Source of the DNA: Nitrospirota bacterium
GTDB taxonomy: Bacteria; JACPQY01
DNA length: 64,000 bases
NCBI GenBank assembly: GCA_016190245.1
Contig: JACPQY010000024.1
Coordinates: 166,502-230,501 of the forward strand
Direction of reading: 5' to 3'
Part shown: positions 1-64,000 of the stretch, one piece after another
How the letters are laid out: each line of letters opens with the position of its first letter
Numbering within the stretch: the stretch's first letter is position 1
Notes under the pieces: model-generated
What the model saw: only the letters and a program-made list of their open reading frames with translations
Databases searched by the model: none
What the model was told of the DNA's origin: nothing
Made by a program: the position numbers and the translations under genes

Positions 1-1
1 G

Positions 2-145
2 TCGGACGTGGCCCTCGCCCTCCTCGTCATGGGCGTGATCATCGCCCCGCCGCTCATCTACCCCTATCGCGCGTGGCCGCGTGAGGGCAAGGCCCTCTCC
101 CTGACCACCCGGGTGCCGCACGGCGCTGCGCCGCGACCCGCCTGA
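2..145 (+). CDS. C-terminal fragment of an integral membrane protein (partial at window edge)
   Basis: An open frame enters from the left edge and ends at a TGA at 143-145, giving the last 47 residues of a protein. It carries one clear hydrophobic segment (residues 4-20, rich in Val, Leu, Ile and ending in Pro-Pro-Leu-Ile-Tyr), then a basic, polar tail. The next gene starts 8 nt downstream on the same strand, so it may share a transcript. The family cannot be named from this piece. Confidence 0.5.
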   Translation, partial: SDVALALLVMGVIIAPPLIYPYRAWPREGKALSLTTRVPHGAAPRPA

Positions 146-153
146 AGCGGAAC

Positions 154-1302
154 ATGACCATGCCCATGCCCAAGCGCCGCGGCCGGCAGCTCATGGACGG
201 AGTACTCCACACCGACCCGGGCTGCTTCGTCCTGTGCGAATCGGACGCGGCGCAGGAGCTCAGGAGGCTCGTCCCCGAACCGCTGGAGCCGGGACGTAGG
301 GTCCTCCTCATGCTGAACCGCTATCCCGAGGGCCTCTCCCTCGGAAACTCGCGGCTTGAGGAGGTGGAACCCTACTCCGAGAGCATCATCTGCATCGAGA
401 CGGACAAGGGCTGGTACAACTCGCACATCTGGCTGACGGACGACGTGGGCCTGATCGGCGGACGCGAGGGAATCGGGATGCCCAAGTTCCTCGCCGATCA
501 CGAGCTCCGATGGGCGGGGCGAACCTTCGAGGGCCGCGTGACCCGCCGCGGAGCGTTCCTCTTCTCGATCCGCGCCGGCGGGCTCGCGAGGACGAGCGCG
601 CCCGCTCTCCCCTTCGGGCCGAGCGAGCGGATGGTCACGCTGCGCCAGATACCCGCCCCGGGGATGGTTGGCCTCACCTCGAAGGAACTGATGTTCACGC
701 GGCTGACCTATCGAGTAGAGGACGTGCGTGAGTCGGAGGATGTTCGGGTTGAGCTCGGGAATGCCCCCAACACCCCTTTGAGCCGCCTTGCCCCGCTCAG
801 GCCCCTGAAGGCATGGGTGGGCCGCAGCCACATTTTTCTCACGTTCACGCCGGAGACGATCCCGCTCGATCCCCGCATAATCCACCTCCCGCAGTATTTC
901 CTCCCCATGGAGAAGTACTTCGGCGCCGCAGCGGCCGATTTCCTCAACGACCGGCTGAACGCGGTCTACTCGAACGGAGGTCCGGGCCGCGCCGTCCTCC
1001 GAAGGTGGGTTCCCCGGCGCGGCGAGCGCGCGGTGGATATCCGCGTGAAAGGCATGCCGGACCTTCCCGCGATCCGCCTCACCCTCGAGCGCACGCGTTT
1101 CCAAGTGGGAAAGGCCGATGCGAACCGCCCGGCCGACCTCGCCGTCGAGGGCTACATGCGAACCTTCTGGGACATTCTCACCGGCGACGCCCGACCGCTC
1201 ACCGCATGGCTAAAGGGCGAGATCACGATCCGGCCGAGACTGGCGGTCGGCGCGCACCTCGCGGCCCTATCTATTTTCGCGCCCCAAGGAGGCCGACCAT
1301 GA
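154..1302 (+). CDS. Acetoacetate decarboxylase-like protein fused to an SCP2-type lipid-binding domain
   Basis: 382 aa in two parts. Residues about 15-245 match the acetoacetate decarboxylase (ADC) fold, with the hallmark GGREGIGMPK at 102-111. In the clostridial enzyme the equivalent Lys (K115) forms the Schiff base; here it is K111, but the neighbouring second Lys is Phe112. Residues about 270-375 look like an SCP2 sterol-carrier domain (residual charge and hydrophobic pattern ending in a helix AVGAHLAALSIF). The stop overlaps the ATG of the following flavin oxidoreductase (ATGA), so the two are translationally coupled. A likely role is decarboxylation or binding of a hydrophobic beta-keto acid, but this is inference. 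ATG at 160 is an alternative start; no strong Shine-Dalgarno is visible. Confidence 0.75.
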   Translation: MTMPMPKRRGRQLMDGVLHTDPGCFVLCESDAAQELRRLVPEPLEPGRRVLLMLNRYPEGLSLGNSRLEEVEPYSESIICIETDKGWYNSHIWLTDDVGLIGGREGIGMPKFLADHELRWAGRTFEGRVTRRGAFLFSIRAGGLARTSAPALPFGPSERMVTLRQIPAPGMVGLTSKELMFTRLTYRVEDVRESEDVRVELGNAPNTPLSRLAPLRPLKAWVGRSHIFLTFTPETIPLDPRIIHLPQYFLPMEKYFGAAAADFLNDRLNAVYSNGGPGRAVLRRWVPRRGERAVDIRVKGMPDLPAIRLTLERTRFQVGKADANRPADLAVEGYMRTFWDILTGDARPLTAWLKGEITIRPRLAVGAHLAALSIFAPQGGRP

Positions 1303-2561
1303 ACGCCCTTTTCAAACCCATCCGAATCGGAGCCCGTGAAGTAAAGAACCGGCTGGTCAAGACGGCCACGTTCGAGACGATGGGCACGCCGGACGGATAC
1401 ATTACGCAGCAATACGTGGACTGGTACGCGGCCCTCGCACGCGGCGGTGTGGGGATGATCCACACGGGCATCGTCTATCCCCAGGCCGCGGGACAGGCCT
1501 CGCCCCACGAGGTGGGGATCGAGAAGGACGAGCGAATCGCCGGCTTCCGGCGACTCGCCGAGGCGGTCCACCAATACGACGGCCTGATCCTCGCCCAACT
1601 CCACCACCCGGGCCGCCAGTTCTTCCCCACGCCCGACCTCCCCGGTGAGGTGGTCGGCCCTTCGCCGGTAAGAAACCTCATCTCGCGCATCACTCCACGG
1701 CAGCTCACCATCGCCGAGATCGAGGGACTCATCTCGGCCTGGGCCGCGGCGGCGCGGCGGGCCGAAGAGGCCGGGCTGGACGGCGTTCAGCTCCACATCG
1801 CCCACGGCTACCTCATTCACGCGTTCATCTCCGGCCGGACGAACCGGAGAACGGATGTCTATGGCGGATCGCTGGACGACCGGCTCAAGCTCGTGCGAGA
1901 CCTCGTGGCCGCCGTGCGCGCAAAGACGGGACCGACGTTCCTCGTCACGGTGAAAATCAACGGCGCGGATGGACTCCCCCCCGGCGGGGTCACACCGCGT
2001 ATCGCTGCCGATGTCGCCGAGCGCATCTCCTCGCTTCCGATCGACGCCATCGAGGTGAGCCGGGGCACGTACGAATATCCGAGCACCGTCCGCGGAGACC
2101 TCTTCTTCCCGCTGATGCTCAGCAAGGGCCTCGGGAAGCACCTCCCCTCCTATATAAAAGCTGTCGCCTATGCCCTTGCGCCGGTGCTCGCGGTGGCCCT
2201 GCGATACCGCGAAGGCTTCAACATGGATGCGGTGCGGTTGATCCGGCCGAAGACGCGCAAACCGCTCATCGCCCTCGGGGGATTCAAGACGCCCTCCGTG
2301 ATGGCGCGGATCGTTGAGAGCGGCGAGGCGGACATGATCTCCATGGGTCGCCAACTCGTCGCAGATCCCGACCTCCCGAACAAGATCCGCGACGGAGGCG
2401 AGATCAACGTATGCACGTTCTGCAACAAGTGCATCGCCCTCGTCGGGGTGAAACCGGCGCTCTGCTACAAAGACGTGGACGTGGAGACCGTGTCGCCGCC
2501 GATTTCCGGGGCGATCCGTGACCACGCGGGCGACCCGGTTCGCCTCGCTGCCGCGAGCTGA
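1299..2561 (+). CDS. NADH:flavin oxidoreductase, old yellow enzyme family
   Basis: 420 aa, a single FMN-binding TIM barrel without the extra FAD/NAD domains of 2,4-dienoyl-CoA reductase. Family motifs are present: QLHHPGRQ at 100-107, the active-site pair in HIAHGYL (H166, H169), the NRRTDVYGGS stretch at 182-191, and the FMN phosphate region around LGGF...SMGRQLVADPDLPNK (327-362). Four Cys (372, 375, 378, 389) sit where dienoyl-CoA reductases carry a 4Fe-4S cluster, although the spacing CxxCxxC differs. It reduces an activated C=C bond, probably of an unsaturated acyl or terpenoid carbonyl compound. The start is set by the ATGA overlap with the ADC-SCP2 gene; longer in-frame extension upstream overlaps that gene and is not used. 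Confidence 0.85.
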   Translation: MNALFKPIRIGAREVKNRLVKTATFETMGTPDGYITQQYVDWYAALARGGVGMIHTGIVYPQAAGQASPHEVGIEKDERIAGFRRLAEAVHQYDGLILAQLHHPGRQFFPTPDLPGEVVGPSPVRNLISRITPRQLTIAEIEGLISAWAAAARRAEEAGLDGVQLHIAHGYLIHAFISGRTNRRTDVYGGSLDDRLKLVRDLVAAVRAKTGPTFLVTVKINGADGLPPGGVTPRIAADVAERISSLPIDAIEVSRGTYEYPSTVRGDLFFPLMLSKGLGKHLPSYIKAVAYALAPVLAVALRYREGFNMDAVRLIRPKTRKPLIALGGFKTPSVMARIVESGEADMISMGRQLVADPDLPNKIRDGGEINVCTFCNKCIALVGVKPALCYKDVDVETVSPPISGAIRDHAGDPVRLAAAS

Positions 2562-2585
2562 GATGAACATCTCAATCCCCGTCGA

Positions 2586-3608
2586 ATGAAAGCGCTCGTC
2601 ACGGGCGGAGCGGGTTTCGTCGGCTCGCACGTCGTCAAGACCCTGCTCGCCAAAGGCATCGAGACGCGGGTCCTCCAACTGCCAAAAGAGGACACACGCA
2701 ATCTGAAGGGCCTGGAGTACGAGCCGATCGTCGGCGACCTCACGGATCCCTCCTGCCTCGAAAAGGCCGTGAAGGGATGCGATTGGGTTTTCCACGTCGC
2801 CGCCATCTATGCTCTGTGGCTCCCGAAACCCGAGCGGATGCGGCAGGTGAACGTAGAAGGCACGCGCAACATCCTCCGCGCAGCCGAGAAGGCCGGCGTG
2901 AAGAAGGTGGTGCACACCAGCACGATCGCGGCCTTCAGCGGGCAGGGTGTGAACCAGGATGTGACCGAAAAGAGTCCCTTCAGCCTTCAGCACACGGGCG
3001 ATCTCTACTGCATCACAAAGTACGAGGCTCACAAGGTGGCGGAGGAATTCGCGGCGCGCGGCCTGGATGTCTCCATCGCTGCGCCGTGCGGCCCGATCGG
3101 CCCGGGAGACGTGGCGCCGACACCCACGGGCCGGTTCTTCCTCGCCACGGTGAACATGCCCATCACATTCATGATCGACATGCAGGCCAACCTCGTGGAT
3201 GTGAGGGACGTCGCGGCGGGCCATATCCTCGCGGCGGAAAAAGGACGCCGGGGCGAGAGCTACCTCCTCGGGAACGGGAACTACGCCTATCGCGAGATCG
3301 CCGATCTGGTGATGCGCATCACGGGCGTGCGCAAAACTGTCGTTACCCTCCCCAACTCCGCCGCCGCGGCGGCCGCCCGGGTGGCGCTCTTCCTGGCGGA
3401 CCACGTGACGCACCGACCGCCGCTCCTCACGCCGGCCACTGTGGCGATCCGTCGCTACGGTCTGCGGGCGGACTGCACGAAGGCGTTTACCGAACTCGGG
3501 CTCCCGCGAACGCCCTTGGAAACGTCAGTTCGGGACGCCCTGATCTGGTTTGCCCGGAACGGCTACATCAAGAACGAAAAAGTCCTCCGGAACCTTCCCC
3601 GGTCCTGA
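2586..3608 (+). CDS. Extended SDR, NAD-dependent epimerase/dehydratase (HpnA-like)
   Basis: 340 aa. The N-terminus has the Rossmann motif TGGAGFVG (6-13), followed by a DLTD strand (51-54). The catalytic Ser112 lies in HTST and the Tyr141-Lys145 pair in YCITK. The stretch GPGDVAPTPTGR is typical of the hopanoid-associated sugar epimerase HpnA subgroup, which is why I prefer that subgroup to a generic UDP-sugar epimerase or dihydroflavonol-reductase-like SDR. It lies 24 nt after the OYE gene on the same strand, suggesting one transcription unit for modification of a lipid or sugar-lipid. No hopanoid cyclase is in the window, so the substrate is unproven. Confidence 0.75.
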   Translation: MKALVTGGAGFVGSHVVKTLLAKGIETRVLQLPKEDTRNLKGLEYEPIVGDLTDPSCLEKAVKGCDWVFHVAAIYALWLPKPERMRQVNVEGTRNILRAAEKAGVKKVVHTSTIAAFSGQGVNQDVTEKSPFSLQHTGDLYCITKYEAHKVAEEFAARGLDVSIAAPCGPIGPGDVAPTPTGRFFLATVNMPITFMIDMQANLVDVRDVAAGHILAAEKGRRGESYLLGNGNYAYREIADLVMRITGVRKTVVTLPNSAAAAAARVALFLADHVTHRPPLLTPATVAIRRYGLRADCTKAFTELGLPRTPLETSVRDALIWFARNGYIKNEKVLRNLPRS

Positions 3609-3668
3609 CCAGCCAGTGCCAACCCGGCTCGCACCGGCCGGGCTCGACGTGTGGGGCACCCCGCCACC

Positions 3669-3833
3669 TCAGGGCACACTCATACTCGGGTGGGAGCGGG
3701 CCAGCTTGCCCGAACTTAGCAGCGGAGTCGAAGCCTTGCTGGACAGCATTTGGGCCGTCACGAGGAGGACGAACCCCACCATGCTTGCCGCCACGATCCA
3801 GAGACCCATGCCTACGTACCCGTTCTTTCTCAT
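3669..3833 (-). CDS. Possible small single-pass membrane protein
   Basis: A 54-aa frame that starts MRKNGYVGMGLW, has one hydrophobic helix (about residues 8-28) and a polar Ser/Pro-rich tail. A G-rich stretch (GGGGG) lies about 10 nt upstream of the ATG at 3831-3833. The rest of the 3609-4112 gap between the epimerase and the convergent acyl-CoA dehydrogenase shows no other coding signal. No family is recognised and it could be a chance frame. Confidence 0.3.
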   Translation of the reverse strand: MRKNGYVGMGLWIVAASMVGFVLLVTAQMLSSKASTPLLSSGKLARSHPSMSVP

Positions 3834-4112
3834 GGGAACAAGACCCCCTTTCCGGGTCGTTCCCGCCACTCATTCTGGCCAAGGCGTGGTGTCACAATAC
3901 ATCAAGATTCGACGTCTGAAAAGCTGGTTTTCTTCCGAGCAAGGCACAAACGTCATTGGTCGCCCCCCGGGGGACAGGCCAACGCCGCTTGCCAGAACAA
4001 ATAGCGGGAAATCAGTATGTCAGCGGTGGGCTCAGGTGCGGCCTGCCCCGCCGCCCACCACTCCGCGATCCAAGACCGAGGGTCGAGAGAAGCTCCGAGC
4101 CTCCCTACCGAC

Positions 4113-5309
4113 TCAGTACGACCTCGGCATCCCGAGCACGTGCTCGCTGATGTAGTTGAGAATCATCTCCTTCGAGATGGGAGCCGTGCGCAAGAGCCGC
4201 GTGCCCTCCCAGTAGTAGATCAGGCCGTACTCCTCGGAGAAGCCGTAGCCGCCGTGCGTCTGGATGGCACGGTCCACCGACTTGATGGCCACCTCGGCCG
4301 CCTGGTACTTCGCCATGTTGGCCCACGTGCCGACCTGTGCCGGGTCAAAACCCTTGTCGAATGCCCAAGCCGCCTTGTACATGAGCAGCCGCGCGCCTTC
4401 CAACTCGATCTTGCATTCCGCCAGCGGATGTTGAAGCCCCTGATACACGCCGATGGGCTGGTCGCGGAAGACCTTTCGCTGGCTGGCGTACTCCACGGCC
4501 TTCCCGATCACGTAGTCGGACATCCCCACGGCCGTGGCCGCGGCAAGAATCCGCTCGGGGTTGAGCGTGTTGAACAGGGCCATCGAGCCCATGTTCTCCT
4601 GCCCGATGAGGTTCTCCGCGGGCACTTTCACATCATCGAAGAAGATCGTGAACTGCCTCATGCCCTCGATGCCGTGTGTCGGGATCACCTGAAGCTCGAT
4701 GCCCTTGCTCTTGCAGTCCACCATGAAGAGCGAGAGGCCGAACGCCTTGGGCAGACCCTGCTTGGCGAGCTCGTCCACCGTGGTCGTGCGCGCCACGACG
4801 AGCATGTAGTCGGCCGCGTCCACGCCGGTGATGAAGGTCTTCTGGCCCGAGAGACTGTACGCCGAGCCGTTCTTCCGCGCGACGGTCTTGAGGCGGAACG
4901 TATTGCTGCCCGCGTCCGGCTCGGTGAGGGCAAAGGCGAACTTGAGCTTGCCCTGGGCCACGCCGGGAAGGAACCGCCGCTTCATCTCCTCGCTGCCGTT
5001 GCGGAGGATGCAGAGCGAGTCCATCGTTGTGAGGATCGTGAGTGCCGTTCCGAAACCGTGGCTGCCCATCGTCTCGGAGGCAACCACCATGGCCGTGAGA
5101 CCCAGTCCCGTGCCGCCGTACTCCGCTGGGATCAGGCTGCCCATGATGCCGGCCTCCGCAAGGGCATCCCAAAGCTCCTGGGGAAATTTCTTCTCCTTCA
5201 GGACCATCTTGCGGAACTCCTCGCGGCGCGGGGCGAACCGCTTGATCATGTCGTCGACGGTCTTCTGGATCATCTTGTGTTCTTCGCTGAGCTCGAAATC
5301 CATCGCCAT
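4113..5309 (-). CDS. Acyl-CoA dehydrogenase
   Basis: 398 aa, the normal length for the family. The N-terminal helical domain begins FELSEEHKMIQKTV; the middle beta domain has FALTEPDAGSN (FAD/substrate contact) and the C-terminal helical domain has QTHGGYGFSEE. The expected catalytic Glu is present in YWEGT (E368). It catalyses FAD-dependent alpha,beta-dehydrogenation of an acyl-CoA and passes electrons to ETF; neither etfAB nor an acyl-CoA ligase is in the window. An excellent Shine-Dalgarno (AAGGAGG, 7 nt before ATG) fixes the start. It faces the epimerase convergently and may be followed by its own terminator-poor gap. Confidence 0.92.
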   Translation of the reverse strand: MAMDFELSEEHKMIQKTVDDMIKRFAPRREEFRKMVLKEKKFPQELWDALAEAGIMGSLIPAEYGGTGLGLTAMVVASETMGSHGFGTALTILTTMDSLCILRNGSEEMKRRFLPGVAQGKLKFAFALTEPDAGSNTFRLKTVARKNGSAYSLSGQKTFITGVDAADYMLVVARTTTVDELAKQGLPKAFGLSLFMVDCKSKGIELQVIPTHGIEGMRQFTIFFDDVKVPAENLIGQENMGSMALFNTLNPERILAAATAVGMSDYVIGKAVEYASQRKVFRDQPIGVYQGLQHPLAECKIELEGARLLMYKAAWAFDKGFDPAQVGTWANMAKYQAAEVAIKSVDRAIQTHGGYGFSEEYGLIYYWEGTRLLRTAPISKEMILNYISEHVLGMPRSY

Positions 5310-5434
5310 GGTAATTCCTCCTTAGGTGGTCCCCTTGTGGACCCCGGTTTCCTCCCATAACCCAGATTCGCGCGGGCGTCCACCGAGTTCGGCACTCGCT
5401 CGGGCCGAGCACGCCCCTCTACGAGACCCGCCCT

Positions 5435-6064
5435 CTACAACCACCCCCACGAAGCGAAAACGGCAAGGCAGACCGCGTCGAACGCGTACAGGAAGCCCAC
5501 CGTCGTCGCCTTTCGGCGCACCGTCGGCATGTCATGCACCCAAGAGGCCGTGAGAAACATCGGGAGGTAGCCGAAAAGGAAGATCAGCCACGGCGACCGG
5601 GCCGACCACCACGGGTAGTCCCACGCCAAGGCCCCGATCGAGTTGAGGGCGATCTCAACAAGCACGCAGATCACGCTGAACCCGCACGCGATCACGAGGC
5701 GGTTGGGCAGCCCGGCCAGCTTCATCGCCCTGTCGCGGGGCAGCACCTGGGCGACAGCCACACCCATGACGAGGAACATCAGACAGATCTCGATGTTGAG
5801 GCCGATCACAATCAGATAGGCCGTTCCCGCCGGCGCGCCCCAGATCGGCGCGTACTGCGTGAAGTGGAACACGAGCCCGTTGACGATTTCGTTGAACCAG
5901 TCCACCCCCCACAGGGCCAGCCCCGCGAACACGATGTCCCAGTTTTTCCGCCCGATCTCGACGTGATAGATGTAGATCGCGATCACGAGGATCGGGATAA
6001 CATGCCACTGGAAATGCGACCCATCCCTCAGGATGGACATCGCTTGGGCGGCCGAGGGTGTCAT
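5435..6064 (-). CDS. Polytopic membrane protein of unknown function
   Basis: 209 aa with about six hydrophobic segments (roughly residues 19-36, 43-62, 79-103, 124-146, 157-172, 188-207). Trp and aromatic residues cluster near the membrane edges, and there is a conserved-looking loop with HFTQYAPIWGAPAGTAY. No catalytic signature is seen and I do not recognise the family. It lies downstream of palindrome copy A (6168-6201), about 104 nt before its ATG, so it may belong to the regulon of the neighbouring winged-helix protein. Confidence 0.7.
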   Translation of the reverse strand: MTPSAAQAMSILRDGSHFQWHVIPILVIAIYIYHVEIGRKNWDIVFAGLALWGVDWFNEIVNGLVFHFTQYAPIWGAPAGTAYLIVIGLNIEICLMFLVMGVAVAQVLPRDRAMKLAGLPNRLVIACGFSVICVLVEIALNSIGALAWDYPWWSARSPWLIFLFGYLPMFLTASWVHDMPTVRRKATTVGFLYAFDAVCLAVFASWGWL

Positions 6065-6167
6065 CTCGCGCCCCGCACCCTACCCCGCGCCGCGGCCACG
6101 GTCAACGCGAGGAACATGTCCGCGCGTCCCGCTCCACCATCGAGCGCGCCCCCAGCGGTCGCTTCAC

Positions 6168-6201
6168 TACTGTACACTGACCGGCCGTCTTATGTACAGT
6201 A
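6168..6201. promoter_or_regulatory. 34-bp tripartite palindrome, copy A
   Basis: Outer arms TACTGTACA (6168-6176) and TGTACAGTA (6193-6201) are perfect inverted repeats, separated by 16 nt whose centre reads CCGGCCGT. Read on the minus strand it begins with the same 20 bases as copy C. It lies between the regulator gene and the membrane protein gene, in the probable promoter region of the latter. The same layout occurs at 6891 and 7092. Confidence 0.75.
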
Positions 6202-6233
6202 AAGATCGCCGGCCTGCACACCTGCCGGGCCCA

Positions 6234-6884
6234 TCAAGGCGGGAGGAGGATCATCTCCCCCCAGCAGCAATAGGGCATCACGCCCAAGTCCTCCATGCGT
6301 TCGAGCGTCGGCCGCAGCCGGGCGGGAGGGCCGACGTAGTAGCTGCCGTTGAGCTGAATGAAACCGAACCCGAGAAGACACCTCCGCGCCCGTGCCCGAT
6401 CCTTCCGCAAGCGTTCGGGGATGTCATACGAGATGAACGCAGCCCGCCGCTTGCCCAGACCGACCGATCGCGCGAGCATCCGTCGGAGCCCGTGGAAGCG
6501 GTCCTGGCGGCTCATCTTCCTGGCGGCCTTCTCGACTTCGGCCAACCGCCTCCCCGTGACCCCTTGCCCTCCGGCGCCGGTGGAATCCGAAGCCCGTTCC
6601 CACTCCGGAAGGCTTCGTGCCCCCTTGGGCGTCAGCGCAATCCGTTTCTGTCTACGCAGTCCCTGCATCCTGACCAGCCCGGCTGCGGCCAGGCGGTAGA
6701 GGTAGCGGTACGTATGCGCGGACCTGCGGCTCGGATTCTGATCCACAAACACGAACTGTTCTCGTAGGCTCAAGACACGCACCAGTTCGTTGACGAGGAT
6801 GGGCGCGGCCACGTCCTGGGCGAGGACCCGGAGGATGGCGAGATTCAACCGGCTGCGGACTCGGCGGCGTTCCCCGGGCGTCAT
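6234..6884 (-). CDS. Winged-helix DNA-binding protein with a Cas2/PaaX-like C-terminal domain
   Basis: 216 aa. Residues about 10-90 form a winged-helix candidate (helices around AILRVLAQDV and the recognition stretch RSAHTYRYLYRLAAAGLV, then a RIALTPKG wing). Residues about 147-216 have the Cas2-like ferredoxin pattern AFISYDIPERLRKDRAR...GF.QLNGSYYVGP, also found at the end of PaaX-type repressors. There is no CRISPR array or other cas gene nearby, so a transcriptional repressor is the better reading. Palindrome copy B ends 7 nt before its ATG, which implies autoregulation. The -10-like TACAGT inside that palindrome is 7 nt from the ATG, so the mRNA could be leaderless. Confidence 0.65.
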   Translation of the reverse strand: MTPGERRRVRSRLNLAILRVLAQDVAAPILVNELVRVLSLREQFVFVDQNPSRRSAHTYRYLYRLAAAGLVRMQGLRRQKRIALTPKGARSLPEWERASDSTGAGGQGVTGRRLAEVEKAARKMSRQDRFHGLRRMLARSVGLGKRRAAFISYDIPERLRKDRARARRCLLGFGFIQLNGSYYVGPPARLRPTLERMEDLGVMPYCCWGEMILLPP

Positions 6885-6890
6885 GCCGGA

Positions 6891-6924
6891 TACTGTACAC
6901 TAGACGGCCGTCCAATGTACAGCA
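6891..6924. promoter_or_regulatory. 34-bp tripartite palindrome, copy B
   Basis: TACTGTACA (6891-6899), then CTAG, the self-complementary core ACGGCCGT (6904-6911), CCAA, and TGTACAGCA (6916-6924, one mismatch to the perfect arm). It sits directly upstream of the regulator start codon at 6884 and would overlap its promoter. Confidence 0.75.
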
Positions 6925-7091
6925 AGACCCCCGCCATGGGTGACCCAATCGAGAGGCGGCGTTCCCCACCACCCTGCCGGTCCAGACCGCTGCGAGACCG
7001 TGGGCAAATCCCTCCCAGACGACATCATCCCGCGCCGGCGGCGGGACGTCGGCTGAGCCTCGCGAGCCGCGCACCTGACTCGTGGTGCGTA

Positions 7092-7125
7092 TACTGTACA
7101 TAAGACGGCCGTTCACTGTACAGTA
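7092..7125. promoter_or_regulatory. 34-bp tripartite palindrome, copy C
   Basis: TACTGTACA (7092-7100), TAAG, core ACGGCCGT (7105-7112), TCAC, TGTACAGTA (7117-7125). Both outer arms and the core are perfect. It lies about 140 nt upstream of the small helical-protein gene starting at 7268 and could control it. The remainder of 6925-7230 shows no coding signal. Confidence 0.75.
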
Positions 7126-7230
7126 GAAACGGAGGCCGTCGCGGACCGCCGCGCCTCCCGATACGTGGCTGTGCCGTCGCCGACGGGGCGGCGGTGGGTC
7201 GCAAGCCCCAAGCCTGATCCCCAAGGACCG

Positions 7231-7265
7231 TTGACGCTGGGCGCACCGCGTGCGCCCAGCGTCAA
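7231..7265. promoter_or_regulatory. 15-bp perfect hairpin directly before a start codon
   Basis: TTGACGCTGGGCGCA (7231-7245), loop CCGCG, and its exact complement at 7251-7265. It ends 2 nt before the ATG at 7268 and leaves no room for a separate Shine-Dalgarno. In RNA it would be very stable, so it may limit translation of the downstream gene; as DNA it could be an operator or a terminator of upstream transcription. Confidence 0.6.
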
Positions 7266-7267
7266 CG

Positions 7268-7684
7268 ATGAAGACAACCATGCCCACTGACGGCTTCGCT
7301 GAGGCCGTCCGCTATTACAGAAACGCCCGTGAGTTGCTCGGTCGGTGCAAGGTGGAGGACAACCGCTACGAATACATGAAACCGGTCAGGGAGTCCTTCG
7401 GCACGGCTTGGCTCGCCTTCGATCACGCCGCCAAGGTCGCACTGATCCAGAGTGGAGTTGATCCGAAGAAGATGCCCAGAACGTGGGATGCGCTCCTGGC
7501 GGAGGTCAGGAAGCGCCTCGACGCGCACAACGGCAAGCTCGTCCGGCTCCTGAGCGACGCCTACCAAGTCGTCCACATCGCAGGCTACTACCACGGGGAA
7601 TTCCGCTTCGCCCCCTTGGCCAAGGACGGTCTGCAGGTGGTCCGTCAAGGCATCGGAAAACTCTCCGGCCGACGGATCGGTTGA
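7268..7684 (+). CDS. Small helical protein, paralogue of the protein at 42013-42432
   Basis: 138 aa, predicted mostly helical. It shares long blocks with the product of 42013-42432: RYYRNARELLGR, KPVRESFGTAWLA, MPR.W, NG.LV.LL..AY..VH.AGYY and a C-terminal LSGR. The layout recalls DUF5618/HEPN-like bundles, but I cannot assign it firmly and see no catalytic motif. The paralogue starts just before GFDEAIRYY, which supports ATG 7268 or ATG 7280 here rather than the GTG at 7250, which lies inside the hairpin. Context is palindrome copy C and the hairpin upstream, and a decayed gene converging from the right. Confidence 0.6.
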   Translation: MKTTMPTDGFAEAVRYYRNARELLGRCKVEDNRYEYMKPVRESFGTAWLAFDHAAKVALIQSGVDPKKMPRTWDALLAEVRKRLDAHNGKLVRLLSDAYQVVHIAGYYHGEFRFAPLAKDGLQVVRQGIGKLSGRRIG

Positions 7685-7698
7685 AAGTCGCAGGTCTG

Positions 7699-8008
7699 TC
7701 AGCGCGCCATCTCGGGATCGAACTCCTCGGCTCGCGAGAGCAGACTTTCGACCTCCTCCGCAAGATCAACCAGCCAAGACCACCGAGCCGCGATGATATC
7801 CTGGGCATGGGCGAGTTCGTTGCGAAGATCCTCCAGTTCCTCCAAGAGCACTTCTCAATCGCTCTTCGACGGAAGGCCAAGCGCCGACACAAGCTGCGGG
7901 GTCTCCAGTACTATCGTCCTCTTGTCCGCAAACTGCAGGCAATCGGCCAAGTAAGCCGCTTCGTTTCTTCTCTGCCGGTGCTCGAAGATGGCCCGCTTCC
8001 AGTCCCGT
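7699..8008 (-). pseudogene. Decayed C-terminal part of a HEPN-like protein
   Basis: One frame on the minus strand reads WKRAIFEHRQRRNEAAYLADCLQFADKR..., then LVSALGLPSKSD, an in-frame TGA, and resumes EVLLEELEDLRNELAHAQDII...EFDPEMAR before its stop at 7699-7701. RNELAH fits the R-x4-H motif of HEPN ribonucleases. No start codon or N-terminal domain is present in this frame, and it abuts another degenerate frame. I read it as a remnant interrupted by a nonsense mutation and missing its N-terminus. Confidence 0.5.
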
Positions 8009-8640
8009 GAACAACAACGGCGTCTGACACGGCGCTTCGGGCGCCCCATCCAGCGAACACTGAAACACAACCGCCTCGCTCGCGCAGAGGACGAAGCTCG
8101 CGGCGGTCTCTTTCGTATTCCACTGTGTCCGTGGCCGGCGTCGTCTGGCCGGGCTCGCACGAAGGCAACCGGCTGAGCGTCGCTTCCCCTTCCACAAACC
8201 CGATCCCCGCCACGTGCGGCGTGAGATCGATCCAGTTGATGACCACCGCCACCACCAGCCCTTGCTTGTTCAGCTCCTCAACGAGCATCGAGGCGAACTT
8301 CTCCACCGCGGCCTTCACCTGCTCCTCGGAAGGCTTCGTGGCCTTGTCCAACGCCGCCTCCTCCCCCATCGTGACCGCCTCAAGCAACGTGGAGATGCCG
8401 TCCCCGTCCACATCCGACAGTTCCGCCTCGCCCGCGGCGATGTCTCGCTCCTCCACCTCCATGGCGCCTGGCTGATCGCTGACCGCCGACGGCTGAATGC
8501 TCATCTTCAGTGCCGTCCGCACCCGGAGAAGATCAGCCCCGGTGGCATCCTTGGGCCGTACCCGTACGGCAAGACCGTTCTCCCCCTCCCGGGCCAGTCT
8601 CTTGGGAAGCCTTCAGGCCGCGGAGGTCACGCATCCTGAA
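8009..8640 (-). pseudogene. Degenerate copy of the fibronectin-type lipoprotein's middle region
   Basis: Translating this strand gives LPKRLAREGENGLAVRVRP..., DVDGDGISTLLEAVTMG, and VEKFASMLVEELNKQGL, closely parallel to the lipoprotein at 21543-23267 (IPKELVRGGENSLVARIRP..., DADRDGVSTLLEAVSLG, IEKFAAKLIAEMKRQGL). Near 8100 the match shifts to another frame (VLCASEAVVFQCSLDGAPEAPC versus VLCANEPARFQCSLDGAPPAPC). The start, signal peptide and C-terminal fibronectin domains are missing, so this is a frameshifted fragment of a once-duplicated gene. Confidence 0.65.
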
Positions 8641-8695
8641 GGGTCCGGCTACCGCTCAATACTCAAGACAGACCCGACTCGCTGCTTCACCCGCC

Positions 8696-9979
8696 TCAGT
8701 ACGGCAGGCCGAGGACGTGGAGGAGGGTGAAGATGGCGAGGTCGCGGGAATAGGCCAGCTCGATCCGCCGGTTCTCGGCGGAGACGAGTTCGGTTTCGGC
8801 CTCGACCAGTTCCGTCTGACTCGCGCGTCCCTGCTCGAAACGATGCGTTGTCGCTTCAAGGGTTTCCCGCGCGAGTGCGAGCGCCTGCTCGGACCAGCCC
8901 AGCGTTTGTTCCAACGTGCTCAGCCTCGACCGGGCCTCCTCGATCTGGAGGGCCACTTCCTTCTCCAGTGCTTCCACTTGCATCGCGGCCTGCCGGACGT
9001 CCGCCAGTCGCGCGCGGCGCTCCGCCACCCGCCTACCGCTCTCGAAGAACGGCCAGGACACCGTGGAGAGCGCCCGCCACGTCGTCCGATCCGCTCCTGA
9101 CGTCGGCTCGTCCGTCCAGATGTACTGCCCCGCCACCGACAGCGAGGGCCAGAACTCGGCGCCCACCAGACGCACGCCCTTCTCGGCCTGGTCAACCGAG
9201 GCACGCGAACGAATCAGATCCGGCCTGTGCCTGACAACTTCTTCGAGAGGCGTGTCGGGAGCCACCGCCGGTGGTTTCGGGCTCTCGAGCCGGCCCACGG
9301 ATTCGACCCCCGTGATCCGTGAAAGTCTCTTCCGTGCCAAGTCAGCCCGCGCCTGTGCCTCAGCAAGCCGCGAGGCCGCCTCGGAAACCGCCACGTCCGC
9401 ACGGCGGACGTCCGTTTCCGTCGCGCGGCCGTTCTCGTGGAACCGCCGCGTGGTCTCCGCGTGGGTCTTGGCCCGCCTCTCCGCCTGGCGCGCGATCTCC
9501 ACAAGGGCGTCCGCTCTCAGAACCTCATAAAACTGAACGACCGTCTGGTAGCGCATTTCCCACAGCGCTTCGCCCCTTTCCGACTCGGCCCTCCGCACTC
9601 CACTCCTGGCCGCGGAAACGGAGGCCCACGCTCGAGGCTCGATGATCGGCTGGCGCAGAGAAAGCTCCCCCATTCGCGTCCGCTCGGGCTGGAAGAGAAG
9701 GATCGAGGGCGGCTGCTCCGGATCGGAAGGCGGGAGGTCAATCGTGAGCTCCTGAGAATTCCTGAGGAGTGTCCCCTCCGCGGAGCTCGAAGGCCCGAGA
9801 AGGGCACGGGCAGCCGAGAGCCCCGCGCGCGCCCCCTCCACGGCATGGTCCGCAACCCTCACGGACTCGTGGCGAACCGACGACTCCAAACACTCCCTGA
9901 GCGTGAGCACTCCTTCTGCATTGCCCCCGCCCGCGCCGAGCAAGATTAGGAAGACCAGCGGCTGGTACATCGCCGTCAC
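8696..9979 (-). CDS. TolC-family outer membrane efflux protein
   Basis: 427 aa with an N-terminal signal-like segment (MYQPLVFLILLGAGGGNAEG) and two long heptad-rich helical halves typical of TolC trimers, including ADVAVSEAASRLAEAQARADLARKRL split by RHRPDLIRSRASVDQAEKGV (family-typical RPDL motif). It forms the outer-membrane exit duct for the ABC exporter encoded upstream. Its GTG start overlaps the stop of the membrane fusion gene (GTGA), and an internal ATG at 9970 is an alternative. It is the last gene of the operon. Confidence 0.9.
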   Translation of the reverse strand: MTAMYQPLVFLILLGAGGGNAEGVLTLRECLESSVRHESVRVADHAVEGARAGLSAARALLGPSSSAEGTLLRNSQELTIDLPPSDPEQPPSILLFQPERTRMGELSLRQPIIEPRAWASVSAARSGVRRAESERGEALWEMRYQTVVQFYEVLRADALVEIARQAERRAKTHAETTRRFHENGRATETDVRRADVAVSEAASRLAEAQARADLARKRLSRITGVESVGRLESPKPPAVAPDTPLEEVVRHRPDLIRSRASVDQAEKGVRLVGAEFWPSLSVAGQYIWTDEPTSGADRTTWRALSTVSWPFFESGRRVAERRARLADVRQAAMQVEALEKEVALQIEEARSRLSTLEQTLGWSEQALALARETLEATTHRFEQGRASQTELVEAETELVSAENRRIELAYSRDLAIFTLLHVLGLPY

Positions 9980-10980
9980 CGCCGAGGGACCAGGATCTCC
10001 TCGCCCTCGCTGAGCCCCTCGAGGACCTCCACCTGGCCGTCGCCCCGCTCACCCAACCGCACCGCCCGCCGAACGGGATCCTTGCCGCCGACGCGCACCG
10101 AAACGAAGGGATCTTCTCTTCCCGTGTCCACCGCCGCTGCTGAAACAATAAGAACGCCCTCGCGTTCCAGCGTCACAATCCGCGCTTGCGCGGTCATCCC
10201 GGGCTTCAACTCCGTCGGGGAAAGGATTTCGATCTCGGTCTCGACCACCTTGGCATCGAGCTTCTCTCGCGGGTCGTCGGACAGCGCCTTCTTCCGCCCG
10301 GCCGCGGAGGCCACTTGGCGGACGACTCCCTCGAATGTTTCGCCTCGGAATGCATCACTCGTCACCACAGCCTTTTGCCCATCGCGAACGGTTCCTGCGT
10401 CGGTCTCATCCACTTCCGCCACAATCTTGAGTCGGCCAAGGTCGGCCAGTCGGAAGAGCGGGGCTGACGGCCCAACGCCGGAGATGGCTTCGCCTGTCTC
10501 GAAGTAGGTTTTGAGGATCTTGCCTGAGAAGGGCGCGCGGACGACGTGATCCGCCAGCGACGACTCGGCGAGCTCGCGTTGCGCCGTCGCCCGCTCAAAG
10601 GCCGCCTCCGCCTCGTCCAGCGCCTCCTGGGGCACATCGCCCCTGCTCCGAAGGGCGCGCGTCCTCTCGAGCGTGAGGCGAGCGAGCTTCTCACCCGCCA
10701 AGGCCTCCTTGAGCCGGGCCATGAAATCGGCCCTTTCCAGCAGCACCACGGGCTCGGCCTCCTCCACGGAGTCGCCTTCAGCCTTGAGGTACGTCTCGAT
10801 CCGTCCAGGCACTCGCGCGGAGACGTCCGCCATTCTCCACCCTTCCACGCGACCGGTGGCCACCACGGTTTTTCGGATCGTCCCCCGCTCGACCTTCCGT
10901 ATCTCCTGGCCATGGTTGTTGCAGCCTGAGACCGCGAGGATCGACACGAACAGCACAACGAGCACACCGGCCTTCTTCAT
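9976..10980 (-). CDS. Periplasmic membrane-fusion (HlyD/DevB-type) lipoprotein
   Basis: 334 aa. The N-terminus is a lipoprotein signal ending in LAVSGC (Cys20). Then follow a biotinyl-lipoyl half (VVATGRVEG...VSARVPGRIETYLKAEGDSVEEAEPVVLLE), a helical hairpin (about 88-145), the second lipoyl half (VRAPFSGKILKTYFETGEAI) and beta-barrel/membrane-proximal domains. It bridges the inner-membrane ABC complex and the TolC duct. Its ATG overlaps the stop of the ATPase gene, confirming operon structure. Confidence 0.9.
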   Translation of the reverse strand: MKKAGVLVVLFVSILAVSGCNNHGQEIRKVERGTIRKTVVATGRVEGWRMADVSARVPGRIETYLKAEGDSVEEAEPVVLLERADFMARLKEALAGEKLARLTLERTRALRSRGDVPQEALDEAEAAFERATAQRELAESSLADHVVRAPFSGKILKTYFETGEAISGVGPSAPLFRLADLGRLKIVAEVDETDAGTVRDGQKAVVTSDAFRGETFEGVVRQVASAAGRKKALSDDPREKLDAKVVETEIEILSPTELKPGMTAQARIVTLEREGVLIVSAAAVDTGREDPFVSVRVGGKDPVRRAVRLGERGDGQVEVLEGLSEGEEILVPRR

Positions 10981-11693
10981 GATGGACGAACCTCCTCATG
11001 GTTTGCGTGTTGCTCCGCGAGCCGGCCGTCCTCCATGCGGAAGAGCCGGTCCACCAACTCCGAGACGCGGTGGTCGTGCGTCACGATCGCCACGGCGGAG
11101 CCGTTTTCGCGCGCGAGGCTGCGCAGGAGCGCGAGCACCTGCCGGCCGTTCTCGGAATCGAGGCTCCCGGTCGGCTCATCCGCCAAGATGAGCGGCGGTC
11201 GGGCCACGATGGCCCTCGCGAGCGAGACGCGCTGCTTCTGGCCGCCGCTGAGGTCCTTGGGCAGGAAACGCAACCGATCGGAGAGGCCCACTTTCGTCAG
11301 CGCCTCCTCGGCGTGCGCCCGAGCCTCGCGCCCAGCCATACCCCGGATCCGGAGCGCGAGCGCCACATTCTCGAGCGCCGAGAGCGCGGGGAAAAGGTTG
11401 AAACTCTGAAACACGAACCCGATCTCCTCCCGACGAACCACCGGGAGCTTGCGCTCGGGCAGCCTCGCCGTGTTGCGCCCACGGATCCACATCTCCCCGG
11501 AGGTCGGACGCAGGATGCAGCCCATGATGGACAGCAGCGTGGTCTTCCCGCTCCCCGAGGGCCCCATGATGCCGAGGATCTCGCCGGGACGGACCTCGAG
11601 CGAGACCCCGCGCACGGCCTCCACAGGGACGCGCTCCTCGGTGTAGACCTTGCGGACGTTCTCCAGCTTGAGGACGGGCTCGGGCAGTGTCAT
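10977..11693 (-). CDS. ABC exporter ATP-binding protein (MacB/LolD/DevA type)
   Basis: 238 aa. Walker A is GPSGSGKTT (44-52), the Q-loop lies in FVFQSFNLFPALSALENV, the signature is LSGGQKQR, Walker B is LILADEPTG, and the switch His is in IVTHD. This is the standard LolD/MacB-type ATPase that powers extrusion of lipids, peptides or drugs from the membrane or periplasm. The start is taken at ATG 11691-11693, where it overlaps the permease stop (ATGA); a longer frame runs into the permease gene. Confidence 0.92.
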   Translation of the reverse strand: MTLPEPVLKLENVRKVYTEERVPVEAVRGVSLEVRPGEILGIMGPSGSGKTTLLSIMGCILRPTSGEMWIRGRNTARLPERKLPVVRREEIGFVFQSFNLFPALSALENVALALRIRGMAGREARAHAEEALTKVGLSDRLRFLPKDLSGGQKQRVSLARAIVARPPLILADEPTGSLDSENGRQVLALLRSLARENGSAVAIVTHDHRVSELVDRLFRMEDGRLAEQHANHEEVRPS

Positions 11694-12817
11694 GTCTTGA
11701 ACACCATCGCCGGATCCGTGTTCACGGCCTTGCGCACGGACACAATGGAGGCCAGCCCGCACATGACCAGAACCATTCCGAACACCGCCGCCTGAAGCCA
11801 CGGCTCCATCACGATATCTATCCCCGTGCTCGAATACCCCTTCGCCAGAGGGTCCATGGCCAGGCGACCCACGCCGTAGCCGAGCACGGCGCTGATGAAG
11901 GCCTGCGTCAGGATGATCCGGTAGATGAGACCGTTCCCACCCCCGATCGCCTTGAGCGTGCCGTATTCCCGCAGATGCTCCACCGTGGCGGAGTACAGCG
12001 TCTGACTCACCACCACCATGCCCACCACGAACGCCATGAAGGAACTGAGCGCGAACCCAACGCCCATACCCGTCTCAACGGTCCAGTACCGCCGGGTCCT
12101 ACGGCTGAACTGCGCTGTCGTGAAGACATCGACATACGGCAGCCGCTCTGAGAGCAGACTCGCCGTTTCCCGCGCGTTCGCTCCGGGTTCGAGCGTGGCG
12201 AGGATGTAGGCCGTGTCCTCGGGCCGGTAATAGCTGCCCACCTTCTTGGCGGTCTTGTAGGAAGCGAACACGAACGGCGCCGTGGTGATCGAGCGTACGC
12301 CCCGTGAGTGCCCCACCACGCGCACGGCTTGGCCGTACATCTCGCGCGTCGAGCCGATGGGAAGAGGCCCCAATTTCTTCTGAGACGATTCGTCGAAAAT
12401 GACGAAATCGCCTCCCACCACGTCGCGTATGTTCCCGATGCTCATCTCCCACGGCCCGCCCACGCCCCAGTCCGGGTGGAATCCGATGATGACGACCTGC
12501 TCGCGACCGCCGTTCTCGAGCTTGACGGTGGCGAACGCGAACAGGTAGGGCTCCGCCCGCTCGATCCCCGGCGTGGAGCGCACGACGTTGACGAACCGTT
12601 CCGGGATGGCCTCGGCCCACTCGAAATTCGGCGTGCCGCGCGAGGTCACCCAGAGGTCCGCGCCGGAGTGATCGATGATCGAGGCGGCGTTGTTCATCGC
12701 CCCGAGGAAGATGCCCACCTGCGCGAAGATCAGCACCACCGAGAAGGCGATCCCCACGAGCGTTGTGATGAACCGGATCTTGTCGTAGAGGAGATTCTTG
12801 TAGGCGACGATCAGCAT
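11690..12817 (-). CDS. ABC exporter permease, FtsX/MacB fold (DevC-like)
   Basis: 375 aa with four transmembrane helices: one near the N-terminus (about 18-40), then a large periplasmic domain (about 45-260) and three C-terminal helices (about 262-290, 312-335, 345-365). The opening YKNLLYDKIRFITTLVGIAFSVVLIFAQVG and the HSGADLWV stretch resemble DevC of the cyanobacterial glycolipid exporter DevBCA. With the ATPase, fusion lipoprotein and TolC it makes a complete tripartite exporter. Gap to the MerR gene upstream is 7 nt. Confidence 0.88.
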   Translation of the reverse strand: MLIVAYKNLLYDKIRFITTLVGIAFSVVLIFAQVGIFLGAMNNAASIIDHSGADLWVTSRGTPNFEWAEAIPERFVNVVRSTPGIERAEPYLFAFATVKLENGGREQVVIIGFHPDWGVGGPWEMSIGNIRDVVGGDFVIFDESSQKKLGPLPIGSTREMYGQAVRVVGHSRGVRSITTAPFVFASYKTAKKVGSYYRPEDTAYILATLEPGANARETASLLSERLPYVDVFTTAQFSRRTRRYWTVETGMGVGFALSSFMAFVVGMVVVSQTLYSATVEHLREYGTLKAIGGGNGLIYRIILTQAFISAVLGYGVGRLAMDPLAKGYSSTGIDIVMEPWLQAAVFGMVLVMCGLASIVSVRKAVNTDPAMVFKT

Positions 12818-12824
12818 CGCGGCC

Positions 12825-13553
12825 TCACTTTGGCAGCCACTCGCCCCTCGCCATGGCCTCGCGCACGCGCCGGTCCAGCATGCGGTCCAGCACGTACCGC
12901 CGGACGAAGCGGATATCCCGGGCCATGTCGAGCGTGGCCTTCACCGCGACCTCGGGCGGCAGCCTGCGCACCAGCCGATTGCGCAGGGCCAGTTCCTCGC
13001 GCAGGAGCGCGCGCGCAACGCGTCGAACGCGCCGAAGATCGGAAGGCTTGAAACCGTAGACCGCATAGCGTCGGAGGATGCGGCCGTACTCCACGTCCTC
13101 CGCGTCGTACCGCCCGGGACGCGTCGGCATGAGGATGCCCTCGCGCGTCAGGCGTTCCACCTCCGGGCGCGTGAGCCCCGTGAGGTCGCAGAACTTGGCC
13201 GTGTCCACCCCGAAGCCGCCCGCCTGAGCCCCGTCCAGGGACAGGACGCAACCCAACTCGATGAGCGTCTGGACGGGCGCTCCCCCCTCCACGAGGCCGA
13301 GGTATTTCTTGATGGCCGACAGCTTGAGCCGCTGCTCGCTCTGGAGCCTCTTAATGAGCAGCAGGCGGTCCACCACCCCTTCGGGATAGAGATGGAAATT
13401 CGCCTTGAGACGGATCGGCTCTCCCAGGAGACCTTGCCGGGCGTAGAAGAGGATGGCCGTGCGCGAGATCCCCGTCCGGCGGACGAGCGCCGCCATCTTG
13501 AGCCCCCGCGCGGCCCCATTCCCCGTTTGTTCAGCATCCAGTCGCTTCTGCAT
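12825..13553 (-). CDS. MerR-family transcriptional regulator
   Basis: 242 aa. Residues about 17-88 form a MerR winged helix (MAALVRRTGISRTAILFYARQGLL ... FHLYPEGVVDRLLLIKRLQ...LSAIKKYL). A second helical segment at about 115-160 (FCDLTGLTRPEVERLTREGIL) looks like a second MerR-like helix-turn-helix, followed by an Arg-rich helical C-terminus. No conserved Cys cluster for metal sensing is seen. As first gene of the exporter operon it probably controls it in response to the exported compound. Confidence 0.82.
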   Translation of the reverse strand: MQKRLDAEQTGNGAARGLKMAALVRRTGISRTAILFYARQGLLGEPIRLKANFHLYPEGVVDRLLLIKRLQSEQRLKLSAIKKYLGLVEGGAPVQTLIELGCVLSLDGAQAGGFGVDTAKFCDLTGLTRPEVERLTREGILMPTRPGRYDAEDVEYGRILRRYAVYGFKPSDLRRVRRVARALLREELALRNRLVRRLPPEVAVKATLDMARDIRFVRRYVLDRMLDRRVREAMARGEWLPK

Positions 13554-13560
13554 AGTGATG

Positions 13561-13594
13561 AGTGTTACTTAGCACTATGCACAGGAGTTGTCAA
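13561..13594 (-). promoter_or_regulatory. Putative promoter and dyad operator of the MerR/exporter operon
   Basis: On the minus strand TTGACA (13594-13589) is followed by a 17-nt spacer and TAAGTA. An imperfect dyad at 13561-13576 (AGTG.TA....TA.CACT, 12 of 16 positions symmetric) covers the -10 region, 7 nt before the regulator's ATG. Placement of a dyad over the promoter fits MerR-type autoregulation, although the classical 19-20 nt spacer is not obvious. Confidence 0.4.
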
Positions 13595-13647
13595 GGCCGC
13601 CGCCCGTGATCCGTAGGCGACGATGCCGCTCGCATCTGTTGCTTTCC

Positions 13648-13704
13648 CGTAGCGCCCGGTTTCACGCCGGGCGAGCGCCGTCCGGCATAAAGCCGGACCC
13701 TACG
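13648..13704. repeat. REP-like double-hairpin intergenic element
   Basis: Two hairpins in tandem, GCCCGG-loop-CCGGGC (13654-13672) and GTCCGGC-ATAAA-GCCGGAC (13680-13698), closed by CGTAG/CTACG outer arms. It lies between divergently oriented genes. This style of element is commonly dispersed in bacterial genomes; a single copy is seen here. Confidence 0.6.
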
Positions 13705-13828
13705 GCCACCTTCACCTGATGGGTGCCCCCGCGCGCGATGTGAACGGTGCTTGCCTGCGGATTACGAAAGATCCGGGAATCCCCACCCGGCAAATGAAGA
13801 AAGCCCGGGAAAGGCGTACCCTGCCTCC

Positions 13829-14710
13829 ATGGTCGAGGACCGAAGCAGGCCCCGCCGACGTTCGAACAGCAATCCCGGGCAGAGTCCTTTTCGGAGGGCC
13901 ATCGGCTTCCTCACGAGGCGCTACAACATCGACTCGTTGGACAACCGGAATGAGGAATGGACGGGTTGGATCGCCCGTTGGGCGGGTCGCGTCGTCGTTC
14001 CCTACCACCGCGGACAGGTGAGAGGCATCGATGCCGTCCCGGAAGGGCCCTGCCTGTTCGTCGGGAATCACAACGGCGGGGCCGTCAATCAGGACACGCT
14101 GATCCTCTTCCACGCTCTCTGCAACCGGTATGGCATCGGCGCAGTTCCGTATGGCCTTGGCCATGAGGTCGTGCTCAAACTCCCGGTCTTCCATCAGTTG
14201 TTCGTTCCGGGGGGCGCCGTTCGAGCCAGCCACCACAACGCAGAACGGCTCCTCGGGGCTGGCCGAAAGGTGCTTGTGTACCCGGGCGGCGATCTGGACA
14301 ACTTCCGCCCCTTTCGCCACCGACACCGTATCGTCTTCGGCGGACGCCGCGGCTACATCCGCCTGGCCTTGCGAGCGCGAGTGCCCATCCTCCCCGTGGT
14401 CGCCACCGGCGCCCACTCCACCTTCGTCGTGCTCGACGACATGCGCTGGCTTGCCCGCCTCATGCGTACCAATCGGTGGGCGCGAACCAAGGCATGGCCT
14501 CTCATCCTCAGCCTGCCGTGGGGTATCACGCTGGGCCCACTCCCCTTCCATTTTCCTCTGCCCGCCAAGATCACGGTCGAGATCCTCAAGCCCATCCGCT
14601 TCCCACGCTATGGCGAGAAGGCCGCGGGCGACGACTCCTATGTGAAATCGTGTGCCGACGAGGTGGAAGCGGCCATGCAGACCGCCCTGAGCCGCCTCGC
14701 GGAAGCCTGA
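13829..14710 (+). CDS. Lysophospholipid/glycerol acyltransferase family protein
   Basis: 293 aa from ATG 13829. It carries a variant of the PlsC active-site block, VGNHNGGAVNQD, with seven residues between His and Asp instead of four; an NHSGG form is known in related acyltransferases. The second block VLVYPGGDLDNFRP (phosphate/acceptor binding) and PILPVVATGAH follow. It would transfer an acyl group to a glycerol- or glycolipid acceptor at the inner membrane. A longer frame begins at 13751 but lacks conserved sequence. No strong Shine-Dalgarno is visible. Confidence 0.8.
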   Translation: MVEDRSRPRRRSNSNPGQSPFRRAIGFLTRRYNIDSLDNRNEEWTGWIARWAGRVVVPYHRGQVRGIDAVPEGPCLFVGNHNGGAVNQDTLILFHALCNRYGIGAVPYGLGHEVVLKLPVFHQLFVPGGAVRASHHNAERLLGAGRKVLVYPGGDLDNFRPFRHRHRIVFGGRRGYIRLALRARVPILPVVATGAHSTFVVLDDMRWLARLMRTNRWARTKAWPLILSLPWGITLGPLPFHFPLPAKITVEILKPIRFPRYGEKAAGDDSYVKSCADEVEAAMQTALSRLAEA

Positions 14711-14800
14711 CCCCGCGCCTCGTTCTGCGACCGCTTTCGCCCGCCGCCCTGCAGGGCTTCCCTTGAATCCCCCCGGGTCGTCTGATAGGAAGAGGGCGCC

Positions 14801-16120
14801 ATGCGTAACCCCCGGAGGGCTGCACGCTCAATCAGCCCTCTCCTCGCGCTCATTATCACCGTTCTCCTCGCCCCCGCCACCTCCGGGGCGCGCGAGCCCG
14901 AAGGCATCTTCCCCGAGATCCGCGGCACCTTCGATCCCGCCGCGCTCGTGCCGATCCTCGAGCGGGCCTCGATTGTCGTGATCCACGAGCAACCGGGCAA
15001 ACCAACCTACATCACGGGCATCCTTCTCATCCACGCCTCGTTCGAGAAGGTCTGGAGCGTGGTGACGGACTACGATCACTACCACGAGTTCGTGCCCAAC
15101 GTGATCCACGTCATCGTGAAAGAAAAACGGCCCCAGGAGGGCACACAGGACTCCGAGTACAAGACCGGATTCAAGGCCGGCCCCATCGAGCTTGGAATCG
15201 TGTGGACCTTGGAGCAGCACCTCCTGAAAGACGAGCACATGATCTGGGGCCTCCCCGCGAAGAAAGGCGAGCAGGCGTTCACGGAGGTCAACTACCGCGA
15301 GATCTACTTCCCGGTGGACGAAACTCGCACGATCATGACCTACACCACATATGCGAATCTCTCCTCGTTCGGCGCGCTCGCCAAGCTCATGTTCAAAACC
15401 TTCCCCGAGTTGGAGACGCCCACCCTCGTCTCCGTGGGAACGCTCTTCCCGGAGTCCGTCAAGGAGCGCGTGGAGGGAATCAAGATCATCGTCGAGCCCA
15501 AGGACCTGGACCGGCAGAAGGTGGCCGTCCCCCCCCCACTGCGCAACAGCGCCGCCCTCGAAGGGCTGGTTCGGCGGTTCAAGAAGGTCGTCCTCTCGTG
15601 GTACCCGGATCCGAACGGAGCGCGCTTCGTCTCCTCCGTGGCCCTCGTGGACGCCTCCCCCGAGGCCTGCCGAACCGTCGTGTCGGACTTCAACCGCTAC
15701 CCCAAGATCTTCAAGGTCATGCAGAAATCACGGAAGATCAAAGGCGACGAGAAGGCCTTCACAGTCGAGTTCGACGTCAAGTACAAGGTCATTTTCCCGC
15801 TGGCGTTCGAGTACTCGCTCGACTATGCGTGGAGCGAGGACCGGTCGCGCCTTTCGAGCACGCTCAACCAGATTCGCGAACACAACCTGGGTAACGAATG
15901 GGCCGCGTGGGATTTCTATCCGATGGACAACGGGACACTGCTCAGCTACACGAACTTCGCCGACCTCCGTTCGGCAGGGATGTTTATGCGCCTGCTCATG
16001 GACAACATCGTGGGATTCGGTCTTGGATTGCGCGTGGGCATGGTCTCGGTCCTGATGCAGGCTTTCTCGACAGCCATCATGGCCCCCCCCCCGGCCGCGG
16101 TGTCGGGGATGGGATTCTGA
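14801..16120 (+). CDS. Secreted protein with two SRPBCC (START/cyclase-like) domains
   Basis: 439 aa. A signal peptide (about 1-30, ending ATSGA-REP) is followed by two similar domains: about 55-245 (ASFEKVWSVVTDYDHYHEFVPNV) and about 265-425 (ASPEACRTVVSDFNRYPKIFKVM). Both show the Coq10/polyketide-cyclase-like opening of SRPBCC hydrophobic-pocket proteins. Secretion suggests binding of a lipid or other hydrophobic ligand in the periplasm, in keeping with the acyltransferase 90 nt upstream. AGGAAGAGG lies just before the ATG. The segment encoding MAPPPAA contains a run of ten C (16083-16092). Confidence 0.75.
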   Translation: MRNPRRAARSISPLLALIITVLLAPATSGAREPEGIFPEIRGTFDPAALVPILERASIVVIHEQPGKPTYITGILLIHASFEKVWSVVTDYDHYHEFVPNVIHVIVKEKRPQEGTQDSEYKTGFKAGPIELGIVWTLEQHLLKDEHMIWGLPAKKGEQAFTEVNYREIYFPVDETRTIMTYTTYANLSSFGALAKLMFKTFPELETPTLVSVGTLFPESVKERVEGIKIIVEPKDLDRQKVAVPPPLRNSAALEGLVRRFKKVVLSWYPDPNGARFVSSVALVDASPEACRTVVSDFNRYPKIFKVMQKSRKIKGDEKAFTVEFDVKYKVIFPLAFEYSLDYAWSEDRSRLSSTLNQIREHNLGNEWAAWDFYPMDNGTLLSYTNFADLRSAGMFMRLLMDNIVGFGLGLRVGMVSVLMQAFSTAIMAPPPAAVSGMGF

Positions 16121-16215
16121 TACGGGAGCCGCGAGTCCGTCATGGGGCGGAGAGCCGCGAGCAGAACATGGGGAACCCACAGAAATTGAGCGGGAGGTAA
16201 GGAGGCAAACGCAAC

Positions 16216-17406
16216 GTGAACGTACATGAGTACCAAGCGAAGGATCTCTTGAAGGCCTTCCAGGTGCCGGTGCCGCGCGGTGTGCTCGCGCGCACCCCTG
16301 AGGAGGCCCGGCAGGCCGCGCTCCAACTGGGCACGTGGCCTGTCGTGATCAAGGCCCAGGTGCACGCCGGGGGCCGTGGCAAGGCCGGCGGCATCCGGCT
16401 TGCGTCGAGTGAGGCCGAAGTGGCGAACCTCGCGCCGAAGATGATCGGGATGACCCTCGTCACCCCGCAAACGGGCGCGCAGGGCAAGAAGGTCCGCATG
16501 CTTTACATCGAAGAGGGCCTGCCCATTGCAAAGGAGTACTACCTCAGTCTGGTCCTGGATCGGAGCCGCAACCGGATCGTGGCGATGGCCAGCACCGAGG
16601 GCGGTATGGAGATCGAGGAGGTCGCCCGCAAGACGCCCGAGAAGATCGTCAAGGTCGCGATCGATCCCGCCATCGGCGCCCTGCCGTCGCACGGACGCCG
16701 GGCCGGCCAGGCGCTCGGGCTCAATGGAGAGGCGCTTTCCCGGTTCGTGGGCCTCCTCAGCGCGCTCTATCGCGCCTACGTGGGGCTCGACGCCAGTCTT
16801 CTCGAAATCAACCCGCTCGTCCGCACGAAGGACGATCGGTGGTATGCGCTGGACGCAAAGGTGAACCTGGACGACAACGCCCTCTTCCGCCACAAGAACT
16901 ACCTCGACCTGCGCGATGCCGCCGAGGAGGACCCCATGGAGGTCGAGGCCGCGAAACACGATCTCAGCTACATCCACCTCGATGGAAACATCGGCTGCAT
17001 GGTGAACGGCGCGGGCCTCGCGATGTCCACGATGGACATCATCAAGCTCCACGGCGGCGAGCCCGCCAATTTCCTGGATGTGGGCGGCGGCGCCGGCGTG
17101 GAGAAGGTGGCCGCGGCGTTCAAGATCCTCGTTGCCGACAGGAACGTGAAGGCGATCCTCGTCAACATCTTCGGGGGCATCTTGCGGTGCGACACGCTCG
17201 CGCAGGGCATCGTGACGGCCGCCCGCGAGGTGTGGGGCAAGGGCGAGAAGATCGAGATGCCGCTCCCGCTCGTGGTCCGGCTCGAAGGCACCAACGTGGA
17301 CCAAGGGAGAAAGACCCTGGCCGATTCCGGCCTGCCCATCATCGTGGCGGCCGACCTCGGGGACGGCGCGAAGAAGGCCGTCGCCGCCGCGAAGGGGGTG
17401 AGGTGA
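16216..17406 (+). CDS. sucC: Succinate-CoA ligase, beta subunit
   Basis: 396 aa, the usual length. It begins [15 protein letters not shown] and has the ATP-grasp fold with [33 protein letters not shown] and [13 protein letters not shown], then the CoA-ligase half [10 protein letters not shown] and EGTNVDQG. With SucD it converts succinyl-CoA, ADP (or GDP) and phosphate to succinate, CoA and ATP (GTP) in the TCA cycle. The start is GTG 16216, supported by GGAGG sequences 10-20 nt upstream. sucD follows after 3 nt. Confidence 0.97.
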
Positions 17407-17409
17407 GCC

Positions 17410-18318
17410 ATGGCCGTACTGATTGATCGCAGATCGAAAGTCCTGATCCAGGGCATCACGGGCAGCAACGGCGCCTTCCACGCCCGCCAGTGCCTCGAAT
17501 ACGGCACGAAGATCGTGGCCGGGGTGACGCCGGGGAAGGGAGGCGAATCCTTCGACCCTCAAAACGGCAAGCCGAAGCCCGTGCCCATCTTCGACACCGT
17601 GGAAGAAGCCAAACGCAAGACGGGGGCGAACGTCTCCGCCATCTTCGTGCCCGCCGCGTTCGCCATGGATGCGATGGTGGAAGCCATCGATGCCGAGATG
17701 GACGTGGTGGTGTGCATCACCGAAGGAATTCCCGCGTACGACATGGTGCGGGTGAAACGCTACCTCGATGGGAAGAAGACTCGACTCATCGGGCCGAACT
17801 GCCCGGGGCTCATCACGCCGGGCGAGTGCAAGGTGGGCATCATGCCCGGCTACATCCACAAGAAAGGCGGCGTAGGGATCGTTTCGCGCAGCGGCACGCT
17901 CACCTACGAGGCCGTCTGGCAGCTCACGCAGCGGGGGATCGGACAGTCCACCTGCATCGGGATCGGTGGCGATCCGATCATCGGGACAGGCTTCGTGGAC
18001 GCGCTGGACCTGTTCAACAATGATCGCCAGACCAAGGCCGTGGTCATGATTGGCGAGATCGGCGGCACGCAGGAGGAGGAGGCTGCCGAGTTCATCCGTC
18101 GGCACGTGAAGAAACCGGTTGTCGCGTTCATCGCGGGCCAGACAGCGCCGCCGGGCCGCAGGATGGGCCACGCGGGCGCGATCATTTCTCAAGGGACCGG
18201 CACGGCGGCCTCCAAGATGGAGGCGCTGAAGCGCGCCAAGGTCGAGGTGGTCAAGAGCCCCGCCTCGATCGGCGAGGCGATGGCGAAGAAACTCCGGCGC
18301 GGGCGCGCGCGGGGCTGA
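17410..18318 (+). CDS. sucD: Succinate-CoA ligase, alpha subunit
   Basis: 302 aa. The N-terminal CoA-binding Rossmann domain has [15 protein letters not shown] and TPGKGG; GPNCPG lies at the domain junction; [13 protein letters not shown] and the phosphorylated His in [12 protein letters not shown] follow. It pairs with SucC, 3 nt upstream. The C-terminus RRGRARG is basic and short. The gene is followed 17 nt later by a transporter, likely on the same transcript. Confidence 0.97.
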
Positions 18319-18335
18319 ACCGCCCACCGGCGCCT

Positions 18336-19661
18336 ATGCTCGCCAAGCTCGCAGAGGCCCTCACCCGCTGGAGCACGCGGTGGGTGCCGGACTCCTTCGT
18401 CATCGTTTTCATCTTGACCCTGCTCGTGTTCGGGCTGGCCAAAGGGCTCACGCCGTCTTCGTGGTCCGCCCTTGTTCAGGGATGGGGCGACGGACTTTGG
18501 GCGCTCCTCGCGTTTTCGGCTCAGATGTGCCTCATCATGATCGCCGGGCATCTGCTGGCCAGCACCCCCGTCTTCAAGCTGATCCTGGGGCGCCTCGCGT
18601 CGTGGCCGAAGGGCCCGCGCTCGGCCATTTTTCTCGTCGCACTCACCTCGATGCTCCTCGCGCTGCTGAATTGGGGGCTCAGCCTCATCGGAAGCGCGGT
18701 TCTCGTCCGCGAGGTCGCGCGGCATCGGCGGGACACGGACTACCGCCTCATGGTGGCGAGCGGGTATCTCGGGCTGGGCGCGGTCTGGCATGCGGGTTTC
18801 TCCGGCTCGGCCCCGCTCCTCGTCGCCACGAGCGACCACTTTCTCGCCAAGCAGATCGGCGTCATCCCCATCACGCAGACGACGCTCAGTCCGTTCAATC
18901 TTACCCTGACGCTCGCAGTGCTCGTCGTCCTGAGCTTGGCGGGTATCCTTCTCCATCCCCGATCCACGGTGCCAGGCGCTCCGGTCGAGGCCCGGACCGA
19001 GTCTGGGAGTGACGCGACGGCCGCGCCCCCTCGAACGCCTGCCGAACGCTTGGAACGATCCCCGTGGGTGACGCGCTGCCTGGCCGTTCTCGGCGTAGGG
19101 TACCTTGTCATCATCTTCGTGAACAAAGGGCCGAACGCCATCGACCTCAACACGGTGATTCTCATTCTGCTCGTTCTGTCGCTGTGGCTGCATCGGAGCA
19201 CAAAGAGGTTTCTCTCGGAGGCCGAGGAGGGAACCCGGGCAATCTGGGGCGTGCTGATCCAATTCCCTCTCTACTCGGGCATCTTCGGCGTGATCAAGTC
19301 CTCCGGCCTTCAGGACGTGCTGGCCGATGCCTTCGTCGCCCTCTCATCGCCGGAACGGTTTCCCTTTCTCACGCTCGTCTACTCGGGCGTCCTCAACTAC
19401 TTCGTGCCGTCCGGCGGCGCCAAGTTCGCCATCGAGGCGCCCTACATCATGGAAGCCGCCCAGCGGCTGGGCGTAGAGTACCCGAGAACGATCCTGGCCT
19501 ATGCGTGGGGCGACACGCTTACGGACATCATCCAGCCCTTCTGGGCCATCCCGCTGCTCGGCTTCGCCAAGGTGGAGTTCCGTGAGATCATGGGCTACTG
19601 CCTGCTCTACTTCTTCATCTACGCGCCGCTCGTGATGGCCGCGTTCTACTTCTGGGGCTGA
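18336..19661 (+). CDS. atoE: Short-chain fatty acid transporter, AtoE family
   Basis: 441 aa, about 11-12 hydrophobic helices. It opens with ALTRWSTRWVPDSFVIVFILTLLVF and has GLGAVWHAGFSGSAPLLVAT, SGGAKFAIEAPYIM and AYAWGDTLTDIIQPFWAIPLLG, the strongly conserved stretches of AtoE. The family imports acetoacetate, butyrate and similar short-chain acids. Being next to sucCD, it could supply substrate for CoA activation. The central loop (about 205-245) is polar and variable. Confidence 0.9.
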   Translation: MLAKLAEALTRWSTRWVPDSFVIVFILTLLVFGLAKGLTPSSWSALVQGWGDGLWALLAFSAQMCLIMIAGHLLASTPVFKLILGRLASWPKGPRSAIFLVALTSMLLALLNWGLSLIGSAVLVREVARHRRDTDYRLMVASGYLGLGAVWHAGFSGSAPLLVATSDHFLAKQIGVIPITQTTLSPFNLTLTLAVLVVLSLAGILLHPRSTVPGAPVEARTESGSDATAAPPRTPAERLERSPWVTRCLAVLGVGYLVIIFVNKGPNAIDLNTVILILLVLSLWLHRSTKRFLSEAEEGTRAIWGVLIQFPLYSGIFGVIKSSGLQDVLADAFVALSSPERFPFLTLVYSGVLNYFVPSGGAKFAIEAPYIMEAAQRLGVEYPRTILAYAWGDTLTDIIQPFWAIPLLGFAKVEFREIMGYCLLYFFIYAPLVMAAFYFWG

Positions 19662-19775
19662 ACGCCCCGCGCCGCCGGCCTCAGCCCCCTTTCCCCGCGG
19701 CGCCATCCGGGGGCGCATTCTCCCGCTACTCTCGACGCGCAGAGCGCAAATCGAACCTTCACCTCATCTCCCCCC

Positions 19776-20921
19776 TCAGCTTCCCGACAGCAGATCGATT
19801 GTCGCCGTGAGGTTGAGGGAAGCCTCGTTGCCCGCCGAGGCCACCCGCTCCGTCCGGGATACCAGGACGAGCTTGTCTGCCCCCACCAAGCCTCCAGCCT
19901 TTCGCAGCCGATCGAAATCCTCCCGTCCCGGCGCGGAGCTCAGCTTGATCTCGAAGGCCCATCTCCGACTGTCCATCTCGATCAGCAGGTCGATTTCAGT
20001 TCCGTCGCTCGTTCGGAAGAAATACGGTCGGAAGGTCCTGCCTTCGGCCTGCAAGGTGTTTAGAATCTGCTCGATCACGAAGCCCTCCCAGCTCGCCCCC
20101 ACCCATGGCCGTACAAGTAGCTCCCGGCGGGTGGGGATCCCGAGGAGGGCGTGGAGGAGACCCGTATCCCGCCAGAAAATCTTGTGCGCTTTTACGAGTC
20201 GCTTTCCAAGATTGGCGTGGAAGGGGCGCAGCCGTCGAATCAGAAACGCCGCCTCCAGGAACTCCAGATACCCATCCACGGTGTGGTAGCTGAGTCCCAG
20301 GCTTCGCCCAATCTCGGAGGCGTTCCACATGGACCCGTGCCTGGCCGCGAGCATGAGCATGAAGCGCTTGGTCGCGGCGGGCTTGGCCGGCAACCCCCAG
20401 TCGGGAAGGTCTCGTTGTGCCATCAGGTCCAGGTAGTTCGACTGCCAGGACGGGAAACGTCGCGCCCGCAGAAGGCCGCCATCGGGGAAACCGCCCGTCA
20501 GCCACAGGCGATCCATGGGCGCCTTCGGCGCCTCGCCCAGAACAAACGGTGTCAATTCACAGAGCGCCAGCCGACCCGCCAGCGATTCGGACACCTCGCG
20601 CATCAGGCCCGGCGAGACGGAGCCGAGCAGGAGGAAGCGGCCGTTTTCCCTCCGCCGCTCGTCGATGGCGCCTCGGATCCGGGGGAAGACCTCCGGGAAC
20701 GACTGCGCCTCGTCCAGCACCGTCAGGCCCGTTGAGGCGGTCAGATCCCGCCACTCGATGTCGAGCCGGAGACGATCCGCCTCCTGCTCGAGATCGAAAT
20801 ATCGCCGGCTGAGCGTCCGCGCGAGCGTCGTCTTGCCGACCTGGCGGGGGCCGACCAGCGCCACGGCCGGAAACTCCCGCAGGAGGCGCTTGACGCGGGT
20901 CGACACCTTCCGCTGGATCAC
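19776..20921 (-). CDS. AAA ATPase with DUF4143 domain
   Basis: 381 aa. The N-terminal AAA part has Walker A GPRQVGKTTLA (24-34), Walker B LTVLDEAQSFPEV and the sensor LLGSVSPGLM; the C-terminal DUF4143 part has HGSMWNASEIGRSLGLSYHTVDGYLEFLEAAFLI and a nuclease-like EIDLLIEMDSRRWAFEIKLS. The family is common in accessory regions and its function is not established. It has an AT-rich promoter unlike its surroundings, hinting at acquisition. Its GTG start is 7 nt from a perfect TATAAT. Confidence 0.85.
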   Translation of the reverse strand: MIQRKVSTRVKRLLREFPAVALVGPRQVGKTTLARTLSRRYFDLEQEADRLRLDIEWRDLTASTGLTVLDEAQSFPEVFPRIRGAIDERRRENGRFLLLGSVSPGLMREVSESLAGRLALCELTPFVLGEAPKAPMDRLWLTGGFPDGGLLRARRFPSWQSNYLDLMAQRDLPDWGLPAKPAATKRFMLMLAARHGSMWNASEIGRSLGLSYHTVDGYLEFLEAAFLIRRLRPFHANLGKRLVKAHKIFWRDTGLLHALLGIPTRRELLVRPWVGASWEGFVIEQILNTLQAEGRTFRPYFFRTSDGTEIDLLIEMDSRRWAFEIKLSSAPGREDFDRLRKAGGLVGADKLVLVSRTERVASAGNEASLNLTATIDLLSGS

Positions 20922-20928
20922 GTTTTAC

Positions 20929-20957
20929 ATTATAGAAGTCTATTTCTATTTATGCAA
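20929..20957 (-). promoter_or_regulatory. Strong sigma-70-type promoter of the DUF4143 ATPase gene
   Basis: On the minus strand TTGCAT (20957-20952), a 17-nt spacer, and the consensus TATAAT (20934-20929). The GTG start codon begins 7 nt after the -10, where transcription should start, so the mRNA is predicted to be leaderless. The segment is AT-rich in a GC-rich context. Confidence 0.75.
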
Positions 20958-21078
20958 GCTCGCCTACGCGGAGCCCGCCACCCCGTTCCCCTCGCCTCTC
21001 CCACAAGGATCCTCTTTCACTCTCCGGGAGGCGTAGAACCTGGATTGAGGCCTCGCACCGCTGTCCGCTTTCCCGGCG

Positions 21079-21441
21079 CTAGCCCTCGGTCTTGTCCGCC
21101 AACTCAATCAAGCTCAAGAACACGTCCCTCACGATCCGTGCCTCGCGTCGCCCCAGACGTTGCAACCGGCGCGAAAACTCCCGCGCAAGCTTCTCCTTTT
21201 CGCGCGTGTCGTGCCGCTCGTCTCCTTCCAGCAGGTCGTGGATCTCGAGCCCCACGGCCGCACCCACGTCCATCAGCAGCTTGAGGGTAGGGTTGGACTC
21301 GACACCCCGCTCGATCCGGCTGACGGTCTCGGCCGTCACGCGGGCGGCCTCCGCCACGCTCTCCTGCGTCAGGCCTTTCACCAGCCGCGCATGCCGAACC
21401 CTTGCGCCGATCTCCACGAGGACACCATCCATCTTCGCCAT
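21079..21441 (-). CDS. XRE-family helix-turn-helix transcriptional regulator
   Basis: 120 aa from ATG 21441, chosen because GGAGG lies 6 nt upstream; the frame itself opens 17 codons earlier. Residues about 5-65 are a Cro/C1 helix-turn-helix (VRHARLVKGLTQESVAEAARVTAETVSRIERGVESNPTLKLLMDVGAAVGLEIHDLL). The C-terminal half is charged and helical, without a recognisable ligand domain. It starts divergently from the lipoprotein at 21543, which it may regulate. Confidence 0.82.
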   Translation of the reverse strand: MAKMDGVLVEIGARVRHARLVKGLTQESVAEAARVTAETVSRIERGVESNPTLKLLMDVGAAVGLEIHDLLEGDERHDTREKEKLAREFSRRLQRLGRREARIVRDVFLSLIELADKTEG

Positions 21442-21542
21442 GGGCCACCTCCGTGGAGGGTACGGAAGCACCCCCGGCGAATGAAGGATCATTAGATCTG
21501 GTCCTTGACTTATATCCCATCACGCGCTATGGTCCGCGCCGG

Positions 21543-23267
21543 ATGGGGGTGGCACCTTGCCTTTCGGCGACCGGTCTCCGGCTGGTATTGGCCGGTGCCC
21601 TGCTCCTCTCAGCCCCGGGCTGCGGGTGGGTCGTGGATTTCTTCCGGGACGAGGACACCGACAGCCAAGCTGAGTTGGTCGTCCCCGCTGACTCGATCCC
21701 TGTGGTCGTGGCAGTCCCCCTCACACCTGAGCAGGCGGCGGCTTTGGCGGGCGTGTCACGAACGGACGACCTCTCGCGGGCGGACGACCTTGTCGTGGAT
21801 GTGCTGGTTAACGACCAGACGGCCGCCGATGCCGTCCGCGGCGGCGTGAGGGCGGGCGTCCGGGGCGGTGTGCGAGCAGGCGTCCGCGCGGGGGTCCGTG
21901 CCGTGGCCCAAAGACAGGCCGGGAGCGATGGTGAGACTATCTCCTTCGTGGCACAAGTGGCCATCCCCAAGGAATTGGTCCGCGGGGGGGAGAACTCGCT
22001 CGTCGCCCGGATCCGACCCGTAGACAGTCCCGACGCCCACCTCTTCCAAATCAAAACGAAAGTCGGGTTCGCGGGCGGCGAGGAGGGCGCGACCCGTGAG
22101 ATCCAAGAAAGGAATCTGGCCCCCGAGGAAGTCGAACTTCCAGATGCGGACCGGGACGGCGTCTCCACGCTCCTCGAAGCGGTAAGTCTCGGCGTCTCCG
22201 CGGCGCTCGATGGGGGGGCCAAGCCGACGGAAGACGAAGTTCGGGCGGCCATCGAGAAGTTCGCGGCAAAGCTGATCGCGGAGATGAAGAGGCAGGGGCT
22301 GATCGTAAGCGTGGACCCGAGCAAGATCGACTTCACGCCACCGGTCGGGGGCCTAGCGTTCGCGGAGGGGGACGTGCCTGCCAGCCACCTTCCCGGGTGC
22401 GAGTCAGACAAGATCGCGCCTACAACAGACACCATCGAAACCCTTGAGACGGCGGCCACGATTGTCCTTTGCGCCAACGAGCCGGCCCGATTCCAATGTT
22501 CGTTGGACGGTGCACCCCCCGCGCCCTGTCTCAGCCCCCTGTCCTTGAGCGGCCTCGATTTCGGGCGGCACTCGATCGCGGTCGTGACGGCAGACGGCAA
22601 CGGGAACACGCAAGTCCAGATGCTCACGTTCAGGTGGCAGGTCGTCCCGAAGAGCCTCCCCGCGCCCACGGGACTGGCGGCCACAGCCGGTGACGGCGGC
22701 GTCACTCTCAGGTGGGACACCGTCGCGGGGGCGACCGCATACAAGGTCTACTACGGCACAAGCGCCGGGGCGATGGTGAGCACCCTTCGCTCCACGGAAC
22801 CCTCGACCTCGATCGGGGGACTTCAGAACGGCACAACCTACCACTTTGCCGTGGCCGCGCTCGCTGGGGAAAAAGAGAGTGAGAAAAGCGCGACGGTCTC
22901 CGCCACTCCCTTCACGGGCGGGCAGACGATCCTTTCACCCCCCACCGGTCTGGTGGCGACGGCCGGAAACGGGGAGGTCACGCTCGCGTGGACCGCAGCG
23001 GCCAGCGCTGCAGGCTACAACATCTACTACGGCACGTCGGCCGAGCAACTCACCTCGACGATCACCGCCTCAAGCACCACGATCATCGTGGGTGGTCTCA
23101 CGAACGGGACGGCCTACTACTTCGCCGTGGCCGCCGTCGGCGCCCCGGGGACGGAGAGCGCAAAATCGGAGGCCGTGAAGGCCACCCCGGTGGCCGCGTC
23201 CGTCCCCGTCGGAAGTCCCATGTGCGCCCTGGATGCGTCGACGGTCAACGCGTGCACGTTGGGATAA
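21543..23267 (+). CDS. Lipoprotein with Arg-Gly/Ala-Gly-Val repeats and two fibronectin type III domains
   Basis: 574 aa. The signal ends in LLSAPGC (Cys27). Residues 98-121 are five to six tandem V-R-(A/G)-G units, highly basic. A middle region with DADRDGVSTLLEA (a Ca-loop-like Asp stretch) is followed by a Cys-paired module (VLCANEPARFQCSLDGAPPAPC) and two fibronectin type III domains (about 373-460 and 465-555, each with KVYYGTS/NIYYGTS and GTTYHFAVAA/GTAYYFAVAA). It is probably an outer-surface protein. A degenerate copy of its middle part lies at 8009-8640. The start follows the last ATG before the signal; no clear Shine-Dalgarno. Confidence 0.72.
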   Translation: MGVAPCLSATGLRLVLAGALLLSAPGCGWVVDFFRDEDTDSQAELVVPADSIPVVVAVPLTPEQAAALAGVSRTDDLSRADDLVVDVLVNDQTAADAVRGGVRAGVRGGVRAGVRAGVRAVAQRQAGSDGETISFVAQVAIPKELVRGGENSLVARIRPVDSPDAHLFQIKTKVGFAGGEEGATREIQERNLAPEEVELPDADRDGVSTLLEAVSLGVSAALDGGAKPTEDEVRAAIEKFAAKLIAEMKRQGLIVSVDPSKIDFTPPVGGLAFAEGDVPASHLPGCESDKIAPTTDTIETLETAATIVLCANEPARFQCSLDGAPPAPCLSPLSLSGLDFGRHSIAVVTADGNGNTQVQMLTFRWQVVPKSLPAPTGLAATAGDGGVTLRWDTVAGATAYKVYYGTSAGAMVSTLRSTEPSTSIGGLQNGTTYHFAVAALAGEKESEKSATVSATPFTGGQTILSPPTGLVATAGNGEVTLAWTAAASAAGYNIYYGTSAEQLTSTITASSTTIIVGGLTNGTAYYFAVAAVGAPGTESAKSEAVKATPVAASVPVGSPMCALDASTVNACTLG

Positions 23268-23292
23268 CGGGAGAAAGGCCGGGGCCGAGCGA

Positions 23293-23562
23293 CTACGGCT
23301 TGAAGAAGGCGAACAGGATGGCCGTGAGGACGCCGACGATCGAGGCAAACTGACCGATCCAGAAGATGAACATCCACTTGATCAATTCGGCCCGCAGATT
23401 CGACAGACCCTTCTCCAACTCATCCCGCGTGGCAAGCGCCTTGAGTTCGTGCTGGAACTTCGCCTCCAGGGCCTGGTCAAACTTCTCCGCAGCGGACTTC
23501 GCCTTGGCCTCGTCCGCCCCGGCGGATCTCAAAGCTTCGTATATCTCAACGGCAATCGCCAT
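23293..23562 (-). CDS. Small coiled-coil membrane protein (DUF1640-like)
   Basis: 89 aa. It begins AVEIYEALRSAGADEAKAKSAAEKFDQALEAKF, continues as a charged coiled coil to about residue 62, and ends with one transmembrane helix (about 63-87, FIFWIGQFASIVGVLTAILFAFF). This order is that of DUF1640/CCDC90-like small proteins, whose bacterial function is unknown. It is divergent from the tail-fibre-like gene, 59 nt away. Confidence 0.65.
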   Translation of the reverse strand: MAIAVEIYEALRSAGADEAKAKSAAEKFDQALEAKFQHELKALATRDELEKGLSNLRAELIKWMFIFWIGQFASIVGVLTAILFAFFKP

Positions 23563-23621
23563 GGGGACTCTGTCGATTGTACGCCCTCGTGGATGTGATT
23601 GAAAAAGGGAAGGAGGTTTCC

Positions 23622-24458
23622 ATGAAAAGCTTGTTTGCCAAGAGCGCCCTCATCGGAGCCGGGTTGACCGCCGGTTCGCTGGCGGCGTTGGCCCTCGCCG
23701 TCACCGTCGGCACGATCAAGACCTGGACCAGCGGTGAGACGCTGACGGCGAGCGATCTCAACACGACGATCTCGAGCCTCAAGACCGCGATCGAGGGCAT
23801 CCCGAACTGGACGAAGAGCGGGAGCGACGCGGTGTACACGGATGGGAAGGTGGGGATCGGGACGGCTGCGCCTGCTGCCCCGATCCATGTCACAGCCACT
23901 CTCAACAACAGCGGTAGCACGTCCTACAGAGATACGAACAATGCACTGCACGTGGACAACCAGAGCAGCGCAGACGGCGCGACAGCCTATCTGCGCATGG
24001 AAGTCGTCGGAGACGGGTACCACCTGGGCACCCTCCGAAACACGAACGACGATGTGGACTTCGTGATCTGGCGTGAGGTCACCTCCTCGGGGAATCATTT
24101 CGAACGGTTCCGCATCTCGAACGGTGCCGACGTGAAGGCTGCGGGCAAGTACCTGGCGTTCAGCGGATCAAACGCTGTTCCTGTGACGGCCGACAGCACC
24201 CAACAGCTCATACAGAGGGGGCGCGCCTGCGAAGCGACACCGAGCAGCAATTCGATCAGCGTGACCTTCTCACCCGCATTCTCCGCACTGCCAACGCTCG
24301 TTGGCACCTTCGACAATAACTCGGCGGGCCACGGCACCCCCAATTTCCTGTTCATCAATTACCCGCAGTTCACCACCTCAGGAGCGACTTTCGCCCAGGA
24401 TGCCGACAATAGTTCCACCACCTCGTGTGTCCAGTGGATCGCCATCGGCCCGAAGTGA
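23622..24458 (+). CDS. Membrane-anchored tail-fibre-like protein with H-type-lectin-like C-terminus
   Basis: 278 aa. An N-terminal hydrophobic helix (about 8-28) acts as signal or anchor. YTDGKVGIGTAAPAAPIHV is the repeat-like stem motif common in phage tail fibres and bacterial surface proteins. The C-terminal about 85 residues (SISVTFSPAFSALPTLVGTFDN...) resemble H-type lectin or tail-fibre receptor-binding domains. GGAGG 6 nt before ATG 23622 sets the start. No other tail genes are near, so it may be a surface adhesin. An FHA gene follows after 24 nt. Confidence 0.6.
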   Translation: MKSLFAKSALIGAGLTAGSLAALALAVTVGTIKTWTSGETLTASDLNTTISSLKTAIEGIPNWTKSGSDAVYTDGKVGIGTAAPAAPIHVTATLNNSGSTSYRDTNNALHVDNQSSADGATAYLRMEVVGDGYHLGTLRNTNDDVDFVIWREVTSSGNHFERFRISNGADVKAAGKYLAFSGSNAVPVTADSTQQLIQRGRACEATPSSNSISVTFSPAFSALPTLVGTFDNNSAGHGTPNFLFINYPQFTTSGATFAQDADNSSTTSCVQWIAIGPK

Positions 24459-24482
24459 TCCGCGCTGGAAGGAGGAAGAGTC

Positions 24483-24944
24483 ATGCGCAAGTGTCTCAGA
24501 ACGAACGGCGGAGAGATCGTGCTTCTCGGAAGCCGCACGACCATCGGTCGGGACGGCGAGAACGAGATCCAGCTCATCGATGAGCGTGTCTCGAAGCAGC
24601 ATGCCCAGATCCTGCTGGAGGAAGACGGCCGCTTCGTGCTCTTCGATCTGTCGAGCCGGAACGGCACGTACGTGAAAGGCGAGCGGATCCACCGGCTCCC
24701 CCTCGAGATCGGAACGACCTTTCAGATCCTCGATTTCGAGTTCACCTTCGACGAGATCGACGAAAACGACCCCGCCGTCCACGCCATCGAGGAACCCATC
24801 AAACTCCTCTCCGGCCCCGCCACGAGGAAAACCGTAACGGCATCGTTTCGTCTCGACCCCGATGAGCCCCAGGCCAGTGATCGAGGCCCGGCGGCCGGCA
24901 AGTCCCCCTCTTCGTCGTCAGGGCGCGGCGGCGACCGACGATGA
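24483..24944 (+). CDS. FHA-domain protein
   Basis: 153 aa. Residues about 10-90 form an FHA fold with IGRDGENEIQL, RVSKQHAQI (phosphothreonine-binding Ser and His) and LSSRNGTYVKGERI. The remaining 60 residues are polar and probably disordered (Ser-rich end). It would bind phosphothreonine peptides from a Ser/Thr kinase; none is in the window. GGAGG precedes the ATG. Its stop codon overlaps the start of a tiny truncated frame (ATGA). Confidence 0.85.
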   Translation: MRKCLRTNGGEIVLLGSRTTIGRDGENEIQLIDERVSKQHAQILLEEDGRFVLFDLSSRNGTYVKGERIHRLPLEIGTTFQILDFEFTFDEIDENDPAVHAIEEPIKLLSGPATRKTVTASFRLDPDEPQASDRGPAAGKSPSSSSGRGGDRR

Positions 24945-24979
24945 AAAGGCTCCTGGCTCTTTCCTGCGCGCTGTTCTAG
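24941..24979 (+). pseudogene. Truncated lipoprotein signal peptide
   Basis: The ATG overlaps the FHA stop (ATGA) and encodes MKRLLALSCALF followed by TAG. This looks like the start of a secreted protein or lipoprotein cut off inside its signal peptide. The following 24980-25071 has no continuation that I can follow. It is most likely the remnant of the next gene of the FHA operon. Confidence 0.4.
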
Positions 24980-25071
24980 ACAGGCGTGGGGTCAAACCTT
25001 GAGACATGACTCCCCCCTGAGCGCCCACGCCTTCGCATCGCAGAGCCAAAGCCGGACCCCTGACGCCACGT

Positions 25072-25419
25072 TCATCTCCCGAGAACAACGTCGATCCCCA
25101 TCATGACCTGTGCGAACCATTTCGGCGGGAGTCGGCCGGCGCGCTTCGTCAGGAGAGCGCGGCCAAGGGTGACGATCTGTGAGGCATTTGCCACCGAGTC
25201 CTTCGGAACGCCCGTGGTGTCCTTGGGCAGCAATACGTTTCCAGGAGCACGGGACCACGCCAGGTTGCTCGTCAGCGGAACGCATACGACGGTCGCGATC
25301 CTGCTCCGGTTGATGTGATCCCCTTGCACAATCAGGACGGGCCGTCGGAAGCCCGGTCCGGAGCCTCCAGGAACGTCAAGATCCGCCCACCACACCTCGC
25401 CTTGCGATACCTCTACCAC
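25072..25419 (-). CDS. MazF/PemK-type toxin (mRNA interferase)
   Basis: 115 aa. Family motifs are QGEVWWADLDVPGGSGPGFRRPVLIVQGD, VVCVPLTSN and the late SQIVTLGRALLTKRAGRLP. It is expected to cleave mRNA at short sequence motifs. The GTG start overlaps the antitoxin stop by a few bases, so both are coupled. It has the normal length and intact core residues. Confidence 0.9.
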   Translation of the reverse strand: MVEVSQGEVWWADLDVPGGSGPGFRRPVLIVQGDHINRSRIATVVCVPLTSNLAWSRAPGNVLLPKDTTGVPKDSVANASQIVTLGRALLTKRAGRLPPKWFAQVMMGIDVVLGR

Positions 25420-25649
25420 TCGCTGCGCTCCCGGATCCGTCGAGCTGCCGCGGCAGTGAAGGCGTCAACGGGTTCCTCAAGTTGATCTACGACGCGGTCC
25501 ATCGCTTCGGTGACCTCGTCCGGCGCGTGGCGCAAGAGGTACTCCGAAAGGGCATCAGCATACAAGCGGCTTCGGGACTTCTTGGCCCGGCGGGCGTGTC
25601 TTTCGGCCGCCCGGAAGACGTTATCCGGAACCGACACAGCGGTTTTCAT
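25413..25649 (-). CDS. Ribbon-helix-helix antitoxin partner of the MazF-type toxin
   Basis: 78 aa from ATG 25649. MKTAVSVPDNVFRAAERHARRAKKSRSRLYADALSEYL is a short beta strand and two helices, the layout of MazE9/VapB-like ribbon-helix-helix antitoxins. The acidic tail (EEPVDAFTAAAARRIRERSEW) would wrap the toxin. It precedes and overlaps the toxin gene. The pair probably represses its own promoter. Confidence 0.85.
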   Translation of the reverse strand: MKTAVSVPDNVFRAAERHARRAKKSRSRLYADALSEYLLRHAPDEVTEAMDRVVDQLEEPVDAFTAAAARRIRERSEW

Positions 25650-25733
25650 ACCATCAGTATAACTGAACGGCCCGCTTCCGCAAGTCCCGTGCCTCTGTCG
25701 CACGTGGCCGTCCCCCGGATGGCGACGGTGCTG

Positions 25734-26336
25734 TCAGGCTGACCTGTGCTTCTCCGCTGTGAACCACGCAAACGCGCCCCCAAGTTTCTCGGTTGCCTGC
25801 GGCGCGAGGCCGGCCTCTTCAATCCCCTTCCGGAACTCAGCGGCATCGAAACGATCCGCCTGGGGATGGTCGAAGAGGCGTCGCACAACGGGATGCCGGA
25901 TGAAGGCACCCAATACCTCTTCCGCGTAGAAACGCCCGCCCGGTTTGAGCACCCGCGCGATCTCGCGAAGGGAGAATCGCCACTGCGGGATGTGGTGGAT
26001 GATGCCGAAATCGAAGACGGCGTCGTAGGTGTCGTTCTCGACCGGGATGGTTGTCGCGTCCCCCACCCAGAGCCTCGCGTTCGAGCCTCGTCGCCCGAGT
26101 CTCCGCCGCGCGCGGGCCACCATGCGGGGGTCGAGGTCGAACCCGTCCACGGAGTGCGCGCCAAAGACATCCAAAATCAGACCCGCCCCCACCCCGCGGC
26201 CGCACCCCACCTCAAGCGCCCTGCCACCGTTCATCGCCCCCCCCATCCGGAGCAGGCGGCGCGCCTCGACGTGGTGCTGCACCGCGGCCCGTACGGGGTT
26301 GTTCATGAGTGCGAACTCGAACCGGTTGAGCAACAT
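25734..26336 (-). CDS. Class I SAM-dependent methyltransferase
   Basis: 200 aa. Motif I is ALEVGCGRGVGAGL, motif II GFDLDPRM, motif III VGDATTIPVENDTYDAVFDFGIIHHI, and motif post-III ARVLKPGGRFYAEE. The substrate is not evident; the C-terminal third is short, as in small-molecule or lipid methyltransferases of the UbiE-like group. It stands alone, convergent with nothing close, and a run of eight C occurs within it. Confidence 0.85.
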   Translation of the reverse strand: MLLNRFEFALMNNPVRAAVQHHVEARRLLRMGGAMNGGRALEVGCGRGVGAGLILDVFGAHSVDGFDLDPRMVARARRRLGRRGSNARLWVGDATTIPVENDTYDAVFDFGIIHHIPQWRFSLREIARVLKPGGRFYAEEVLGAFIRHPVVRRLFDHPQADRFDAAEFRKGIEEAGLAPQATEKLGGAFAWFTAEKHRSA

Positions 26337-26595
26337 GGGCTACTCTTCGCGAGTATCGTTCGAGTGTTGGGAAAAGTCCATCATGCGGGCTGTCCTAGGA
26401 CCAAGCAGAAGTCCGGTCCAGACCCCGACTTGAAGACCCGGGAGGTACATGATAGCCTATGCACTGTGGAATGATGACATGAGGCGAGAAACCCATTATT
26501 CGAGGCGGTCGACACCCCGTCCCCCGTGTGCCCACGCAGGCACAGGGCACGGGGAACGCGCCGGCTGACGCTCGGCCCCACAAGCCGCACCACCC

Positions 26596-28497
26596 ATGCA
26601 CAACTCAATCGCACCCGAATCCGGAGGACCAACCGAGAGGCCACCGAAACGGCGCACCCGTCTGCGCGAGGTGACGGTCCGTTTCGCGGGCGACTCCGGT
26701 GACGGCATCCAAGTCACGGGGTCGCAGTTCACCTCCGTCACCGCCATGGCCGGGAACGACCTCGCCACCTTCCCCGACTTTCCCGCCGAAATCCGGGCCC
26801 CGGCCGGTTCTCTCCCGGGCGTTTCCGGCTTCCAGATCCAATTCTCTTCCAGCGACATCTACACGCCGGGCGACCAGGCCAACGTCCTCGTGGCCTTCAA
26901 TCCCGCCGCGCTCCGCACGAATCTGAAAAACCTCGTTCCGAACGGCACCCTCTTCGTGAACAAGGACGAGTTCACGGACAAGAATCTCGAACGCGCCGGC
27001 TACGCCTCGAATCCACTCGGGGACGGTTCGCTGGCTGGCTACCGGCTCATCGAGATCCCCATGACCTCCCTCACGGTGAAAGCCCTCGAGAGCGTCGCCG
27101 CCCTCTCGCACAAGGAACGAGAGAGGTCCCGCAACTTCTTCGCCCTCGGCCTAGTGTGCTGGCTCTACAACCGCCCACTGGCGCCCATCGAGAGGTGGAT
27201 CCACAAGAAATTCGGCGACACACCGGGGATCGAGGAAGGCAATAAGAAGGCCCTCCATGCCGGCTACAACTACGGCGACACGACCGAGCTGCTTCAGGTC
27301 GCGTATGAAGTCCCGCCCGCGCGGCTCCGCCCGGGCCTCTACAAGAACATCTCCGGCACAGTGGGGCTCGCGTATGGCCTCCTCACCGCCGCGCAGAAGG
27401 CCGGGCTCAAGCTGATCTACTGCGGCTATCCGATCACCCCGGCCAGCGACCTCCTCCACGAGCTCTCGCTCTACAAGAACTTCGGCGCGATCACGATGCA
27501 GGCGGAGGACGAGATCGCCTCCATGAACGCGGCCATCGGCGCGTCTTTCGCGGGGGCGCTCGGCGTCACGGCCACCAGCGGCCCGGGAATGGCCCTGAAG
27601 AGCGAAGCGATCAATCTCGCGGTGATGACGGAACTGCCCGTCGTGATCGTGGACGTGCAGCGCGCCGGTCCCTCCACGGGAATGCCCACCAAGACCGAGC
27701 AAGCCGACCTCCTGTTCGCCATCCTCGGTCGCCCCTCGGAATCACCTCTGCCCGTGCTCGCGCCCTCCTCCGTGGCCGATTGCTTCAGCACCGCCCTCGA
27801 AGCGGTGCGGATCGCCGTGCGGTACATGACGCCTGTGATCGTCCTCGCCGACCTCTACCTGGTCTTCGGCTCGGAGCCGTGGCTCATTCCGGATCCGGAC
27901 TCGATTGCACCGATCGAGATCGAACCGCGGCGCAATCTGGGTCACGCTGCCGGCAACGGCGCGTACCGATCCTATGCGCGCGACCCGAAGACTCTGGCGC
28001 GGCCCTGGGTGCCCGCCGGCACGCCGGGCTTCGAACACCGGATCGGCGGCCTCGAGAAAAGCCAACTCTACGGTGATGTCTCCTACGACCCGGACAATCA
28101 CGACGCGATGGTGAAACTCCGGGCCGAGAAGATCGAGCGCATCGCGCAAGACTACCCGCCGCAAGACGTGTACGGCGCGCCCGAGGGCCAACTCCTCGTC
28201 ATTGGCTGGGGCAGCACGTTCGGCCCCATACGCACGGCGGTGGAACAACTTCTGGAGAGCGGCCTGTCCGTGGGCCATCTCCACCTGCGCCACCTCCATC
28301 CCCTGCCCGCGGATCTCGGCGGCATCCTGTCGCGGTACCGAAAGATCCTCGTACCCGAGAACAACTTGGGCCAACTCCGATTGCTGCTGCGGGGGCGCTA
28401 CCTGGCGGACGTCCTCGGCTACAACCGCGTGACGGGCCAGCCGTTCAGCGTGCGAGAGCTTCGCGAAGAATTCCTGCGCCACCTCAACGGGAGTTGA
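26596..28497 (+). CDS. korA: 2-oxoacid:ferredoxin oxidoreductase, fused gamma-alpha subunit
   Basis: 633 aa. Residues about 25-205 are the gamma (CoA-binding-type) domain (RFAGDSGDGIQVTGSQF...APAGSLPGVSGFQI), fused to the alpha domain, with YPITPASDLLHELS, EDEIASMNAAIGASFAGALGVTATSGPG and QRAGPSTGMPTKTEQADL. It is the KorA type that pairs with KorB to oxidise 2-oxoglutarate (or a related 2-oxoacid) to the acyl-CoA, reducing ferredoxin. No KorC/D ferredoxin gene is adjacent, so it is the two-subunit form. korB follows immediately. Confidence 0.95.
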   Translation: MHNSIAPESGGPTERPPKRRTRLREVTVRFAGDSGDGIQVTGSQFTSVTAMAGNDLATFPDFPAEIRAPAGSLPGVSGFQIQFSSSDIYTPGDQANVLVAFNPAALRTNLKNLVPNGTLFVNKDEFTDKNLERAGYASNPLGDGSLAGYRLIEIPMTSLTVKALESVAALSHKERERSRNFFALGLVCWLYNRPLAPIERWIHKKFGDTPGIEEGNKKALHAGYNYGDTTELLQVAYEVPPARLRPGLYKNISGTVGLAYGLLTAAQKAGLKLIYCGYPITPASDLLHELSLYKNFGAITMQAEDEIASMNAAIGASFAGALGVTATSGPGMALKSEAINLAVMTELPVVIVDVQRAGPSTGMPTKTEQADLLFAILGRPSESPLPVLAPSSVADCFSTALEAVRIAVRYMTPVIVLADLYLVFGSEPWLIPDPDSIAPIEIEPRRNLGHAAGNGAYRSYARDPKTLARPWVPAGTPGFEHRIGGLEKSQLYGDVSYDPDNHDAMVKLRAEKIERIAQDYPPQDVYGAPEGQLLVIGWGSTFGPIRTAVEQLLESGLSVGHLHLRHLHPLPADLGGILSRYRKILVPENNLGQLRLLLRGRYLADVLGYNRVTGQPFSVRELREEFLRHLNGS

Positions 28498-28572
28498 TCC
28501 GGTGGAATCCACACACCCCGCCCCCCCCCGGCGCCGAAGCTCACGCGGAAAGACTTCCTGACCGAGCAGGAG

Positions 28573-29532
28573 GTGCGGTGGTGCCCCGGTTGCGGCGACT
28601 ACTCCATCCTCAACGCGACCACCCAGGCCTTCGCCCAACTCGGGATCCCGCGGGAGAAGTTCGTGATCGTCTCCGGCATCGGCTGCTCCTCGCGGCTCCC
28701 GTACTATGTCAACACCTACGGCTTCCACGGCATCCACGGCCGCGCCCCGGCGATCGCTACGGGCGTGGCCCTGGCCAACCCGGAGCTTCACGTGTGGGTG
28801 GTGACGGGCGACGGCGACGCCCTCTCGATAGGGGGCAACCACTTCATCCACACCCTGCGCCGGAACGTCAACCTCAAGATCCTGCTCTTCGACAACCGGA
28901 TCTACGGCCTCACCAAGGGGCAATACTCGCCCACCAGCGAGTTCGGCAAGATCAACAAGAGCGCCCCCTACGGCACCCTCGAACGCCCGGTGGATCCGAT
29001 CGCCCTCGCCTTGGCCGCGGGGGCCACGTTCGTGGCCCGTTCGGTGGACATCTATCAGAAGCACCTGGCCGAAGTCCTTCGCAAGGCAGCCCAGCACCGG
29101 GGCACCGCCTTCATCCACATTTTCCAGAATTGCTACGTCTACAACGACAACGCGTTCACCGAATTCGCGGACAAGGACGTGCGGGACGAGCGGAACGTTG
29201 ACCTCGAGCACGGCCGGCCCGTCCTGTTCGGGAAGAACCGCGACAAGGGGATCCGACTCGACGGGATGCGCCCGGAAGTGGTGACCCTCGGAAACGGCGT
29301 GACCGAGAAGGACGTGCTGACCTACGACACCCGGAGCCTCACCCTTGCGCACATCTTCGCTCAGATGGCGCCACCCGCCTTTCCCATGCCGATCGGCATC
29401 CTTCACCAAGAAGAGCGGCCACCCTACGAGGAACTGGTCTATGGCCAGCTTGCGGCGGTGAGGGAGGCCAAAGGCGCCGGCGACCTTCGCGCGCTATTCC
29501 GCTCGGGCGAGACGTGGGAAGTGAGAGGGTGA
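28573..29532 (+). CDS. korB: 2-oxoacid:ferredoxin oxidoreductase, beta subunit
   Basis: 319 aa from GTG 28573. RWCPGCGDYSIL carries two cluster Cys, GIGCSSRLPYY another; TPP-binding GDGDALSIGGNH and FDNRIYGLTKGQYSPTS are clear. The conserved N-terminal LTRKDFLTEQEV lies in frame upstream (28540-28572) but no start codon exists there. A GTG at 28502, 4 nt after the korA stop and with GGGAG upstream, would be in frame if the C-run at 28521-28529 held ten rather than nine bases. The true start is therefore probably 28502 with a frameshift in the deposited sequence or in the cell. Confidence 0.93.
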   Translation: MRWCPGCGDYSILNATTQAFAQLGIPREKFVIVSGIGCSSRLPYYVNTYGFHGIHGRAPAIATGVALANPELHVWVVTGDGDALSIGGNHFIHTLRRNVNLKILLFDNRIYGLTKGQYSPTSEFGKINKSAPYGTLERPVDPIALALAAGATFVARSVDIYQKHLAEVLRKAAQHRGTAFIHIFQNCYVYNDNAFTEFADKDVRDERNVDLEHGRPVLFGKNRDKGIRLDGMRPEVVTLGNGVTEKDVLTYDTRSLTLAHIFAQMAPPAFPMPIGILHQEERPPYEELVYGQLAAVREAKGAGDLRALFRSGETWEVRG

Positions 29533-29574
29533 GGGGCAGCCGCGTCGGGTAACCCGGCCCGGCGCAATCGTTCG

Positions 29575-31686
29575 CTACGACGAAACCGCCAATCCCGATG
29601 CGTCCGCCTCGTCCCCTTCAGGGCGGACAGCGGCTGTCGCAGCGGTGTCCCGATCCCGCGTCACCTCGGCCTCGTTGAACACGACCCCCACGAACTTCTC
29701 CTTCGCACCCCGCAGGGCCTCCAGGGCGCGCGTCGCCATCGCCCGTGGCGTGCGGCCTGCCCGGTAGATGAGCACCACCGCATCCACAGCGGGAAAGAGC
29801 GCGCTCGCGTCCGCCGTGGGGAGCAGGGGCGGCCCATCAACGATCACGATGTCAAACTCCCGCCGGAGCTGGGGGAAAAGCCCCTTGCGCACGAGTTCTT
29901 CGAGGGACTCCACCGGGTGGAGCGGGGCGTTCCCCACGGGGAGGATCTTGAGATTGTCCAGGCCGGGCGCCCGCGTGAGCGTGGCCGGATCGAGCAAGCC
30001 AAACACGACAAGATCGTAGATGTCCTTCGTGACCTCCGGCCAAGAGAGTCCCTCGGCCAGAACATTCGTCCAACCCTGACCTTGACCAAACGGGACCACT
30101 TCGTGGAGATCGGGCGCCCGCACATTCGCCTCGAGGAGAAGCGTGGACTGCTGATTCTGTGCGTAGGCCGCGGCGAGATTGGCGGCCAACAGGGTCTTCC
30201 CTTCCCCTTCCACACTGCTCGTCACCAGCACGACCCGGGTCGGGCGATCCGGACGCGCCAGGGCGGATCGGAGGATTCGGAACGATTCCGCGGCCGCTGA
30301 ATCGGGGGCGTTGTGAACAACCAGCCCGCGGAAGGGATCGCCCCGGGCCGTGGCCTCGGCCTCGAAGGAGGGCACCAAGGTCAGCACCGGCGTGCCCAAA
30401 CGCGCCTCGACCTCGGCCGGCGTGTGAAGCGAGCGATCGAGCGCTTCAGCACCGAGGGTGAGTCCCAATCCCACGGCCGGTCCAAGCAGGGCCAGCGCCA
30501 CCAGCCCCCACAGCGGATACCCGCGAGCCGGCCGGGCGGGAAGCGTGGCAAGTTCAAGCAGGCGGACCAGATCCGTCTTCAGCGAGGCCTGCAGCTCGGC
30601 GGACTGGCGGGTCTGCTCCATCCGGTCTATCACGCCCTGGATACGCTCCACTTCCCGCCTGAGTCGTGCGAACTCGATCTCGTCCCCGAGGTAAACCAGG
30701 TTGGCCTGTTCGAGTTCGTTCTTCTGGGCCATCACGTGGTGCATCTTCTCATCGAGGTCGCCGATGAACCGTTCGAGCGCCGCTACGAGTTGTTCGCGCG
30801 CCTCTTCGCCCTGGCGGCGCAACTCCTCGATCTCGGGATGGGACTCCGTAAAACCAATGAGAAGATCCTGCCGCTTGAACAGGATCTCGATGTAGCGCGC
30901 GCGCAGCCTTTCATACGCCGCGGGGGCGTCGGGAAATTCGAGAGACGGCATCGCGTCCCGGCCCACCTCGACGGGAGCCTTCAGAATTCCAAGTAGTTCC
31001 CGCGCGCGCCGACCCTTCTGATCCACTTGGAGCGCCTGTTCGTCCAAGTCCAGGATGCGACTGAGATGGATCTGGATCGCCGAGTGGCCCTCCAGCACAC
31101 GATGGGTCAGCTTGAACTCATTGAGGCGGGCCTCCGCATCCTGGAGCGACGCCTCGATCTGCTGCCGGTAGTCGCGCCCGAGTTGCTCGGGCATCTCCCC
31201 GCGCCCCGCCGCCTGGCCATTGCGATATCCCTGGTAGGCGAGCGCGGCCTGGTTGGCGAGGTCGCGCGCCTCGCGCGGGGTCTCCGCCTCGGCATGCATG
31301 TCGAGGATGAGGGTCTCCCCTCGCCGGCTCACCTGCAGGCGACGCCGCAGATCCTCCACCACTTCGCCGTAGGCGGAGTTCCGCAGTCCTTCCTCGATCC
31401 CCAACCCCTCAGGGATCCGGCCCAGCCTCTGCGCCGCCACGAAAAGAATGGGAGCGCTCCTCACGATTTGGAGTTCCGTGGTCACATCAGCCACAACCGG
31501 CGCCGTGCCCAGATCCTGGCGAGAGGCCCATTCGAGCTGGACGGAGGACCGCGCGCGATAGACCGAAGGATAGAGAAGCGCCAGGGCCGCCGCCCCGGCC
31601 AAGCCGCTCAGCGTGGCCACAGCCAGCGTCCCCTTCTTGCGCCCCAGGGCGCGGAGCCATCGCGAGGATGCGTGGGTCGAGCCCAT
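29575..31686 (-). CDS. Polysaccharide co-polymerase/BY-kinase fusion (Wzz plus CpsD-like)
   Basis: 703 aa. TM1 is at about 22-42, then a Wzz region with a long coiled coil (about 160-420), TM2 at about 440-462 and a P-loop kinase domain. The kinase has Walker A TSSVEGEGKT and Walker B IVIVDGPPLLPTADA, but the Walker A' strand reads LLLEANVRAPD, without the usual Asp pair. The C-terminus (...EADASGLAVSS) has no Tyr cluster. It probably controls exopolysaccharide chain length with a reduced or absent autophosphorylation function. Its ATG overlaps the HD-GYP stop by 1 nt. Confidence 0.85.
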   Translation of the reverse strand: MGSTHASSRWLRALGRKKGTLAVATLSGLAGAAALALLYPSVYRARSSVQLEWASRQDLGTAPVVADVTTELQIVRSAPILFVAAQRLGRIPEGLGIEEGLRNSAYGEVVEDLRRRLQVSRRGETLILDMHAEAETPREARDLANQAALAYQGYRNGQAAGRGEMPEQLGRDYRQQIEASLQDAEARLNEFKLTHRVLEGHSAIQIHLSRILDLDEQALQVDQKGRRARELLGILKAPVEVGRDAMPSLEFPDAPAAYERLRARYIEILFKRQDLLIGFTESHPEIEELRRQGEEAREQLVAALERFIGDLDEKMHHVMAQKNELEQANLVYLGDEIEFARLRREVERIQGVIDRMEQTRQSAELQASLKTDLVRLLELATLPARPARGYPLWGLVALALLGPAVGLGLTLGAEALDRSLHTPAEVEARLGTPVLTLVPSFEAEATARGDPFRGLVVHNAPDSAAAESFRILRSALARPDRPTRVVLVTSSVEGEGKTLLAANLAAAYAQNQQSTLLLEANVRAPDLHEVVPFGQGQGWTNVLAEGLSWPEVTKDIYDLVVFGLLDPATLTRAPGLDNLKILPVGNAPLHPVESLEELVRKGLFPQLRREFDIVIVDGPPLLPTADASALFPAVDAVVLIYRAGRTPRAMATRALEALRGAKEKFVGVVFNEAEVTRDRDTAATAAVRPEGDEADASGLAVSS

Positions 31687-32618
31687 CAGGCCAGCACCTC
31701 GCGGATGCTCATCATCGGGTTGAGTCGCAGGTCCACCAGATGCGGACGCTCCGTCGCCGGCTCCGAGGCGTCGATGAACTCCACGACAGGCCGCATGGGA
31801 TGGCCCGGATTGCAAAGGACCACCCGCGCGAGCTTGCCCGTCGTGAGGCGGACCCTCGAGCCCGGCGGGTAGAGCGTGAGGCGCCGCAGAGCGGTCATCC
31901 ACACCGCCCGCGGAAAGATGTCCGGCGACTCCTTGATGAGCGTGTGGCAGGCCTCGACAAACGGCCGGGCAGCTCGGTGAGGGCGAACGTGCGTGACGCT
32001 CTCGATCGTGTCGCACAATCCCACCAGACGGGCCAGTCGCCCGATCGCCGCCCCTTTGAGTCGGTCCGGGTAGCCGGAGCCGTCCACGCGTTCGTGCTCC
32101 TGCCGTACCATCTCGACCAGATCTCGCTTCAGGCGGAGTCGCTCGAGCCAGGCCGACCCCACCGCCGGGTGTCGCTCCACTTGGGCCCTTTCCTCCGGCG
32201 TAAGCGATCGCGGCGCGTCAAGAATGGCGGGGCCGACGGACATCATGCCCACGTCGTGCAAGAGGGCGCCCGCCGCGAGGAGGAGAAGCTCCTTGCCATC
32301 CACGGACCAGTCGCGCGCGAGCGCCACGGCCATGATCGCCACATTAAGGGAATGCTCCACGAGGAAGTCGCGGCGGTACTGATTGGGAACGCTGTCGAAC
32401 ACGCGCTCCAGCCAGACTTCCGGCGAGGCCTGCACCTGCGTGACGAATTGCCCGAGCAACTCGAAGAGCTTCTGTTCCCGTACATCGCGCCCTTCCTTGA
32501 GGGCGTCGAAAAAGACGGCACACTCGTTCCGTAGCCCCCACGCAAGAGAGTCCGCCTTCGCGCGGCGCTTCTGCAGGAGGATAGACTCCTCAAACTGCGG
32601 GACCTCGATGGTTTCCAT
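31686..32618 (-). CDS. HD-GYP domain protein (cyclic-di-GMP phosphodiesterase type)
   Basis: 310 aa. After an N-terminal helical region the HD-GYP part begins at about 95 (EHSLNVAIMAVALA), with LLHDVGMM as the HD motif and RQEHERVDGSGYPDRLKG as the GYP motif, so the catalytic signature is complete. It is expected to hydrolyse c-di-GMP. It is the first gene of the operon with the Wzz/BY-kinase fusion, suggesting c-di-GMP control of polysaccharide export. No receiver or sensor domain is fused. ATG 32618 is preferred; a longer frame extends into the promoter. Confidence 0.87.
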   Translation of the reverse strand: METIEVPQFEESILLQKRRAKADSLAWGLRNECAVFFDALKEGRDVREQKLFELLGQFVTQVQASPEVWLERVFDSVPNQYRRDFLVEHSLNVAIMAVALARDWSVDGKELLLLAAGALLHDVGMMSVGPAILDAPRSLTPEERAQVERHPAVGSAWLERLRLKRDLVEMVRQEHERVDGSGYPDRLKGAAIGRLARLVGLCDTIESVTHVRPHRAARPFVEACHTLIKESPDIFPRAVWMTALRRLTLYPPGSRVRLTTGKLARVVLCNPGHPMRPVVEFIDASEPATERPHLVDLRLNPMMSIREVLA

Positions 32619-32644
32619 CCGTGGACTTTCTCCGCTGGTTCGAT

Positions 32645-32673
32645 ATATTAGCGCGAAACAGTCCACGTTGCAA
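32645..32673 (-). promoter_or_regulatory. Promoter of the HD-GYP/Wzz operon
   Basis: On the minus strand TTGCAA (32673-32668), 17-nt spacer, TAATAT (32650-32645). It sits 26 nt before the HD-GYP start, leaving a short leader of about 19 nt. It is in the 310-nt divergent region shared with the lipoprotein at 32929; the middle of that region (32690-32880) is a GC-rich stretch of short inverted repeats with no gene. Confidence 0.6.
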
Positions 32674-32891
32674 GCGGCACCAAGCATCCATGCATTGGGG
32701 GATCGCAGTCGAGCACCCATTGGAGAAACTGGAGGGACGCACTCCGCTGCGCACCGTTTCACGGGGGTCACGTCCCCTTCAGCCCCGACCTGCCCGCGGC
32801 CCGGCAGGCCCGCCGTACCATCTCTGGCGGGCAGGCGGGCGGGGCGCAGCCCGCCACCGGACGGCCCGCCGCCTCGCCACTCCGAAACTAC

Positions 32892-32920
32892 TTGACGGAC
32901 CGCGAAAAACGAGGCAGTTT
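32892..32920 (+). promoter_or_regulatory. Promoter of the poly-Glu lipoprotein gene
   Basis: TTGACG (32892-32897), 17-nt spacer, CAGTTT (32915-32920), then 8 nt to the ATG. The spacing predicts a leader of zero to few nucleotides. No Shine-Dalgarno precedes the ATG. Confidence 0.55.
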
Positions 32921-32928
32921 AGGCCGTA

Positions 32929-33939
32929 ATGAACCGCTGGATATCCCTTCCCCTCGCGGCGGCGGCTCTCACCTTCGCGTCCTGCTTCGAGGCGTTTGAA
33001 ACCATCCATGTGGACACGGGCTGGCGGATGAAATACGCGGTCTATGTCCAGTCGGAATTGCCCGAAGTCGTCAACCGGTTCAACAAGATGCTCCAGGATT
33101 ACTCGGTCACGGCCTCGGTGGGACGGGCGCAGAAGCTGGCCACCGTAAGCTACGATGGGGAATGGATAGAGGCAGCCCAGTTCTCGCCGGTCGGTTTCCA
33201 AACGACGATCCAGGAGGGCGGCAAGAACGGACCGCACAAAGTGACTCTGACGCGGACTTGGACAGCTGAGAAGGTTTCCGGCTATGTCGGCCAGGCAGGT
33301 TGGGCGGAATTGGCGGCCCAGGCGCGAAGACCGGGGAAGTACACCCTCACCCTCCAACTCCCGGGAGCGATCCGCTCGGCGGTCCTTGTGAAAAACGCCG
33401 GCATCACCGGGGAGAAGCGCATTCACCCCGACAAGACTCGCGGCGGCAAGGCCATCTGGCTTGTTCCCGATCTCCTGCTCGTGGACATGACCTCCATGAC
33501 GATTGAGGCGTCCTTCACCGGCCGGATGACAGCGAAGGAAGCGCCGCCGGCCACAACGATGGCCGCTCTCACGGGCTGCCAGTCCCCGGTAGTTCTCTCG
33601 CGCGCGGCGAAAGCGCTCGCCGGGGCGGGCGCGGCGATGGGAGAGGCCCGCCTCACACCCGACCAACGCCAAGCGCGCTATCGCGAGTTCCTTCCCGAAG
33701 TCAGCAGCCTGGAGAAAGAGTGCGCCAACAGCGAACTGGGCGCGTCGCTCGGCAAGCTGCGGGCCGTCCTTTCTGCGGCTCCGGCCACCGCGGCCCCGGC
33801 ACCCACGCCGACGCCTCCCCCGCCACCCAAGGCCGCCGCCCCTCCGCCTCCGCCGCCTACGAAACCGGCCCCCGCCATGGAAGAGGAAGAAGGCGCTGAG
33901 GAAGAGGAAAGCGAAGAGGAAGAAGAGGAAGAGGAGTAG
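32929..33939 (+). CDS. Lipoprotein with proline-rich linker and poly-glutamate tail
   Basis: 336 aa. The signal MNRWISLPLAAAALTFASC ends in a lipobox (Cys19). The body (about 20-280) has no recognisable family. Residues about 283-312 are Ala/Pro-rich (TPTPPPPPKAAAPPPPPPTKP) and the last 25 are almost all Glu (EEEEGAEEEESEEEEEEEE). The tail would be strongly acidic and may bind cations or a basic partner in the periplasm. The promoter and leaderless start lie immediately upstream. The downstream gene is convergent. Confidence 0.75.
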   Translation: MNRWISLPLAAAALTFASCFEAFETIHVDTGWRMKYAVYVQSELPEVVNRFNKMLQDYSVTASVGRAQKLATVSYDGEWIEAAQFSPVGFQTTIQEGGKNGPHKVTLTRTWTAEKVSGYVGQAGWAELAAQARRPGKYTLTLQLPGAIRSAVLVKNAGITGEKRIHPDKTRGGKAIWLVPDLLLVDMTSMTIEASFTGRMTAKEAPPATTMAALTGCQSPVVLSRAAKALAGAGAAMGEARLTPDQRQARYREFLPEVSSLEKECANSELGASLGKLRAVLSAAPATAAPAPTPTPPPPPKAAAPPPPPPTKPAPAMEEEEGAEEEESEEEEEEEE

Positions 33940-33960
33940 CCCCGCGGCGAGCCGCCGCGG

Positions 33961-34239
33961 TCAAAGCCTCTCGAACCGTCTCAGGGCATCGCCGAAGTTC
34001 AGCACGTCCACGAGCAGGTCGGTGCGCGTGACGGGGTAGCCCCCGTAGGCGAGCTCCATTCGCCACGCGATGTAGCCTTTAGGCGGCAGGGGCAGAAAGG
34101 GGAACCGAAGGAGCCAGTTCCTTCTGCGGCACCGCCAGAGGAAAACCCCGAGCCAGAAGAGAAGGACCGGGACTTCGGTCCATCGCCAGAGCCGCTGGGT
34201 GGCCGGGCCGTGAAAAGCTTCTTGGTTGGAGGTCACCAT
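33961..34239 (-). CDS. Small membrane protein, third gene of the sigma/anti-sigma operon
   Basis: 92 aa with one hydrophobic helix (about 24-37, VLLFWLGVFLW) followed by a basic stretch CRRRNW and a hydrophilic C-terminus. Its ATG lies 1 nt after the stop of the zinc anti-sigma gene, so it is probably co-translated. Family unknown; it could help anchor or modulate the anti-sigma. Confidence 0.5.
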   Translation of the reverse strand: MVTSNQEAFHGPATQRLWRWTEVPVLLFWLGVFLWRCRRRNWLLRFPFLPLPPKGYIAWRMELAYGGYPVTRTDLLVDVLNFGDALRRFERL

Positions 34240-34240
34240 C

Positions 34241-34504
34241 TCACGGGCCCGCCGAACCGAAAATCTCCTCGATCCTCGCGCGCAGATGGGGCGGCACGTT
34301 CACGGCACGCTCCCGGGCGCGCAGCCCGCTCACCGCGCGCATCGTCGCCTGCAGGCTCTTAAGCCACGCCACGCAGCCGGGGCACGTGAGGAGGTGGAGA
34401 CGAATCCGCACGCGATGGAGCAACGGCAGCCGCCTTTCCATGTAGTCGCCGATGTTCTGCGCGGTCTCCCGGCAGGTTCCGGTCACCCTGGGCCAGCGGC
34501 TCAT
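34241..34504 (-). CDS. Zinc-finger anti-sigma factor (zf-HC2 type)
   Basis: 87 aa from ATG 34504. It has the ZAS pattern: Cys at about 11 (TGTCRETAQ), then RLHLLTCPGCVAWL with H-x3-C-x2-C. This binds the cognate ECF sigma. Its ATG overlaps the sigma stop (ATGA). The last codons of the sigma gene contain ten C on the plus strand at 34506-34515, just before this start. No transmembrane helix follows, so it is a soluble or peripherally bound anti-sigma. Confidence 0.78.
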   Translation of the reverse strand: MSRWPRVTGTCRETAQNIGDYMERRLPLLHRVRIRLHLLTCPGCVAWLKSLQATMRAVSGLRARERAVNVPPHLRARIEEIFGSAGP

Positions 34505-35127
34505 GCCCCCCCCCCGCGCATCCGCTCGGCCAAGGCGTCTCGAAGCCCCAACCGTGCCCGATGGAGCAGCACCCTCAGATGGACGTCCGTGATTCCCAAG
34601 GCGGTGCAGATCTCCTGGGGCTCCCACTCCTCGATGTAGCGCAAGTGGAAGGCACTGCGCTGAAGATACGGGAGCCGCTGCATCGCTTCCCGGACCCACC
34701 CCAGGCGCTCCTCCTTGAGGAGTAGTTCCTCGGCATTGGGGGGAAAGGGGACCGCCATCGCCAGGGGCTGCCCTGATGCATCGAACATCGAATCGGGCGG
34801 GAAAGGATCAAGTGCGACCGTGTCGAGCGAGATTTCCCGATGGCCTTCCCGTGACATTTCTCGCAGCACGTTCACGAGGATTCCGAACAGCCAGGTCCGT
34901 AGCTTGGACAGACCACTGAAATGATCCACTCGCTCCAACGCGCGCACGCCCGCCCGAGCCACGGCCTCCTCGGCCTCGCCGGGCGAACCGGTGGACCGCA
35001 AGGCAAATCGGTACAGGGCGTCCGACTCTTTCAAGAAGACCTCGCCCACCTCTTTCCGTCGCCGAACGGTGTCGGCAACAACGGGAGCAGAAACCGCGGT
35101 CGCGCCTCCCTTGCCCGGATTATTCAT
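34501..35127 (-). CDS. ECF-type RNA polymerase sigma factor
   Basis: 208 aa from ATG 35127. Region 2 is present (FLKESDALYRFALRSTGSPGEAEEAVARAGVRALERVDHFSGLSKLRTWLFGILVNVLRE) and region 4 is clear (LPYLQRSAFHLRYIEEWEPQEICTALGITDVHLRVLLHRARLGLRDAL). It would direct an extracytoplasmic response and is held by the zinc anti-sigma encoded next. The start codon lies inside one arm of a perfect 16-bp inverted repeat (35116-35131 with 35187-35202). Confidence 0.85.
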   Translation of the reverse strand: MNNPGKGGATAVSAPVVADTVRRRKEVGEVFLKESDALYRFALRSTGSPGEAEEAVARAGVRALERVDHFSGLSKLRTWLFGILVNVLREMSREGHREISLDTVALDPFPPDSMFDASGQPLAMAVPFPPNAEELLLKEERLGWVREAMQRLPYLQRSAFHLRYIEEWEPQEICTALGITDVHLRVLLHRARLGLRDALAERMRGGGA

Positions 35128-35202
35128 GCGCCTCTGAATCCCATTGCCCCGTGCGGCCTTGGGGATACGTTCCGATACCTGGTGTAGCGCATGAATAATC
35201 CG
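35116..35202. repeat. 16-bp perfect inverted repeat at the sigma-factor start
   Basis: Arms at 35116-35131 and 35187-35202 are exact complements and are separated by 55 nt. The left arm covers the ATG of the ECF sigma gene. In the mRNA a hairpin could occlude this ATG and compete with its ribosome site (AGAGG). The remainder of the gap 35203-35426 has no gene that I can support. Confidence 0.65.
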
Positions 35203-35426
35203 CCCGAAGGGCCGCACCAGCCGCAGGATGCGGCGGTGCGGGGCCGGCCCCGAAACCTTCGCCTCTGAGAATTCATGAACAATCGGGGCTTGGCCATGTG
35301 GGTTCTACCATTGCACACTCCTCCACGCGCCCGCAAGACCGGAGGGGCATTGATACCCCGGCCTTCGGCCGCAGCCCCTCCCACCAGGGCGCGAGAGGAT
35401 CTCGCGTGGGCGCCGCCGCCTTCAGG

Positions 35427-36774
35427 TCACTGGGGAGAACTTGCCGCGCGACGACGTATCTGCTCGATCAGATCCCCGATGGCCAGATTGAAATCGTAGA
35501 GGTGGAGTCCGAACGGGCCGGTCGCCGTGCGGACGTCCAAGGGGTCACCCCGCTGGTCCACCCCTGCGGGATCCTCGTGGAAACCGATGGCGAGGTAGGT
35601 GTCGCCATTCGAGGCCCTCCGGCAGGTGGCCGTGTAGCGCCCGGGGTAGTGACGAAACGTGGAGACCGAGTTCCTCGCGGCGCCCTCGTTCACAAAGAGC
35701 CCCGTGAGGGTTGTGCCGTCAAGGACACGCACGTCGCCCGGCTCCGCGGACCCGTCCTTTATGTTCACCACGGCGTGGCCTTGGGGCAGCACGGCCAGGG
35801 CGGGATTCGTGCAGGCCACCTCGTCGCGCTCGCCATCCGCGACTCGATGGAGGTAGCCCTCGGGCGCGAGAACCGCATCCACCCCCCCCCCCGGCGGAGC
35901 CGGGTTTCGGGTTATCCCCATCGGCATGAGAGCGATAGTGCAGCACGCATCCCCGCTCGGGGGCATCCGTGCAAAGGGGCAAGTCCGAAAACGACCCGCC
36001 CACTCTCTCGCCGGGGAGTACATAGGTGTTGAAACCGATGGGCAGGGCGAGCACCAGGGCCGCGCGCAGCTCATCGCTCCGGCGGCGTCCCGGCACACGC
36101 GTAACCTCCTTCGAACCATCGAAGTAGCGGTGGAGAAGGTAGGAAGCCATCTGGGCGCCCTGGGAATGGCCGATGACGACAATCGGGCGGCCGTTGTTCC
36201 ACTCGCGCAGGTAGGTCTCGAAGGCCGCCGCCACGTCGGCGAAGGCGGCGCGAAAGATCGCCGCACCCTCTTCGGGAGGAATCATGTAGCTGCCCAGCGT
36301 GCCCTGTCGATAGAAGGGCGCAAAGACGCGGCAGACTTCCGAGAACCGGCCCGCGAGGGCGCGGATCGTGAGGGCGGGAATGAGCACGTCGGTGAGATCC
36401 TCATGGTTCCCCGCCTTCGGGCTCCAGTCCACTGTGGGATAGGTGAAGAAGCAGTCGAGCCTCGCGGGATCGTCGCGCAGCGGAACCTCCTCGCGCGCCG
36501 AGCCATCCGCCTCGATCCGCTCGATCCGATAGGGCCGCGTGCATTCATCCGAGGCCTTCCCCGGGTGACACCCCCAGAGGTCGAGGTTGAGATAGTCCAC
36601 CGGCGGGAGTGTGCTCGCCTCCTGGAGCCGCTCGGCCACGCTCGCGCCCGCGGATCCGGCGCCTCCATCCTCGCCGCAAGAGAGCAGGAACAGAGCAATC
36701 CCAATAGACACCCACCTTAGGTTGGCTCCCGCGCCGATCCCGGCTCCCCGCAACTTGCGAAGCGCGAAAACCAT
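35427..36774 (-). CDS. DUF3089-family alpha/beta-hydrolase lipoprotein, frameshifted at a G11 tract
   Basis: The N-terminal frame starts MVFALRKLR, has a lipobox LFLLSC, and carries DUF3089 features: RLDCFFTYPTVDWSP, VCRVFAPFYRQGTL, GRPIVVIGHSQGAQMA (nucleophile Ser) and RGCVLHYRS. At 35882-35892 the minus strand has eleven G and the frame is lost; the rest (VDAVLAPEGYLHRV... ACTNPALAVL... FGLHLYDFNLAIGDLIEQI) continues in another frame to a stop at 35427. Together they make one full protein of about 448 aa. Either a sequencing error, a pseudogene, or a slippage switch explains it. A TATAGT -10 lies 6 nt before the ATG. Confidence 0.75.
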
Positions 36775-36780
36775 CGGCGC

Positions 36781-36810
36781 ACTATACGCGAGTCCGGAAC
36801 GTTGCTCCAA
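36781..36810 (-). promoter_or_regulatory. Promoter of the DUF3089 lipoprotein gene
   Basis: On the minus strand TTGGAG (36810-36805), 18-nt spacer, TATAGT (36786-36781), then 6 nt to the ATG at 36774. The layout predicts a leaderless transcript. A divergent -10-like TAGGAT (36874-36879) serves the hydrolase at 36887 and lies 7 nt from its ATG. Confidence 0.55.
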
Positions 36811-36886
36811 CTCCCCGCCCGGTGGCGTCCGCTGGAAAAGGCGTAGCGGCTGTTGCTCTTTTTGCCAACCTGCTAGGATCGCGCCG

Positions 36887-37840
36887 ATGAGCATTCGCAG
36901 TCTTGGTGTGATCCTGCTGGTCGTCGGGGTTGCCGCCCTCGTTGCCGTCCTGCCCGTCTTCCATCCCCGCGATTGGCAACCCTGGACCGACGCCATCAAG
37001 GAGGCGCCAGGCCAGCTCGTAAAGACGAAAGACCACACCACACACGTCGTCGTGAAGGGCGAAGGGCCACCGGCGATTCTCATTCACGGTTTCATGTATC
37101 ACTCGATCATGTGGGAGGGGACACAGCGGGATCTCACCCACTATGCCCGGACCCACGCGATGGATCTCTACGGCTGGGGCTACAGCTCGCGTCTGGACGC
37201 GGTCAACTACTCGTACGATCTCTACGCGCGGCAGGTGATCGACCTGATGGACAGCCTGGGAATCGAGCGAGCCGATCTCATCGGACAGTCCATGGGAGGC
37301 GGGACAGCCATGGTCGTGGCGGCGCGGTGGCCTCAGCGCGTGCGCAGCCTGATCCTCGTGGATCCGGCCGGCCTCCCCAACCCCTTGCCCCTCACGGGTC
37401 GCATCTTCGGCCTTCAGGGCGTGGGCGAGTTCCTTGTCGCTCTGCCGGGTCGTTCGGTCTTCAAGAAGAACCTGCAGGATTTCTGGTTTCATGATGCGTC
37501 GCGGGTGACGGACGAGTACGTGGACGCCGTGATACGTCCGTTTCGGATCACGGGATCAACGCGGACGATCCTGAACATCCTGCGCACGCTCGACTTCGGA
37601 AGTCTGGAGGGCGAGGTGCGAACACTTGCCGGTCACCACATTCCGACGCTTGTCGTCTGGGGCCGCGAGGACCGCGCCGTACCCCTCCCGATCGGGGAGA
37701 AGCTTCATCACAGTCTGCCCGGTTCGCAGTTCTTCGTGGTGGATGGCGCGGGCCACAGCCCACACGAGGAGAAACCCGAGATCGTCCACCCACGGCTGAT
37801 CGAGTTTCTCAAGTCGCTTCCCGCTCCGCCTGCGCCCTGA
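36887..37840 (+). CDS. Membrane-anchored alpha/beta hydrolase
   Basis: 317 aa. An N-terminal hydrophobic helix (about 5-25) anchors it or acts as a signal. The fold has an oxyanion stretch LIHGFMY (65-71), nucleophile Ser135 in GQSMGGG, acid Asp262 in WGREDRAVP and His290 in GAGHSPHEE. It belongs to the large esterase/lipase-like group; the substrate is not evident. It is divergent from the DUF3089 hydrolase and starts without a Shine-Dalgarno, 7 nt after a -10-like box. Confidence 0.85.
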   Translation: MSIRSLGVILLVVGVAALVAVLPVFHPRDWQPWTDAIKEAPGQLVKTKDHTTHVVVKGEGPPAILIHGFMYHSIMWEGTQRDLTHYARTHAMDLYGWGYSSRLDAVNYSYDLYARQVIDLMDSLGIERADLIGQSMGGGTAMVVAARWPQRVRSLILVDPAGLPNPLPLTGRIFGLQGVGEFLVALPGRSVFKKNLQDFWFHDASRVTDEYVDAVIRPFRITGSTRTILNILRTLDFGSLEGEVRTLAGHHIPTLVVWGREDRAVPLPIGEKLHHSLPGSQFFVVDGAGHSPHEEKPEIVHPRLIEFLKSLPAPPAP

Positions 37841-37866
37841 CGGGGCGGCGGCCTGGGCGAGGCCGC

Positions 37867-38721
37867 TCAACCCGCGAAGAACTCGAGCAACGCCTCGTTC
37901 ACTTCGTCGGGAGCTTCCTGCTGGATCCAGTGTCCCACACCGTGAAGAACCCGCACGGTGAGCGGGCCTGAGACGAACTTCGCCATCCCGCGCGTGAAGT
38001 CGAGGCTCAGTGCGGGGTCGCGGTCCGTCCAAAGGATGAGCGTGGGCACGGGTATGGGGTTGAGACGGAGCTGACGAACTGCCTTGTACTGGCTGGGGAT
38101 CGCTCGATAGTACGCCAGCCCGCCACCGACGCCCCCCGCCTTGCGCGCAGCCTCGCGGAACGCCTCCAGGTCTTCGGGCGTGAGGCGCTCCTTCCGAACG
38201 GCACCCCAACGAAACATCTGGACCACCCCCGCGTGGTCCCGAAGCGAAATCAGGTACTCCGGCAGCCACGGGATCTGGAAATACAGGATGTAGAGACTGC
38301 GGAGGACCTGCAGGGGGTTCCTCCCCCAAATCTCCAGCGTGCGCATCGGGTGCGGACCGTTCATCACGGCAAGACGGTGCAGACGTTCGGGATACCGGTG
38401 GGCGAAATACCACGCGAGCGCCCCTCCCCAATCGTGTCCCACGAGGTGGACCTTCTTTTCGCCGAGGGCATCGAGGAGGCCGGCCACGTCGGCGGCCAAG
38501 GTTTCGAGGTCATACCCGCTGTCCGGCCGCTCGGTCTCGTTGTACCCCCGCAGATCCGGCGCGACGGCGTGGAACCGGCCCGACAGCGCCTTTATCTGAT
38601 GCCGCCACGCGTACCAGAACTCGGGGAAGCCGTGCAGGAAAACCACCGCGGGCCCGCTCCCGCACTCCGCCACGTGCATGCGGATCCCGTTGGTCTGAAC
38701 GTGCCGGTGGCGGATCTCCAA
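37867..38721 (-). CDS. Epoxide-hydrolase-like alpha/beta hydrolase
   Basis: 284 aa when started at TTG 38721, where homologues begin (IRHRHVQTNGIRMHVAE). HGFPEFWYAWRHQ contains the oxyanion HG.P motif, the nucleophile is Asp97 in GHDWGG rather than Ser, and His264 lies in VGHWIQQEAP; cap-domain tyrosines are in LAYYRA. These features mark soluble epoxide hydrolases, which open epoxides to diols, although dehalogenases share them. GTG further upstream, overlapping the preceding gene, is an alternative start. Confidence 0.82.
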   Translation of the reverse strand: MEIRHRHVQTNGIRMHVAECGSGPAVVFLHGFPEFWYAWRHQIKALSGRFHAVAPDLRGYNETERPDSGYDLETLAADVAGLLDALGEKKVHLVGHDWGGALAWYFAHRYPERLHRLAVMNGPHPMRTLEIWGRNPLQVLRSLYILYFQIPWLPEYLISLRDHAGVVQMFRWGAVRKERLTPEDLEAFREAARKAGGVGGGLAYYRAIPSQYKAVRQLRLNPIPVPTLILWTDRDPALSLDFTRGMAKFVSGPLTVRVLHGVGHWIQQEAPDEVNEALLEFFAG

Positions 38722-38741
38722 GGAGGCAGGCGAAGGCGAGG

Positions 38742-41700
38742 TCAGGGCGGCGTCAGGACGTAGGGACACGTGTTGCCCGCGCGGCCCTCGAGGCAGCGGT
38801 CGTCGGAGATCACGGCGCCGTCGGTCTGGAAGAAGCGGGCGATCTGGCTGACCATGAAGGTGTCCACGTCGAACGCTTTCTGAGGGGACGAGACAAAGAA
38901 TCCGTGCTGGTCGGTGCCGAAGCCGCACTTGTCCTGGAAGTTCTCCTCTTCAAGATCGTCGTTGGGGCAGGTCAGCGGCAGGCGCATCCCTGACTGACCG
39001 GCCGCGCCGAAATCGGCCGTGCTCACCGTCGCGCGCAGCGGCGGGTCCAGCCTCGGCGGACAAACACCCTTGTGGCAGAGTTCGTCCTTTCCCTCGGAGA
39101 GATTGTCCGGATCGAACAGCAGGCCGTAGGGATTGTGACGCTTCGCGCTTTCGAGGTTTTCCAAGACGTACGCGTCTATGAGCACATCGTTGACCGGCTT
39201 TCCGTAGCGCGGGTCGGGCTCTCGGTAGCCGAGGATCCCGGCCGATCGCGCGATCATGATGGCCGTGTTGAGAGGCACGTTCATGTCGCCGATCGTGCCC
39301 ACAACGAGAAGGTTGCTCCCCTTGCGACCGCTCGGCGCCGGCGTCTGACCGAGCGGATCGAGAAAATAGTGCGTCGCGTAGTTGGCCGGGTCGGCCGGAT
39401 CCACAATCATCTGCGAGATCTCCATGAAACGCCGCACGTCCGGGTGGTTGCGTCGAAAACCGTAACCACTTGTGAGGGATACGAGCGGGCTGCCGACAGG
39501 ATGGTTCGCCCGCGGTTTCCCGTCCACCCCGAACGACTGGAAGCCGGCATCGACCTCGAATGTGTCAATCACCTGCCGGACGGCGCACGCCCCCGCACGC
39601 ACGTCCCTCGCGAGGGCGGTCGGGCATGCTTGGCCATCGAAGAGGGTCACGGCAATGCGATCGCCCGCATCGGCGGCGATGTGGGCCCGGAAAAGATGAT
39701 CCTTGTGGACTCGCACGAGGTCGTCCTCCCGGTTCGTGCGGTTCTCGACGAGCACCCAATCCCCTGCCCTCAGTGGCTGCACGCGAGCGAACGTGACCTT
39801 CAGGTCCTCGTTCACGTTGTGGATCAGAAACTTGAGGAGTGTCTCCCCCCCGCCGTCCGCCAGCTGACCGATGACCATGGGACCGAGAAGCGGGAGGAAG
39901 ACCGCCTCCACCGCCCCTCCCTGCGTGGTACGCACGCCGATATCAATCAGCCCGCCCCCGCCTGAAACGGGCGCCGCGGCGCGCACGAATGGCTCGATCC
40001 CGCCAAGCACGGATGAGAGGATTCCGCCCAGCGACTGGCCCCAGGCGTAGAACCGGCTGTCCGGCCCGCCCACGTCCGGCGTGCCGTCGCCGTTCCAGTC
40101 TCCCCCGAGGTCGTCCGCCTGACCGTTGCCGTTCATGTCGAACCGCCAGCGTTGGTATCCGTCGTACGAGCGAAGGATCCTCACGAGCTGCATGTAGTCC
40201 ACGATCGTCTGGCGGACGATGTCGCGCGTGTGGAAGGTGTCGGCAGAGAAAAAGTCTCCGCCGGAGTCCACCACGCCATCTCCGTTCAAGTCCCGCGCGC
40301 GTCCCGGGAGCGCATCCACGAGGGGCAGCAGGCCCAGGCCGCCGGCGACCACGTTCGCGATCTGGGAAAACTGGTCGTCCACGCCGATGCCGTGCCCCAC
40401 GGCCTCCATCCCGATGCTGGCGATGCCGTGCTTGGCCATGTGACCCGCGAAGCCGAGGAACTCCACGCGGCTGCTCGTGTAGCCGTGACCGTAGAACGCG
40501 ACGGGAAACGGCGGCTGGTGGGGACCATTCGCCTTGGGCACCGCCAGCCAGAACACCGCCTTGTTCTTCCCGAGGTTCCGGGCGGTCCCGGATTCGTAGT
40601 CGATGTCGAACACGCCGAGATGATCGTCCTTGCAGGACTGTGTCGTTTCATCCCAGCGGTGGCAAATGAAGTAGGGCGTCATGAACTCGCCCTGCGCGAT
40701 GAAGTCCACGTAGTCGTACGTCGCCCGCAGCGCCTCAACCTGTTCCGGCCGGATTCCCAGGCCCAGCCCCCCCCCACTCTCGAGGCCGCTCAGAACATCC
40801 AGGAGAACTTTCATGAGCGCGTCGGCCTTGAGAATCCTCGGATTGCGATGGGATGTTGATTCGATCGCTGCGGTGTTGCACGCCCGTCCCGGATGGGCCG
40901 CATTCCACTCCTTGTCGCAGTAGATCGGCGGCGCGTCGGAAAGCTCCGGTGGGGCGAAGGTCGAGAGAAACGCCAGAGGGCCGTCCCCGTACAAACCCCG
41001 ACGGATCTGGACCATGTCCCGGGTGACACTCTGAGTGGTGAATGTCCACGCGAAGGCAATCTGATCCACGCCGACGCCCACGCGCTTGAGGATCGGCACG
41101 GCGCGGTCGAGGTCCTGCGTCTGCTGCGCATGGTTCACGTAGGGGAAAGGCGACTGGACGGGCCTGCCGTCCGTGCCCACCACCCGGTCCGTCAGGATCA
41201 CCGCGTAGGTGCTCTCCTCTCGAAGTGGGACCACCGGCCGCAGGATCAGCGTATGGGTGGAAACGTCGTAGAAACTGAGCAGATCGTCGAGGCAGTTTCC
41301 CGCCGCGCCCGGTTTGAAGTTCGGTTTCCCCAGCCGACCGTCGTCGTTCGTGTCCTCCCCCGGATCCAGCGAGCCGTTGCCGTTCACGTCCTCGTCCACG
41401 GTTTCGAATATGACGTTGCAGGAGCCCTCGCGAGGGTCGTTGTCGAAGTAGCGCGTCCGCGAGAGACCGAGGGGGAAGTTCCCCCGGCCCATATCGAGTT
41501 CCACGGGGTCGTCGGAGGACCGGTCGAGGTTCACGACGTACACCGCATCGTCGGAAAGGTCGTGGTTGGTCTGATGGCGGCGGGCGAGGTCGAGAACGTC
41601 GAGCGGCGCGTCGAAGGAGACCGAGATCGCGCCGATCGTGCTGAAACCCGAGAGTTGGTCCACCTTGACGCGGACGTCACGTTCGAGTGCCGTGGGCCCC

Positions 41701-41942
41701 ATGAGGCTTGCGCTGATGCGGCGGCCGGTGGGTGAAGTGGGGTCCATGCGCGTGGCGGCGTTGTTCGGGAAGGGCATGTCGGGGAACGGCCGACCCTCGA
41801 TATCGTAGATCACCTTTGGGCCGCCCGTCGCCCGCGTGGGGGCCAGGCCCGTCGGGCCGTCGCCGTCGGCGCAGGCGAGCGGGGCCAGCAGGAAAAGGAC
41901 CGCCACCCACCTCCCCTTGGCTGAGCCCGCCTCCCGAATCAT
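38742..41942 (-). CDS. Large secreted lipoprotein of the alpha/beta-hydrolase type with Ca-loop motifs
   Basis: 1066 aa. The signal ends at LAPLAC (Cys24). Four or five dockerin/EF-like Asp loops are dispersed (DVNGNGSLDPGEDTNDDGRL-like near 190, DLNGDGVVDSG near 555, DMNGNGQADD and DWNGDGTPD near 600-620). A hydrolase core follows, with FYGHGYTSS and the nucleophile elbow WGQSLGG at about 637. The N-terminal portion (FPFPNNAATRMDPTSPTGRR) resembles bacterial lipases with an Ig-like N-domain. It is probably an outer-membrane-associated esterase or lipase stabilised by Ca2+. An epoxide-hydrolase-like gene follows 20 nt downstream. Confidence 0.75.
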   Translation of the reverse strand: MIREAGSAKGRWVAVLFLLAPLACADGDGPTGLAPTRATGGPKVIYDIEGRPFPDMPFPNNAATRMDPTSPTGRRISASLMGPTALERDVRVKVDQLSGFSTIGAISVSFDAPLDVLDLARRHQTNHDLSDDAVYVVNLDRSSDDPVELDMGRGNFPLGLSRTRYFDNDPREGSCNVIFETVDEDVNGNGSLDPGEDTNDDGRLGKPNFKPGAAGNCLDDLLSFYDVSTHTLILRPVVPLREESTYAVILTDRVVGTDGRPVQSPFPYVNHAQQTQDLDRAVPILKRVGVGVDQIAFAWTFTTQSVTRDMVQIRRGLYGDGPLAFLSTFAPPELSDAPPIYCDKEWNAAHPGRACNTAAIESTSHRNPRILKADALMKVLLDVLSGLESGGGLGLGIRPEQVEALRATYDYVDFIAQGEFMTPYFICHRWDETTQSCKDDHLGVFDIDYESGTARNLGKNKAVFWLAVPKANGPHQPPFPVAFYGHGYTSSRVEFLGFAGHMAKHGIASIGMEAVGHGIGVDDQFSQIANVVAGGLGLLPLVDALPGRARDLNGDGVVDSGGDFFSADTFHTRDIVRQTIVDYMQLVRILRSYDGYQRWRFDMNGNGQADDLGGDWNGDGTPDVGGPDSRFYAWGQSLGGILSSVLGGIEPFVRAAAPVSGGGGLIDIGVRTTQGGAVEAVFLPLLGPMVIGQLADGGGETLLKFLIHNVNEDLKVTFARVQPLRAGDWVLVENRTNREDDLVRVHKDHLFRAHIAADAGDRIAVTLFDGQACPTALARDVRAGACAVRQVIDTFEVDAGFQSFGVDGKPRANHPVGSPLVSLTSGYGFRRNHPDVRRFMEISQMIVDPADPANYATHYFLDPLGQTPAPSGRKGSNLLVVGTIGDMNVPLNTAIMIARSAGILGYREPDPRYGKPVNDVLIDAYVLENLESAKRHNPYGLLFDPDNLSEGKDELCHKGVCPPRLDPPLRATVSTADFGAAGQSGMRLPLTCPNDDLEEENFQDKCGFGTDQHGFFVSSPQKAFDVDTFMVSQIARFFQTDGAVISDDRCLEGRAGNTCPYVLTPP

Positions 41943-42012
41943 CCGCGGATCATAGGGAAACGACCCCGGGGAGTAAAGCCGCTGGGCCGCGTCGGGTCGC
42001 CAACCGGCAGGT

Positions 42013-42432
42013 TCAGGCGACCTTGCGGCCGGACAGAGTCTCGATGACTTGGCGCGTCAGATTCATCGCTTCCTTGGCGAAGGGGACGTAGGCCAGCATG
42101 CCGCGGTAGTAGCCCGCAAGGTGGACCCCATTGTAGGCCGCATTGAGCAGCTTGACGAGCCTGCCGTTTGTGACCGCGAGGTGCTTCACCGTGGCCGCCC
42201 GCAGATCTTCCCAAGACCGAGGCATTTGCTTTTCGGTAAGACCCCTTTCCTTCAGCGCAGCCCGGACCGCCATGTCGATGGCCAGCCAAGCCGTACCAAA
42301 TGACTCTCGAACCGGCTTGATGTCCTCGTAGAGGTTGTCGTTGATCTTCGACCGGCCCAGCAACTCGCGCGCGTTCCGGTAGTACCGGATCGCTTCGTCG
42401 AAACCGTTCGGCGCCTGGCCCCTGCTGCTCAT
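42013..42432 (-). CDS. Small helical protein, paralogue of the protein at 7268-7684
   Basis: 139 aa from ATG 42432. It shares GF.EA.RYYRNARELLGR, KPVRESFGTAWLA, MPR.W and AGYY with the other copy. No catalytic residues are seen. A run of eight C precedes the start. The neighbours differ from those at 7 kb, so the pair arose by duplication or separate acquisition. A regulatory palindrome like those at 6-7 kb is not found here. Confidence 0.6.
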   Translation of the reverse strand: MSSRGQAPNGFDEAIRYYRNARELLGRSKINDNLYEDIKPVRESFGTAWLAIDMAVRAALKERGLTEKQMPRSWEDLRAATVKHLAVTNGRLVKLLNAAYNGVHLAGYYRGMLAYVPFAKEAMNLTRQVIETLSGRKVA

Positions 42433-42485
42433 GGCAAAGAGATTGTCCCCCCCCACCCGCGCCGCGTCAACGCGCGTCCCGGGCC

Positions 42486-44015
42486 CTATTGAACGACCGC
42501 CAGGCCGCCGGCGACGACGATCGTGACCCGGCGGCGGTCGTCGAGCGTGAGCGGGGCGTAGCCGCTGTTGGAGAGGAAACCGCGGCCGACATAGGCGCGC
42601 CACAGCACCGAGCCCATGTCCAGATCCAACGCCGTGACGTACCACGAGGCGTTTGACGCCCAGGCATCGTCGCCCTCGATCTCATAGATGTATGCCTGCC
42701 GGGACGCCCCCGAGACAAGCGGCACGGCGTTCGGCGCAAAAAGGCTCTCGTCCTTCCACAGCAGACGTACTCGGCCCGCTGCGGCGTCGAGCCGGTACGC
42801 GGCCACGCCCTTCGAGGAATTGGACTCGACAACGAACGTATCCCCGTACGCGGCGATCGTGTTCTCCGTTTGCGCGCGAGGGTCTGAAAAGGGGACCGAT
42901 TCATCCACATCGAGCGGCGAGCCGTCCGACGTGCGCAGCGCGATCAGTCTCATGGGCCTCGCGCCATCCATGAACACCAGAACCTCCGAATCCGGCCCCA
43001 TCAGCGTGGGCGTCGTACCCGATCCGTCGCTGAATCTCACGTTCTGCTGGGCTGAGAAAAGCGCGCAGGCCTCCAGAGGCGTGGGCTCGGCGCACGGCAC
43101 GGGCGTTGGCACCGGACCGGACTCGTACGGGATGCTCCAGATCTCCTCCAATCCGGTCCCACCCTCGCGCAGCTTCACCGCGTGCTTGTTGGTGAGGAGA
43201 TAGATGCCGTCCTCGGGATCCACGGCCAGATTGTTCGAGACGTTTTCGCCCGGGTACGAACGCACGAGCAGGTCCGTCGTCCCGTCTCGGAACACCCGCA
43301 GCCGCATCACCTTTACGGCCGTGGAGTGGGGCACGAGCATGTCGTTTTTGCGCTCCTCCTTGAGCCCCGAGGTGACCAGCGCAAGGTCGATGAGGCCCGG
43401 TGAGTGGTAGAGCGGATTCATCCCGACGATGAGATCGTCCGAGTCGAGCAGATTCGGATGGCGGGCAAGGAGATCCACGGCGAGGACTTCGCGCAGGCCC
43501 TCGGAGTCCGGGCAGATGCGATGCAAAACCTGGCGGGTGAAACTCCAGAAGCAATCCTCGAAATCGAGGATGGTGTAGAGGCTGCTGAACGGGTTCTCGA
43601 TCGCCAACTCCGCCCGCCCGTCCGTTCGCAGACTCTCCCCTTCAACCCAGACGCGGTGGAAGACGTGTCGCGAGCGGATCACATCCACGCCTTTGAGCAT
43701 GAGGTGACCGTCCGACGCATACATCACCGCCCCTGGGCCGAGGATGTCGGTGAACACGGTGGCCTGGGGGCTCTCGCCCGCCGGCCCGGCGTGCTCACTG
43801 GCGGCCTCTTGAGCGGACGAGTGGTGAAGCATGGGCCACGGGCTGTCGGCGAGAAACGGGTTGGACGTTGCCGCCCTCCCGCCATCCCCTTGACTGCATG
43901 ACGATGCGAGGACGGCGAGGAACAGGGCCGCGACACGCAAGGCGTAGCGGGAAGAGAGCCCAAGCCGGCACCGACCCTCCGGATTCCTCTGCCGGTATTC
44001 TTCTCGCTCTGTCAT
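42486..44015 (-). CDS. Lipoprotein with PQQ/beta-propeller-like repeats
   Basis: 509 aa from ATG 44015. Lipobox LAVLASSC follows the signal (Cys about 35). Later parts show propeller-like blades: VAAYRLDAAAGRVRLLWKDESLF, YVTALDLDMGSVLWRAYVG and SGYAPLTLDDRRRVTIV. No metal or heme ligand motif is visible. It is probably a periplasmic or surface-exposed protein. It is divergent from lgt, 84 nt away. Confidence 0.65.
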   Translation of the reverse strand: MTEREEYRQRNPEGRCRLGLSSRYALRVAALFLAVLASSCSQGDGGRAATSNPFLADSPWPMLHHSSAQEAASEHAGPAGESPQATVFTDILGPGAVMYASDGHLMLKGVDVIRSRHVFHRVWVEGESLRTDGRAELAIENPFSSLYTILDFEDCFWSFTRQVLHRICPDSEGLREVLAVDLLARHPNLLDSDDLIVGMNPLYHSPGLIDLALVTSGLKEERKNDMLVPHSTAVKVMRLRVFRDGTTDLLVRSYPGENVSNNLAVDPEDGIYLLTNKHAVKLREGGTGLEEIWSIPYESGPVPTPVPCAEPTPLEACALFSAQQNVRFSDGSGTTPTLMGPDSEVLVFMDGARPMRLIALRTSDGSPLDVDESVPFSDPRAQTENTIAAYGDTFVVESNSSKGVAAYRLDAAAGRVRLLWKDESLFAPNAVPLVSGASRQAYIYEIEGDDAWASNASWYVTALDLDMGSVLWRAYVGRGFLSNSGYAPLTLDDRRRVTIVVAGGLAVVQ

Positions 44016-44063
44016 CTGCGTTGGCGGATTGTAGCCACCCCAACCTCGAGTTGTCGAACAACC

Positions 44064-44092
44064 TGTACAGGGCTCGGACCTTCTGCTAGGGT
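44064..44092 (+). promoter_or_regulatory. Promoter of the lgt-ccm operon
   Basis: TGTACA (44064-44069, 4 of 6 to TTGACA), 17-nt spacer, TAGGGT (44087-44092), then 7 nt to the GTG of lgt. The leader would be absent or nearly so. Confidence 0.5.
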
Positions 44093-44099
44093 ACCCCCC

Positions 44100-44984
44100 G
44101 TGCATCCGGTCCTTTTCAAGATCGGCAGTTTCACGATCTACACCTTCGGCGTCATGCTCTCGCTGGGGTTCATCCTCGGGAGCAGCCTCGCGGCCCGCGG
44201 CATCCGCGAGATCAAGGGCGACGTCCAAAGATTCTGGGACCTCTGCTTCTGGATCTTCATCGCCGGCATCGTGGGGTCGCGCCTCCACTACGTCATCATC
44301 AACGCGGGCGATTTCTGGGACGCCTGCTTCTATCCCGAGAAGGTCGGCCTGGTCAACAGCTCGTGCTTCGAGGCGCTGTACGTCTGGAAGGGCGGACTCG
44401 CGTTCTACGGCGGGTTCATCGTCGCGTTTCTCACCAGCATCGCCTACATGAAACGACACAAGATCAACGCGTGGGCTTGGTCCGACATCATCGCCCCCTG
44501 CGTTTTCCTCGGCCTGGGGATCGGCAGGCTGGGTTGCTTCTCGGCCGCCGACGACTTTGGGAAGCCCACGGACCTCCCCTGGGCGCTCAAGTTCCCCAAT
44601 CTCGTCGGATACCCGGACCTGGAGAACGTGCCGATTCATCCCACGCAACTCTACATGCTGATGAAAGACGTGCTCGTTTTCATGGTCGGCTACGTCTGGC
44701 TCCGGAAGCGAAAGACCTTCGACGGCCAAGGGACGTTCGTGTGTCTCGGCCTCTACTCCGTGCTACGCTTCGTGGTGGAGTTCTTCCGCGGGGACTACAA
44801 ACGGGGGTTCATCTTCGAAGCCGACCTCTTTCAGTTGTACGCCGACGGCATCGAGCAGTTCCCGCACTACGGGCCCGAGATCCTCTCGAACGCCCAACTC
44901 ATTTCGATCATCCTCTTCGTGATTTCTCTCGGGATGTTGGCGTACCTTGCCCGGAGTTCCCGGGCTGCCCGCACGAAGGCGTAG
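44100..44984 (+). CDS. lgt: Prolipoprotein diacylglyceryl transferase
   Basis: 294 aa, about seven transmembrane helices. It transfers diacylglycerol from phosphatidylglycerol to the lipobox Cys of prelipoproteins, the first step for the many lipoproteins encoded here. The Lgt signature is present as GRLGCFSAADDFGKPTDLPWALKF, and IHPTQLYM carries the conserved His-Pro-x-Gln-Leu-Tyr. The signature differs at the usual Asn (GCF instead of GNF). GTG start without Shine-Dalgarno. ccmA follows after 20 nt. Confidence 0.92.
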   Translation: MHPVLFKIGSFTIYTFGVMLSLGFILGSSLAARGIREIKGDVQRFWDLCFWIFIAGIVGSRLHYVIINAGDFWDACFYPEKVGLVNSSCFEALYVWKGGLAFYGGFIVAFLTSIAYMKRHKINAWAWSDIIAPCVFLGLGIGRLGCFSAADDFGKPTDLPWALKFPNLVGYPDLENVPIHPTQLYMLMKDVLVFMVGYVWLRKRKTFDGQGTFVCLGLYSVLRFVVEFFRGDYKRGFIFEADLFQLYADGIEQFPHYGPEILSNAQLISIILFVISLGMLAYLARSSRAARTKA

Positions 44985-45004
44985 CCCCGACTTTCCACTC
45001 GTCC

Positions 45005-45676
45005 ATGGCCTCCGAGATTCTGCACCTTGAGGGAGTATCGAAGCGGCTGGGGGGACGCGAGGTCCTCCAGCAGGTGGAGTTGTCCGTCCTGGAAGGCGAG
45101 GCCGTGGCGGTGGTGGGCCACAACGCCTCCGGCAAAACAACGCTCCTCAACATCCTCTCCACGCTGTGGGCGATCGACAGCGGGGAAGCGCGTGCGTTCG
45201 GACTCGACCTGAAGCGAAAGGCCCGCCAGGTCCGCGCGCGGCTCGGCTACGTGACGCACGAAAGCCAACTCTACGCCGAGCTGTCGGTGCAGGAGAACCT
45301 CGAGTTCGCCGCTCGGCTGTACGGCATACGCGACCGCGCGGGGCGCATTGAGGAGCTGTTGCGATGGTTCGGGATGGACTCGCTCCGACGCGCACCGGTC
45401 AAGGATCTCTCGGCAGGCATTCGGCGGCGCGTCAGCGTGCTGAGAGCCCTCATCCACCAGCCCCGCCTCCTCCTGCTGGATGAGCCCTTCACGAACCTGG
45501 ATCCCGCCGGACGGCGGGTCGTCGAGGAAGCCGTCCGGGCCGTCGCCGAAGTGGGCAGCGTGGTCCTCACCGCGCCCTCGCTCGAAAACGTGCCGCCCTT
45601 CCTGAAGAAGAAAGTCTTCCTGCACCGCGGGCGCGTGGTGAGGGAAGACCAGACGCAACTCCTCACCTCGGTGTAG
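45005..45676 (+). CDS. ccmA: Heme exporter ATP-binding protein CcmA
   Basis: 223 aa. Walker A GHNASGKTT, signature LSAGIRRRVSVLRAL (the G-x-RRR form typical of CcmA), Walker B LLLLDEPFTNLD. With CcmB and CcmC it releases heme-loaded CcmE in cytochrome c maturation System I. Start is ATG 45005. CcmB begins 20 nt after its stop. No long extensions are justified, as the longer frame overlaps lgt. Confidence 0.9.
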   Translation: MASEILHLEGVSKRLGGREVLQQVELSVLEGEAVAVVGHNASGKTTLLNILSTLWAIDSGEARAFGLDLKRKARQVRARLGYVTHESQLYAELSVQENLEFAARLYGIRDRAGRIEELLRWFGMDSLRRAPVKDLSAGIRRRVSVLRALIHQPRLLLLDEPFTNLDPAGRRVVEEAVRAVAEVGSVVLTAPSLENVPPFLKKKVFLHRGRVVREDQTQLLTSV

Positions 45677-45695
45677 GCGGCGATCGTCGAGTCCC

Positions 45696-46361
45696 ATGCT
45701 GAGGCAGGCCTTCTGGATCGCGTGGAAGGACATCCAGCTCGATTTCCGTCAGCCGCGCGAGATCCTCGGTCTCATCACGCTCGGTCTCGTCTGCCTGTTC
45801 ATCTTCGGCTTCGCTCTCGGCGTCGGGACGCCCTCGCCCGCCTCCCTCTTCCTGCCCTACTGGATGGCCCTCCTGTTCCTGACGCTGCTCTCCACACTCT
45901 GGATCTTCGAGCGCGAACAACAGAACGGGACGCTCCAGGCCCTCCTCCTTGCCTGCCGCGAGCCATCAAGCATCTACTTGGGCAAGCTGCTCGCCTACAG
46001 CCTCCGCCATGCCGTCATCCAGTTCGTGCTGATGGTCGTCTTCCTCACGATCCACAACCGGCTCACTCCGCACCTCTTCGTGTGGTTCGGGCTGGTCAAC
46101 GCGATGACGCTGCTCGGCTTCACCGCCCTCGGCGTCCTGACGGCGGCGCTCCTCACCGGTGCGGGTGTGGCCGGAACGCTGGGGGGGGTGCTCCTCTTCC
46201 CTCTTCTGATCCCGGTCGTGCTGGGGGCTGTTTCGGCGATGGAGCGCGCGGTGGGCGGCGCTTCCGCTACGCCCGGGAACTGGCTCGAGTTGCTCGCGGC
46301 GGCCGACGTCCTCTTTGTTGCCTTTCCCGTGATAATCTTTGATAAGATACTCGAAAATTGA
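45696..46361 (+). CDS. ccmB: Heme exporter membrane protein CcmB
   Basis: 221 aa with six hydrophobic helices. FEREQQNGTLQALLLACREPSSIYLGKLLAY is the CcmB hallmark. The membrane partner of CcmA in System I. Its stop TGA is within 3 nt of the ccmC start region. An eight-G tract lies in the coding region (GTLGGVLLF), in frame. Confidence 0.92.
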   Translation: MLRQAFWIAWKDIQLDFRQPREILGLITLGLVCLFIFGFALGVGTPSPASLFLPYWMALLFLTLLSTLWIFEREQQNGTLQALLLACREPSSIYLGKLLAYSLRHAVIQFVLMVVFLTIHNRLTPHLFVWFGLVNAMTLLGFTALGVLTAALLTGAGVAGTLGGVLLFPLLIPVVLGAVSAMERAVGGASATPGNWLELLAAADVLFVAFPVIIFDKILEN

Positions 46362-46363
46362 CC

Positions 46364-47026
46364 ATGAGCCGCCCCCTGACACTTCTTGCGTATCTCCTGC
46401 TCTTCGCGGGGACCTACCTGGCCTTCGTCGAGGCGCCGCGAGAGGCGTACCAGCAGGAGTTTTACCGCCTCATCTACTTTCACGTTCCCTCCGCCTGGAT
46501 GATGATGCTCACCTACGCAGGGCTCGCGTTCTTCAGTGCCATGAGCCTCTGGAAGAAACGCGAGAGATGGGACCACCTCGCGGTCTGTTCGGCCGAGGCC
46601 GGCACGGTCTTCACCGCCATCACGCTCTTCACCGGCGCCATCTGGGGCAAGCCCGTCTGGGGGGTGTGGTGGACGTGGGATGCGCGCCTCACCACCACCC
46701 TGATTCTTCTGTTCATCTACGCGGGGTATCTCCTCCTGCGGGCGTTTGCCGCGGACCCCGCGCGCCGGGCGCGATTCGCCGCGATCTACGCGCTCATTGG
46801 CTTCTTCGACCTCCCCCTGATCCACTTCTCCGTCCAGTGGTGGCGCACGCTCCACCAGGGGCCCTCGTTCGGCCCCGGGACGGGCGGGCTCGTGGGGGAA
46901 CCGATCCGGATCATCGTGATCCTCAACTTCCATGCGTTCGTGCTGCTCTACGCGAGTTGGATGTGGCGGCGGTATCGGACGCTCGCGCCTGTCACTCACA
47001 TGGAAGCCCCAAAGGTGGAATCGTGA
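46364..47026 (+). CDS. ccmC: Heme exporter membrane protein CcmC
   Basis: 220 aa from ATG 46364 (a TTG 6 nt upstream is possible). Six helices; the heme-handling tryptophan-rich WGVWWTWDARLTTTL motif and the periplasmic His residues in YFHVPSAW and WWRTLHQGPSF are intact. It presents heme to CcmE. Its stop overlaps the GTG of ccmD. Confidence 0.93.
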   Translation: MSRPLTLLAYLLLFAGTYLAFVEAPREAYQQEFYRLIYFHVPSAWMMMLTYAGLAFFSAMSLWKKRERWDHLAVCSAEAGTVFTAITLFTGAIWGKPVWGVWWTWDARLTTTLILLFIYAGYLLLRAFAADPARRARFAAIYALIGFFDLPLIHFSVQWWRTLHQGPSFGPGTGGLVGEPIRIIVILNFHAFVLLYASWMWRRYRTLAPVTHMEAPKVES

Positions 47027-47127
47027 GCGAAGGCTGGGGATACATCGTCGGCGGCTTCGCCGTCGCCTACGCCTTTCTGCTGACCTATGAGGTGTTTCTC
47101 ATCATGAAAGGGCGCCGCGCGTCATGA
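47023..47127 (+). CDS. ccmD: CcmD, small heme exporter membrane subunit
   Basis: 34 aa, MSEGWGYIVGGFAVAYAFLL with one transmembrane helix and a basic end (MKGRRAS). GTG start overlaps the ccmC stop (GTGA) and its own stop overlaps the ccmE ATG. Position and length fit CcmD, which helps release holo-CcmE from CcmABC. Confidence 0.85.
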   Translation: MSEGWGYIVGGFAVAYAFLLTYEVFLIMKGRRAS

Positions 47128-47543
47128 GCCCCCGCTGGATCGCCCTCGCCATCGCAGCCGCCGCGATCCTGTTCCTGGTGTACCGGGGGACGGAGCAAGG
47201 CCTCGTGTACTATTACACGCCGACCGAGATCCACGCCCTAACGGGGACCGATATCGAAAAGCGCATTCGCGTGGGTGGATTGGTGGAGGGCGGAAGCCTC
47301 CAGCGCACAGAGGGATCGCTGCTGCTGAAATTCCGAATCAGTGACGGGGCCCAGGCTGTGGACGTCCTGTTCTCCGGTGCACCGCCCGACCTCTTCCAGG
47401 AAGGGAGGGGAGCCATCGCTGAGGGGCAGTGGAAACCGGAAGGCGTCTTCGAAGCGGACAACATCCTCGTCAAACACTCCGAGGAGTACCAGCCGGTGTA
47501 CGATGCCTCGTCGGGGTCGAAGCCACCCTACCGGGAGCCGTAG
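47124..47543 (+). CDS. ccmE: Heme chaperone CcmE
   Basis: 139 aa. An N-terminal anchor (about 5-20) is followed by an OB-fold domain. The heme-attaching His is in LVKHSEEYQP with a Tyr four residues later (H-x4-Y, the bacterial form). It carries heme from CcmC to CcmF/H. ATGA overlap with ccmD. Confidence 0.93.
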   Translation: MSPRWIALAIAAAAILFLVYRGTEQGLVYYYTPTEIHALTGTDIEKRIRVGGLVEGGSLQRTEGSLLLKFRISDGAQAVDVLFSGAPPDLFQEGRGAIAEGQWKPEGVFEADNILVKHSEEYQPVYDASSGSKPPYREP

Positions 47544-47609
47544 CGAGGTGGCAAGCATGTACTCCGCCGTCGCCAATCCCCCGTTCCCCTCCTAAGCACG
47601 CTCGCACCC

Positions 47610-49583
47610 ATGCTGGCCGATCTCGGAACCATTGGATTGATGGCCGCCCTTGCGCTCGCGGCCTTCGGCCTTGTTGCGGCCGCGATCGGGCAGAGACGCA
47701 ACCGGCCGGCCCTCATCGCCGGAAGCCATCGCGCGCTCTACGCCATCGCGGGAGTGCTCACGTTCTGCATGGTAGCCCTCGCGTACGCGTTCCTAGCCCG
47801 CGACTACAGTATCTCCTTCGTGGCCCGGCACTCGAATCGAGACATGCCCGCCGCCTATGCCTTCTCCGCCCTCTGGGGGGGGCAGGAAGGCTCGCTCCTC
47901 CTCTGGGTATGGCTGCAGTCCCTCTACGGAGCGCTCGCGGTCCGGACCACGCGAACGGCCCTCCCCCAGCTCGCCGGCTCCTTCGCGGCCATCTTCCACG
48001 CGATCCTTCTCTTCTTCAGCGTGACGCTCGTGTTTGCCGCGGATCCCTTTTCGCGACTCTTCCCCCTCCCCACGGACGGTGGCGGCCTGAACCCGCTGCT
48101 TCAACACCCCCTCATGGTCATACACCCGCCGATGCTCTACCTCGGCTTTGTCGGGACGTCCGTCCCCTTCGCCTTCGCCCTCGCCGCCCTCATGCACAAA
48201 CGGGTCGATCCGCTGTGGATCCACCTCAGCCGAAAGTGGACGCTGTTCTGCTGGATGTGCCTGACGACCGGCATCGTCCTCGGCGGGCACTGGGCCTACC
48301 TCGAACTGGGATGGGGAGGCTACTGGGCGTGGGACCCTGTCGAGAACGCCTCCTTCATGCCCTGGCTCACGATGACCGCCTACTTCCACTCCACCATGGT
48401 CCAGGAGCGGCGCCGCCTCCTCGCCGGCTGGAACGTCGTCCTCGCGATCCTCTCCTACACGCTCTCCGTGTTCGGAACATTCCTGACCCGCAGCGGCGTG
48501 ATTTCATCCGTGCACTCGTTTGCGCTGTCGAACATCGGCCCCTTTTTCCTCGGATTCGTCGCCCTCACCCTCGTTGTGGCCTTCGGCCTGTTCATCGTTC
48601 AGTTCTCGAAGATGAAAGGCCCCCGGGAGGAGCAGATCGAGCATCCCGTCTCGCGCGAAAGCGCGATCCTCATCAACAACCTCTTCCTCGTGAGCAGCAC
48701 GTTCGTGGTCCTGTGGGGGACGATCTTCCCCGTTCTCTCCGAGGCCTTCCAAGGAAAGAAGCTCAGCGTGGGAGCGCCGTTTTTCAACTCGGCCCTCGCG
48801 CCGGTCGGGTTGGCCCTCCTGTTCTTGATGGGCACGGCACAGGTCATCCCCTGGCGAAAAGCGTCGGCGGGGCGCCTCGTGCGCAACCTCGGCATCCCTG
48901 TGTTGGCGGGCGCCGCCGCGGTGGCCGCGGCTTGGCGGGTAACCCAGCACCCCACGTTTTCGGCCGGCGCCGGTCTGAGCGCGTTCGTGGCAGCGGGACT
49001 GCTCTGGGACGTGGCCGTCAGCATCCGCGCCCGGCGGCGACTCCACGGCGAGGCGACCCCAGACGCCTTCGTGGGCGTGTTTTCACGACAGCGCCGGCGC
49101 GTGGGCGGCTTCGTCTCTCATGTCGGGATCGCCCTCATCGGCCTCGGCATCATGGGATCGCTCTTCAATGAGGAAAAAGAGATGCGCGTGGAGCCCGGCC
49201 AAACCGTCAGCGCGGGGCGCTACTCACTCCACTTCAAAGAATTCGTGCGCGATCATCAATCCGGCTATTTCTCCTACGGCGCGCTTTTCGACGTTGAGAA
49301 CGACGGCAAGGCCCTTGGACAACTCCGGCCGGAGCGCCGCCTCTACCCCAACCAGAACGATCCCACGACCGAGGTGGGACTTCTGAAAGGGCTGGGGGAG
49401 GATCTGTACATCGTCCTTGCCGACTTCGACCGCGAGGGCAAGTGGGTCGTCCTCAAGACCTTCGTGAAGCCGCTCGTCTCGCTGGTGTGGCTGGGCTGGC
49501 TCGTGCTCCTCGTGGGCTCGATGTGGGCCTTCATGGGACGGAGCCTCGCGCTTTCACCGCGGCCCACCGGGACAGACCGATGA
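47610..49583 (+). CDS. ccmF: Cytochrome c heme lyase subunit CcmF
   Basis: 657 aa, about 14-15 transmembrane helices. Motifs are LWGGQEGSLLLWVWLQ, HPPMLYLGFVG and the WWD-type GWGGYWAWDPVENASFMPWL. It accepts heme from CcmE and ligates it to apocytochrome with CcmH. The large periplasmic C-terminal domain with RRLYPNQNDPTTEVGL is normal. Stop overlaps the ccmG ATG. Confidence 0.95.
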   Translation: MLADLGTIGLMAALALAAFGLVAAAIGQRRNRPALIAGSHRALYAIAGVLTFCMVALAYAFLARDYSISFVARHSNRDMPAAYAFSALWGGQEGSLLLWVWLQSLYGALAVRTTRTALPQLAGSFAAIFHAILLFFSVTLVFAADPFSRLFPLPTDGGGLNPLLQHPLMVIHPPMLYLGFVGTSVPFAFALAALMHKRVDPLWIHLSRKWTLFCWMCLTTGIVLGGHWAYLELGWGGYWAWDPVENASFMPWLTMTAYFHSTMVQERRRLLAGWNVVLAILSYTLSVFGTFLTRSGVISSVHSFALSNIGPFFLGFVALTLVVAFGLFIVQFSKMKGPREEQIEHPVSRESAILINNLFLVSSTFVVLWGTIFPVLSEAFQGKKLSVGAPFFNSALAPVGLALLFLMGTAQVIPWRKASAGRLVRNLGIPVLAGAAAVAAAWRVTQHPTFSAGAGLSAFVAAGLLWDVAVSIRARRRLHGEATPDAFVGVFSRQRRRVGGFVSHVGIALIGLGIMGSLFNEEKEMRVEPGQTVSAGRYSLHFKEFVRDHQSGYFSYGALFDVENDGKALGQLRPERRLYPNQNDPTTEVGLLKGLGEDLYIVLADFDREGKWVVLKTFVKPLVSLVWLGWLVLLVGSMWAFMGRSLALSPRPTGTDR

Positions 49584-50113
49584 AGAGGACCGTTGGGCTT
49601 GCCCTCCTCGGCGCCATCGCAATCGCCTTCATCGTGATATTCGGCCATGGGCTCACCCAGGACCCCCGAGCCATCCCTTCGCCGCTCGTGGGCTACCCGG
49701 CCCCGAGATTCTCGCTGCCCAAGATCGGCGGCGGCACCCTGCGGATCGAGGACTATGCGGGCAAAGGGGTCGTGGTCAACTTCTGGGCATCGTGGTGCCT
49801 CCCCTGCCGCGACGAGGCCCGGGTGCTGGAGATGGTTTCGCGCGGCTACGCCGAGAAGAACGTGGTCGTGGTCGGGATCAACATGCAGGACGAGGACGCG
49901 TCGGCTCAGAAATTCATCACCGAAGAGGAGATTACGTTCCCGAACGGGCGGGATGCGGAGGGGAAAACGGCGATCGACTTCGGGGTGTACGGCGTACCCG
50001 AGACGTTCTTCATCGACTCCGCCGGGAGGGTCGCGCACAAGGTGGTGGGCCCCGTCCACGCGGACTCGATCATCGAGGGGCTGAAGAAGATCGCGCCGGG
50101 GGAGGCAGGATGA
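49580..50113 (+). CDS. ccmG: Thiol:disulfide reductase CcmG/DsbE (periplasmic thioredoxin-like)
   Basis: 177 aa. N-terminal anchor helix (about 5-23), then a thioredoxin fold with NFWASWCLPC as the CxxC active site and cis-Pro in YGVPETFFID. It keeps apocytochrome CxxCH cysteines reduced. It starts in an ATGA overlap with ccmF and is followed by ccmH (ATG 50110, overlapping the stop). Confidence 0.93.
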   Translation: MKRTVGLALLGAIAIAFIVIFGHGLTQDPRAIPSPLVGYPAPRFSLPKIGGGTLRIEDYAGKGVVVNFWASWCLPCRDEARVLEMVSRGYAEKNVVVVGINMQDEDASAQKFITEEEITFPNGRDAEGKTAIDFGVYGVPETFFIDSAGRVAHKVVGPVHADSIIEGLKKIAPGEAG

Positions 50114-50586
50114 AGCGATTGATCAGGGCCGCGGCGGCCTTCGCCTTGCTCGGGGCCGCATCCGGCGTGCGATCCGAAGAGTCCAGCGCGGCCGATCCCG
50201 CTGTCGAAAAACGCGTCCGGGCGCTCGCCACTGAACTCCGCTGCCCCGTCTGCCAGAACCTCTCCGTTGCGGATTCCCCCTCGACGATGGCGGTTCAAAT
50301 GCGCTCGCTCATCCGAGAGGAGATCGAGAAAGGCGCGACGGAAGATCAGGTGCGCTCCTTCTTCGTTCAGAAGTACGGAGAGTGGATCCTCCTCGCTCCG
50401 CTGAAATCAGGGTTCAACTGGCTCCTCTGGCTGGGCGGTCCGGTCCTGCTGCTGGCCGGCCTCGTGGGCATCGTTTTCTGGGTGGCACGCCGGCGGCGCC
50501 CGATTGAAGACGTGCCGCCCGTGTCCGCGGAAACCGCGGCCCGGATCGAAAAAGCCCTCAAGGAGCGACTGGAGGACGGCGCGTGA
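50110..50586 (+). CDS. ccmH: Cytochrome c maturation protein CcmH (CycL)
   Basis: 158 aa. Signal peptide (about 1-22), then the thioredox motif LRCPVCQNLSVADS and a C-terminal helix (about 105-125). It interacts with apocytochrome thiols. The TPR portion (CcmI) is not fused; the next gene is a short candidate. Stop overlaps the next GTG. Confidence 0.92.
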   Translation: MKRLIRAAAAFALLGAASGVRSEESSAADPAVEKRVRALATELRCPVCQNLSVADSPSTMAVQMRSLIREEIEKGATEDQVRSFFVQKYGEWILLAPLKSGFNWLLWLGGPVLLLAGLVGIVFWVARRRRPIEDVPPVSAETAARIEKALKERLEDGA

Positions 50587-50885
50587 CGATCCTCGTGGCG
50601 GCCGCGGCCCTCGTCGTGGTCCTCTGGTTCGTGTCCCGACCCATCCTGGGCGGCCGCCAACCTGCAACGCCACTCGCTCCTCCCGTAGGGAATTGGGAGC
50701 TCAACGCCCTCCTCCAGCAACTCCTTGAAATCGACCTCGATCTCCAGGCAGGCCGCATCTCCGCCGGCGATCACGACCGCCTCAAACGCTTCTATCAGGC
50801 GCGCGTCGCCTCCGCCCTCGCCACCAGCGGAGGGGAGACAGGCGTTGCTGCAACACCGGAACCGGTTCAGGCCCCACGTACATGA
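50583..50885 (+). CDS. Short CcmI-like membrane protein
   Basis: 100 aa. N-terminal transmembrane helix (about 3-18) and a helical part with NWELNALLQQLLEIDLDLQAGRISAGDHDRL, which resembles the start of CcmI/CycH (Leu-rich pairs with EID.D...G.IS). No TPR repeats follow, so it is a truncated or minimal form. GTGA overlap with ccmH; its stop overlaps the next ATG. Position suggests an apocytochrome chaperone. Confidence 0.6.
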   Translation: MTILVAAAALVVVLWFVSRPILGGRQPATPLAPPVGNWELNALLQQLLEIDLDLQAGRISAGDHDRLKRFYQARVASALATSGGETGVAATPEPVQAPRT

Positions 50886-51550
50886 CCGCCGCGCTCACCC
50901 TCGCCTTGGCCGCCCTTCTCTCCTCGGGCGACAGCGCCCGCCCCCCGGCCCCCTCAACGTCCCCGCACGGGGGGGCAACAATGGAAACGCCTCCGCCCGA
51001 GTCCACAACGAATTTCCAACGCGAGATCCTCATGATCGACGTCGAACCCGGCCGCCTCCAAGTCCGCCAGATCCTCTTCCCGGCAGGGCCCGTCGAGACG
51101 CTCATGTTCACAGCACCGGAAAACGCCTCGGAGGTCGAACTCGAAAACGGTTTCTCGGAACAGACACCCATCCCCATCACCGAACGGACCTACTCCGCGC
51201 ATCCCGTACCCGGGGCCTTCCCACTGATGATCAGGTACACGGTGCGGACCCTGGGACGCGACTACGAGCTGGTCAAGAGCGTGGACACGGATGCGCCCGA
51301 GCAGAGCGTCCTCGTGGCGCGGATGCTGCCGGCACCCCACGTGGAAACGGCTTCGTTCGAGGGCATGAGAGAGATGGGCGAAGGCTTGTACTACATCTAC
51401 CGGCTTCCATCGGATTCGGCCACACCCACGCAGATCGTGGCGCAGTTCAGCGGCCTCCCCCTCCCCCCCACCGCCTCGCGATTGGTCGCAGGTGCGTTCG
51501 GCCTGGGGCTCCTGTCTCTGCTGTTCCTCGGGCGGCTGAAATCCGCCTGA
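50882..51550 (+). CDS. Exported membrane-anchored protein of unknown function
   Basis: 222 aa. A short N-terminal signal-like segment (about 1-16), a beta-rich domain (about 45-190) and a C-terminal transmembrane helix (about 203-218) ending in LFLGRLKSA. It sits between the ccm genes and the PilZ gene, with an ATGA-type overlap upstream. Sequence family not recognised. Confidence 0.6.
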   Translation: MTAALTLALAALLSSGDSARPPAPSTSPHGGATMETPPPESTTNFQREILMIDVEPGRLQVRQILFPAGPVETLMFTAPENASEVELENGFSEQTPIPITERTYSAHPVPGAFPLMIRYTVRTLGRDYELVKSVDTDAPEQSVLVARMLPAPHVETASFEGMREMGEGLYYIYRLPSDSATPTQIVAQFSGLPLPPTASRLVAGAFGLGLLSLLFLGRLKSA

Positions 51551-51560
51551 TGCCGGGCGG

Positions 51561-52691
51561 ATGGACGATCGCTACTCCACCATCTTCAGGTCGTTCTCGC
51601 TCCAAACCCCAAAAGCTGCCGATTGGGCCTTCCTCGGCCTGATCGTCCTGGCGCTGGCCGTCGTGGCCGCCGTCGGCGGCCTCGTCTACTACCGGGTCCA
51701 GAAACGCAAGGCCCGCGAGGGCGAAGCGGCCGAGTTCGAGCGCGTCTGCGCGCAGGACAAGCTCGACGAGGAAGAACGAGCCGCGCTGGACGAGATCGTG
51801 GCCGCCGCCCGGCCGGAGCCGCTGACCAGGATCTTCGCGGGCAAGAACGTCTTCGACCGCGCCGTGGCCGAGTGGGCCAAGACCGTCAATGCCGCCCTGA
51901 GGGACGAGAAGGCCGACATTCTCGCGAGCCTTCGCCGTAAGCTCGGCTTTGCTCGAGCCAAGGAAGGACTCATGGTGGTCAGCAGCAGGAGCCTCAAGCC
52001 CAAACAAGTACTCGGGCTGGAGCTGACTCGCCGTGATCCCCCCATCGCGTTCCAAGCCCCCGTCCTCCAGGTGGACGATTTCGGGGTCACCGTCCAGGTT
52101 CCGGAAGACGTCGGCGGCAAGATCCACTTCATCCAGGGAGAACCCCTCGACGTGGAGTTCAACCGCCCCGGCGAGGGCACCTACGGCTTCCTGAGCCGGA
52201 TCGTCGAGGTCCCCTCACAAAGGCGCCTGGTGATCGAGCACTCGGAGAAACTCAGCGTCAGCCAGCAGCGCGCCTCGGTCCGGATCGACGTTCACCTCCC
52301 GATAAAATTCAAAAGGATTCCCGCCCCGTGGGCACCGGACAAAGACCAAGTGGCACGATTGATCGGAGACGACCGGATCGAAACCATGCCCGGCACCGTG
52401 GTGAACCTCAGCTCGGACGGCGCGCTCGTCCGGGTCGAAGAGAAGTTCTACACCAACGACTGCATCCACTTCCGGCTCCAGTTCGACGCCAAGGAACGCG
52501 ATTCCAAGATCACCTTCTACTGCAAGGTCCTCGGGGCGTCCCCCCACGCCAACGGCAAGGAGTTTCTCCTCCGCACGCAATTCGTGGACATGGCCGAGCC
52601 GATCCGGGAAAGGCTCGTGCAGTATCTGTTCCGGGTTCAGACGGAGAGCGTCAAGGAAAAATCCGGCCTCGCCCCCGTCCGCGTCGCCTGA
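51561..52691 (+). CDS. PilZ-domain (c-di-GMP-binding) membrane protein
   Basis: 376 aa. One N-terminal transmembrane helix (about 23-44), a charged linker, an N-terminal YcgR-like beta domain (about 125-225) and a PilZ domain with the RxxxR element in QQRASVRID and NLSSDGA (D/N-x-S-x-x-G). Binding of c-di-GMP is therefore expected. It is the last gene of the lgt-ccm transcript. With the HD-GYP gene at 31.7 kb it makes two c-di-GMP proteins in the window. Confidence 0.82.
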   Translation: MDDRYSTIFRSFSLQTPKAADWAFLGLIVLALAVVAAVGGLVYYRVQKRKAREGEAAEFERVCAQDKLDEEERAALDEIVAAARPEPLTRIFAGKNVFDRAVAEWAKTVNAALRDEKADILASLRRKLGFARAKEGLMVVSSRSLKPKQVLGLELTRRDPPIAFQAPVLQVDDFGVTVQVPEDVGGKIHFIQGEPLDVEFNRPGEGTYGFLSRIVEVPSQRRLVIEHSEKLSVSQQRASVRIDVHLPIKFKRIPAPWAPDKDQVARLIGDDRIETMPGTVVNLSSDGALVRVEEKFYTNDCIHFRLQFDAKERDSKITFYCKVLGASPHANGKEFLLRTQFVDMAEPIRERLVQYLFRVQTESVKEKSGLAPVRVA

Positions 52692-52777
52692 ACCACCCGG
52701 TGAGGCCCGGGAGAGAGACCCTGCATCGGCGTAGTCCTTCTGGAACTATCGCGCCCGACCGGTCCGGCCCCCTTGGA

Positions 52778-52806
52778 TTGACACCCCCCCCCCGGACGGA
52801 TAAAGT
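52778..52806 (+). promoter_or_regulatory. Promoter with a C10 homopolymer spacer
   Basis: TTGACA (52778-52783), exactly 17 nt of spacer beginning with ten C, and TAAAGT (52801-52806). Both boxes match the consensus well. The SDR gene starts about 107 nt downstream. The homopolymer could vary in length and thus change the spacing. The rest of 52692-52913 holds no gene. Confidence 0.65.
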
Positions 52807-52913
52807 TTGGACCTGTGGGACGTGGGAGGACGAGCCGTCGGGATGGTTGTGAGGCGGAGGGTGGGGTTCCCGGTCGAGCCCCCCTCGATGACGCAGTGAG
52901 AGGATAGTGCGCG

Positions 52914-53726
52914 ATGCCCTGGAGGTTCAAAGATCGGATCGTTGTCGTGACGGGCGCGTCCAGCGGCATCGGGAAGGCAACGGCCCTTGCCTTCGCCCGC
53001 CAAGGGGCGAAGCTCGGCCTCATCGCGCGCGACCAGACGGCGCTCGAAGACGTCGCCAAGACCGTCCGGGACTCAGGCCAGACGGCCGTGGTGGCGCCGG
53101 CGGACGTGACAAAACCCAAGGAACTCCAGCAGGCCATCCAAACGCTGGTGCGCCAGTTCAAGACCGTTGACGTGCTCGTCAACAACGCCGGCTACGGGGT
53201 CTACGGATATTTTCTCGAAGTCCCCATCGAGGAACAGCGTGCTCTCTTCGAGACGAACTTCTTCGGCGCGCTCCATGCCATCCTCGCCGTCATTCCGCTG
53301 ATGAAGGCGAAGAAGTCCGGGATCATCATCAACGTCTCTTCCATGGCGGGACTGAGGCCCATCCCAAAGTTCGCGGCGTACAGCGCCTCCAAGGCCGCGT
53401 TGAACTCCATTTCCGAGGCGCTTCGCCTCGAGCTCAAGCCCTATGGAATTCACGTGATGCTCGTTTGTCCGGGCACCACGGCGACCCAGTTTCAGAAACG
53501 CGCGCGCCATTTTGGAAAGAAGGCGGAACCGCGCCATCCACCCAAGGCCTTCGTGCAAACTGCGGAAGAGGTGGCCGACCTGATCGTCGAAGGCGCGGCC
53601 TCGGGGAAACGCGTCATCGTGCCGGGTCTCCTCAACTGGGTTGGCCTCCAGGTGGACCGTCTGGCGCCCAGGAACCTGTCCGACCGGCTCATCGGCCGCT
53701 TCCTCGACTTGGGACCTGATTCGTGA
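52914..53726 (+). CDS. Short-chain dehydrogenase/reductase
   Basis: 270 aa, classical SDR. TGASSGIG (13-20) binds NAD(P), NNAG follows, and the catalytic Ser, Tyr156 and Lys160 lie in VSSMAG and YSASK. The C-terminal tail is longer than minimal and hydrophobic (VIVPGLLNWVGLQVDRLAP). The substrate is not evident. It is 64 nt from the aldo/keto reductase gene and probably in one unit. The ATG lies 5 nt after a -10-like GATAGT in addition to the upstream promoter. Confidence 0.85.
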   Translation: MPWRFKDRIVVVTGASSGIGKATALAFARQGAKLGLIARDQTALEDVAKTVRDSGQTAVVAPADVTKPKELQQAIQTLVRQFKTVDVLVNNAGYGVYGYFLEVPIEEQRALFETNFFGALHAILAVIPLMKAKKSGIIINVSSMAGLRPIPKFAAYSASKAALNSISEALRLELKPYGIHVMLVCPGTTATQFQKRARHFGKKAEPRHPPKAFVQTAEEVADLIVEGAASGKRVIVPGLLNWVGLQVDRLAPRNLSDRLIGRFLDLGPDS

Positions 53727-53789
53727 GCGTGAAGGAAATCAGCGCGGGCGTTGGCCGAGCCGCGGCACGCGCACTCGAGCCATAGTCCC

Positions 53790-54758
53790 GTGCTCCACCG
53801 CCCGCTCGGTCGGACCGGACTGAAGATCTCCGAGATTGGATACGGCGCCTGGGGCATCGGAGGCACGTGGTGGGGCGGTACGGACGACATTCAGGCGCTT
53901 GCAGCGCTGAAGAAAGCCCTCGACTGCGGGATCAACTTCATCGACACGGCGCTCGTCTACGGCGAGGGCCACAGCGAACGCCTCGTCGGTCGTGCCCTGC
54001 GGGAGACGCGACTTCCGGCCATCGTGGCCACCAAGGTGCCCCCGAAGAACCGAGAATGGCCCGCCCGCAATGGCAACATCCTCGATTGTTTCCCGGCCAC
54101 GTGGGTCGTCCAGAACGCGGATAAGAGCCTCAAGCACCTCGGCGTGGAGACGATCGATCTCCTCCAGCTTCACGTCTGGCACGGCGACTGGGCCAAACAA
54201 GACGATTGGCGCGAGGCCAAGGAACGGCTTGTGCGGGCCGGGAAGATCCGCTTCTTCGGGATCTCGATCAACGACCATGAGCCCGACTCCGGTGTCGAGG
54301 TCGTGAAATCGGGCGGGATGGACAGTGTGCAGGTCATCTTCAACCTCTTCGACCAGACACCGACCGATCGGCTCCTGCCGGCCTGCGCCGAACACGGCGT
54401 GGGGGTGATTGCGAGGTGCCCGCTCGATGAAGGGGGGCTGTCCGGCCGTTTCACGTTGGAGACGACATTCCCCGCCGGCGATTTCCGGCGCTCCTACTTC
54501 AAGGGAACCCGCCTCACGGAAACCATCGAAAGGGCCGAGCAGCTCGGCTTCCTCGTCCGCGAGGAGATTCGGAGCCTCGCGCAGGGGGCGCTCAAGTTCG
54601 TGCTCAGTCACCCCGCGGTATCCACGACCATCCCAGGTATGCGCCGGCCCGATCACGTGGAAGAGAACGCGTGTGTGTCGGATGGCCGCCTCCTCAGCGC
54701 AGAGGAATTGGAGCGCCTCAAGGAGCACGCCTGGCCTCGGAACTTCTACTCGGGCTGA
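53790..54758 (+). CDS. Aldo/keto reductase
   Basis: 322 aa when started at GTG 53790, matching the family N-terminus (LHRPLGRTGLKISEIGYGAWGIGG); a TTG at 53751 is the longer alternative. The catalytic Asp-Tyr pair lies in FIDTALVYGEG, Lys in ATKV and His in QLHVW. NADPH-binding SHPAVSTTIPGMRRPDHVEENA is present. It reduces a carbonyl group with NADPH. No Shine-Dalgarno is visible. Confidence 0.85.
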   Translation: MLHRPLGRTGLKISEIGYGAWGIGGTWWGGTDDIQALAALKKALDCGINFIDTALVYGEGHSERLVGRALRETRLPAIVATKVPPKNREWPARNGNILDCFPATWVVQNADKSLKHLGVETIDLLQLHVWHGDWAKQDDWREAKERLVRAGKIRFFGISINDHEPDSGVEVVKSGGMDSVQVIFNLFDQTPTDRLLPACAEHGVGVIARCPLDEGGLSGRFTLETTFPAGDFRRSYFKGTRLTETIERAEQLGFLVREEIRSLAQGALKFVLSHPAVSTTIPGMRRPDHVEENACVSDGRLLSAEELERLKEHAWPRNFYSG

Positions 54759-54863
54759 CAGCGCCGTGGCTTGAGGCACGTCCGGAACCCTCCGAGACCC
54801 TGAAACACCTGGACAAGGAGTCCTGGTGCCACGAAAGGAAGGCAGGCCAGGACCTTGTTATGC

Positions 54864-54917
54864 GCGGGCCATCCTGGCCCGCATCTACTCATGGTCCCAT
54901 GCCCTCCGTGGCATGGG
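54864..54917. repeat. Two short hairpins in the intergenic region
   Basis: GCGGGCCA-TCC-TGGCCCGC (54864-54882) and CCCATGCC-CTCCGT-GGCATGGG (54896-54917) are perfect stems of 8 bp. No U-run follows, so they need not be terminators. They lie between the aldo/keto reductase and the convergent M17N gene in the gene-free stretch 54759-55044. Confidence 0.5.
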
Positions 54918-55044
54918 ATGGCCTGCGAAAAGCGTGGCAAGTTCAGGGTGACACTTCTAGTGTTGTCATGCTGTCCGCCACAGGCGGATTGATTCGGCAT
55001 CTCGTCGAGAGCCGAATGCACTTTCCCTTTTTCCGGATTGGGGC

Positions 55045-55674
55045 TCAGGAGGCGGCCGCGCCTGCTCCGGCTGCGGCGGGAGCAGTTTCCGGAAGAGGCC
55101 TGCCGGGGGATTCCGCCTCCTCCCATCGCGCCACCGTGACCGCCACCCTGCCCGCGAGTTCCCCCCGCGTGCGCTGGAGCGCGACGTACAGTTCATCCGC
55201 CCCACCTGAGCCGACCGCGACCATGAGCGACAGCCCCTCGAGCAGCCGCAGGTCCTTCCAGGATCCGTCGGCCAGTCCCTGAATCATGCGGTCCACGAGC
55301 CTCCCGGCCTCCGTCTCCCCGTGGAGACGGCCCGGGAGGCCGAGGATGAATCGCCGTCCCGCCAGGCGGCGCAGCGTCTCGGCGAGATACTGGTAGACCT
55401 TGAAAATGCGGTAGTAGCTGAAGTCGCGGCTCGAGCCGAGGCCGAAGAGCAGCATCGCGCGAGTGCGGAACAACCCCTCGGCCACATAGAGCAGCCGGTC
55501 TTCGGGAGCGCCCTTCACGTGTCCGTCGAGGAGAAGCCGCGACAGGCGGCCGGCCTCGTGCCAATCCACCCAACCGGCTGTGCCCTTCAAGGGGCGCTCG
55601 TCCTCGAAGAAGGGCAGGAGAAAGAGATCGGCCTCGATGTCGAAGAGGCGCTGCGGCGTCAGGACGATGCGCAC
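55045..55674 (-). CDS. Stand-alone M17-peptidase N-terminal-domain protein
   Basis: 209 aa from GTG 55674, overlapping the nusB end by 16 nt. ADLFLLPFFEDERPLKGTAGWVDWHEAGRLSRLLLDGHVKGAPEDRLLYV...RAMLLFGLGSSRDF is the N-terminal macro-like domain of leucyl aminopeptidases. The metal-binding C-terminal catalytic domain is absent. The last 30 residues are Ala/Pro-rich. Such single-domain proteins occur next to nusB/rib genes in delta-proteobacterial lineages; function unknown. Confidence 0.7.
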   Translation of the reverse strand: MRIVLTPQRLFDIEADLFLLPFFEDERPLKGTAGWVDWHEAGRLSRLLLDGHVKGAPEDRLLYVAEGLFRTRAMLLFGLGSSRDFSYYRIFKVYQYLAETLRRLAGRRFILGLPGRLHGETEAGRLVDRMIQGLADGSWKDLRLLEGLSLMVAVGSGGADELYVALQRTRGELAGRVAVTVARWEEAESPGRPLPETAPAAAGAGAAAS

Positions 55675-56111
55675 GGCTGCGTCACCTCCGACAGGACGCG
55701 ATCGAGGATCCCGTTGACAAACCGCGCCGACTCCTCCGCCCCATATTTCTTCGCCAACTCGATGGCCTCGTTGATGGCCACCTTGGGAGGGACATCCGGG
55801 GCGTACCGCAACTCGTACACGCCCAAGCGGAGCACGTTGCGATCCACGGTGTGGAGTCGCTCGATCCGCCACTTGGTGCTGGCCGCCCCGATGAGGCGGT
55901 CGATCTCCTCCTGGTGCCGCCGGACGCCCTCGACAAGATCCAGAGCGTACGTCCAATCCGCTCCCTCGCTGTAGGGCTCTGCCTTTCGCTCGGCGAGCAA
56001 GTCGCTGGGGCTCGCGCCTCGGAATTCCGACTGGTAGAGGGCTTGCAGAGCCACTTCTCGCGCTCGGCGGCGCGGGCCGAAACCCTTATGAGTGGAGTCG
56101 CCCGGGTTCAG
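55659..56111 (-). CDS. nusB: Transcription antitermination factor NusB
   Basis: 150 aa if CTG 56111 is the start. [53 protein letters not shown] and [31 protein letters not shown] are NusB signatures. The only in-frame ATG/GTG codons are at 56162 (within ribH) or 56054 (which would remove the conserved RRRARE). A CTG overlapping the ribH stop (CTGA) sits at the expected place, so an unusual coupled start is likely. It binds boxA RNA with NusE. Confidence 0.88.
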
Positions 56112-56572
56112 ATCTTTCGCAGCAGATTCACCATTTCGATGGCCGCCAGGGCCGCGTCCCATCCCTTGTTTCCCATTTTCGTGCCCGAGCGCTCGATCGC
56201 CTGCTCGATCGTGTCCGCCGTCACGATGCCAAAAATGACCGGCACGTCGAGGTCCTGACCCGCGCGGGCCACTCCCGAGGCTGCCTCGCCCGCGACGTAG
56301 TCGAAGTGGGGCGTGCCGCCGCGGATGACCACACCAAGGCAGATGACCGCGTCCACTTTGCGGGCCTTGGCGAATCGGCGAGCGACCACGGGGACCTCGA
56401 ACGAACCCGGCACCCACGCGACGGTGATGTGATCTTCGGTCACGCCGTGGCGCCGCAACCCTTCGAGCGCCCCGTCGAGCAGGTTCTGGGTAATGGCCTT
56501 GTTGAACCGGCCCACCACGACGGCAAATTTCAGGCCTTGTGCCGTGAGATCGCCTTCCAGAACCGTGGCCAC
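56108..56572 (-). CDS. ribH: 6,7-dimethyl-8-ribityllumazine synthase
   Basis: 154 aa. [51 protein letters not shown] (active-site His in PHFDYV) and [24 protein letters not shown] are the standard lumazine synthase motifs. It joins the RibA-derived pyrimidine with the RibB product in riboflavin synthesis. Seven nt separate it from ribBA, and nusB overlaps its stop. Confidence 0.96.
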
Positions 56573-56579
56573 GGGAAGA

Positions 56580-57779
56580 TCAGACGGAAAGGATGTGCCC
56601 GAGCTTTTCCTTCTTCGCCCGCAGGTAACGGAGGTTCCGGGCGTTGGAGGGGATCTCGATGGGCACTCGCTCCACGATCGTCAGCCCGTAGCCCTCGAGG
56701 CCCACGATCTTCTTCGGGTTGTTAGTCATCAGCCGCATCTTCCCCACGCCGATGTCGTGAAGGATTTGCGCGCCCATGCCGTACTCGCGCAGGTCCGCTC
56801 TGAAACCGAGCTCGTTGTTGGCCTCGACCGTGTCCTTGCCCGTGTCCTGGAGCCGGTAGGCCTTGAGCTTGTTGAGCAGGCCGATGCCGCGCCCCTCCTG
56901 ATTCAGGTAGAGCAGGACCCCCCGCGCCTCCTCGCTGATCATCTCCATGGCGCGGTGCAACTGGGGGCCGCAGTCGCAGCGGATCGAGCCGAACGTGTCC
57001 CCCGTGAGGCATTGGGAGTGCACGCGAACGAGGACCGGATCCTCCCGGCGGATCTCCCCGAGCACGAGGGCCAGGTGAACTCCCGCATCCACAAGGTTCT
57101 CGTAGGCCTGCAGGCGGAATTCGCCGTACTCCGTCGGGAACTGGGTCTCCACCTGCCGCTTGACCAAGCGCTCGTGTTCCATCCGGTAGCGAATCAGATC
57201 CGCGATGGTGCAGATCTTGACGTCGCACTTCTTTCCGAACTCTTCGAGGTCCGGCAGGCGGGCCATCGTGCCGTCCTCGTTCATCACCTCGCAGATCACA
57301 GCCAGGGGCTTGAGGCCCGCGAGCCGCGCCAGATCCACCGAACCCTCCGTCTGCCCTGCGCGGACGAGCACGCCGCCGTCCCGCGCGATGAGCGGAAAGA
57401 CGTGGCCCGGGCGCGCGAAATCCTCGGGCCGCGCACCCTCGCTCACCATCACCTGGATGGTGCGGTAGCGATCGTACGCCGAGATCCCCGTCGAGATCCC
57501 GTGCCGCGCATCGATCGAAACCGTGAAGGCCGTGGTGTTGGTGGACGTGTTCTCCGTCACCATGAGCGACAGGCCCAACTCCTTCGCCTTGACCGCCGTG
57601 ACAGGAACGCAGATGAGCCCCCGGCCCTTGCTCGCCATGAAGTTGATGGCCTCCGGGGTGACCATCTCCGCAGCCATCACGAGATCGCCCTCGTTCTCGC
57701 GGTCCTCATCGTCCATGAGGATGACCATGCGGCCCTTGCGGATCTCCGCGATGGCCTCTTCAATCGTGCAGACTGGCAT
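56580..57779 (-). CDS. ribBA: Bifunctional 3,4-dihydroxy-2-butanone-4-phosphate synthase/GTP cyclohydrolase II
   Basis: 399 aa. The N-terminal RibB half has [13 protein letters not shown] and the phosphate-binding STGISAYDR; the C-terminal RibA half has [21 protein letters not shown] (zinc Cys) and [19 protein letters not shown]. Both activities appear intact. The upstream gap is only 44 nt, too short for an FMN riboswitch. ribD and ribE are not in the window. Confidence 0.96.
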
Positions 57780-57823
57780 GCACAGTTCCTTTCGTGGCGG
57801 ATTCTATCAGCTAGCTCCCTGAC

Positions 57824-58507
57824 TCACAACGCGCCGCGGGGGCCGCCCACGGTCCGCTGGAACTTCAGGATCTCCCATCCCCGCTTCTCCGCCTCCCGGC
57901 GCATCAGGACCTGGGGATTGACCACTTTGGGATACCCCACCTCTTCCATAAGAGGGAGATCCGAGAGGCTGTCCGTGTAGAAGTAGCTCTGAGAGAGATC
58001 CACGTGTCGCTCCAGAGCGAACTCGCGGGCCAGCTTGGCCTTCTCAGCGCCGTAGCAGATCTGGCCGACGTGGCCGGTGATGAAACCATCGTGCAGGACG
58101 ATGCTGGAGCACAGGGCGTAGTGAACGCCGAAGAACTCCTGGAAGCGCTCCACCATGTATCTCAGGGAGGCGGTGTTGAAGACCACAAGGTGCCCCTTCA
58201 GCCGATGCTGCTCGATGATCTCCTTCGCCTCCACGAAGATGCGTGGCTTCATGTGGCGCTCGAAACACTCGTCGATGAGATCCACCACCTCGCTCGCCCG
58301 CATGCCGTGGAAGATCTCGAGCCCGTACTCGATCATCTTCTTGTAGTCCATCATGTTGAGACGGTACATGAGCTCGTACCATGCCAAACGGGCCAGGTGG
58401 GCCTCTTTCACATAGCCTTTGCGGTAGAGGTACAGCGTGAAGATCCGCCCCGTGGATTCCCGGATCACCGTGTGATCCAGATCGAAAAAAGCGGCGGTTT
58501 TCTTCAC
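57824..58507 (-). CDS. HAD-IB family phosphatase
   Basis: 227 aa from GTG 58507, with GGGGAGG 10 nt upstream. AFFDLDHTVI is the DxDxT motif, FNTAS gives the second motif, and YFYTDSLSDLPLMEEVG the last acidic pair. The helical cap with MDYKKMIEYGLEIFHGM lies between. It resembles SerB-like phosphoserine phosphatases and acyltransferase-associated HADs; substrate not certain. Followed convergently by nothing close; ribBA is 45 nt downstream. Confidence 0.85.
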   Translation of the reverse strand: MKKTAAFFDLDHTVIRESTGRIFTLYLYRKGYVKEAHLARLAWYELMYRLNMMDYKKMIEYGLEIFHGMRASEVVDLIDECFERHMKPRIFVEAKEIIEQHRLKGHLVVFNTASLRYMVERFQEFFGVHYALCSSIVLHDGFITGHVGQICYGAEKAKLAREFALERHVDLSQSYFYTDSLSDLPLMEEVGYPKVVNPQVLMRREAEKRGWEILKFQRTVGGPRGAL

Positions 58508-58726
58508 GAACGTACACCCTCCCCGCGAGGCGGCGCGGCCCGGGCACACCTCTGTGGCGCCCGCTCGGCCCGCCGGGGTCAAACCCTGTCACCTCCCGGC
58601 TCTCTTTGGTGGGCGATTATACCCGCGGAGCGGCTGATCGCAATGCCGCCGCCGGCTCTCGAAAGATCGGCCGGTCCTCGGACACGCGTTGATGGCGGGG
58701 CGGGAATCGTATAGGCTTGCAGGCAT

Positions 58727-58801
58727 GCGGGTGTAGCTCAGGGGTAGAGCATCGCCTTGCCAAGGCGAGGGTCGAGGGTTCAAATCCCTTCGCCCGCTCC
58801 A
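58727..58801 (+). tRNA. tRNA-Gly (anticodon GCC)
   Basis: 75 nt with an encoded CCA. The acceptor stem GCGGGTG pairs with CGCCCGC (one G-U), the D arm is GCTC...GAGC, the anticodon loop TTGCCAA has anticodon GCC, and the T loop TTCAAAT closes a GAGGG/CCCTT stem. It sits immediately before an integrase gene and its 3' half is the probable attachment site of the element that follows. Confidence 0.97.
58775..58801. other. Probable attachment site in the tRNA-Gly 3' end
   Basis: Tyrosine integrases commonly recombine in the T arm and 3' end of a tRNA gene. The integrase gene begins 93 nt downstream, facing the tRNA. The second copy of this end (attR) is not in the window, so the element is cut by the right edge. 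Confidence 0.4.
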
Positions 58802-58893
58802 AGATTTCAAGGGGTTGCGGCAATCCCCATGACGGACCGATTCCCCCTTGTGGCTACAGTGTGGCTACGACCGGCGAAAAAGCGGCCTTCGGG

Positions 58894-59988
58894 CTACCCG
58901 GCTTGGGCCGGAGCATGTACCGGATCGGCTCCCGTCTCACCCCGCCAGTAGGCATTGAGAACAACCCCGGCGCGTTTCAGGTTCCACGGGGACAGGTGCG
59001 CGTAGCGGAGGGTCATCTTGATGTCTTTGTGGCCGAGCAGTTCCTTGATCGTGAGGATGTCCAACCCGTTGATGGCAAGCCAAGAGGCGAAGGTGTGCCT
59101 CAAATCGTGAAAGCGGAAGTCCGGGAATCCGGCCCGCCTCCGGGCGGACACCCATGAATTCTTGAAGTTGTCGAATTCCTCCCCCTGGGGGTTGAAGAAA
59201 ACGACTTCACTCTTGATGTGATGGGGTTTCCGGGAAAGGCACTCGTACACTTCATCCGTCATCGGAACCACGCGAACCGTGCTGTTCTTAGTCCCGATGA
59301 TCTTGATCGCCCGGTTGGTGAAGTCTACCTGCTCCCACTTCATCGAAACGATTTCCCCCCGCCGCGCCCCGGTGTGAAGGGCCGTCAAGACGATGGGGTA
59401 CAGGTGGGCGGACTTGCTTGACCGGCATTCGTCCAGCAGGGTCCGGGACTCTTCCACCGTGAGATAGCGGAGCCGTCCGGGGTCACCCTTCAATGGCTTC
59501 ACCTTGTGGGCTACGCTCGTTTCAATCTCTCCCCACTCAAGGGCCTTGGTGAACAGGTGCTTCAACGTGGTCAGTTCCTTGTTGATCGTGTCCCGCTTGA
59601 TCGTCCCACCCTTCGCGCTTGCTTCGTCCATGCGTCGGGTGATGTACGTTTCGATGTCCTTCCGGGTGATGTCGGCCAACGTCCTTTTCCCGAAGCATTC
59701 CTTGAACCGGAAGAGGATGGAACGATCCCGGATGTAGCTTTCCGCCGTCTTTCGGGACTTCGACCACGATTCAAGGTATCGGTCGGCGAATTCGGCAAAG
59801 GACACCCCGGCGGGCCGTGGGTTGAGAAAGGTGAAGTCACCCGCCGCGATCTTGGCCTTGATGGCCGCTTCGGCCCTAGACGCCTCTTTGAACGACGTAC
59901 CGGCGGGTGATCGGTAGCGCTCTAGGTTCTCCCCCTTGCCGTACCACGCCTGAACCCAATACGTTTCACCCCGTTTGTACACGCTCAT
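58894..59988 (-). CDS. int: Tyrosine-family site-specific integrase
   Basis: 364 aa. A short N-terminal arm-binding-like domain (MSVYKRGETYWVQAWYG), a SAM-like core-binding domain (FAEFADRYLESWSKSRKTAES) and the catalytic domain with Arg in TGARRGEI, Lys in GTKNSTVR, HDLRHTFASW and LGHKDIKMTLRYAHLS (His and Tyr nucleophile). It integrates the element at tRNA-Gly. Its ATG overlaps the stop of the small RHH gene (ATGA). Confidence 0.93.
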   Translation of the reverse strand: MSVYKRGETYWVQAWYGKGENLERYRSPAGTSFKEASRAEAAIKAKIAAGDFTFLNPRPAGVSFAEFADRYLESWSKSRKTAESYIRDRSILFRFKECFGKRTLADITRKDIETYITRRMDEASAKGGTIKRDTINKELTTLKHLFTKALEWGEIETSVAHKVKPLKGDPGRLRYLTVEESRTLLDECRSSKSAHLYPIVLTALHTGARRGEIVSMKWEQVDFTNRAIKIIGTKNSTVRVVPMTDEVYECLSRKPHHIKSEVVFFNPQGEEFDNFKNSWVSARRRAGFPDFRFHDLRHTFASWLAINGLDILTIKELLGHKDIKMTLRYAHLSPWNLKRAGVVLNAYWRGETGADPVHAPAQAG

Positions 59989-60179
59989 GGAGTCTCCCCT
60001 TTCTTGGCTTGCTTGAACGGCCGCCGACACGTCGGGCACGTACCAAGGAAGGACAGGACCGCCCGGCGCATCACCTCCGACGCTGATACCCCCATGTCCT
60101 TCGCCGTCCGCCTCACAAGGTCAAGCTCACTCTCACGGATTTGAAAAGCCGTCAAGGTGTAGCCTTGTTTCTGTTTCAT
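59985..60179 (-). CDS. Small ribbon-helix-helix protein with a Cys-pair knuckle
   Basis: 64 aa. A beta-helix-helix N-terminal half (GYTLTAFQIRESELDLVRRTAKDMGVSASEVMRRAVLSFLG) is typical of ribbon-helix-helix repressors. It ends CPTCRRPFKQAKKG, a CxxC that could hold half a zinc site. It is probably an excisionase-like or regulatory partner of the integrase, which it overlaps. Promoter and operator lie right upstream. Confidence 0.6.
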   Translation of the reverse strand: MKQKQGYTLTAFQIRESELDLVRRTAKDMGVSASEVMRRAVLSFLGTCPTCRRPFKQAKKGETP

Positions 60180-60185
60180 GGGGAC

Positions 60186-60214
60186 AGCATATTATAAACC
60201 CGCTTATATGTCAA
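60186..60214 (-). promoter_or_regulatory. Promoter and operator of the integrase operon
   Basis: On the minus strand TTGACA (60214-60209), 17-nt spacer, TATGCT (60191-60186), then 6 nt to the ATG. The spacer is an inverted repeat, TATAA-N6-TTATA (60193-60208), a suitable operator for the RHH protein. A leaderless transcript is predicted. Confidence 0.65.
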
Positions 60215-60404
60215 GCCCCCCCCTTCGGGACGCCTTGTGACACGGAAACTTCATCCAAGGCATCCGGTGGCGCGTCGTTCGCGCCCTTCCCCTTTCACCG
60301 TGTATCGTGGTCTGTCCGTGCCTTGCAAGTGGAGTGAACGCCACTGGATCGGAAAGTGGGTGGAAGTTGCATCTTGGGGGGCGTTTCTTACTTGGAAAAC
60401 GGCG

Positions 60405-60746
60405 CTATGGGGTGGATTTTCCCTTGTCCTGTACCGGATTCACGCGGGCGGTCTCATCAAGGAATTGTTCCTCTTCTCTCATCTGCTCATACACGCTCTT
60501 TCTCCCCAGAGACTTGAAGTCAAGCGGCTTCGCTTTAAACCCCTCCCGATCCTTCGGCTCCCGCGCCCGCTTTTCGATTCTCGCCGCCAAGACCTTCGCC
60601 GCCGCCACGCGCGTGTTCCCATTTCCTTCGGTCAACTCAAGCATCAGCTCGTCAGCCAACACCATGGCCTTGCTCCAGTCGCCGGTCTTATGCGCTTTGC
60701 GAAGTGCCCGACGCAATCGCTCTCTCACGCCTTGAGGTTGTGTCAT
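60405..60746 (-). CDS. Hypothetical element protein
   Basis: 113 aa, helical and highly charged, no hydrophobic helix. ELMLELTEGNGNTRVAAAKVLAARIEKRAREPKDREGF is in the middle. GGAGGAG 4 nt before the ATG supports a real gene. Not recognised; 16 nt after the resolvase-like gene (minus strand order). Confidence 0.5.
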   Translation of the reverse strand: MTQPQGVRERLRRALRKAHKTGDWSKAMVLADELMLELTEGNGNTRVAAAKVLAARIEKRAREPKDREGFKAKPLDFKSLGRKSVYEQMREEEQFLDETARVNPVQDKGKSTP

Positions 60747-60761
60747 GTATCTCCTCCGGTT

Positions 60762-61064
60762 TCACCTTTCAGTGTTTGGGGCTGATTCGCCCACGTCCAC
60801 CGCTTCCGGTTCCTTCCCGTAATCCCGCCACCGATGGATGATCCGCTTGAAGCCTGGGGGGCAAGGGTAGGCCGCGAAGGTTTCACGTTCATCGAGGGAG
60901 GGTAGCCGGTTCGCCTTCACCTGGACGAACAGCCCCCCGGTCCCGTTCACCGCCACCACGTCCACAGCGCCATGGGATCCGGCGCTACGGATGCAACGGT
61001 ATCCTTGCGCCTCAAGGTAACGGATCGTCCTGTATTCCAAGCGTCGGCCCTTGGCGTAGCTCAT
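60762..61064 (-). CDS. Holliday-junction-resolvase/restriction-fold-like nuclease
   Basis: 100 aa from ATG 61064. KGRRLEYRTIRYLEAQGYRCIRSAGSHGAVDVVAVNGTGGLFVQVKANR shows a PD-(D/E)xK pattern with Asp in AVDVVAV and Gln-x-Lys in FVQVKAN, with Gln in place of the usual Glu. This suits a small phage or element nuclease of the Hjc/VRR type. Divergent from the 56-aa gene at 61130. Confidence 0.6.
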   Translation of the reverse strand: MSYAKGRRLEYRTIRYLEAQGYRCIRSAGSHGAVDVVAVNGTGGLFVQVKANRLPSLDERETFAAYPCPPGFKRIIHRWRDYGKEPEAVDVGESAPNTER

Positions 61065-61094
61065 GGGTTGATTCCGTTGATCCGCCGCGGCGGA

Positions 61095-61123
61095 TTGACC
61101 GCGCAAGCGTGGGGGCATAGAAT
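61095..61123 (+). promoter_or_regulatory. Promoter of the 56-aa basic protein gene
   Basis: TTGACC (61095-61100), 17-nt spacer, TAGAAT (61118-61123), then 6 nt to the ATG. Leaderless transcription is predicted. Confidence 0.65.
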
Positions 61124-61129
61124 TGCAGC

Positions 61130-61300
61130 ATGAAGAACGGGAAGGCCAAGCGTAGGAGAATCCCCCGCTACGGGCGCACCTACAAGGAATCTCTCGCCAT
61201 CAAGCGGATGTTGGACAAGCTCCCCGTGGTCCGGTACCGCACGTGGAAGGAAGCCTTCACGCCGGAGGAATACAAGCTCTGGCGCAAGACCGCCCGGTAG
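61130..61300 (+). CDS. Small basic protein
   Basis: 56 aa, MKNGKAKRRRIPRYGRTYKE..., with EEYKLWRKTAR at the end; nearly half Lys/Arg and aromatic. It sits 18 nt upstream of a RelE-like gene and may be its antitoxin or a DNA/RNA-binding partner. A well-defined promoter supports it despite its length. Confidence 0.55.
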   Translation: MKNGKAKRRRIPRYGRTYKESLAIKRMLDKLPVVRYRTWKEAFTPEEYKLWRKTAR

Positions 61301-61318
61301 GTCTCGCCCTTTCCTCGC

Positions 61319-61600
61319 GTGTTCACGGTTCGGTCTGAAGTAGTCATCCCATCTGCAATCCTTCAAGTCGTGGATGGTTGGGACAAGAACGCCAAGTCCC
61401 GTTTCATCAAGGCGTGTCGGCTCGCGTCCGTCGATCTGTCTCACCCCTCTCTGCACACCAAGAAGGTCGTCCTTCCCGATGGCTCCCCCGCCATCCGATG
61501 CCGGATTGATGACTTTCATCGAATCCACTTCAACCCGCCCACCGGTGGCCAATTGAGAATCCGGGAAGTCGGCGGCCACCGCTTGGAAGGGATCGGGTAG
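61319..61600 (+). CDS. RelE/ParE-like toxin-fold protein
   Basis: 93 aa. The pattern RFIKACRLASVDLSHPSLHTKKV, IRCRIDDFHRIHF and LRIREVGGHR resembles RelE-type mRNA interferases (basic strand ends, Arg and His near the C-terminus). GTG start, no strong Shine-Dalgarno. The 56-aa gene upstream could be its partner. Could also be an unrelated small protein. Confidence 0.6.
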   Translation: MFTVRSEVVIPSAILQVVDGWDKNAKSRFIKACRLASVDLSHPSLHTKKVVLPDGSPAIRCRIDDFHRIHFNPPTGGQLRIREVGGHRLEGIG

Positions 61601-61601
61601 A

Positions 61602-61629
61602 CCCTCACTGCATCTCCGGCGAGAGAAAC
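61602..61629. repeat. 28-nt direct repeat, copy 1
   Basis: The same 28 bases occur exactly at 63043-63070. This copy follows the RelE-like stop by 1 nt. On the minus strand it can encode FLSPEMQ and a stop, hinting at the end of a former gene. Confidence 0.7.
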
Positions 61630-61773
61630 GCCTACCTTCGTACCGCCCCTTTCACCGTGGAATATGGGGATCGCCATGTGTCAGCCAAGGTGTTACCCAC
61701 GGCCACGTCATGTTCCACGATAACTACGTAGGAACAACAGGCAATCTTGGGAATGAGAATCTGGACCCAATCC

Positions 61774-61843
61774 GTCACCCCCGCGAAGGCGGGGGTCCAG
61801 TGAAATCAAGATGTTCTGGATTCCCGCTTTCGCGGGAATGACA
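61774..61843. repeat. REP-type palindromic element
   Basis: A GC-rich hairpin (CCCCCGC...GCGGGGG, 61777-61795) and a second one TTCCCGC-TTTC-GCGGGAA (61821-61838), between outer GTCA and TGAC. Elements of this wording are frequent in proteobacterial genomes. The surrounding 61630-61925 has no gene. Confidence 0.75.
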
Positions 61844-61925
61844 TTTCTGCCCTGACTTTGACGTGACCTTGAGGTGTTACCAAGTCTCATTGACAACATG
61901 CCGAGTCCATCGCACAATCGGTTCG

Positions 61926-62624
61926 ATGGGCAGGGGAAGCATCTATCATCAATGGGCACTCTCCTCGGTCAGAACTGTTCTTGTGGGCACCTTGTTCATG
62001 GCCTGCGCCACCCCGTACCAAGCGATGGGGTGGACAGGGGGGTACGACAATGTTCAGGTCAAACCGGACGTATTTTTTGTGGAGGTTAAGGGCAATGGGT
62101 ATGCCGGTCGGACAACTCTGATTGGGTATTTCCATAGGCGCGCCAAGGCACTGTGTGACGCGGCAGGTTTCGCCGACTACATTGTGACTTCTGAAGAACA
62201 CGGCACATCCCACCAGAGCATCAATCTTCCCAACACGTACACGGGTACCACCCACGGTCAGAAGATTGGAGACAGCTACCAAGGGCACACAACGGTACGC
62301 CAAGCAGGGGGCGGTTCCATTTCCATTGCAAAGCACGATGTGAGCGGATACATCCGATGCACGGGGGCAGTCAAGATATCCTCTCCCCCCGAAAAAGCCG
62401 AGCCCTCTTCGTCCGATGACCGTCATGTGCCATCCCGGCCGGAACACGAGGCCACTCAGGATGCCGGGATATCTCATCCGGAAAAGTCCCCGGCCAAATT
62501 CTGTGTAAGTTTCGCAAAGGAGGGCGCGGCAGAATCCGCCTGTTTTCCTTCGATGGCCGAGTGCCAGAGACATCAAGAATCCCTGCCAACTATTATCGTT
62601 GAGTGTGGGCCAGTCACGGACTGA
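61926..62624 (+). CDS. Lipoprotein of the CC0125/CC1285-like type
   Basis: 232 aa from ATG 61926. The signal ends in GTLFMAC followed by ATPYQAMGWTGGYDNVQVKPDVFFVEVKGNGYAGRTTLIGYFHRRAKALCDAAGFADYIV, the conserved opening of this family (C.TPY...G..GGY). The C-terminal half is polar and has two further Cys pairs. Envelope location is expected; function unknown. It is a cargo gene of the element. Confidence 0.7.
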   Translation: MGRGSIYHQWALSSVRTVLVGTLFMACATPYQAMGWTGGYDNVQVKPDVFFVEVKGNGYAGRTTLIGYFHRRAKALCDAAGFADYIVTSEEHGTSHQSINLPNTYTGTTHGQKIGDSYQGHTTVRQAGGGSISIAKHDVSGYIRCTGAVKISSPPEKAEPSSSDDRHVPSRPEHEATQDAGISHPEKSPAKFCVSFAKEGAAESACFPSMAECQRHQESLPTIIVECGPVTD

Positions 62625-62749
62625 CCCGCTCGATCACTCGCCACATTTTCCTGGAGCCAATCCAGCGATGTGAGCGGCATCATTCGTACCGTTGTCCCTT
62701 CGGGTGTTCATGGGTTGTACCGGATCATGGCAGGTGGTAGCGTCCGGTC

Positions 62750-62938
62750 ATGCGATGGGATCACGGACGCCGCTCCCGGATTGCCGGTATTCTTGAGAAG
62801 GTCGGCATCACGGCCCTGATTGCCGGAGTCGGCGATGTGGTCGTCACCCGTCAAGTCTCCCCGGTCCTCGATGCGGCAAGCATCGTTCTGGGGTTGATCG
62901 CCCTAACCGTATCGGTTATCATCTCTTTCGATGAGTAG
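62750..62938 (+). CDS. Small membrane protein, two hydrophobic helices
   Basis: 62 aa. GITALIAGVGDVVV and PVLDAASIVLGLIALTVSVII form two helices, the C-terminus is acidic. Its stop overlaps the next small frame. The pair could be a holin-like or other lysis pair, but that is speculation. Confidence 0.45.
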   Translation: MRWDHGRRSRIAGILEKVGITALIAGVGDVVVTRQVSPVLDAASIVLGLIALTVSVIISFDE

Positions 62939-63035
62939 CGCCACGGCGGTTTTCATCCTGTTCCTTGCCGGAGTCCTTGGCCTCTCCGTGTGGGGGCTGA
63001 CTTCGCTCCGGCATTCATCGCGCAAGGCTCAATAG
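62931..63035 (+). CDS. Very small membrane protein overlapping the previous gene
   Basis: 34 aa, MSSATAVFILFLAGVLGLSVWG with one helix and a basic end (RHSSRKAQ). ATG 62931 lies inside the preceding gene's last codons. No homology recognised. Confidence 0.4.
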   Translation: MSSATAVFILFLAGVLGLSVWGLTSLRHSSRKAQ

Positions 63036-63042
63036 CTTTTCC

Positions 63043-63070
63043 CCCTCACTGCATCTCCGGCGAGAGAAAC
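63043..63070. repeat. 28-nt direct repeat, copy 2
   Basis: Exact copy of 61602-61629. The two copies bracket about 1.4 kb carrying the lipoprotein and the two small membrane proteins. Confidence 0.7.
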
Positions 63071-63102
63071 ACCCGCCCGAAGATCGTCACTCACGCGCAC
63101 AT

Positions 63103-63522
63103 TCACTGCGTTACCCCGATCACCCGCCGGACAAGGGCCGGGGCCGCCGGAGGGTGACAGGTAGCGCACACAGGAACCCCGTGGATGCTCACCCAGAAGG
63201 TAGACCCCCCGCAAGCCCAGCAGGGACGGGAAGAATCCGCCTTTCCGCCAAGCTCTGGATGTGTAGTGGTTGGCGGTTTGGCGGAAAGGGTGCACTTAGA
63301 CCCTAAGTCATTGTAATTACGCTGGAATACTTCCGCCAAGCCATTCCGCCAAGGGGCAGCGGAATTCGGGGGCTTGGCGGAAGCGTCCACGATGGCGGAA
63401 TGGATCGTTTTCAGCCGTTCCAAGTAGGCAAGGGTGCGGTCGGAGGGCTTCCCCTCCCGGCGCAAGCGTTCAAGGTATTCCTCCCCTCGGCGGATCGTCT
63501 CGGACAGAGTTTCCGGTGTCAT
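63103..63522 (-). CDS. Zinc-ribbon protein of the integrated element
   Basis: 139 aa. N-terminal helical part (ETLSETIRRGEEYLERLRREGKPSDRTLAYLERLKTIH) and a C-terminal zinc ribbon with CWACGG and VCATCHPP (two CxxC pairs). Probably DNA-associated. It is followed by a stop and lies 3 nt from the next minus-strand gene upstream (63526). Confidence 0.55.
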   Translation of the reverse strand: MTPETLSETIRRGEEYLERLRREGKPSDRTLAYLERLKTIHSAIVDASAKPPNSAAPWRNGLAEVFQRNYNDLGSKCTLSAKPPTTTHPELGGKADSSRPCWACGGSTFWVSIHGVPVCATCHPPAAPALVRRVIGVTQ

Positions 63523-63525
63523 CTC

Positions 63526-64000
63526 TCAAAAGGGTGGTTTTCCATCGGTCCACGATTCCTTGAACTCACCCACCGGCAGGGCTACCGGGTCAACACCTCC
63601 GACCGCATAGACTCCCCGCGATACCCGTTTGACCCCGGCTGGTTGACCCGCCAGTACCCGTTGAATCGTCCGTTCCGCGAAGTTCTTCAACCCCGCACAC
63701 GAAAGGATCTCGCTCGTCTTGTAGATTCCGGGCCGAAGGGACCCAATCGCCGCACCGCAAGCCGTGTCCGTATTCGCCGTCTCCCAGCCGTCCGGGTCTT
63801 GGCACAGTTCAAAGCGATCCTCACCGGCAAGGTGAAAAGTGAGGGGGGGAAAGTGCGTCCCGAAGAAACGATTTTTCGCCACGCACAATCGACGGATGCC
63901 GTCATCCTGGCTGCTCGCCCCCTCCCGGCGCTCCAAGTTCAGAAGAATGGGGGCGGAAGACGGTGAAGCCGAATCCCCTCGACCCCGTAGAGCCGGGTTC
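63526..64000 (-). CDS. C-terminal part of an AAA/RecA-type ATPase-like protein (partial)
   Basis: An open frame runs from the right edge to TGA at 63526. ILLNLERREGASSQDDGIRRLCVAKNRFFGTHFPPLTFHLAGEDRFEL resembles the end of RepA/RadA-like AAA_25 helicase-type proteins of prophages (KNRFG.T. ..F.). The Walker motifs would be beyond the window. Thus the element continues rightward with replication genes. Confidence 0.5.
   Translation of the reverse strand, partial: NPALRGRGDSASPSSAPILLNLERREGASSQDDGIRRLCVAKNRFFGTHFPPLTFHLAGEDRFELCQDPDGWETANTDTACGAAIGSLRPGIYKTSEILSCAGLKNFAERTIQRVLAGQPAGVKRVSRGVYAVGGVDPVALPVGEFKESWTDGKPPF

Follow-up and report, generated by a model that had tools for sequence, protein, structure and literature searches.

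The analysed stretch of DNA (hereafter the window) comprises 64,000 nucleotides of contig JACPQY010000024.1 from a Nitrospirota bacterium. On its minus strand lies a gene (6234..6884, with the ATG at 6884) for a 216-aa regulator, which combines an N-terminal winged helix with a C-terminal Cas2-like (PaaX_M) domain. Three 34-bp palindromes, to which no strand is assigned, border the gene: palindrome A (6168..6201; TACTGTACACTGACCGGCCGTCTTATGTACAGTA) 32 bp 3' of the regulator stop codon, palindrome B (6891..6924; TACTGTACACTAGACGGCCGTCCAATGTACAGCA) 6 bp 5' of the start codon, and palindrome C (7092..7125; TACTGTACATAAGACGGCCGTTCACTGTACAGTA) at 207 bp from the regulator ATG and 142 bp from a small plus-strand DUF5618 gene, upstream of both. 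From the outer edge of A to the outer edge of C the palindrome-bounded unit (6168..7125, likewise unstranded) measures 958 bp, with one palindrome downstream and two upstream of the gene.

According to the original prediction, the three palindromes share outer arms and an exact N16 spacing, enclose a self-complementary core that is imperfect in A, and are all intergenic, with B adjoining the regulator start; each of these points was borne out. The pattern TACTGTACA-N16-TGTACAGTA occurs three times in the window against 0.00 copies expected by chance; the arms of A and C are free of mismatches and those of B contain one (...CAGCA). The core ACGGCCGT is present in B and C, and A deviates from it on one side (ACCGGCCGT). 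Taken together, the sites have a consensus that is palindromic over all 34 bp, TACTGTACA-nnnR-ACGGCCGT-Ynnn-TGTACAGTA, and A and C are near-perfect inverted copies of one another (94% over 35 nt). A perfect 18-bp inverted repeat with a 3-nt loop (7229-7267), just 5' of the DUF5618 gene, is unrelated to the 34-bp palindromes.

The PaaX_M domain of the 216-aa protein scores 27.1 bits (Pfam cut-off 24). Pfam returned no match to the PaaX N-terminal winged helix or to the C-terminal PaaX domain, and the latter is absent, the protein stopping after its Cas2-like part. A profile of 57 homologues matches the window protein with 37 bits in all, in two colinear stretches that correspond to the winged helix (approximately residues 43-93) and the Cas2-like domain (approximately 150-205). 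Judged by this alignment, the protein is a distant member of the family with the same architecture as its homologues. Scores against Cas2 families fall under the cut-offs (12.5 of 23.8 and 13.3 of 24.5 bits), and a Y1_Tnp domain was not matched, PaaX_M being found instead. An AlphaFold prediction from the single sequence was unusable (pLDDT 35). Codon usage of the gene is atypical (4th percentile among 115 genes). Its neighbours are a membrane-protein gene and the DUF5618 gene; paa genes are not found nearby, and the neighbourhood contains neither cas1 or other cas genes nor a CRISPR array. A search of genome contigs for relatives of the 216-aa protein returned none, and homologues were reached by a Pfam-profile search. 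The window's own genome (G000) also encodes a longer PaaX-like protein of 336 aa (G000:C43:8684-9694; L070 4685-5695); within 10 kb around that gene there are no palindromes with a ACGNNCGT core.

Distribution and variation of the palindrome in the source genome

The source assembly (3.29 Mb in 86 contigs, 85% complete) contains 17 copies of the palindrome – three in the window and 14 elsewhere – spread over 12 different contigs; the control gave 0. Fifteen copies have perfect 9-nt arms, two have a single arm mismatch and none has two or three. The original prediction had taken copies in genomes lacking the regulator as a sign of a mobile palindromic element, and no such copies emerged: the sole family relative (G001) has neither the regulator gene nor palindrome sites, and the four exact matches among 84,980 other species are as many as chance would give for an 18-base pattern in 257 Gb. 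The viral contigs scanned for the pattern gave 0 matches, and the search for a close relative carrying the window locus found none.

Conservation between the arms is confined to R-ACGGCCGT-Y; the three outermost positions on either side vary. These variable positions behave independently, with shared half-sites and near-identical pairs occurring as in column shuffles, and bases across the two palindrome halves pair no more often than at random (46 of 68 pairs vs 42.6 +/- 3.4, p=0.19). Being neither linked nor paired, they fit a protein that reads double-stranded DNA at fixed positions. Recent descent of the copies from one master element was rejected, since the variable positions are unlinked and near-identical copies are not in excess; exchange of half-sites was likewise rejected, overall sharing being that of the shuffles (p=0.41). 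Three sites nonetheless have cyclic half-sites (A=X.Y, C=Y.Z and G000:C10:76798=Z.X), as though a Y-ended unit had inserted into an X.Z site (p=0.002, calculated post hoc). Elsewhere, two palindrome copies (L027 192-360 and L034 5045-5250) have shared flanks, approximately 87-93% identical, which represent a duplicated gene 3' end with the palindrome approximately 20 bp past the stop.

Placement was assessed against gene calls from a simple codon-usage script, which locates starts only approximately. Coding sequence makes up approximately 85% of the genome, yet all 17 sites fall between genes, one of them overlapping a doubtful start by 10 bp. Eleven of the 17 stand no more than 250 bp upstream of a start, compared with 59% of random intergenic positions, and four of the 15 classifiable sites lie in gaps between convergent genes, compared with 29% of background intergenic positions. 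The neighbouring genes have no common theme (NAD(P)H-hydrate dehydratase, TauE, acyl-CoA dehydrogenase, GGDEF/EAL, FadL-like and nucleoside-hydrolase genes). A promoter regulon was rejected as an account of this placement, which shows no enrichment over random intergenic positions. The small regulon of the original prediction thus finds no backing in the placement of the 17 sites or in their functionally unrelated neighbours; copies dispersed with no relation to promoters, which the prediction itself had named as evidence to the contrary, are what the genome-wide scan revealed, and the regulon claim is weakened.

Two kinds of observation hint at insertion. In a CRISPR array, one site lies between the final perfect repeat and a degenerate one (p ~0.001) and so seems to interrupt the last spacer; and flush, diverged direct repeats of approximately 36-39 nt flank two of the 17 sites (p 0.003 and 0.002). 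Repeats resembling target duplications were not found around the window palindromes. These are hints, short of proof. The array in question (L035, G000:C79:116300-126300, at 4601-5108), with 37-bp repeats and the palindrome copy in its last spacer, stands beside cas1-cas2-cas4; on the opposite strand of L035 a large protein starts like Cas9/IscB (a RuvC-type N-terminus, judged by eye).

Palindromes at homologous genes

PaaX/Cas2-like genes of two other phyla likewise lie between palindromes, which measure approximately 34-40 bp and have a CGNNCG centre. One such gene, on contig C30 of an unrelated small genome (G095), is preceded by two 34-bp palindromes and followed, 4 bp past its stop, by a third; the whole occupies 958 bp, the same length as the unit in the window. 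Its palindrome, CACA-N8-RACGATCGTY-N8-TGTG, has a centre (RACGATCGTY) comparable to that of the window (RACGGCCGTY) and different arms; G095 has 10 copies of it, of which five form a tandem array ahead of a single gene. A second PaaX-like gene of G095 has a different 34-bp palindrome, TTGCA-N7-TCCGATCGGA-N7-TGCAA, whose eight copies lie on both sides of the gene and in six other intergenic places. A PaaX-like gene in a further genome (G233:C50) also has palindromes on both sides. Palindrome A of the window is the counterpart of the downstream palindromes at these homologous genes. A profile of the G095-type proteins matches E. coli PaaX in the PDB (8a39, E=4e-28).

The tandem array in G095 (L088 3881-4155, on C30) consists of five 34-bp palindromes, spaced 58-65 bp apart, ahead of a 548-aa gene, and at least three tandem palindromes occupy an apparently orthologous place in G293 (C9:2027-2184). 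Outside the two phyla the PaaX_M loci inspected (L042-L068) are mostly without flanking palindromes; one candidate for a flanked case, L048, was discarded as a true Cas2 adjoining a CRISPR array.

A larger sample is provided by a phylum with mostly 0.5-1.5 Mb genomes, probably Patescibacteria, in which 122 of 379 genomes have the PaaX_M domain, in up to 11 genes each, mostly of 170-220 aa. Across 63 loci, the flanks on the two sides of one gene, upstream and downstream, resemble each other far more than flanks of different genes do (median score 26 vs 10, p=2e-23), 44 of the 63 exceeding the 99th percentile of the cross-gene controls; the CGNNCG centre is present in 66 of 74 palindromes. Neighbours of the units are mostly housekeeping genes, on either strand. 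Within the 565 kb of G418 that were read, palindromes of their own flank most of the paralogues sampled. One of them (C1:9451) has two palindromes upstream and one downstream, as in the window. Solitary cognate copies number three or four for C4:206910, two for C4:263283 and one for C1:9451, and three of six strong solo palindromes in this genome lie between convergent genes.

Outside the window's phylum, corresponding gaps in sister species may be occupied or empty. Between kefB and cysS a palindrome-gene-palindrome unit is present in two species, with differing arms, whereas the gap measures only approximately 50-175 bp in two others; between smpB and argS there is a unit in G536 and approximately 100-120 bp in G654 and G462; and between lemA and secA a unit in G587 and approximately 90-100 bp in G595 and G309. 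No leftover palindrome was found in these short empty gaps, which argues that units are gained or lost cleanly, a pattern of presence and absence also expected of ordinary accessory genes.

These comparisons show that PaaX/Cas2-like genes are widely paired with boundary palindromes specific to each gene, whose solo copies are dispersed elsewhere. To this pairing the window belongs as a distant member, and its solo sites are unusually numerous and unusually uniform.

Interpretation and alternatives

That the arms change with the paralogue, while length and layout stay constant, is the strongest evidence for the protein as reader of the palindromes. The prediction of the winged-helix/Cas2-like protein as cognate binder is in this way supported by inference from homologues, whose palindromes are alike in length and centre and paralogue-specific in their arms; the 216-aa protein is very probably the binder of its own palindromes. 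It would be a short PaaX-family protein in which the Cas2-like domain is probably the dimerisation part, and a dimer or tetramer may contact the two paralogue-specific outer arms and the central CGNNCG, leaving free the 3-4 nt between. The gene and its flanking palindromes constitute one compact unit, the downstream site marking its other end. Autoregulation of the gene is plausible, because there are sites just upstream of its start, and would probably be mediated by them. Solo copies of the palindrome are scattered through intergenic DNA regardless of promoters, having been spread, we infer, by or with the protein. Our preferred reading, which we hold to be on balance probable, is that the protein recognises the palindromes that enclose its gene, and that gene and palindromes form a palindrome-bounded unit plus dispersed solo sites, with an anatomy like that of REP/RAYT systems.

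The same sites might instead be the 17 operators of an ordinary autoregulated PaaX-type repressor, those in convergent gaps controlling unannotated small RNAs or genes, or acting as roadblocks. PaaX repressors are indeed an established family whose operators have widely separated arms (PMC9493321); site B and the homologous sites precede the regulator start by 6-50 bp, one G095 gene has five tandem sites in front of it, and the near-invariant arms imply constraint at every site. We nevertheless consider such a regulon rather unlikely: proximity to starts is that of random intergenic positions, convergent gaps are not avoided either here or by the solo sites of G418, the putative targets are unrelated, and autoregulation has no need of a downstream palindrome. 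Moreover, each site holds approximately 56 bits of information, far above the 17.6 needed for specifying 17 sites. Strongly constrained arms and an intergenic, promoter-independent placement on 12 contigs would equally suit a nucleoid or segregation factor with the palindromes as non-promoter landing sites, in the manner of MatP/matS or ParB/parS. This appears improbable, given that up to 11 paralogues with different palindromes coexist in small genomes and that units, unlike a core organiser, come and go between sister species.

Every copy could also fold into a long hairpin, and several lie just past stop codons, as might be expected of transcription terminators or of single-stranded transposition ends. 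There is, though, no covariation that keeps the halves paired, the arm bases are invariant and no T-tract follows the palindromes, so that a hairpin function, already disfavoured, has very little probability. As regards mobility, a mobile repeat should leave decayed copies; none has two or three arm mismatches and no genealogy of copies is apparent, which makes the sites look more like individually constrained binding sites. It is chiefly this absence of decayed copies that keeps a dispersed-site regulon or an architectural role under consideration. Returning to the reading of a palindrome-bounded unit with solo sites, we tentatively extend it: the winged-helix/Cas2-like protein may disseminate, or may once have disseminated, its own palindromes and unit from one intergenic site to another, as RAYTs do for REPs though with an unrelated fold. 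The units would then be a class of selfish or domesticated elements, present in several phyla and with numerous orthogonal pairs of protein and palindrome in each genome. We regard this extension as possible and stop short of calling it probable.

A cognate pairing of this kind would assign both a likely function and a cognate DNA to PaaX/Cas2-like proteins, a large group so far unexplained that includes up to 11 paralogues in genomes of approximately 1 Mb, and would make many orthogonal protein-DNA pairs available from which a recognition code could be read. Should the units be mobile, they would represent a counterpart of REP/RAYT based on another protein, and possibly a link of a Cas2-type domain to mobile DNA outside CRISPR. 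In the open-access literature we found no description of such a gene-plus-palindrome system, and no paper joining Patescibacteria and PaaX, or PaaX, Cas2 and winged helix.

Relation to known systems

With the Cas2 of CRISPR adaptation the window protein shares the ferredoxin-like Cas2 domain and a conserved Asp (SYDIPE); it differs in scoring under the Cas2 cut-offs and in having no cas genes or array adjoining. The likeness to E. coli PaaX, the repressor of phenylacetate catabolism with the operator TGATTC-N27-GAATCA (PMC9493321), extends to the PaaX_M (Cas2-like) domain, the winged helix, autoregulation (plausible here) and widely spaced operator arms. The window protein, however, is shorter, lacks the C-terminal domain and has no paa genes nearby, and its sites have a conserved centre and are dispersed genome-wide; the E. 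coli paa operators were rejected as examples of the same geometry, and both sequence and spacing differ. PaaX proteins are further characterised as a family by an aryl-CoA ligand.

REP/RAYT (TnpA-REP) systems consist of short extragenic palindromes at many intergenic places and a single gene flanked by matching palindromes (PMC2817692, PMC3116915, PMC8266576). The present system is not filed under REP/RAYT because the defining HUH transposase is absent: the protein is a winged-helix and Cas2-like one, unrelated to the Y1/HUH tyrosine transposase of RAYTs. Copies number 2-17 rather than the hundreds of REPs and are not visibly decayed, and where REPs are expected to conserve a single-strand hairpin, the source genome shows no hairpin covariation. 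The likeness lies in the anatomy: in the window, as in REP/RAYT, a gene is flanked on both sides by matching palindromes, the palindrome is specific to its gene, and copies of it – 17 in this genome – occupy intergenic DNA.
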